Below are positions 1 to 21,682 of a DNA stretch of 21,682 nt, piece after piece (position 1 is the first letter of the stretch; every line of letters begins with the position of its first letter). The DNA lies in the IMG/VR virus record IMGVR_UViG_3300022929_000260, positions 1 through 21,682 of that record; one strand, written 5' to 3'. A program made the position numbers and the translations under genes. The notes under the pieces are model-generated. The model saw only the letters and a list, made by a program, of their open reading frames with translations, had not been told where the DNA came from and did no database searches. The stretch is from a virus.

Positions 1-1
1 T

Positions 2-214
2 GATATGAACCCTAACGTCAAGAATATAATCCTCTCAGGCGGGTTCTCATTGAATTGCACGAACAACTATAAGTATCTATCTGCATTCCCTGAACACGAC
101 TTCTTTGTCGACCCAGTCCCACATGATGGTGGAACTGCATTGGGAGCTGCACTATGGTTACACGAGAGATTGCAAGGAGAAGAGAATGGGACATCCAACG
201 AACAGTCAGATTAA
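2..214 (+). CDS. Carbamoyltransferase, N-terminal (Kae1-like) domain protein, 3' end only
   Basis: The reading frame is open through the left edge, so only the last ~70 residues are visible. They carry the end of the Kae1-like (ASKHA-fold) carbamoyl-transfer domain of the NodU/CmcH/TobZ family: a GGFSLNC block followed by the PVPHDGGTALGAAL block, which in this family lies near the metal/nucleotide site. The protein ends soon after (GEENGTSNEQSD), where most family members continue into a YrdC-like domain. That second domain is instead encoded separately from 280. Family members O-carbamoylate sugars, antibiotics or other small molecules using carbamoyl phosphate and ATP. The substrate here cannot be read. 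The last codons overlap a small gene starting at 186. Family assignment is firm; the split is directly visible. Confidence 0.85.
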   Translation, partial: DMNPNVKNIILSGGFSLNCTNNYKYLSAFPEHDFFVDPVPHDGGTALGAALWLHERLQGEENGTSNEQSD

Positions 215-290
215 GAATGCAATTGATGAACTTCTTGCAGAGATAAAAAAGTTAAGGGAAGAAATAAAGGAAATAAAAAATGAGAACTAA
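186..290 (+). CDS. Small 34-aa coiled-coil protein between the two carbamoyltransferase halves
   Basis: A 34-codon gene starting at ATG 186, with an AAGGAGA ribosome-binding site at 174-180 at good spacing. It overlaps the end of the upstream carbamoyltransferase gene by 29 nt and the start of the downstream half by 11 nt. After MGHPTNSQ the protein is one charged amphipathic helix (AIDELLAEIKKLREEIKEI) with leucine/isoleucine heptad spacing, so a short coiled coil is likely. It has no recognisable family. Its position exactly between the two enzyme halves suggests, by inference only, that it could bridge or dimerise them. It might instead be a relic of a linker shifted into another frame. 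Confidence 0.55.
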   Translation: MGHPTNSQIKNAIDELLAEIKKLREEIKEIKNEN

Positions 291-879
291 TATTGTAAGA
301 GACTTAGACGAGTGTCTAGATTTATTGATTGACCACGAACAGATTGTTGCAATCTTTCAAAACGGTTCTGAGTGGGGGCCTCGTGCATTGGGTAATCGTA
401 GTATACTGTTTGACCCAAGACATCCTGAAGCAAAACAAATCGTCAACTCTATTAAAAGAAGAGAAGACTATCGACCTTTTGCTGGTTCGATAATGTTAGA
501 ACATGCAGATGAGTATTTTGAAATGTTACAACTCAAAGAAAGTCCATGGATGTCCTTTGCAATCAAAGCAAAAGAGAAAGCATACGAAGACATTCCCAGT
601 CTTGTCCATACAGACGGAACATGTAGAATACAAACAGTTACCGAAGAACAGAATCCAAACTATTACAATCTCATCAAAGGTTTCTACGAGAGAACAGGAG
701 TTCCGATTATCTTCAACACCTCTTTCAATCTAGGTGGTGAGGCACTCGTGCAAACTATATACGATGCGATTGAAACATGTCAGAACTCTGAAATCAATCA
801 GTTGTATATTCCTGAAGACCAAGAGTTACACATACCCTATGAATTATTGAGGATTAAAAATCATGATACAAATCAGTAA
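280..879 (+). CDS. Carbamoyltransferase, C-terminal (YrdC-like) domain protein
   Basis: A 199-aa protein matching the complete C-terminal domain of NodU/CmcH/TobZ carbamoyltransferases. Visible family blocks are GSEWGPRALGNRSILFDPR (residues ~29-47), REDYRPFAGSIM (~61-72) and TGVPIIFNTSFNLGGEALV (~138-156). In TobZ this YrdC-like domain forms the carbamoyl-adenylate from carbamoyl phosphate and ATP, which the Kae1-like domain then uses. Here it has its own start codon (ATG 280 with AAGGAA upstream), and the N-terminal domain is a separate protein ending at 214. All key blocks are intact, so this is not a decayed fragment. In other phages carbamoyltransferases have been predicted to act in DNA base hypermodification or on sugars; neither can be chosen here. 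Confidence 0.85.
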   Translation: MRTNIVRDLDECLDLLIDHEQIVAIFQNGSEWGPRALGNRSILFDPRHPEAKQIVNSIKRREDYRPFAGSIMLEHADEYFEMLQLKESPWMSFAIKAKEKAYEDIPSLVHTDGTCRIQTVTEEQNPNYYNLIKGFYERTGVPIIFNTSFNLGGEALVQTIYDAIETCQNSEINQLYIPEDQELHIPYELLRIKNHDTNQ

Positions 880-1330
880 CGATGCTTGTGAAAAAATTAT
901 CGAAGAACTAAAAGACCATCTTCCACGTAAAGAGAACGAACAGGAAGACGGAACTAATAAACCTACTGTTAGATTGGGTATCATACCTGATGACATGAGA
1001 GAAGATTATTTGGGATTCAGATATATCTTTTGTGAAGACGGTAGTGTCGATGGTGATGTGAGATTGGACTTTCAAGATTTTGGTGTCCTTGTTCATCACG
1101 AACACATGGAAGAAATCAACGGTATGTTTATCGATTATAGAAAAGATGGGTTACAAGAAAGATTTGATTTCGCCGCACCGTGCAATACGGATGTATGTGG
1201 ATGTGGAGTAGAACACTCCTTTGACAATGTAAAATCGTTAAATATACAAGAACCCGAAAAAATTAATTACGAAGATTATTTCGGAAAGGTAGAGAATGAA
1301 GACATCGTCAGCGAAAGCGAAGGGTCGTAA
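863..1330 (+). CDS. A-type Fe-S cluster carrier-like (HesB/IscA) protein with a missing ligand
   Basis: 155 aa. The middle resembles the A-type carrier fold: VRLGI (~36-40), then DVRLDFQDFGVLV, NGMFIDY and a C-terminal CNTDVCGCGVEHSF block (Cys 107, 112 and 114). The CGC pair is the family's C-terminal cluster-binding motif. The family's first ligand, normally in a GGCSG loop about 60 residues earlier, is absent: the matching place reads IIPDDMREDYLGF. Cys57 or Cys107 might compensate. There is an additional ~35-residue acidic tail. HesB/IscA-like genes are common in marine T4-like phages. It overlaps the preceding gene by 17 nt and the next by 35 nt, so it is co-transcribed. The fold assignment is good, but the function (cluster carrier or not) is uncertain. 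Confidence 0.65.
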   Translation: MIQISNDACEKIIEELKDHLPRKENEQEDGTNKPTVRLGIIPDDMREDYLGFRYIFCEDGSVDGDVRLDFQDFGVLVHHEHMEEINGMFIDYRKDGLQERFDFAAPCNTDVCGCGVEHSFDNVKSLNIQEPEKINYEDYFGKVENEDIVSESEGS

Positions 1331-1628
1331 ACTACAACAGTGGTTTGCAAATGTTCTAGTCGAAGGACTAGGACTTGACCGTGATGACCTAGAGTCTAGA
1401 CCTATGGGTTCACAAGGTGAAGATATTATCATGGGTAAACAGTCCCGAGATATTTTCCCTTATAGTGTTGAGTGTAAAAATCAAGAAGCAGTCAATGTAT
1501 GGAAAGCATACGAACAAGCATCAGAGAACTGTAAAGGATACGAACCACTTGTAGTAATTAAACGTAATCGACATAAACCCTTGGTGGTTGTCGATGCAGA
1601 ACATTTTGTAGAGTTGCAAAAGAAATGA
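1296..1628 (+). CDS. PD-(D/E)XK family nuclease (small, resolvase/endonuclease-like)
   Basis: 110 aa. The pattern SRPMGSQGEDIIM followed by FPYSVECKNQ gives Asp43 and Glu59-Cys-Lys61, the metal-binding D...ExK core of the PD-(D/E)XK superfamily. A helix with WKAYEQA follows, which resembles the post-core helix of phage and archaeal resolvase-like or restriction-like nucleases. The N-terminus (KAKGRKLQQWFANVL) is a basic helix typical of these small enzymes. It overlaps the Fe-S carrier-like gene by 35 nt and the ATP-grasp gene by 4 nt. Likely roles are DNA recombination/branch cleavage or host DNA degradation; the sequence does not decide between them. Confidence 0.7.
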   Translation: MKTSSAKAKGRKLQQWFANVLVEGLGLDRDDLESRPMGSQGEDIIMGKQSRDIFPYSVECKNQEAVNVWKAYEQASENCKGYEPLVVIKRNRHKPLVVVDAEHFVELQKK

Positions 1629-3037
1629 AATCATTTAATGAAATAACAGAAGTAATAACAGAAGCAAGAAAACCACAAAAACCAATACGGTTACTTGTTG
1701 TGTCTGCAAAGAATGACCATAAGGGTAAGAAACCTTTTATTACTGCTGGAAGATTGAGAGACGAGTGTAAGAAGAAAGGACTCGACTGTTTTATTGCTCA
1801 CATCGAAGAAGCAATTATTAATAAAGATAAAGACATTACTACTATTTCTAATCATGGTTCAGATAAAGAGTGGGTAATAGACGAAAACGTAATTGCAATT
1901 ATTCGTGGTTCTGCTGCCAGTAAAGATTCATACTTGGATTTAGTTTCTCAATTAGAGAAGATGAATGTTCCATGTGTCAATAACCGTGAGACGGTTATGA
2001 TGTGTGCAGACAAATACTGGAGTTCAATTAAACTTAGAGAAGTCGGGGTGACTCAACCTAGAAGTGCATTGGTGCGTTCTAAGGAGACTCTACAAGAGTC
2101 TATTGAAAGTATTGACCTAGAGTATCCCTTTATACTAAAAACCCTTAGAGGGTCTAAGGGTGTCGGTGTGATGTTCATAGAATCCGAAAGGTCTCTTAAG
2201 GCATTAGTTGCTATGTTATATAAGTTAGACCCCGATGTTGAGTTTATCGTTCAACAGTTCATTGAATCAGATGGTGATGTTCGTGTCCAAGTTCTTGGTG
2301 GTGAGATTATTGGTGCAATGAAACGTATGCAGATTAAGGGAGACTTTCGTTCTAACATATCACAAGGTGCAGAAGGCAAACCTTATAAGTTAAGTGAAGA
2401 AGAAATCAAACTATGTTTAGATGCTCATAAGTCAGTCAACGGAGACTGGACTGCAGTAGATTTTATTTTAGATAAAGATGGAACACCCTATTGTTTAGAA
2501 GTAAACAGTTCACCTGGCACGGATGGATTTGAAGATGCAACAGGTATCAATGTTGCAAAGACTGTTATAGAATATTATGAAGACCGTGCAAACTGGAGAA
2601 GGACTCCAACCCAAATTGGTAAGTTCGAACAGATATACATCGAAGGTGTAGGGAGAACACTTGCAAACTTTGATACAGGTAATAGTGCTAAGTGTTCTTT
2701 ACATGCAGATAAGTTTGAAGTCAAAGGTAAGAAAGTTCATTGGGAAGTGAACGGACATAAATTTGTTCATGACCTAGTTAAGATGATTAAGTTTGAAAGA
2801 GGAGCAGTTAACGCTAAAGTCTTTGAGAGACCTATGATACACTTCAGAGTTTCGTTTAATGGTAATGACTATGAGGATGCAGAGTTTATCTTAGACGATA
2901 GAACTGAGAAGACCACTAAGTGTTTAATGAATCAGAGATTTATGAAGAGAGCAAATGTAATGGTCAACCCAGCAAGGAATTTTGTGGTGACTGATTTTGT
3001 TGAAACAAAAGAATTACACGATATCGAAAAAAAATAA
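1625..3037 (+). CDS. RimK-like ATP-grasp ligase fused to a RimB-like retropepsin-type protease domain
   Basis: 470 aa with two domains. Residues ~120-310 are an ATP-grasp ligase of the RimK/glutathione-synthetase type: PFILKTLRGSKGVGVMF (nucleotide-binding loop, ~168-184), DGDVRVQVLGGEIIGAM, and the Mg2+-binding LEVNSSPG (~291-298). Residues ~330-455 match the RimB / 'ATP-dependent zinc protease' family: FDTGNSAKCSLHA (DTG at 350-352, the aspartic-protease catalytic signature), then CLMNQRFM and MVNPARNFVVT. RimK adds glutamates to the C-terminus of ribosomal protein bS6 in bacteria, and RimB is its partner protease; here both activities appear in one chain. The substrate is an inference. The start overlaps the nuclease gene by 4 nt (ATGA). 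Transcription probably ends near here, because a promoter follows at 3039. Confidence 0.8.
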   Translation: MKSFNEITEVITEARKPQKPIRLLVVSAKNDHKGKKPFITAGRLRDECKKKGLDCFIAHIEEAIINKDKDITTISNHGSDKEWVIDENVIAIIRGSAASKDSYLDLVSQLEKMNVPCVNNRETVMMCADKYWSSIKLREVGVTQPRSALVRSKETLQESIESIDLEYPFILKTLRGSKGVGVMFIESERSLKALVAMLYKLDPDVEFIVQQFIESDGDVRVQVLGGEIIGAMKRMQIKGDFRSNISQGAEGKPYKLSEEEIKLCLDAHKSVNGDWTAVDFILDKDGTPYCLEVNSSPGTDGFEDATGINVAKTVIEYYEDRANWRRTPTQIGKFEQIYIEGVGRTLANFDTGNSAKCSLHADKFEVKGKKVHWEVNGHKFVHDLVKMIKFERGAVNAKVFERPMIHFRVSFNGNDYEDAEFILDDRTEKTTKCLMNQRFMKRANVMVNPARNFVVTDFVETKELHDIEKK

Positions 3038-3038
3038 C

Positions 3039-3068
3039 TTGACAATGATATAACTTTTTATATATACT
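3039..3068 (+). promoter_or_regulatory. Sigma70-type promoter, TTGACA-18-TATACT
   Basis: A -35 TTGACA (3039-3044), 18-bp spacer and -10 TATACT (3063-3068). The same arrangement, including ACTTTT inside the spacer, recurs at 8681 and 9596. The expected start site (~3075) falls at or one base from the ATG at 3076, so the transcript would have almost no leader. Confidence 0.75.
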
Positions 3069-3075
3069 CTTTATC

Positions 3076-3783
3076 ATGACACAAAAAATATCGATACAGG
3101 AACGAATGAGAAACAAAGCAATCGATGCCTACCAAGAGGTAGAACATCAGATTGATAAGTTTGTCGACAACGATTACAAAACAAACTTTAACATGTATAA
3201 GTATCTCAAACAATTGGGATACAGTGGTAAGGTTGTGAACTACATGAAAGGTCTTAGTGATAATGAACTTTATGAATTAGAAAACAAAGAAGGATGTGAA
3301 CAACTGGAAGAAGGTTTCTCACACCTTAACAAATCTCAGAAGAAACGATTCATCAAGTTTCTTCAAACCATACAGGCAGACGTGGACAAGTATTGTGAAG
3401 AATATAAACCCGTCAGAAAACCTAGAATCAAAACACCCAAACAGTTAGTCAAGAAATTACCATACTTAGAAAAGTATAAAGGATTTCAATCTGCTGACCC
3501 TGAAGAGATTATACGTTCAAGAACGTTATTCACTTATAACACTTCATCTAAGAAGTTAACTAAGTTTGAAACATTCGGTGGTCTATCAGTCAAAGGTTCA
3601 CGAATCATTGACTATGATGTTTGTCAAGAAAAGACCTTGACAGATGAGAAGTTACTTGATAGACTGTATAGAGGTGGTAATATAATTGCGAAGAATTTCA
3701 TGGATGAGATTCCTCGCTCCAAGTTAAAAGACGGAAACGATTTATTGACCAAAAATACATTATTAATAAAAGTGATTAAATGA
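3076..3783 (+). CDS. Conserved hypothetical protein upstream of RNase H
   Basis: 235 aa, rich in lysine and charged helices, with no motif I recognise. The N-terminal half (MRNKAIDAYQEVEHQIDKF..., NFNMYKYLKQLGYSG) looks helical. The basic segment KPVRKPRIKTPKQLVKKLPY (~117-136) could contact nucleic acid. The C-terminal part (RTLFTYNTSSKKLTKFE... SRIIDYDVCQ) looks like a small beta domain. A promoter ends 7 nt before the ATG at 3076. No ribosome-binding site is visible, so this start implies a leaderless mRNA. The alternative ATG at 3106 has AGGAA four bases upstream, which is suboptimal spacing. It overlaps the RNase H gene by 4 nt, so it is likely expressed with the replication gene. The function is unknown. 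Confidence 0.75.
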   Translation: MTQKISIQERMRNKAIDAYQEVEHQIDKFVDNDYKTNFNMYKYLKQLGYSGKVVNYMKGLSDNELYELENKEGCEQLEEGFSHLNKSQKKRFIKFLQTIQADVDKYCEEYKPVRKPRIKTPKQLVKKLPYLEKYKGFQSADPEEIIRSRTLFTYNTSSKKLTKFETFGGLSVKGSRIIDYDVCQEKTLTDEKLLDRLYRGGNIIAKNFMDEIPRSKLKDGNDLLTKNTLLIKVIK

Positions 3784-4622
3784 TACTAATAGATTTTACT
3801 CAAACCATAATTGCTGGTTTGATGGCACAATTGAAAATAAATGATGGTGATGTCTCAGAAGATATGTTGAGACACATGATTATCAACTCAGTTAGAAATT
3901 ACCAAAAGAGATATGCACCTGATTACGGTGAGATAGTTCTTTGCACGGATGCAGCACATCCATGGAGACGTGACTACTACCCTCTCTATAAAGCAGGTAG
4001 AAAGAAAGCACGTGAGGCATCCGATATGGATTGGGGTATGTTGTTCGATACCCTACAGAAAGTTAAAGAAGAGATTCGTGATAACTTCCCATACAGATAC
4101 ATGTATGTTGATAATTGTGAAGCAGATGATATCATTGCAATCTTAGTTAAGAAGTATGCACCAACTGAAGACATATTGATTGTCAGTGGTGATAAAGACT
4201 TTCAACAGTTACATAAATATGATAACGTAAGACAGTGGTCTCCTAATCTGAATAAGATGATTCAGTGTGATGACCCTCAGTCTTTCCTTAAAGAACATAT
4301 TCTTAGGGGAGATAAGTCAGACGGTATCCCAAACATTCTATCAAATGATGATGTGTTTGATTTGGGTATCCGCCAGACTCCTTTGAGAAAACCTATACTC
4401 AATAGTTACATGAGAATGACTATTGAAAAGGACGATAAATACTATCGTAACTACTTAAGAAATCAAACTCTAATTGACTTAGAGTTCATTCCCGAAGATA
4501 TCGAGAATAAGATTTTACAAGAGTATGATAAAACTAACGTGGTCAGAGGCAAAGTCTTTGACTATCTAAGAACTCATAGATTAAATGAGTTACTAAATCA
4601 TGTAGAGGATTTTACATTATGA
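3780..4622 (+). CDS. rnh: RNase H-like 5'-3' exonuclease (T4 Rnh, FEN-1 family)
   Basis: 280 aa, close to the 305 aa of T4 RNase H. The FEN/5'-nuclease acidic residues are all visible: Asp5 (ILIDFTQ), Asp57 (LCTDAAHPWRRDYYPLYKAG), the NCEADD cluster (Glu114, Asp116, Asp117), SGDKDF (Asp138, Asp140) and RGDKSDGIPN (Asp178, Asp181). In T4 this enzyme removes RNA primers and adjacent DNA from lagging-strand fragments and is stimulated by gp32 and gp45. In T4 the gene lies next to dsbA-33-59-32. Here gp33, gp59 and gp32 lie more than 10 kb further on, so the cluster has been separated. It overlaps both neighbours by 4 nt, an operon with translational coupling. Confidence 0.93.
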   Translation: MILIDFTQTIIAGLMAQLKINDGDVSEDMLRHMIINSVRNYQKRYAPDYGEIVLCTDAAHPWRRDYYPLYKAGRKKAREASDMDWGMLFDTLQKVKEEIRDNFPYRYMYVDNCEADDIIAILVKKYAPTEDILIVSGDKDFQQLHKYDNVRQWSPNLNKMIQCDDPQSFLKEHILRGDKSDGIPNILSNDDVFDLGIRQTPLRKPILNSYMRMTIEKDDKYYRNYLRNQTLIDLEFIPEDIENKILQEYDKTNVVRGKVFDYLRTHRLNELLNHVEDFTL

Positions 4623-5134
4623 CGGAAAAGAAAAGAGGAAGAGGAAGACCTAAGGGTGCTCCTAACAAACCAAAGATGGAGTTGGTCACCAAAAGACAAG
4701 AGTTGACTAACGATGCAGATGTATACGAGATTTTGTGTCAAGCAAATATCGTTGCAGAAAAGGAACCCGACCTTGCAAGTCAAGGACTCAGAGTGTTCAA
4801 CGATAGAAACGGTGCTGTAAGATATGTGTTACAATGGTTGTTCAACGACAACATCAAGTCAACACTACCTGAAGGTAAAACACCATACGGTGAAAATGAT
4901 GCACCTGCTTCAGACCTTGCAGAAACATCTTTGAGATTTGAATTTAAACAGTTAAAGTATTTTTGCACTGAAGAAGTTTCTCCCATGAGAAGAGAAACTA
5001 TGTGGATTCAGTTACTAGAAAGTATTCCTGCTAAGGAAGCAGAAATGTTAGATTTAATTAAAGACGGAACAAATCCGTTTAAAAACATCACTAAGGAAAT
5101 ATGTGAAAATGCGTTTCCTGATGTTCAATTTTAA
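4619..5134 (+). CDS. AT-hook-containing conserved marine phage protein (DUF6433-like)
   Basis: 171 aa. The N-terminus has an AT-hook, RGRGRPKG at residues 6-13, followed by a proline/lysine-rich linker, so it probably binds the minor groove of AT-rich DNA. The rest is helical and ends in FCTEEVSPMRRETMWIQLLESIPAKEAEMLDLIKDG. That segment recalls a small family seen next to replication genes in marine T4-like phages (possibly DUF6433, from memory and not verified). It starts 4 nt inside the RNase H stop (ATGA). It occupies the place where T4 has dsbA, a dsDNA-binding protein that aids late transcription, but I see no clear sequence similarity to DsbA. A role at late promoters or in replication is plausible but unproven. 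Confidence 0.7.
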   Translation: MTEKKRGRGRPKGAPNKPKMELVTKRQELTNDADVYEILCQANIVAEKEPDLASQGLRVFNDRNGAVRYVLQWLFNDNIKSTLPEGKTPYGENDAPASDLAETSLRFEFKQLKYFCTEEVSPMRRETMWIQLLESIPAKEAEMLDLIKDGTNPFKNITKEICENAFPDVQF

Positions 5135-5141
5135 CTAAATA
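5135..5141 (+). promoter_or_regulatory. Candidate late promoter -10 (CTAAATA)
   Basis: ACTAAATAC directly follows the stop codon of the AT-hook gene and resembles the T4 late -10 TATAAATA, which has no -35. The predicted start (~5148) coincides with the first base of the hairpin-rich leader at 5148-5227. Single AT-rich matches are common by chance; its position in a gap is the main support. Confidence 0.4.
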
Positions 5142-5147
5142 CTTGTA

Positions 5148-5227
5148 GGAGTTCGAGACTATACATATTATTTGTGAGGAAGGTATATACACTTTCCGAT
5201 GTTAGAACCTTTCTAGTCGCACACTCC
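5148..5227 (+). ncRNA. Structured 5' leader RNA upstream of the acidic 421-aa gene
   Basis: Within a 124-nt gap three nested stems can be drawn: GGAGT 5148-5152 with ACTCC 5223-5227; GACTA 5157-5161 with TAGTC 5214-5218 (separated from the first by a symmetric 4x4 internal loop); and a 7-bp stem 5178-5184 with 5207-5213 (one G-U pair). The 3' sides of the second and third stems abut, and a 16-nt bulge (5162-5177) faces them. I recognise no named RNA family. It could be an mRNA-protecting 5' structure, a translational control element, or a small RNA. The downstream ATG at 5259 lacks a strong ribosome-binding site (TAGGATAAATTTATT). Confidence 0.5.
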
Positions 5228-5258
5228 CCCATGGGTTATTTTATAGGATAAATTTATT

Positions 5259-6524
5259 ATGGCAGATGAAACGAAAACCTTCGCAGAAGAACAGGTAGAG
5301 AGAGAACCATCAGAACTGGAACGTCTCACTAAAAGAGTCAACGATTTTACAATCGCAATATCACCAACAAATGCACAAACTGTAACTTCGATTATGGAAG
5401 CAGGTCTTGCTAAAGGTAATTACAAACTTGCAGACTTGGATGCATTAGTATCTCTGAGAGAAGAGACTACTAAAGGATTGATTGAATACAATACAGTATT
5501 ACAGAATGCACAACAACGTATGGGTCAACTCCAAATGGAAGAACAGGAGAGACTCGCAAAAGAACGTGAAGAACGTGAGTCTGCAATGTCAGGTAAAATT
5601 GCAGAAGAAAGAATTGCAAGAAAGAAAGCAGAACAAGAACTTGCAATCGTTCAAGCACAACTCAATGCATTATCAAATGTGCAAGGTAACGTAACCTCTG
5701 CACCAACAACTCCAGTTACAGGTGGGAATGCACCAAGTGTTACTTCAAGTGATACTCCCGACTTACAACCTAAACCTAAGGTGCCTGGAAAAACATCACC
5801 AGCATTTGCAGTTGCACGTGCATTGAATCCAGTCAAAGAAGAAGAAGTTCAAGAAGAAGAAAAACAAATAGAACTCCCTATCTCTGAAGATAAAGAGTTA
5901 GTAAAGAAAGTCGAAGAGACTAAGAAGTCATTCAAAGAATGGGAAGAAGAGACAGTCAACGAAATCGAAGAGAGAGAAGACGTAGTCCTAGAAGTTCCTG
6001 AAGATGCAAAAGGTATCGAAGAGTTCTTTGAAGAAGTAGAGGATGTTGCTGAATCAGTTGAGGAAGAAGTTGAAGAAGAGTTAAAGGTTGCAGAAGAAGA
6101 TACAACAACTACACCTACATTCCCTATTACAGGTGGTAATGCACCTAACGTTAGACAGGCATTATCAAGTGGTGACTCAGTAGAAGCACCAGTCACAAAA
6201 GAAATCAAAACGTATGATAGTGTAGAAGATTTGCAGGCCGCTGTTGATGAGAAGAATCAACAACAAGAAGAAGAGTTCGAAGAAGTCACAATCCCAAATG
6301 AATCAGAACTAAAGGCAATGACTAAGGGTAAAATCTCTGAAGTTGCAGAAGGATTAGGATTCGAAAGTGTCTCTACTACTCAGACTAAAGATGTAATGAT
6401 TGAAAACTTTGTAAAAGATACAGAGTCATTCATCGATGGTCTTAAAGAGAGTGGAGATTTCATTAGTGCTTCAGATGGGAATGACGATGAGGATGAGACT
6501 GTCAGAGACGGTGGATACTTCTAA
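5259..6524 (+). CDS. Large acidic coiled-coil protein with SAP/HeH-like C-terminal motif
   Basis: 421 aa, function unknown. Residues ~60-140 form a charged coiled coil (EERLAKEREERE-like heptads). A Pro/Thr/Gly linker follows, then a strongly acidic Glu-rich stretch (~192-282). The phrase TTPVTGGNAPSV (150-161) recurs as TFPITGGNAPNV (287-298), so the linker motif is duplicated around the acidic block. Residues ~348-385 (LKAMTKGKISEVAEGLGFES) resemble a SAP/HeH/Rho-N helix-extended-helix nucleic-acid-binding motif. It has a structured leader and a possible late promoter, which points to a late or virion-associated product. The next gene starts inside its last 40 bases in another frame. Low-complexity composition makes homology inference unreliable. 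Confidence 0.75.
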   Translation: MADETKTFAEEQVEREPSELERLTKRVNDFTIAISPTNAQTVTSIMEAGLAKGNYKLADLDALVSLREETTKGLIEYNTVLQNAQQRMGQLQMEEQERLAKEREERESAMSGKIAEERIARKKAEQELAIVQAQLNALSNVQGNVTSAPTTPVTGGNAPSVTSSDTPDLQPKPKVPGKTSPAFAVARALNPVKEEEVQEEEKQIELPISEDKELVKKVEETKKSFKEWEEETVNEIEEREDVVLEVPEDAKGIEEFFEEVEDVAESVEEEVEEELKVAEEDTTTTPTFPITGGNAPNVRQALSSGDSVEAPVTKEIKTYDSVEDLQAAVDEKNQQQEEEFEEVTIPNESELKAMTKGKISEVAEGLGFESVSTTQTKDVMIENFVKDTESFIDGLKESGDFISASDGNDDEDETVRDGGYF

Positions 6525-6927
6525 GAACGAAGTAGTAAGACCGTTAGAATTAAATCAAGTAAGTCCAGTTTACATAAAGGCATTTAAGGATATCACTGAA
6601 GATGTCCTTAGATTTAATTTTCCCGAAGAGTATTCTATAAGATTAGGTTTACTACACGATATCGATTGTGTATATTGTGCAAGGTCTGAAGATAAACTTA
6701 TCTTCTCTGCTTTTGAAACAGGACTAGAAGAAGAGATTAAACTAGAACCTTATCTCTATAAACATAAAGGTTTTCCAAAGTCTACTATGTTGAGTGAGTA
6801 TGATGACCAACAATTCTTTTTGATTCCAAAGTATTTTGTTCCCTTTGAAAGTGGTGACAAGATTGTCTATAAATACATCAAAGAGGAGAACGACATAGAA
6901 CGTCATGTCACTTGTGAACGACAATAG
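6487..6927 (+). CDS. Hypothetical protein upstream of radical SAM gene
   Basis: About 146 aa, no recognised family. ATG codons at 6436, 6475, 6481, 6487 and 6493 are in frame. I chose 6487 because a GGA element lies 6 nt upstream, but any of them is possible. All overlap the end of the acidic-protein gene. The body from NEVVRPLELNQVSPVYIKAF onward looks like a compact alpha/beta protein (RFNFPEEYSIRLGLLHDIDCVYC, YDDQQFFLIPKYFVPFESGDKIVYKYI). It overlaps the radical SAM gene by 23 nt, forming the first member of a three-gene overlapping operon, so it might be a partner, substrate or chaperone of that enzyme; that is inference from position only. Confidence 0.65.
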   Translation: MRMRLSETVDTSKNEVVRPLELNQVSPVYIKAFKDITEDVLRFNFPEEYSIRLGLLHDIDCVYCARSEDKLIFSAFETGLEEEIKLEPYLYKHKGFPKSTMLSEYDDQQFFLIPKYFVPFESGDKIVYKYIKEENDIERHVTCERQ

Positions 6928-7843
6928 AAACATTCCAATTACAGCAGTCGACCAATACGACTTCCTAGAACACCGTAGAGAACAGGAAAAGAAACATTGG
7001 TTAAAGAATGATGGTAAACCTCTTGACTCTATTCTTACGGTTGAAGTAAACACTACTGAACTCTGTAATCGAACTTGTGTCTTTTGCCCTAGACATGACC
7101 CTAAAGTATTTCCAAATAGAAACCTACACATGACTGTCAAGGGTGCAAACACGATTGCAGAAGAGTTAGGTGACAATAATTTTCAAGGTAAAATATCTTT
7201 TAGTGGATTTGGTGAGAACTTATTGAATCCTAATTTTCCTGAAATTGTAAAAGAGTTTAGATTTAGTTTACAACAAGCAACACTTGAGTGTAACACTAAC
7301 GGTGATAAGTTAGATGTCGATTATGTAAAAAAATTGTTTCGGAATGGTTTAGATTTGTTGTATGTAAATCTGTATGATGGTATACATCAGATGGAACACT
7401 TCGACACTATGATGGCAGAAGCAAGAATAAGAGAAGACCAATACAAATTCAGAATGCATTGGGGTGACTTTGAGAAACATGGATTAATATTAAACAATAG
7501 GAGTGGAACAATTGATTGGGTCGGAATCGAAGAAACTGATATCAAATCGTTACAGGGTAAACCGTGTCATTACCCTTTCTATAAAATGTTTGTTGATTGG
7601 AATGGTGATGTTTTATTCTGCTCAAACGACTGGGGTCGTGAACATGTAGTAGGTAATCTGATGCAACAGAGTTTACATGACGTTTGGTTCAGTAAACCTA
7701 TGACAAAGATTCGTAAGAAATTAATGAAGGGAGACAGAAGTATGTCTCCGTGTAACAAGTGTAGTGTTGATGGTTCACTGTTTGGAAAACCATCGTTTGA
7801 TATAGTGAGAGAGTATTATGAGAATAGCAATAACAGGAAGTAG
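6905..7843 (+). CDS. Radical SAM enzyme with SPASM-like C-terminal cluster motif
   Basis: 312 aa. The radical SAM cluster motif CNRTCVFC (Cys54, Cys58, Cys61; CX3CX2C) lies after a first beta strand (LTVEVNTTELC), with the conserved GFGENLLNP (~101-109) matching the family's GGEP-like strand. The C-terminal part has NNRSGTIDW (~197-205), Cys221 (KPCHYPF), Cys239 (GDVLFCSNDW) and Cys283/Cys286 (SPCNKC), the arrangement of a SPASM-type auxiliary Fe-S cluster. SPASM enzymes often modify peptides, but sugar and cofactor chemistries also occur. The gene overlaps its neighbours by 23 and 26 nt, forming a cassette with a small unknown protein and an SDR-like protein. The substrate is unknown. Confidence 0.88.
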   Translation: MSLVNDNRNIPITAVDQYDFLEHRREQEKKHWLKNDGKPLDSILTVEVNTTELCNRTCVFCPRHDPKVFPNRNLHMTVKGANTIAEELGDNNFQGKISFSGFGENLLNPNFPEIVKEFRFSLQQATLECNTNGDKLDVDYVKKLFRNGLDLLYVNLYDGIHQMEHFDTMMAEARIREDQYKFRMHWGDFEKHGLILNNRSGTIDWVGIEETDIKSLQGKPCHYPFYKMFVDWNGDVLFCSNDWGREHVVGNLMQQSLHDVWFSKPMTKIRKKLMKGDRSMSPCNKCSVDGSLFGKPSFDIVREYYENSNNRK

Positions 7844-8417
7844 TGGTCTTGCAAAGACAATTAAAGATGTGTTTGAATCAACACCACATGCTGGTAAAAC
7901 ATTCGAGGTCACACCAATTCGATGTGAAGATATAACCTCTAACGGAACCAACTGTTGGATATTTAATGGTCACACTCCGTGTGATGTATTATTGAACTTT
8001 GCACATCAAGACCAAGCAGAGATTCTATCTATTGCACATGAGGCATGGATTAACGAAGGAAGTAAAATGATTATCAACTTCTCTAGTCGTGCAAGTCAAC
8101 CAAACATATCTAAAGGATACAAGTATGCAAGTGAGAAGGCACAACTGAATCACCTTGCAAACAATCTTACTTACAACTCTAAAAAGAAATACAAGATGAC
8201 TACAATCAATTTAGGATTGATTGAACATGACGAACTACCAAGTCTAAAGAACAATGACATTGCACACTTAGTGTATAAATTAGTCACTGCATATCCTTCC
8301 ATCGAGTTTCCTGAGATTACAATGCAACATCGTGCAAATTATATGGAAGTGCAAGATGATAAAGAGACACTAAAAGATTTAGAAAGATATGTCAGATATC
8401 CTAATCAAGAAGTATAA
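7818..8417 (+). CDS. Rossmann-fold NAD(P)-binding protein, short-chain dehydrogenase-like
   Basis: 199 aa. The N-terminal strand-loop MRIAITGSSGLAKTI (GSSGLAK, ~7-13) is the dinucleotide-binding turn of short-chain dehydrogenases. DVLLNFAHQ (~56-64) corresponds to the NNAG-type strand. IINFSSRAS (~85-93) supplies the catalytic serine strand, and YKYASEKAQL holds the YxxxK pair (Tyr103, Lys107). It is shorter than the usual 240-250 aa family members, mainly after the active site. It overlaps the radical SAM gene by 26 nt, so the two are probably made together and may act on one pathway (reduction or oxidation of a radical SAM product). The substrate is not predictable. Confidence 0.75.
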   Translation: MRIAITGSSGLAKTIKDVFESTPHAGKTFEVTPIRCEDITSNGTNCWIFNGHTPCDVLLNFAHQDQAEILSIAHEAWINEGSKMIINFSSRASQPNISKGYKYASEKAQLNHLANNLTYNSKKKYKMTTINLGLIEHDELPSLKNNDIAHLVYKLVTAYPSIEFPEITMQHRANYMEVQDDKETLKDLERYVRYPNQEV

Positions 8418-8420
8418 ATA
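8413..8420 (+). promoter_or_regulatory. T4-type late promoter -10, TATAAATA
   Basis: A perfect match to the T4 late promoter TATAAATA overlaps the stop of the SDR-like gene and precedes the ATG at 8426 by 5 nt. The transcript would start at or near that ATG. The 8-mer is expected a few times by chance in DNA this AT-rich; position favours it. Confidence 0.5.
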
Positions 8421-8425
8421 ATAGT

Positions 8426-8680
8426 ATGTCAGTAGAATATAACGATTTTGGATTTACCGCTATGGATGCAGAGGAACTTGCCTCTGTAGATACAAAGATA
8501 GTGGAGAAGACTACTTCTGCAACGGAAGTAATCGAAAAGATGGATAACTTTATCCGACCATTACTTGAGAATCTTATGAAAGATTCAGACAAGGAATATA
8601 TCTACTGGCCCAATCGAACAGAGATTCTACAAAAGAAAATCGAAGAATTAAATCTAATTCAAGAAAATATCAAAAACTAG
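8426..8680 (+). CDS. Small conserved T4-like marine phage protein
   Basis: 84 aa. The pattern DFGFTAMDAEEL near the start, a central helix, and YIYWPNRTEILQKKIEELN at the C-terminus recall a small protein found in T4-like cyanophages and related marine phages (recognition from memory, unverified). Its function is not established. It appears helical with a coiled-coil tail and no membrane segment. It is preceded by a perfect T4-type late -10 element five bases before the ATG and has no ribosome-binding site, so near-leaderless late expression is possible. A sigma70-type promoter starts at the base after its stop codon, so it is the last gene of this transcription unit. Confidence 0.7.
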   Translation: MSVEYNDFGFTAMDAEELASVDTKIVEKTTSATEVIEKMDNFIRPLLENLMKDSDKEYIYWPNRTEILQKKIEELNLIQENIKN

Positions 8681-8710
8681 TTGACAATAGGTCACACTTT
8701 TCCCTATACT
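8681..8710 (+). promoter_or_regulatory. Sigma70-type promoter for tRNA-Glu, TTGACA-18-TATACT
   Basis: TTGACA 8681-8686, 18-bp spacer, TATACT 8705-8710, then AATA. The spacer shares ATRGG and ACTTTT with the copy at 9596. The predicted start (~8717) is about 14 nt before the tRNA. Confidence 0.8.
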
Positions 8711-8730
8711 AATAACTGAAGATAAAACAC

Positions 8731-8805
8731 GGCGCATTCGTCTAGTGGTTAGGACACATGGTTTTCATCCATGCAACAGGAGTTCGATTCTCCTATGCGC
8801 TGCCA
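8731..8805 (+). tRNA. tRNA-Glu (anticodon UUC)
   Basis: A 75-nt cloverleaf with acceptor stem GGCGCAT/ATGCGCT (G-U at the first pair), D arm GTCT...GGAC, anticodon stem CATGG/CCATG with loop TTTTCAT giving anticodon TTC, a T arm with GTTCGATTC, and encoded CCA at 8803-8805. It would read GAA and GAG. Glu codons, mostly GAA, are very abundant in several genes here, above all the acidic 421-aa protein. It has its own strong promoter just upstream, and a long palindrome follows 9 nt after its end. Confidence 0.95.
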
Positions 8806-8814
8806 ATTTAATAC

Positions 8815-8840
8815 ATATACAAAAATCGATTTTTGTATAT
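8815..8840 (+). terminator. Perfect 26-bp palindrome after tRNA-Glu; possible terminator or operator
   Basis: The 26 bases are an exact inverted repeat centred on ATCGAT, with A5 on the left and T5 on the right. As RNA it would form an AU-rich hairpin with little or no loop, which could end or trim the tRNA transcript. As DNA it could be a dimeric protein site. It lies 18 nt before the ATG at 8859. Confidence 0.45.
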
Positions 8841-8858
8841 ATGTTTCAAGGAAATATT

Positions 8859-9095
8859 ATGGATAACATAGAACGACAATACGTTCAACTAGGAAGAAAG
8901 ATAATCACCAAGTGTGAGAACAATGAGATATTCGCAAAGGACGAAGAGAATACATTACGATTGTGGAATGCCGCAGTCACATGTGCGAATAAACTTATAT
9001 CATATAACACTACTTGGTCTAATTTCAAATCACTAGAAGATTTAACTAAACTAGAAAGGACTGCATTACGTATGTTCTTAGAGGGTAAAGCATGA
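8859..9095 (+). CDS. Hypothetical 78-aa protein
   Basis: 78 aa starting at ATG 8859, with AAGGAA 8 nt upstream. An in-frame ATG further upstream would lie inside the tRNA and is not credible. The protein is helical (NIERQYVQLGRKIITKCENN, EENTLRLWNAAVTCANKLIS) with no membrane segment or motif I know. It overlaps the next gene by 4 nt (ATGA), and both are preceded by the tRNA transcription unit, so they may be made from read-through past the palindrome at 8815-8840. The function is unknown. Confidence 0.65.
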   Translation: MDNIERQYVQLGRKIITKCENNEIFAKDEENTLRLWNAAVTCANKLISYNTTWSNFKSLEDLTKLERTALRMFLEGKA

Positions 9096-9271
9096 GAGTG
9101 TTACTAGAGAGTTATGGTGACATAAGGATATTCTACGATAGACCTTTTGGATATAAGAGATATCATGTCGAATGGGACAATGGACATAAACAATTGTTCA
9201 GTGGTATATGGTATTCGGAAAAGAAAGTTAAAGAGATTGTGGAAAAAGAAATACAATCTCGTGATTTATAA
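9092..9271 (+). CDS. Hypothetical 59-aa protein
   Basis: 59 codons from ATG 9092 to TAA 9269-9271, start overlapping the previous stop (ATGA), so translation is probably coupled. The sequence MRVLLESYGDIRIFYDRPFG begins with beta-strand character. WDNGHKQLFSGIWYSEKKVKE follows, and the chain ends in a charged helix. It looks like a small alpha/beta phage protein, with codon use like its neighbours. No function is recognised. It is easy to miss because of its length. Confidence 0.6.
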   Translation: MRVLLESYGDIRIFYDRPFGYKRYHVEWDNGHKQLFSGIWYSEKKVKEIVEKEIQSRDL

Positions 9272-9288
9272 TAGGGGTGTAAAACTCG

Positions 9289-9362
9289 GGCAGGGGATAA
9301 AGAGTCAAGTATCACAAAATCCACAAGCATTATTACGATTGATGTGTGCGACTCTCCCCGCC
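9289..9362 (+). ncRNA. Stable long-stem RNA element upstream of a 29-aa membrane peptide gene
   Basis: Within the 109-nt gap a strong interrupted stem can be drawn: GGC 9289-9291 with GCC 9360-9362, GGGGA 9293-9297 with TCCCC 9355-9359, GAGTC 9302-9306 with GACTC 9350-9354. That is 13 pairs, with one-base and four-base bulges on the 5' side only. The 43-nt inner part can form a small hairpin (CACA 9322-9325 with TGTG 9343-9346). It ends 10 nt before the AAGGAGA of the next gene and is followed by AAATTTTT. It could be a terminator, a cis-regulator or a small RNA. It does not match the glutamine riboswitch consensus I remember. Confidence 0.5.
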
Positions 9363-9380
9363 AAATTTTTAAGGAGAATT

Positions 9381-9470
9381 ATGGAAAAATTTATAAATGA
9401 TAATCTTATAAAGATTACAATAATAGTCACACTACCATTGTGGGTGGCTTACATTGCACAATATTTTTAA
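9381..9470 (+). CDS. Tiny membrane peptide, 29 aa
   Basis: ATG 9381 preceded by AAGGAGA at ideal spacing; stop at 9468-9470. The peptide is a short polar start (MEKFINDN) followed by one hydrophobic span (LIKITIIVTLPLWVAYIAQYF), so it should be a single-pass inner-membrane peptide. The next gene, also a tiny membrane protein, follows after 10 nt with the same type of ribosome-binding site. Possible roles include lysis control, superinfection exclusion or modulation of a host membrane protein; nothing in the sequence decides. The strong ribosome-binding site and paired arrangement are why I consider it real. Confidence 0.6.
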   Translation: MEKFINDNLIKITIIVTLPLWVAYIAQYF

Positions 9471-9480
9471 GGAGAATAAT

Positions 9481-9591
9481 ATGGAAATAGGAATGATAGG
9501 TGGAATTATAATGACTATCGTAATGCTAGGTATGGCATTCGTGGGTGTTCATATCAATAAACCATTCCCGTGGGAAAAAAAAGATAAGTAA
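9481..9591 (+). CDS. Tiny membrane protein, 36 aa
   Basis: 36 codons from ATG 9481, with AAGGAGAATAAT immediately upstream. Nearly the whole N-terminal two thirds is hydrophobic and rich in Met, Ile and Gly (MIGGIIMTIVMLGMAFVGV), followed by a polar, basic tail ending KPFPWEKKDK. This predicts a single TM helix with a cytoplasmic C-terminus by the positive-inside rule. It is paired with the 29-aa membrane peptide gene 10 nt upstream. A strong promoter begins 5 nt after its stop codon. No family is recognised. Confidence 0.6.
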   Translation: MEIGMIGGIIMTIVMLGMAFVGVHINKPFPWEKKDK

Positions 9592-9595
9592 AAAC

Positions 9596-9625
9596 TTGAC
9601 AATGGGTATCACTTTTTTGTATACT
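9596..9625 (+). promoter_or_regulatory. Sigma70-type promoter, TTGACA-18-TATACT
   Basis: TTGACA 9596-9601, spacer 9602-9619, TATACT 9620-9625, then AATAG. The predicted start (~9632) leaves a 20-nt leader with TAAGGAGA before the ATG at 9653. This is the best-formed member of the repeated promoter family. Confidence 0.85.
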
Positions 9626-9652
9626 AATAGTATAGAAAATTAAGGAGACATT

Positions 9653-10036
9653 ATGAAATTAAGTGAGTTAGTAAACGAAGTAAACCAAGAACAAGACTTA
9701 ATGTTTTTGGTCAATAAACTATGTGATGACTTAACAAATGCTATGCATGAAAGATGGGAACACACTCGTGGTAGAACAACCCATGGTTATTCTGAAGGAA
9801 GAAAATATATACGTATCTATTCTATAGAGGATGGAAGACCTTCTTCTGCATGGGGTTTCATAAACAAAAAAGAATTCAAAAAAGGACTTGCTGGAATCAC
9901 TTTCAAAAGTGGTGACGTTCTCAAGTGTGCTGGTTGGAATACTCCTGCCTTGAATGCACCAAGAGGAAACCTTTTTAATGGATATGATATTAATCCCAAT
10001 TCGATGAGAATATACGGGCCAGATTATTTAAGATAG
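9653..10036 (+). CDS. Hypothetical 127-aa protein
   Basis: 127 aa, first gene after a strong promoter, with TAAGGAGA well placed before the ATG. An N-terminal helix (KLSELVNEVNQEQDLMFLVNKL) is followed by a mixed region: GRKYIRIYSIEDGRPSSAWGFINKKEFKKG, GDVLKCAGWNTPALNAPRGN and NPNSMRIYGPDYL. The second half looks like a small globular beta-rich domain seen in assorted phage proteins of unknown function. I cannot place it in a family. It is followed 9 nt later by another unknown gene with its own AGGAG site, so the two form an early-type operon. Confidence 0.7.
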   Translation: MKLSELVNEVNQEQDLMFLVNKLCDDLTNAMHERWEHTRGRTTHGYSEGRKYIRIYSIEDGRPSSAWGFINKKEFKKGLAGITFKSGDVLKCAGWNTPALNAPRGNLFNGYDINPNSMRIYGPDYLR

Positions 10037-10045
10037 GAGACTGAT

Positions 10046-10444
10046 ATGATAATTAAAGATTACGAAGTTTGTTCACCTGATATGACATCAGGTGGAACAT
10101 CCCTTCAGGGATATAAAACTACAACCTATGCGAGGTTGTGCGAAGTGTTGGGGCCTCCAACATTCACTAGTGCTGACCCTTACGATAAAGTAAATTGTGA
10201 GTGGGTCATCGATGCAAAATATTACGATGCAAATTGTGTCGAAGAAATAGATTATGATGACTGGGAATATGAAACCGTCACCATATACAATTGGAAGGAT
10301 GGTAGGATTCCTACCGAAGAGTATCAATGGCATGTGGGTGGTAAATCCATATGGTCTACAGATGTGGTTGACATGATACTTGATAATTATAATCAGAATG
10401 GAGTCAATCACAATGGAGAAAGGGAGTATGAAAAAGCATCTTAG
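10046..10444 (+). CDS. Hypothetical 132-aa phage protein
   Basis: 132 aa, AGGAG before ATG 10046. The sequence TYARLCEVLGPPTFTSADPY, CEWVID and VTIYNWKDGRIPTEEYQWHVGG, followed by a short terminal helix (STDVVDMILDNY), resembles a widespread small protein of tailed phages with no assigned function (from memory, unverified). It has an acidic middle and no membrane segment. It overlaps the start of the lipoprotein gene by 17 nt, so the two are probably co-translated from the promoter at 9596. Confidence 0.7.
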   Translation: MIIKDYEVCSPDMTSGGTSLQGYKTTTYARLCEVLGPPTFTSADPYDKVNCEWVIDAKYYDANCVEEIDYDDWEYETVTIYNWKDGRIPTEEYQWHVGGKSIWSTDVVDMILDNYNQNGVNHNGEREYEKAS

Positions 10445-12035
10445 TCTTCCACTACTACTATTGTTAGTAGGTTGTGGAGGCGGTGGTTCCAGTGTTGGGT
10501 TCTTAGAACTTGATTCTGCAACACCACCAACTGGAGTGACATCTTCACCACCGATTATAAAGGTGTGGGAGAACGTGGACAAATTTCAAACCATCGATGG
10601 GTATGTCGAAGGTGCAAATGTTTTTGTCGATTGGAATAATAACGGAATACAGGATAGTGGAGAAGTATCTGCTTTATGGATGGGTGTGACCGACCCGTAT
10701 CAAACTTGTATTACATATACGGATGGAGTTTGCACTCAGGAACAAACTTTAGACCCACCTGATAATTATTATTACTTTGTGGATAGAGGTGTTATACCTT
10801 CTTCTGAAGAGTTATCAGAATTGGGATTAACTGAACAACAATGGATTGACCAAGAGTTTCCTGATGGAGTTGATTTTGTTGATGACGGTATTGACAACTT
10901 TAGTCTAAGTTGTTTCAGTCAATCAATTAAGATTGCAGATGTGCCTGTAGGTGCATACGATAGTGAGAGAGGAGTTGTATCCGAACCATACAAAATGTAT
11001 TATGCATTGAACAACTCAATGGATACGTTAGGATTTGTTAATATCACACCTTTCAGTTCTCTGATTTTAAATGCAGTAGAAACTTCTGTTGTTCAGAGTA
11101 GTGCTTGTTCATCTACATGGTTTGATGAAATCAATTCTATTATTAATCAAATTGAAAATCTAATTTTTGATTTAGAGAGAAACTTAGATTTGAATCCAAA
11201 TTTCTTTTACGAAGATTTCATTGCAAGTGGTGATGAAACTAAAATCAAACAAGCAGAAAAAATTGTAGACCATCTTGTAAGTGTTCAAAGTATAGAGGAT
11301 ACAATCAAAAATCATTACACACTTGATACACTTGCACACTATATTGGTGGTGATGTATTGAATGAAATAATTTCTAATCCATATTTCTCAACACTCACGT
11401 TTGACATGAATGTGGAAGAAGGTAGAAGTAGATATCATTTCAATGATTTGATTGTGAACGATACTAACAACTTACTCATCGATGGCATACCAGTTATTAT
11501 GAATATCGATAACATCAAACTTGCTACGAGTATGTATGCAGAACAAGACGTATTCAAACACGAGAATATGGAACTGATACAACAAACAGTTTCAATTAGA
11601 AATGGTTCTGAGAGAGACGTAGAATCATCAAACTATATTTTGTATCTAACTGAACAAATTAATGAAATACAAAATGGTAGATTGGTTTATAAATTTGATA
11701 ATGATTCGATTAGATTCATGGTAGAAATAAATAGTAACAATACATTATTTCCTTATGATGTAAATCAAATAGTCTTGAACGAAGATGTCTTCGGTGCTGA
11801 AGACCTCTACGACATTATAGATTCATTACCATTGTCATGGGCAGAGATTGATTCACTGATATCATATCTCTACACTGGTGACACATTAAACTTATATAAA
11901 CAAACTACAGATTACGAAATTACTTTTGAGTATAATGGAACTCCATCGTGTTTTGTAGTTGACAATGGGTCTAACAATTTAGTATACTATGAGAGTGGGA
12001 ATAGTTCCTACGATTTGTGTAATCAATATTTTTAG
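10428..12035 (+). CDS. Large phage-encoded lipoprotein with a calcium-binding-type loop
   Basis: 535 aa from ATG 10428 (GGAG 9 nt upstream; earlier in-frame ATGs would precede the signal peptide). The N-terminus MKKHLSLPLLLLLVGCGGGG is a classic lipoprotein signal with lipobox LVGC and Cys16 as the acylated residue. Asp is absent at +2, so outer-membrane sorting is expected. A DWNNNGIQDSGE loop (Asp68-x-Asn70-x-Asn72, Asp76, Glu79) is an EF-hand/dockerin-like calcium-binding pattern common in surface proteins. The remainder is Asn/Asp-rich with helical stretches and no catalytic motif I recognise. In other phages lipoproteins block superinfection at the cell surface; that role is plausible here but unproven. 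Its last 80 bases also contain a promoter. Confidence 0.8.
   Translation: MKKHLSLPLLLLLVGCGGGGSSVGFLELDSATPPTGVTSSPPIIKVWENVDKFQTIDGYVEGANVFVDWNNNGIQDSGEVSALWMGVTDPYQTCITYTDGVCTQEQTLDPPDNYYYFVDRGVIPSSEELSELGLTEQQWIDQEFPDGVDFVDDGIDNFSLSCFSQSIKIADVPVGAYDSERGVVSEPYKMYYALNNSMDTLGFVNITPFSSLILNAVETSVVQSSACSSTWFDEINSIINQIENLIFDLERNLDLNPNFFYEDFIASGDETKIKQAEKIVDHLVSVQSIEDTIKNHYTLDTLAHYIGGDVLNEIISNPYFSTLTFDMNVEEGRSRYHFNDLIVNDTNNLLIDGIPVIMNIDNIKLATSMYAEQDVFKHENMELIQQTVSIRNGSERDVESSNYILYLTEQINEIQNGRLVYKFDNDSIRFMVEINSNNTLFPYDVNQIVLNEDVFGAEDLYDIIDSLPLSWAEIDSLISYLYTGDTLNLYKQTTDYEITFEYNGTPSCFVVDNGSNNLVYYESGNSSYDLCNQYF
11959..11988 (+). promoter_or_regulatory. Intragenic promoter, TTGACA-18-TATACT, for the endolysin operon
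   Basis: TTGACA 11959-11964, spacer 11965-11982 beginning ATGGG as in the copy at 9596, TATACT 11983-11988, all inside the coding sequence of the lipoprotein. The predicted start (~11995) lies 50 nt before the ATG at 12045, which has TAGGAGA. The match to other copies in hexamers and spacer length makes chance unlikely. Confidence 0.7.
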
Positions 12036-12044
12036 GAGAATGAT

Positions 12045-12230
12045 ATGAAAGATTTATATACAAAACTACTCGCCGAACAATCAATTGTTAACGGTGAACA
12101 AACCTTGACCGAAGACCAAGTGAGGTCTATGGTGGGTGCTCCAACTCGTGAAGAGGAAGAGTATTGTATTTGTGGAGACAAGATAGATGAGTGTAACGAT
12201 GCTTACGTTCATATGTCTAGTGGAGTGTAA
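12045..12230 (+). CDS. Hypothetical 61-aa protein with Cys cluster
   Basis: 61 aa with strong TAGGAGA upstream. The N-terminal helix (KDLYTKLLAEQSIV) is followed by an acidic part and a CICGDKIDEC segment (three Cys), which might bind a metal or be disulphide-linked, though four ligands are not evident. It is the first gene after the promoter inside the lipoprotein gene and touches the cell-wall hydrolase gene, so it is co-expressed with that gene. The function is unknown. Confidence 0.6.
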   Translation: MKDLYTKLLAEQSIVNGEQTLTEDQVRSMVGAPTREEEEYCICGDKIDECNDAYVHMSSGV

Positions 12231-12232
12231 TG

Positions 12233-12760
12233 ATGTATAAACATACTGAGAAAGATGCATTCAAGGCATTCTTATATGGAATGGGATTTGGTGCCTTCTT
12301 AATGTTTTTATTGATGTTACCTCAACAAGTCAAAGCATTTGATGAGAATGGTGATGTCGTTTGTATGGCAAAAAACATTTACTTTGAAGCAGGTAATCAA
12401 CCACTTGCTGGTAAGGTTGCAGTTGCACAAGTTGTTCTGAATAGGATGGAACATAGTTCATATCCATCAAACGTTTGTGGTGTAGTCTATCAAACAAAAT
12501 GGAGAACTAACTGGAAAGGTGAAGAAGTTCCAGTAAGAAACATGTGTCAGTTCAGTTGGTTTTGTGACGGTAAGTCTGATGAACCTTTAGACACTGATAC
12601 ATTCTATGAGTCATATAAAGTTGCACAAGATGTTATGATGGGTATGTATCCCGACATTACTGAGGGTGCTACACATTATCACAATCTATACGTCTACCCT
12701 TACTGGGCAGATACATTAAACGAAACGGTTCAAATAACAGACCACATTTTTTACAAATAA
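12233..12760 (+). CDS. SleB-type cell-wall hydrolase with N-terminal signal/anchor (endolysin candidate)
   Basis: 175 aa from ATG 12233 (GGAG 7 nt upstream; the adjacent ATG 12230 is also possible). A hydrophobic segment (residues ~12-30, MGFGAFLMFLLMLP) followed by QQVKAF makes a signal peptide or signal-anchor. The rest matches the SleB / Hydrolase_2 family: CMAKNIYFEAGNQPLAGKVA with the catalytic Glu52, VAQVVLNR, CQFSWFCDG and a C-terminal GATHYHN block. These enzymes are lytic transglycosylases or amidases that cut peptidoglycan. Signal-anchored export is typical of phage endolysins that reach the periplasm without a holin. The promoter at 11959 would drive this gene. Confidence 0.88.
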   Translation: MYKHTEKDAFKAFLYGMGFGAFLMFLLMLPQQVKAFDENGDVVCMAKNIYFEAGNQPLAGKVAVAQVVLNRMEHSSYPSNVCGVVYQTKWRTNWKGEEVPVRNMCQFSWFCDGKSDEPLDTDTFYESYKVAQDVMMGMYPDITEGATHYHNLYVYPYWADTLNETVQITDHIFYK

Positions 12761-12761
12761 T

Positions 12762-13025
12762 ATGAGAGAATTTTTAAAAGAGACTAACTACCCTCATGAT
12801 GGGGTGCAACATGTTTATGAGTTTCCGAATGGATACGGTGCGAGTGTAATCAAACACGATTACAGTTATGGTGGTAAGGACGGATTATGGGAACTTGCAG
12901 TTCTCAATTTTGACCTTGACAGAGAAGGTGCTTTAGATTATAATACAGATATAACTGGTGATGTCCTTGGATATCTATCGTGGAAAAATGTAGAAAACTA
13001 TCTACAGGAGATAATGGAACTATGA
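12762..13025 (+). CDS. Hypothetical 87-aa phage protein
   Basis: 87 aa, starting 1 nt after the hydrolase stop. The sequence HVYEFPNGYGASVIKHDYSY, GLWELAVLNFD, and a C-terminal VLGYLSWKNVENYLQEI resembles a small protein found in many tailed phages: a beta-rich core followed by a short helix that contacts itself. No function is assigned (family resemblance from memory). The stop overlaps the start of the next gene. A perfect sigma70 consensus lies inside it at 12916-12944. Confidence 0.65.
   Translation: MREFLKETNYPHDGVQHVYEFPNGYGASVIKHDYSYGGKDGLWELAVLNFDLDREGALDYNTDITGDVLGYLSWKNVENYLQEIMEL
12916..12944 (+). promoter_or_regulatory. Perfect sigma70 consensus inside a gene, TTGACA-17-TATAAT
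   Basis: TTGACA 12916-12921, 17-bp spacer, TATAAT 12939-12944: an exact consensus in all 12 hexamer positions with ideal spacing. It lies in coding sequence and would start RNA near 12951, about 70 nt before the ATG at 13022. It differs from the TATACT family, so it may be fortuitous. Confidence 0.5.
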
Positions 13026-13564
13026 ATTTATTTTACTTACACGAAGAACCTAAAATATCTGCAACACTTCATTGTGACAAACATGTTGTTAAGATGATTA
13101 TCGAGTATGCTCAGATGTTGTCGACTGCTCATAGGATGTTGGACGGAACTCAATACACCGATGCATCCAGTGGACGTAGAATTCAAAGGTGGAGATTACC
13201 TAACTCAAACATGGATGGTGTTCTATACAAGGCATCACATATCAATCACCCATCTACACAATGGGTCAGAGAAAATGCAATTCAATATCAATATGCATAT
13301 GACATGTTTGCAAATCTATGTGACGAATACACTTATCGATATGGTAAGGTTCATATGACTGATACTAAACTCAGGGACTTACTCAATCAATTACCTAAGA
13401 ACATTACACTTGGTGAATGGTCAGAACCACCTCAGTGTATGCCTGATGATGTCAAAGTCAAGAATGACTCTTTATCTGCATACCATAAATACTATGCAGT
13501 TTACAAGAAAGGATTTGCGAAGTGGACTGATAGACCAGTTCCTACATTTATGAATTATGCCTAG
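13022..13564 (+). CDS. Conserved phage protein with CDKHVVKM motif
   Basis: 180 aa from ATG 13022, which overlaps the previous stop; AGGAG lies 11 nt upstream. The N-terminus FYLHEEPKISATLHCDKHVV followed by KMIIEYAQMLSTAHR, then HPSTQWVRENAIQYQYAYDM and a C-terminal WTDRPVPTF, are features of a protein family common in phages and some bacteria, often left as hypothetical or labelled DenV-like (pyrimidine-dimer glycosylase). I do not see the T4 endonuclease V active-site layout, so I do not assign that activity. It is likely cytoplasmic and helical. Confidence 0.65.
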   Translation: MNLFYLHEEPKISATLHCDKHVVKMIIEYAQMLSTAHRMLDGTQYTDASSGRRIQRWRLPNSNMDGVLYKASHINHPSTQWVRENAIQYQYAYDMFANLCDEYTYRYGKVHMTDTKLRDLLNQLPKNITLGEWSEPPQCMPDDVKVKNDSLSAYHKYYAVYKKGFAKWTDRPVPTFMNYA

Positions 13565-13862
13565 ATACGATTTTTTAAACACTGATACTAACGAGATTGA
13601 AGAACATACAATGTCGTGGAAAGTATTAGATGAATTCAAACAAAACAACCCACACCTCAAACAACAAATCAGTGCAATGAATATTGTGGGTGGAACTGGA
13701 GACCGAGTCAAAACAGATGGTGGTTTCAATGATGTTCTACAAAAGATTGCCGCAACACAACCCGACACACCTATGGGTGAACGATATCATAGGAAGTCTG
13801 CAAAGGAAGTGAAGACTAGAGAAGTCATCAAAAAGCATGTTGACTTACAGAACATTAAGTAG
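13557..13862 (+). CDS. FmdB-like N-terminus small protein lacking zinc-ribbon cysteines
   Basis: 101 aa. MPRYDFLNTDTNEIEEHTMS resembles the beginning of FmdB/zinc-ribbon regulatory proteins (MPxYxFxC..C...), but there is no cysteine anywhere in the protein, so no zinc ribbon can form. DEFKQNNPHLKQQ and GGFNDVLQKIAATQP are shared with small T4-like marine phage proteins I remember (unverified). The C-terminus is basic (YHRKSAKEVKTREVIKKH). It overlaps the previous gene by 8 nt with no separate ribosome-binding site. The function is unknown. Confidence 0.65.
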   Translation: MPRYDFLNTDTNEIEEHTMSWKVLDEFKQNNPHLKQQISAMNIVGGTGDRVKTDGGFNDVLQKIAATQPDTPMGERYHRKSAKEVKTREVIKKHVDLQNIK

Positions 13863-13868
13863 TATACT
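13840..13868 (+). promoter_or_regulatory. Sigma70-type promoter, TTGACT-17-TATACT
   Basis: TTGACT 13840-13845, 17-bp spacer, TATACT 13863-13868, overlapping the end of the preceding gene. The expected start (~13875) is only a few bases before the ATG at 13878, so this mRNA would be nearly leaderless, as at 3039-3068; both read TATACT...TATCATG. Confidence 0.6.
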
Positions 13869-13877
13869 GGATATATC

Positions 13878-14531
13878 ATGTATGAATTAGGTGAATTAGA
13901 AGGACTGGATTGTAAGTCCGAACAAGTAGACGGGAAGAGAATCTACACAACCCCAACTGGAGAAAAGTATCCAAGTGTTACAACTGTAACAGGTCTACTA
14001 TCACGTGACCATATCAAACTATGGAGAAAACGTGTTGGTGAAGAAACAGCAAACAGAATTTCAAGTCAGGCTGCAAGACGTGGAACTAGAATGCATAATT
14101 TATTTGAACAATATCTTCGAGCAGAAGAAGATGTAGAGTTTGAAAATGTTCTAGACCAATCCATGTTTCTTGCAGTGCAACCTTACTTAGATGAGATTAC
14201 ACCTATTGCTTTAGAAGCACCTTTGTGGTCACATCATTTAGAAATGGCAGGTCGTGTCGATTGTATTGGTATCGTAGATGATATGTTAACAATCGTAGAC
14301 TTCAAGACCAGTAGTAAGTATAAAGAAGAACACATGGCACAAGGATGGATGACTCAGATGACTGCATATGCAATCATGGTTGAGGAACTAACTGGAGTGC
14401 CTGTGGAACAGATTATAGCAGTTGTTGCTGTAGACGGTGGTGGTGTCCAAGTGTTTGGAAGTGACCCAGTAAATCATGTTGATGATTTGAATCAACTTCG
14501 TCAACAATATAGAAACCTTTACGGAGTATAA
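13878..14531 (+). CDS. PD-(D/E)XK exonuclease, RecB/Cas4-like
   Basis: 217 aa. The RecB-family nuclease motifs are in order: GTRMH (His73), GRVDCIG (Asp128), IVDFKTS (Asp141, Lys143) and QMTAY (Gln160, Tyr164; QxxxY). The Cas4-type iron-sulphur cysteines are absent. Such single-domain nucleases in T4-like phages are thought to act in recombination, repair or host DNA breakdown. The N-terminus (GKRIYTTPTGEKYPSVTTVT) is typical of this phage subfamily. The start is clear because there is no other in-frame ATG before His73. It has only a weak GGA upstream and a promoter whose -10 ends 9 nt away. Confidence 0.85.
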   Translation: MYELGELEGLDCKSEQVDGKRIYTTPTGEKYPSVTTVTGLLSRDHIKLWRKRVGEETANRISSQAARRGTRMHNLFEQYLRAEEDVEFENVLDQSMFLAVQPYLDEITPIALEAPLWSHHLEMAGRVDCIGIVDDMLTIVDFKTSSKYKEEHMAQGWMTQMTAYAIMVEELTGVPVEQIIAVVAVDGGGVQVFGSDPVNHVDDLNQLRQQYRNLYGV

Positions 14532-14532
14532 T

Positions 14533-14988
14533 ATGGAAATAGAAATAGGAAAAGAGTATACGATATATCCTAAATTTAAAAAGTCGTATACAGAACGTGA
14601 AGTGTTCAAAGATAACGATAGTGAAGATAGAGTTGTCATTGAAGCACTTTGGAGAAGTGGTGCATATATCATAAAGATTACTAACGAAGAAGAAAAAGAA
14701 ATGTTAGAAAACTATATGTCAGAAGATGCAACTGGCGACATGGAACCATGTGAATTCGAAGAGAATGAATTCATAGAATCCTATGATGAGTGTGGACGTG
14801 ATGTTTATGTTCACCTTGCAGAAGGTAGTGAAGCAGACGAAGATGCAATTCTAGAAGGTGTTAGTGAAGAAGGACACGACTGGTTTTGGGAAAATAATTA
14901 TGACTCATGGGATGCAGAACACTTCTTTGGTTTACCATTGCAAGTAGATGAAGTTGACCCTGATAACAGATATAACTTGAGGTTTTAA
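14533..14988 (+). CDS. Acidic hypothetical protein, 151 aa
   Basis: 151 aa with a GGAG site 7 nt before the ATG. It starts with a beta-strand-like, basic part (IGKEYTIYPKFKKSYTEREV) and then becomes very acidic (Asp/Glu-rich from ~45 onward), with aromatic patches HDWFWENNYDSWDAEHFFG. The strongly negative charge and Trp/Tyr content could mimic DNA, a feature of some anti-restriction and anti-nuclease phage proteins, but this is inference from composition only. It lies one base after the nuclease gene's stop region and 1 nt before the next gene, so all are in one operon. Confidence 0.65.
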   Translation: MEIEIGKEYTIYPKFKKSYTEREVFKDNDSEDRVVIEALWRSGAYIIKITNEEEKEMLENYMSEDATGDMEPCEFEENEFIESYDECGRDVYVHLAEGSEADEDAILEGVSEEGHDWFWENNYDSWDAEHFFGLPLQVDEVDPDNRYNLRF

Positions 14989-14989
14989 T

Positions 14990-15340
14990 ATGGCAAATTT
15001 TTATAACGAAGAGAAGTTTACTCTAAAACAAGATTGGAATTGGGGTAAGATATTTCATAAATCAGATGATTGGATTCATCAACAAGCATACGATAGTGCA
15101 TATGACAATATGTTAGAGTATCTTGAAATAGGAAGTGAAGACGAACTTACTCAAGTTCACTTAGACGAATGTCAAGCACTTATTGATTACTTAGAAACAC
15201 CTTATTCAGAAGATGGACAAGGTATGGATATGAATGGACATAGTCCAACATACTATGCATACTATAGAGTCATGATGGATTGGATTGAAAACTTTGATGA
15301 TGGTGAGGAAGTAGAACACGCTCCAATAAATTTAATATAA
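14990..15340 (+). CDS. Acidic hypothetical protein, 116 aa
   Basis: 116 aa, GAGG upstream of ATG 14990. It is rich in Asp, Glu, Tyr and Trp (FTLKQDWNWGKIFHKSDDWI, YDSAYDNMLEYLEIG), predicted mainly helical, with no catalytic motif. Like its neighbour it is strongly acidic. Its stop codon overlaps the gp33 start (TAATGA), so gp33 translation depends on this gene being translated. The function is unknown. Confidence 0.65.
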   Translation: MANFYNEEKFTLKQDWNWGKIFHKSDDWIHQQAYDSAYDNMLEYLEIGSEDELTQVHLDECQALIDYLETPYSEDGQGMDMNGHSPTYYAYYRVMMDWIENFDDGEEVEHAPINLI

Positions 15341-15579
15341 TGATAAGTAGAAAAGAATTTACTGAACAAGTTGAAAAAATTCTATCACGTGGTAAAGGTG
15401 TAGATGTAATGTCTGCAATTATTAAAGTATGTGAGAATAACAATTTAGAACCCGAAAGTGCAAAGAGACTTTTAACACCACCTCTAAAGGAAAAGTTAGA
15501 AGCAGAAGCACAAGGACTAAACCTAATCAATCGTGGTAGGACTAGTCAAGGGACAATCACACGATTTTATGAGGATTAA
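15340..15579 (+). CDS. 33: Late promoter transcription coactivator gp33-like
   Basis: 79 aa (T4 gp33 is 112 aa). The core VDVMSAIIKVCENNNLEPES followed by AKRLLTPPLKEKLEAEAQ matches the helical core of gp33, which binds the RNA-polymerase beta flap and links it to the gp45 sliding clamp for late transcription. The C-terminus ends FYED; T4 gp33 has a short hydrophobic-acidic clamp-binding tail at the same place, which may be equivalent. The position just before gp59 and gp32 is as in T4 and supports the call. There is no ribosome-binding site; the start overlaps the preceding stop by one base, suggesting coupled translation. Confidence 0.75.
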   Translation: MISRKEFTEQVEKILSRGKGVDVMSAIIKVCENNNLEPESAKRLLTPPLKEKLEAEAQGLNLINRGRTSQGTITRFYED

Positions 15580-15581
15580 TT

Positions 15582-15878
15582 ATGGAAGTAAATGATATAG
15601 TCACGGTCATTGCACAAAGTGGTGAATACGTTGGTAAGTTCAAATCATCAGAGGGTGGTCTTACACTAGAAGACCCTAGAATGATTCTAAGAGCAGACGA
15701 TGGTGGTATGGGATTTGCAAGAGGTATTGCAGTCACTGGAGAAGAGAATCCTACTTCAGTCACATTCAGTAATTATATTTTTGTGGTACCAACAAATGAA
15801 AAAATTGCAGGTCACTACCAAGAAGCAACTGGTTCAATTGTCACTCCATCCAAAACACCTACTATCGTCACAACTTAA
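15582..15878 (+). CDS. Small beta-rich protein between gp33 and gp59 (Sm-like in appearance)
   Basis: 98 aa, GAGG 7 nt before the ATG. DIVTVIAQSGEYVGKFKSSE, GGLTLEDPRMILRADD, and SVTFSNYIFVVP follow the strand pattern of an Sm/LSm-type small barrel, where a G-E-Y-V-G-K turn is followed by LxLxDP. The C-terminal ~25 residues (GSIVTPSKTPTIVTT) look disordered. A protein of this type between gp33 and gp59 is something I associate with marine T4-like phages. An RNA-binding or structural role is inferred only. It overlaps gp59 by one base. Confidence 0.6.
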   Translation: MEVNDIVTVIAQSGEYVGKFKSSEGGLTLEDPRMILRADDGGMGFARGIAVTGEENPTSVTFSNYIFVVPTNEKIAGHYQEATGSIVTPSKTPTIVTT

Positions 15879-16468
15879 TGACGAGTAGAGAAGGATATGA
15901 TGCATACACTCTTTATCTTGGAATAAAGTTGCACTTCTATACAAAGGATTACGACTTTATAAAATACAATGGTAAGGTGAAGAGTGACATCAACTCTTTC
16001 TTAAAAAGAAAAGATAAATTTCATTTCGGTAAATTATTTAAAATATACAAACAAGACTTACAAGATTTCTACATTGCAAATCTAAGTCTTAAAGATAGTT
16101 GGGCAGGAGACTTGTTAGACAATGAATGTGAACGAGTTTATAAAGACTGGAAGAAGAGACAACAAAAATTGTCATATCTGTATGAAACAGAAGTCTCTGA
16201 TATCCTACTTAAAAGAAATATTCAAAAAGTATTGGAAGTAAAAAATGGACAACATCCAATACTCTTGAAGGAATACATGGCAAAAAATGTTTCACTTGAA
16301 ACACTATGTATCATGGATTCCATTATCGGATTCAGTTCCGATTGGGAGAGACTTATATCTGAAAAGATAGTGTATCCCGATATACATATTAAGATTCAAA
16401 AGTATAAATCATTTATAGATTTTGATTTTAAAAAGTATAAAAATAAAACAATAGAGTTATGTCAGTAG
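15878..16468 (+). CDS. 59: DNA helicase loader gp59-like
   Basis: 196 aa, near T4 gp59's 217. The N-terminus YDAYTLYLGIKLHFYTKDYD followed by FIKYNGKV matches the well conserved start of gp59 (Y-K-LYL-LKLHF...YDFFKYGGK). The rest is basic and helical. Gp59 binds fork DNA and gp32 and loads the gp41 helicase during recombination-dependent replication. The location between gp33 and gp32 is the T4 order. The ATG overlaps the previous stop (TAATGA), so it is translationally coupled. The C-terminus is Lys-rich, consistent with DNA binding. Confidence 0.88.
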   Translation: MTSREGYDAYTLYLGIKLHFYTKDYDFIKYNGKVKSDINSFLKRKDKFHFGKLFKIYKQDLQDFYIANLSLKDSWAGDLLDNECERVYKDWKKRQQKLSYLYETEVSDILLKRNIQKVLEVKNGQHPILLKEYMAKNVSLETLCIMDSIIGFSSDWERLISEKIVYPDIHIKIQKYKSFIDFDFKKYKNKTIELCQ

Positions 16469-16469
16469 A

Positions 16470-16477
16470 CATAAATA
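16470..16477 (+). promoter_or_regulatory. Candidate late promoter -10 (CATAAATA)
   Basis: CATAAATA directly follows the gp59 stop, one mismatch from the T4 late TATAAATA and like the NATAAATA form described for cyanophages. The same string also occurs inside a gene near 13486, so this is weak evidence. Confidence 0.35.
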
Positions 16478-16513
16478 CTATTACAAAATATTCATTTATT
16501 TTAAAAAACCCTC

Positions 16514-16543
16514 TAGACATAGAGAGTAAAAATAGAGTATAAT
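16514..16543 (+). promoter_or_regulatory. Sigma70-type promoter for gp32, TAGACA-18-TATAAT, with dyad on the -35
   Basis: TAGACA 16514-16519, 18-bp spacer, TATAAT 16538-16543. A 5-bp inverted repeat CTCTA-gaca-TAGAG (16511-16524) covers the -35 element and could be an operator or a hairpin. The spacer length equals that of the other promoters here. RNA would start near 16550, giving an ~80-nt leader. Confidence 0.6.
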
Positions 16544-16575
16544 GAATGTTCTTATTATGAAAATAGTGAGTGGTG

Positions 16576-16632
16576 GACTCTTCGGAGTCTTGATATAATG
16601 CGATACAATGTAATACAATAGGAGAATACAAT
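16576..16632 (+). promoter_or_regulatory. gp32 leader: UUCG hairpin and repeated ATACAAT over the ribosome-binding site
   Basis: A very stable GACTC-TTCG-GAGTC hairpin (16576-16589) is followed by an unstructured AT-rich run with three ATACAAT copies at 16603, 16613 and 16626, the last reaching into the start codon; GGAG is at 16621-16624. T4 gp32 represses its own mRNA by nucleating at a 5' structure and coating an unstructured leader up to the start. This layout is analogous, by inference. Confidence 0.5.
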
Positions 16633-17521
16633 GTCATCATTAGATAAATTACGTGCAGCTATGGAATCTGCATCACCTACAGAAGGTGCAAAAAAGTCCT
16701 ACAGTGACGATAGATACTGGAAACCTGAACTAGATAAAACTGGGAATGGATTTGCAGTTGTTCGTTTTCTACCAACCCCACAAAACGAAGAAATGCCTTG
16801 GGTCAGTTATTTTGACCACGGGTTCCAAGGGCCAGGTGGATGGTATATAGAGAAGTCTTTGACTACTCTTAACAAGAAAGACCCAGTGTCTGAATATAAT
16901 ACTCAGTTATGGAATACTGGTATAGAAGCAAACAAAGAGATTGCTAGAAAACAGAAGAGAAGACTCCACTATGTTTCTAACGTCTACGTTGTTTCAGACC
17001 CTAAAAATCCTGATAATGAAGGAAAGGTCTTCCTTTATAAATATGGTAAGAAAATCTTTGAACAACTCAAAGAAGCAATCTCACCTGCATTTGAAGATGA
17101 AGCTGCAATCAATCCTTTCGATTTGAGAGAAGGTGCAAACTTCAAAATCAAAATCAGAAAGGTTGATGGATACTGGAACTATGACAAGTCAGAGTTCGAT
17201 AGTGTCGCACCGTTGTTTGAAGACGAAGATAAGTTGAACGAAACATTTAGTTCTGCTTATTCTTTAACAGACATTATTGCACCAAGTGAATTCAAAACTT
17301 ACGAGGAACTCAAAGAGAAACTCGATAGAGTACTTGGATTAACTGGTTCAGTAAGTACATCTACAGCAGAATCTGTTGCAGAAGACTTGGAAGAAGTGCC
17401 ATGGTCTAATGTCAACACTGAGTCTGTTGCAGACGAACCTGTAATCTCATCAGCAGAATCAACCTCACCATCTGAGGATGAGGATGCGATGGATTACTTT
17501 AAGAAACTAGCACAAGACTAG
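16631..17521 (+). CDS. 32: Single-stranded DNA-binding protein gp32-like, cysteine-free
   Basis: 296 aa (T4: 301). The N-terminal helix with KLRAAMES corresponds to the cooperativity (LAST-like) region. The core has the OB-fold blocks GNGFAVVRFLPTP, HGFQGPGGWYIEKSLTT and RRLHYVSNVYVVSDP. The C-terminus is acidic (SPSEDEDAMDYFKKLAQD), as in T4, where it recruits gp59 and other replication proteins. The T4 zinc site (His64, Cys77, Cys87, Cys90) is missing: the whole protein has no cysteine and the corresponding turn reads KKDPVSEYN. The fold must be stable without zinc. It follows gp59 and has its own promoter and leader. Confidence 0.92.
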   Translation: MSSLDKLRAAMESASPTEGAKKSYSDDRYWKPELDKTGNGFAVVRFLPTPQNEEMPWVSYFDHGFQGPGGWYIEKSLTTLNKKDPVSEYNTQLWNTGIEANKEIARKQKRRLHYVSNVYVVSDPKNPDNEGKVFLYKYGKKIFEQLKEAISPAFEDEAAINPFDLREGANFKIKIRKVDGYWNYDKSEFDSVAPLFEDEDKLNETFSSAYSLTDIIAPSEFKTYEELKEKLDRVLGLTGSVSTSTAESVAEDLEEVPWSNVNTESVADEPVISSAESTSPSEDEDAMDYFKKLAQD

Positions 17522-17703
17522 TTTCTTTTGAGGGGATATTGATATTACATTATGTGTCCGTGTAGTCAATATCAAACTGGTGACGTAGGAATGGGGTCAA
17601 TCAGTAAGGGAAAGGTACTTGGGGTCAAAGCGGAAGTATCGGTTAAGAGCGGGAATGCTGTAAAGTGACGGGGCGACTTAACACTTATTATTAAGAGAAT
17701 ATT
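17522..17703 (+). ncRNA. 182-nt structured leader RNA upstream of phage bS21
   Basis: No open frame, but three clear stems: 17535-17542 with 17566-17573 (8 bp, extended by 5 more pairs 17545-17549/17561-17565); 17614-17620 with 17634-17640 (7 bp); 17642-17647 with 17677-17682 (GTTAAG/CTTAAC, 6 bp). The string GGGGTCAA occurs twice (17593, 17621). TTAAGAG occurs twice, at 17643 and at 17691, where it contains the likely ribosome-binding site; CTTAA at 17677-17681 can pair with either copy. This suggests a translational switch, possibly r-protein autoregulation. It matches no riboswitch I know. The first hairpin could also help end the gp32 transcript, although no T-run follows. Confidence 0.55.
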
Positions 17704-17940
17704 ATGCCAGAAGTAAAACCAAGAATTGATAGAAAAACTAGAAACGAAGAACCATTCGATAGAATGTTAAGACGTTTTAAAAAGGAATGTGACCGTGCAG
17801 GTATCGTGCAAGAGTGCAGGGATAGAAAGTATCATGAGAAACCTAACGATACACGTAATCAAAAAAATCAAGATTTGAAACGTAGAAAGAAACTCAATTT
17901 AAAAAGGTCTCAGTCTGCATCTTATAGAAAAGTAAGATGA
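17704..17940 (+). CDS. rpsU: Ribosomal protein bS21, phage-encoded
   Basis: 78 aa. NEEPFDRMLRRFKKECDRAG is the bS21 signature, followed by IVQECRDRKYHEKPNDTR and a Lys/Arg-rich C-terminal helix, all expected for bS21 (70-71 aa in E. coli). It resembles the gammaproteobacterial pattern (ENEPFD..LRRFKR.CEKAG) more than the alphaproteobacterial one. bS21 sits on the 30S platform near the 16S rRNA 3' end and helps mRNA binding. It is loosely held and exchangeable, so a phage copy can replace the host's and favour phage mRNAs; phage bS21 genes are known from marine metagenomes. It has a 182-nt structured leader and overlaps the next gene by 4 nt. Confidence 0.92.
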   Translation: MPEVKPRIDRKTRNEEPFDRMLRRFKKECDRAGIVQECRDRKYHEKPNDTRNQKNQDLKRRKKLNLKRSQSASYRKVR

Positions 17941-18131
17941 GTAATTGGCACGGTGGTAAGGGTTCTAAGAGAAGGAACTCTGATGAAAAACTCTATGCAG
18001 ATAACTGGGAAAAAATCTTTGGTAAGAAAGAACCCGAATTAAAGGTAAGAAAAAAGACACCTAGTCAAGGTGCAACTCAAGTCCACTCGGACAAAACAAA
18101 ATACAATCGTAAGAAACTTAAGAATATTTAA
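17937..18131 (+). CDS. Small basic phage protein with NWHGGKGSKRR start
   Basis: 64 aa, highly basic. MSNWHGGKGSKRRNSDEKLY followed by ADNWEKIFGKK resembles a short conserved phage protein (GGKGS..R...NWDxIF) of unknown function that I recall from many tailed phages. No structure beyond one helix is apparent. It starts 4 nt inside the bS21 gene (ATGA), so the two are coupled and it may share that gene's regulation. Its 3' end overlaps the convergent structural gene on the minus strand by 14 bp. Confidence 0.7.
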   Translation: MSNWHGGKGSKRRNSDEKLYADNWEKIFGKKEPELKVRKKTPSQGATQVHSDKTKYNRKKLKNI

Positions 18132-20517
18132 CGTCTAAAATCCTTGCAGATGCATCGGGATTTTGAAATGATGACCTACCGTAATGATTATGATTGGTTG
18201 TAATATTACTTTTAAAGTTATTCAATGAAGAAACTTCTTTATCTATAATACCATTTTTATTTCTTAAGTACTTATCATTTGAATGTTTCTGTTCTAATTC
18301 ATTATTCTTATTTTCTTGCAACTTTCCACCAATATCACTACCTTGACCATTATCAACTGGAACATTATTTCTATATCTCATTACTGCAGCATCGACTGCT
18401 TTCTGCATTAATTTATCATTTTGATATATGTCAGAAAGAGGATTTTGTTGGTAATGATAAGCAATATTTGCTAATTCGGTTTGAAGTTTTTGTGCATTTT
18501 TATCAAATGTTGCAAGTTCATCTCCAACATTACCACCAAGAGCTGCACCTATAGATGATATTCCTATACCAGCTATCAGTGTAGCACCCTTAGCTATTGC
18601 AGATGGTATAGTTCCAGCTGGAATGAAGCTTGCTGATTTTTCGATACCTTTACCAGTTAAATAGATACCTGTAGATGCACCTACTGTAGAACCAATACCT
18701 CTTCCAACTGAACCTTGTTGATTTTTTGTAAAAACATCGTTTATTAATTTAGTTGTCTCTTCATCAAATGTTGTTTCACCATCCATAGTATCAATATCGA
18801 ATACACTACTGATAAAAGATTGTTGGTCTTTTTGGGCATTTAAGTCTAAGACTCCATCTACAACACCAGTTATTGCAGGAGCTGCTTTTAAAGCTTTATC
18901 TAGTTTTAATGAAAGTGCTAATGCACTTCTTGGAGCTCTTGCAAATGCTTTTTCTATATTAGTAGCATTAAGTTTTGGACTATCTAGTAAATCATCTAAA
19001 TTTTTTGTTCCAGTGATTTTATAGAGTTCTTGTAATAATCTTTTATTTGGTACTTGTTTATTCCTCATATATTTTGGTGGATTTTCTGCAGTTTTTAGTC
19101 CTTTTACTAAGTCCTTATATCCTCCAGTTCTTCTATCAAGTGTTCCATCATCCTTAAATCTTAATTCTTCAACTTTCGCTAAAGCATCAATTTTATTAAA
19201 TTTAGAAGTGGTCTTTTCTTGAGCACCTAAATATGAACCTACATTTGTTGTTGTATTTGCACCAGTTGAATCAGGGTCGACTGCTGGGTCGTCTGTTCCT
19301 CTATTACCCATATCACCAAGGTCTTTAAAACTATCGTTCAATGCAGAAATAACTGCAGTTGCAATAACAGCACCTAAAAGTCCTTTACCACCTTTTTTAG
19401 CACTATCTTTACTAAAAATTTGTTTTAAGGTATAACCACCAATTGTGAGTCCACCTATTTTCTTTAATATGTCTCCTCCAATAAAGTTAAAACCAAACCC
19501 ACCTCCTTCATTATTAGGAACTACTCTATCTTTTGCAAAACCCGCCTGTAATAATCTTTTTATATCACCGACATCATCACCCATCTCTTCAGTTTCTTTT
19601 AGTTCTTTCTTTGCAATTTTAATTGCAGGGTCTATTTCTTGAGATTCACCTGCGATTGAAGGTATGACATCGTCATTTCCACCAAAAGAAAATGCACTTG
19701 CAATCGTTCCCGATAAATCTTTATTACCAAATATCTTACCAACTGCATCTACTTTATCAACTACAGTGTCAAGTGTTCCTAACAAATCAAAACCAGTAAG
19801 TTCTTTTAGTCCTTGACCGAACATAGTGAACTTAGTATCTTGGTCTGCTATCTCTTTTGCTTGTTTGTCTACTGTTTCGTTGAGTTTTTCTAGGTTAGAT
19901 TTAGAAGTATCTAAAAGATTTTTTTGAATTTCAAGTTCTTCTCTCTTTGTATCAAAGATTTGAGTTTCAAATTTGGTAAGTGCTTTCTCTTGTTTCTCTT
20001 TTTCTGTAGTAATCTTTTTAAGATTCTCTTCTTGACCTAAACCTTCTGCACGAATACGGTCTAATTCTAATTTTGCAATCTTATCTCTGAAGTCTTGAAT
20101 TGATTTACGGTTTTTAAACTCTGTATCTGCGATATCTTGTTCAAGTTGCATCACTTTTGATTGATTAAGACTGTAATTATCTTGTGCAAGCTTGAGTTGG
20201 TCGAGAAAACCACTAGTTCCACTGAGTCTATCTAACCCTTCTGATAGTTTTTGATATGATTTAGTGGTTGTATCTGCACTATCGGAAGTTGCTTTTGCAA
20301 TTTTTGTGGTAAATTGTTGTAATTCTTTGGCATTCGCAGCTGCTTTAAAAGAACCTTTGGTAGTTTCCCTCAAATCTGCAATAGTTTTTGCAAGAGGGGT
20401 GTTTACTTCTTGTAAATTACCTATGACATTCTTAAATTTCTTACTGAATTGTTCAGTTGTCTTAAGAATCTCTTGTTCTTTTTGTCTTTGTTGAAGATAT
20501 ATGCTATCGTCTGCCAT
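18118..20517 (-). CDS. Large coiled-coil virion protein, tape-measure or baseplate-hub-associated candidate
   Basis: 799 aa, AAGG upstream of its ATG on the minus strand. Residues ~1-240 are helical/coiled coil (e.g. NRKSIQDFRDKIAKLELDRI, EELEIQKNLL). Two hydrophobic stretches follow, GKGLLGAVIATAVISAL (~375-391) and a Gly/Ala-rich one (AIAKGATLIAGIGISSIGAA, ~655-675). The mixture of coiled coil and TM-like segments is what tail tape-measure proteins look like, and the gene follows gp26, gp51 and a membrane protein. T4 gp29 is 590 aa, and I see no specific signature, so another tail or internal virion protein is possible. It ends in NHNHYGRSSF and converges with the plus-strand operon. Confidence 0.6.
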   Translation of the reverse strand: MADDSIYLQQRQKEQEILKTTEQFSKKFKNVIGNLQEVNTPLAKTIADLRETTKGSFKAAANAKELQQFTTKIAKATSDSADTTTKSYQKLSEGLDRLSGTSGFLDQLKLAQDNYSLNQSKVMQLEQDIADTEFKNRKSIQDFRDKIAKLELDRIRAEGLGQEENLKKITTEKEKQEKALTKFETQIFDTKREELEIQKNLLDTSKSNLEKLNETVDKQAKEIADQDTKFTMFGQGLKELTGFDLLGTLDTVVDKVDAVGKIFGNKDLSGTIASAFSFGGNDDVIPSIAGESQEIDPAIKIAKKELKETEEMGDDVGDIKRLLQAGFAKDRVVPNNEGGGFGFNFIGGDILKKIGGLTIGGYTLKQIFSKDSAKKGGKGLLGAVIATAVISALNDSFKDLGDMGNRGTDDPAVDPDSTGANTTTNVGSYLGAQEKTTSKFNKIDALAKVEELRFKDDGTLDRRTGGYKDLVKGLKTAENPPKYMRNKQVPNKRLLQELYKITGTKNLDDLLDSPKLNATNIEKAFARAPRSALALSLKLDKALKAAPAITGVVDGVLDLNAQKDQQSFISSVFDIDTMDGETTFDEETTKLINDVFTKNQQGSVGRGIGSTVGASTGIYLTGKGIEKSASFIPAGTIPSAIAKGATLIAGIGISSIGAALGGNVGDELATFDKNAQKLQTELANIAYHYQQNPLSDIYQNDKLMQKAVDAAVMRYRNNVPVDNGQGSDIGGKLQENKNNELEQKHSNDKYLRNKNGIIDKEVSSLNNFKSNITTNHNHYGRSSFQNPDASARILDVKYS

Positions 20518-20525
20518 ATTTTACC

Positions 20526-20915
20526 TTATTGTTTACCGAATGCTTTACCAGCTTCTGATATACCGAATGCACCAAGTGTCACTACGACAAATGAAGTGTA
20601 AATTGTATCAGATATTAGTAGGTCTTGTCCCCAAAATGCAGTGATTAAATCACACACTCCGAACACTACCATTAAAAAGAATGAAATAAAACCGATAATT
20701 GATTTCTCATTGATATCATTTTCATCTCTAAACAACGAACCTATAGAAAACTTCTCTTTAGGTTTTGCAGCTGCAGTTGCAATCTGCAATTCCTTAGATA
20801 ACTTCTCCATCTCTTTAATTTTGTCTTGAGCTTCGTCTAACTTCAAGACCATTTCTGTATACTTTGCAACGTCTATCTCGACATTACCAGTACTTACTTT
20901 CTTTTCATCACTCAT
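20526..20915 (-). CDS. Two-TM membrane protein (holin-like topology)
   Basis: 129 aa, GAGG 10 nt before the ATG. An N-terminal coiled coil (~17-45, YTEMVLKLDEAQDKIKEMEK) is followed by two hydrophobic helices, SIIGFISFFLMVVFGVCDLI (~72-91) and TIYTSFVVVTLGAFGISEAG (~104-123), with a very short loop and a short basic tail (KAFGKQ). A similar small membrane protein appears near tail genes in marine T4-like phages, as I recall. The topology would suit a holin or a DNA-injection-related protein, but no assay-proven family is recognised. It sits 8 nt upstream of the 799-aa gene and 44 nt downstream of gp51. Confidence 0.65.
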   Translation of the reverse strand: MSDEKKVSTGNVEIDVAKYTEMVLKLDEAQDKIKEMEKLSKELQIATAAAKPKEKFSIGSLFRDENDINEKSIIGFISFFLMVVFGVCDLITAFWGQDLLISDTIYTSFVVVTLGAFGISEAGKAFGKQ

Positions 20916-20959
20916 AATTTGTGTCCTCTATATTATGAATCACGTAAACATAACGAAAG

Positions 20960-21202
20960 TTAACTATTCTGTTGTCTAATCCTTTCTCTTTCTTCCTCTA
21001 AGTGTTGTACTAAGAGTTGAACATATATCTCTCTCTCCCATGGCATCATATCTTCCAATTCTGTTAATGAGTACTTGTGTTCCTGCATTAACTGAAAGTT
21101 AGATTGATAATAACCAACTAAACTTTCATGAGAAAGAGCTACTAAAAAAAAGAGTTTAGACCCCTTAAAATTCTTTCTTGTTGAGTTCCACACACTTCGC
21201 AT
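20960..21202 (-). CDS. 51: Baseplate hub assembly protein gp51-like
   Basis: Up to 80 aa. NFQLMQEHKYSLTELEDMMP followed by WEREIYVQLLVQHLEEE matches the short helical pattern of T4 gp51 (HKYSL..IE.M.P.ER..Y...L..H). Gp51 is needed to assemble the baseplate hub and is not part of the finished virion. The order gp26 then gp51 is as in cyanophages. The start is uncertain: ATG 21202 makes the gene overlap gp26 by 61 nt, while the next Met (position 39, at 21088) would cut into the conserved region. The conserved YYQSNFQLM just before Met39 argues for the longer form or a non-standard start between them. Confidence 0.7.
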   Translation of the reverse strand: MRSVWNSTRKNFKGSKLFFLVALSHESLVGYYQSNFQLMQEHKYSLTELEDMMPWEREIYVQLLVQHLEEERERIRQQNS

Positions 21203-21682
21203 GAATACTCTATCGTTTTTTCTAATGACGGTGTGTTAATGTAATATCTTTCTATTTTATCTAATTGTTCTAGTGTTAGACTTTCAACAAACTCTTTTAA
21301 ATCAGAATCTTTGATATCTTTAGATTCATACACTTCGTTTTCATCGAAAATTGTATTTAATCCATACATTATAGTTGCAATTAAACGGTCTTGTGCATCT
21401 TCAATCTCTTCGATTTTAGATAATTCACTTATACTTGGGTAATCTAATATTACACCTAATGTATCAGTTAACATTAACTTATTGTCACTATCATTTTTTG
21501 TGAGTTCAACACTATTTAAATCTATAGTTGCTTCTCCACTACCTTCACAATCAGTCACTTCACATAAGTATCTAACCTTTGTAGTTTCTCCAACTGATTT
21601 AGTTCTTATTTGTAAAAACAAATATTCTATATCAAATAAAGGAAGTTTTTTTGCATCAACTTTACCGAAAGTTGTGCTATCT
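21142..21682 (-). CDS. 26: Baseplate hub subunit gp26-like, 5' end outside the window
   Basis: The frame stays open to the right edge, giving at least 180 residues; the start lies beyond. The visible part begins FGKVDAKKLPLFDIEYLFLQ and goes on IRTKSVGE, then a beta-rich section with Cys pairs, LGVILDYPS, and a C-terminal YSCEVCGTQQERILRGLNSF-F. The LPLFDIEY..L.IR.KSVGE start and the final C..C...LRGL..FF are the hallmark of the T4 gp26 baseplate family. Four cysteines (two in CEVTDC, two in CEVC) could bind zinc. An internal TTG at 21621 is not the true start, because conserved sequence continues upstream of it. It overlaps gp51. Confidence 0.8.
   Translation of the reverse strand, partial: DSTTFGKVDAKKLPLFDIEYLFLQIRTKSVGETTKVRYLCEVTDCEGSGEATIDLNSVELTKNDSDNKLMLTDTLGVILDYPSISELSKIEEIEDAQDRLIATIMYGLNTIFDENEVYESKDIKDSDLKEFVESLTLEQLDKIERYYINTPSLEKTIEYSCEVCGTQQERILRGLNSFF

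Follow-up and report, generated by a model that had tools for sequence, protein, structure and literature searches.

An overlapping radical SAM–SDR gene pair of uncultured marine phages with a probable role in modifying a sugar-like molecule in infected cells

Three genes that run into one another in a viral genome raise the question of which of them form a functional unit and on what kind of molecule that unit acts. The locus lies in a 21,682-nt stretch of viral DNA (IMG/VR record IMGVR_UViG_3300022929_000260, positions 1–21,682), referred to here as the window. A preliminary description had proposed a cassette of an unknown protein (P1), a radical SAM/SPASM enzyme (rSAM) and an SDR-like protein (SDR), possibly making a modified peptide, sugar or cofactor. 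The coordinates of all three genes were confirmed (Table 1), as were overlaps of 23 nt between P1 and rSAM and 26 nt between rSAM and SDR. The accompanying claim that these overlaps are tighter than elsewhere in the window did not hold, since longer ones were found at 863–1330/1296–1628 (35 nt) and 5259–6524/6487–6927 (38 nt), the latter between P1 and its preceding gene.

Table 1. Features of the locus and their positions in the window
Feature	Position	Strand	Remarks
P1	6487..6927	+	146 aa; outside the conserved unit
P1, MraZ-like predicted fold	6487..6927	+	VIA; fast-evolving
rSAM, BtrN-like, putatively twitch-type radical SAM protein	6905..7843	+	312 aa; PF04055, PF13186
E47, aligned with BtrN Glu9	7043..7045	+	sequence alignment; invariant in 109 rows
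Radical SAM cluster motif C54-x3-C58-x2-C61 (CxxxCxxC)	7064..7087	+	invariant in 109 aligned rows
R199, aligned with BtrN Arg152	7499..7501	+	sequence alignment; invariant in 109 rows
Auxiliary-cluster (twitch) cysteines C221, C239, C283, C286	7565..7762	+	invariant in 109 rows
rSAM/SDR overlap	7818..7843	+	26 nt; encodes rSAM C-terminus plus first strand and T6-G7 of SDR
SDR, compact protein of predicted SDR fold	7818..8417	+	199 aa; predicted model, Foldseek, VIA
Dinucleotide motif T6-G7-x-x-G10-L11-A12	7833..7853	+	degenerate relative to TGxxxGxG; 52 unique sequences
Catalytic S90 and Y103-x3-K107	8085..8138	+	invariant in 52 of 52 unique sequences

The rSAM protein passes the Pfam cut-offs of PF04055 (44.9 bits against 29.5), which places it in the radical SAM superfamily, and of PF13186 (54.4 bits against 21.5), a C-terminal auxiliary-cluster domain. 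The only sequence relatives found in the PDB were two entries for BtrN (E = 3.5e-19, or 4.8e-22 by profile), with homology that covers nearly the whole BtrN chain. BtrN is the 2-deoxy-scyllo-inosamine (DOIA) dehydrogenase of butirosin synthesis, which converts a cyclitol alcohol to a ketone, and is an example of the twitch subfamily, whose shortened SPASM domain provides four cysteines that fully ligate one auxiliary cluster. The SPASM subfamily, with two auxiliary clusters, is characterized by a seven-cysteine motif in the available text of PMC6231123. The C-terminal domain of rSAM has just four cysteines, all invariant and aligned with those of BtrN, and the protein is therefore assigned, on this alignment, to the twitch type; the CxxxCxxC motif and auxiliary domain of the preliminary description thus stand, but the full SPASM assignment does not. 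The rSAM alignment comprises 109 rows of phage, SAR11, other bacterial and Campylobacter/Synechococcus phage sequences, in which one SAR11 sequence occurs twice (L099, L209). The substrate pocket of BtrN is presumably formed by Glu9, Tyr90, Arg152 and Phe188 (chain numbers minus a 20-residue offset, itself inferred). The counterparts of Tyr90 and Phe188 in rSAM are N130 and S240, so that neither is kept and the substrate probably differs from that of BtrN.

The partner protein is predicted to adopt an SDR-type Rossmann fold. Its model (pLDDT 85.6) gave 854 Foldseek matches at E ≤ 1e-3, the best at 8e-8, and a VIA alignment with Z 16.8 and rmsd 2.7 over 161 aligned residues, and comparison with SAR11 SDRs by hhalign gave 98.5% over 109 columns. 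The TGSSG and YxxxK motifs (the latter as YASEK) and the short length noted in the preliminary description were confirmed, and N60 is invariant like the catalytic residues. Classical SDRs are about 250 aa long and carry a TGxxxGxG dinucleotide motif. By contrast, the 199-aa phage protein has a motif, its T6 and G7 encoded within the overlap with rSAM, that reads TGxxGLA in 47/52 sequences: T6, G7, L11 and A12 are invariant, G10 is present in 47/52, and position 13 is glycine in 5/52 and another residue in 47/52. The Pfam adh_short model scores 13.6 bits, below its cut-off of 26.6. The protein is accordingly classed as a divergent member of the SDR fold, outside the classical SDRs, and the degenerate glycine motif means that NAD(P) binding is not assured.

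Two outcomes had been named in advance as telling against a shared pathway, namely rare adjacency of the rSAM and SDR genes in relatives and loss of catalytic residues. Neither was seen: these residues are invariant in both alignments, and the genes occur together in every fetched near phage relative with a contig of sufficient length. SDR is present in 79 of the 80 rSAM-anchored loci, and in the remaining one (L034) a DNA pattern scan located the junction, at which the contig ends. Conversely, of 65 additional loci anchored on SDR, some of them on shared contigs, 61 contain rSAM, and in the other 4 the contig ends first. Because the samples were the best 80 of 314 rSAM relatives and the best 80 of 227 SDR relatives, from searches that share contigs, constant pairing is a statement about near relatives. 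Among 79 distinct phage pairs (deduplicated on the C-terminal 60 residues of the two proteins; two MAG-binned phage contigs included), the overlap is 23, 26 or 29 nt in 65, and in 14 other genes are inserted between rSAM and SDR at the overlap site. The overlap is no chance feature of one contig, and the unit at this locus is the overlapping rSAM-SDR pair.

P1, the third member of the proposed cassette, is a neighbor in one lineage only: two genome backgrounds carry the pair, and in background B P1 was not found upstream of it. P1 had no sequence match in phage records, PHROGs or NCBIfam, nor above a Pfam cut-off, and among PDB sequences it had only two hits, both weak (E = 0.11 and 0.71). The protein is modeled with confidence as a beta-rich fold (pLDDT 86.8), and a structure-based search, as had been suggested, gave a divided result. 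Foldseek found nothing at E ≤ 0.001 among PDB and viral models (no listed PDB row above prob 0.09; best viral match an uncharacterized protein at E 0.14, prob 0.87), whereas the nearest structure by VIA was MraZ (9sz7_K; Z 10.0, rmsd 2.1, 87 aligned), a likeness without sequence confirmation. The P1 alignment has a mean identity of 34–35% and only 4 invariant columns.

These properties bear on the proposal that the pair matures a RiPP-like peptide with P1 as its precursor or carrier. Twitch-type radical SAM proteins do include peptide maturases, according to the available part of PMC6231123; NCBIfam gives rSAM several low-scoring peptide-maturase matches, and the P1 and rSAM genes overlap. The rSAM protein nevertheless scores far under the cut-off of every listed NCBIfam peptide-maturase model, and P1 is modeled as a folded 146-aa domain and not as a small precursor peptide. 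Given the failure to find it in background B, its folded model and its few invariant columns, P1 was rejected as a peptide substrate or carrier, and peptide maturation by the pair is very improbable.

In the loci read, the bacterial relatives of rSAM, many of them from SAR11, are encoded within surface-glycan clusters. The rSAM proteins of SAR11 and other proteobacteria are 31–57% identical, have the same invariant residues as the phage proteins and are in part encoded beside an NAD(P) oxidoreductase. Neighbors tested with Pfam include a cytidylyltransferase, a DAHP/NeuB-type synthase, aminotransferases, a DHQ-synthase-type cyclase, FkbM and 2OG enzymes. An SDR or Gfo/Idh gene is the same-strand neighbor of 19/42 SAR11 rSAM genes compared with 111/424 other regional genes (Fisher p = 0.009), as counted with detector profiles seeded exclusively with oxidoreductases that lack an adjacent rSAM gene. 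A first count had given 17/42 against 72/424 (p = 6e-4) with SDR/Gfo profiles seeded mostly from rSAM neighbors, which favors that result, and the retest thus weakened the enrichment. The effect is modest (odds ratio 2.3; 16/39 with one rSAM per locus), adjoining genes are not independent, three SDRs between two rSAM genes were counted for both, and 23/42 SAR11 rSAM genes have no SDR or Gfo/Idh as immediate neighbor. The SAR11 SDRs examined are ∼240 aa long, pass Pfam SDR cut-offs and have a short overlap or none, unlike the phage SDRs of about 185–205 aa with overlaps of 23–29 nt. In a Lysobacteraceae MAG, rSAM is followed by a homologous SDR, and this MAG falls together with the phages in one clade (support 100/98). 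Outside SAR11 the subfamily is rare in the samples surveyed: at E ≤ 1e-40 it was found in 4/385 genomes of the class of G013 and 1/369 of the class of G009, none beyond those already known, in 1/22 of the order of G013 and in 36/297 of the family of G016. The phage pair looks to have been borrowed from bacterial surface-sugar pathways.

A different destination would be a small soluble host metabolite or cofactor, with the pair acting as auxiliary metabolic genes with no link to envelope or DNA. In SAR11, rSAM adjoins aminotransferases at loci L182 and L183 and a DHQ-synthase-type cyclase at L184, recalling aminocyclitol synthesis, and the substrate of BtrN is a small free cyclitol in the available text of PMC9012708. 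Many neighbors in the bacterial loci read are instead glycan and CMP-sugar genes, and the genes inserted between the phage rSAM and SDR resemble decoration enzymes, which makes the metabolite explanation rather unlikely.

The inserted genes comprise a kinase, a cytidylyltransferase-like protein, an FkbM methyltransferase and DUF2061. A further gene (cluster 59), found as an insertion at several loci, resembles a 2OG-Fe(II) oxygenase on visual inspection (HxD...H); it had no Pfam match at E ≤ 0.01 and falls in PHROGs family phrog_274, "DNA endonuclease V". A CMP-sugar-type cytidylyltransferase is encoded in 9 of the 26 phage contigs of at least 40 kb and was not seen in the other 17, including those of 123.8 and 120.7 kb; one such protein is matched by 7 of 50,697 phage records. 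No glycosyltransferase was seen adjoining the phage pair; this and the contigs without a cytidylyltransferase speak against a sugar target, and the 9 contigs with one speak for it.

Both backgrounds place the pair within or close to the replication region, a position that tells against a sugar target and would suit a role in making a hypermodified nucleotide or DNA sugar that shields phage DNA from host nucleases. The NodU/TobZ-type carbamoyltransferase family acts on modified bases in other phages, and a member is carried by window-type phages, in 18/26 contigs. A search of the 6 background-B contigs (fragments of 44–81 kb) did not find it. Because these contigs keep rSAM-SDR without it, a functional link of the pair to the upstream carbamoyltransferase was dropped. 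The glycan context of the bacterial relatives likewise argues against a DNA target, and restriction-modification is coded by only one of >100 SAR11 genomes in the available part of PMC7029224, which implies a small need for DNA protection if the host is SAR11. Protection of phage DNA is therefore considered improbable.

Of the products originally suggested, a sugar is favored by this evidence, and the infecting phage probably uses the pair to modify a sugar-like molecule. In the reaction proposed, to which a probability of about 0.4 is assigned, rSAM would oxidize a hydroxyl group on a sugar or cyclitol and SDR would then carry out a hydride reduction, giving an epimerized or deoxygenated precursor of a host glycan. 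The [4Fe-4S] cluster at C54/C58/C61 would cleave SAM, and the resulting 5′-deoxyadenosyl radical would take hydrogen from the hydroxyl-bearing carbon. The auxiliary cluster at C221/C239/C283/C286 would then accept the second electron to yield a ketone, as in BtrN, although water might instead be lost, in the manner of AprD4. Reduction of the ketone by SDR with NAD(P)H would complete a net epimerization or deoxygenation at one carbon. The most likely substrate would be a precursor of a host surface glycan, such that the envelope of the infected cell would be altered, perhaps, by analogy, excluding rival phages (superinfection exclusion).

A broader proposal may be entertained, though it is on the doubtful side: that across uncultured marine T4-like phages the pair is a minimal two-enzyme module for inversion or deoxygenation at a single carbon of a host surface sugar or cyclitol, with an rSAM kept roughly as strictly as replication genes and an overlap that serves as a docking point. 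The rSAM proteins have a mean identity of 0.82 among 44 background-A loci, and in shared pairs (78 pairs) the values are 0.77 for RNase H, 0.84 for SSB and 0.81 for rSAM. Kinase/cytidylyltransferase, FkbM methyltransferase and oxygenase-like genes would have been slotted in at the overlap, and such decoration genes could give each phage its own host-surface modification.

If the sugar reading is true, phages remodel the envelope of bacteria that abound in the ocean by radical reactions on sugars, and one set of SAR11 radical SAM genes would gain a suggested function as well. Radical SAM genes occur in marine T4-like phages (PMC7029224, PMC5332604), one such genome having 12 (PMC5332604); as described in the available parts of these sources, they come with no mention of the pair, an SDR partner or a likeness to BtrN. 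A literature search found no paper on the rSAM-SDR pair and no account of the role of these genes. Among known enzymes, BtrN shares with rSAM a radical SAM domain joined to a four-cysteine auxiliary-cluster domain, and its Glu9 and Arg152 align with the invariant E47 and R199; it differs at the Tyr90 and Phe188 counterparts, the phage enzyme is paired with an overlapping SDR, and no butirosin-type gene set was seen adjoining the phage pair. A functional parallel to the two-step scheme is apramycin synthesis, in which, according to the available text of PMC5461906 and PMC7941887, the radical SAM diol dehydratase AprD4 is followed by its NADPH-dependent reductase partner AprD3 on one sugar carbon. 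The parallel is a functional one only, and AprD4/AprD3 act on an aminoglycoside precursor. Together, the homology with BtrN, the constant presence of an SDR partner and the glycan clusters around the bacterial relatives reduce the problem to a single reaction that can be tested.

The window is a viral record of 21,682 bases. The open reading frames of the proposed cassette, for a 146-aa first protein (P1), a 312-aa radical SAM protein (rSAM) and a 199-aa SDR-like protein (SDR), lie where the preliminary description placed them and overlap by 23 nt (P1/rSAM) and 26 nt (rSAM/SDR). The statement that these overlaps are tighter than elsewhere is wrong, as two longer ones occur in the same window, one of 35 nt between 863-1330 and 1296-1628 and one of 38 nt between 5259-6524 and 6487-6927. 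The latter is that of P1 with the preceding gene and exceeds its overlap with rSAM. The cassette is flanked by genes for RNase H, a helicase loader, a ssDNA-binding protein (SSB) and an exonuclease, which is the gene set of a T4-like phage; the closest matches to the SSB (54-56%) are from Pelagibacter phages Mosig and HTVC008M and Methylophilales phages Melnitz. A tRNA-Glu (ttc) gene lies a short way downstream of the cassette (8731-8805).

Open reading frames of the cassette in the window
Feature	Position	Strand	Basis
P1	6487-6927	+	ORF positions
rSAM	6905-7843	+	ORF positions
SDR-like	7818-8417	+	ORF positions

A search of IMG/VR with rSAM identified 314 relatives. Among the best 80 of these, which were fetched, SDR was present in 79 loci, and the remaining locus (L034) retains the junction, with the contig end just beyond. 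When the search used the SDR alignment and the best 80 of 227 relatives were kept, rSAM was present in 61 of the 65 new loci, some of which lie on already-seen contigs; in the other four (L113, L117, L122 and L132), the contig end comes first, and in three of them the stretch upstream of SDR consists of a gene like those inserted between rSAM and SDR elsewhere. After removal of duplicates, 79 distinct pairs remained, with overlaps of 26 nt in 50, 23 nt in 11 and 29 nt in 4. The overlap is doubly coding, specifying the rSAM tail (e.g. YYESSNNRK) together with the first strand of SDR and the TG of its dinucleotide motif.

Clustering of neighbors revealed two genomic backgrounds: A, that of the window, with P1 upstream, and B, in which different genes surround the same overlapping pair. 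In background B, a DruA-like protein is encoded upstream of the pair (tested on L062, where it lies at 8789-9925, directly upstream of rSAM; PF14236, E 1.4e-8; phrog_19197 full length), and a DNA polymerase is encoded a few genes downstream. P1 was found in background A and not in B. The conserved unit is the rSAM/SDR pair and not the trio.

That P1 might be a substrate or carrier is not supported, given its absence from background B, an alignment with only 4 invariant columns and a confident folded model (pLDDT 86.8). No family match above cut-off was found in PHROGs, Pfam or NCBIfam, and Foldseek comparison with the PDB and viral models gave nothing significant. A second-look structural alignment (VIA) gave a Z score of 10.0 to the regulator MraZ and weaker matches to B3 DNA-binding domains, so the model points to a possible DNA-binding-type domain. 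The conserved start of P1 (ETVDTS) overlaps the end of the preceding gene.

In Pfam, rSAM exceeds the thresholds of both Radical_SAM and SPASM, but it has four auxiliary cysteines and is therefore of the twitch type despite the SPASM match. Sequence searches recovered just two solved relatives, both of them entries for BtrN, the 2-deoxy-scyllo-inosamine dehydrogenase of butirosin synthesis (phmmer E 3.5e-19; profile E 4.8e-22), which catalyzes two-electron oxidation of a cyclitol alcohol to a ketone (PMC9012708). All seven cysteines, E47 and R199 are invariant across a 109-row alignment (55 phage, 9 bacterial loci, 42 SAR11, one of them a duplicate sequence, and 3 Campylobacter/Synechococcus phages), and E47 and R199 align with BtrN Glu9 and Arg152 in the phmmer-search alignment. 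Mean rSAM identity was 0.82 among 44 background-A loci. Shared-pair identities in this background were 0.77 for RNase H and 0.84 for SSB (rSAM 0.81 on those 78 pairs), 0.78 for both RusA and small gene 8426, 0.60 for SDR and 0.34 for P1; constraint on rSAM is about that of the replication core. Phage rSAM rows form a single clade (100/100) within a group that includes bacterial loci L092 and L093 (100/98), some other branches of the tree being long and unsure.

SDR is a compact, divergent SDR-fold protein. Its AlphaFold model (pLDDT 85.6) gave 854 Foldseek matches in the PDB at E <= 1e-3 (best 8e-8) and a Z score of 16.8 over 161 residues in VIA. Residues S90, Y103, K107 and N60 do not vary among the 52 unique sequences, but 47 of these have TGxxGLA as the glycine motif, and glycine occupies position 13 in just 5. 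Cofactor binding is likely.

A scan of genome contigs yielded 11 bacterial-genome loci with an rSAM relative. Two (L090 and L091) contain the same phage genes and are thus phage contigs binned with bacteria; these cassette-bearing contigs are assigned to public MAGs of Sphingobacteriales and Verrucomicrobiales. A third locus, L099, belongs to a single-cell genome of SAR11. A Gfo/Idh-type oxidoreductase adjoins rSAM in five of the remaining eight (L094, L095, L096, L098 and L100), and in L092, a Lysobacteraceae MAG, rSAM is followed by a homologous SDR; neither gene lies beside rSAM in L093 (at a contig edge) or L097.

In the family of SAR11 genome G016, 36 of 297 genomes contain an rSAM relative (E <= 1e-40). 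Same-strand neighbors of 42 SAR11 rSAM genes from 39 fetched regions were compared with those of 424 other genes. In a first count, with profiles seeded mostly from rSAM neighbors themselves, an SDR adjoined 15 of the 42 and a Gfo/Idh protein 2, versus 72 of 424 (Fisher p 6e-4). A recount with seeds not adjoining any rSAM gave 19/42 versus 111/424 (odds ratio 2.3, p 0.009), or 16/39 with a single rSAM per locus, an enrichment that is modest because genes within one region are not independent. For five of these neighboring SDRs, the gene calls give a 4-nt overlap with the end of rSAM. Other Pfam-checked neighbors include genes for a DHQ-synthase-type cyclase, class I/II aminotransferases, a DAHP/NeuB-type synthase, a CMP-sugar cytidylyltransferase, FkbM methyltransferases and a 2OG oxygenase.

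Extra genes separate rSAM and SDR by 483-1367 nt in 14 of the 79 distinct phage pairs. The L147 insert, as tested, encodes a kinase, a cytidylyltransferase-like protein (PF01467) and a DUF2061 protein, with look-alikes in L133-L135 and L091; that of L005 encodes an FkbM-type methyltransferase and a kinase-like protein. Inserts in L068 and L163 contain a phrog_274 gene, joined in L163 by a 2OG-Fe(II)-oxygenase-like gene, with look-alikes in L026 and L164. PHROGs labels phrog_274 "DNA endonuclease V"; by eye, its sequence looks oxygenase-like. The junction repeatedly takes up differing genes (L133-L135, L147, L091, L005, L026, L068, L163 and L164).

Elsewhere, the long phage contig G002 encodes a HAD phosphatase and a cytidylyltransferase resembling those adjoining SAR11 rSAM genes. 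This cytidylyltransferase family occurs in 9 of 26 phage contigs of at least 40 kb and in none of the other 17, and tblastn with one member matched 7 of 50,697 phage records, figures that are indicative only, the methods differing and the contigs being related. Synechococcus phage S-SCSM2R, among the seven, additionally has a distant rSAM relative.

Several further window genes were noted. A possible IscA-type Fe-S carrier (863-1330; PF01521, E 0.0024, below cut-off) is encoded a few kb from the Fe-S enzyme gene. The C-terminal part (375-455) of a RimK-like ATP-grasp protein (1625-3037) weakly resembles PF05618, a family of ATP-dependent zinc proteases (E 6e-5; 23.4 bits, short of the cut-off of 27), a fusion that may be interesting. 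A 799-aa protein (18118-20517, minus strand) has no PHROGs match and a weak Pfam match below cut-off. A NodU/TobZ-type carbamoyltransferase (window 280-879; G002 26902-28762; loci L166-L173) is apparently split, its C-terminal domain being encoded by a short gene of its own in window-type phages and lying inside a 497-aa frame in two other contigs, G007 and G1093; none was found in the six background-B contigs searched, which are fragments.

The pair is real and conserved, and comprises two genes, not three. Sugar modification, which the preliminary description listed beside peptide and cofactor modification, is borne out as an option by the BtrN-like rSAM, the SDR and the bacterial context. 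The families, ligands, pairing and context of rSAM and SDR rest on observation; for reaction, substrate, step order and purpose, we infer that the two are most likely sugar or cyclitol oxidation-reduction enzymes. rSAM would oxidize a sugar or cyclitol to a ketone, which SDR would then reduce, changing stereochemistry. Alternatively, AprD4-like loss of water followed by SDR reduction would remove a hydroxyl. A study of pelagimyophages describes radical SAM cassettes and LPS genes, with serotype conversion proposed, and states that only 1 of >100 SAR11 genomes encodes restriction-modification (PMC7029224); if the host is SAR11, this scarcity argues against a role of the pair in DNA protection, which we consider improbable.

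Campylobacter phages CPt10 and vB_CjeM_WX1 (L087 and L088) carry a BtrN-like gene among several radical SAM genes, an amidinotransferase and an aminotransferase, a run that by analogy recalls aminocyclitol synthesis. Precedent for a radical SAM/reductase relay on sugars is provided by the diol dehydratase AprD4 and the NADPH reductase AprD3 of apramycin synthesis (PMC5461906, PMC7941887). The enzyme kinds of the phage pair are already known, and this variant is new.
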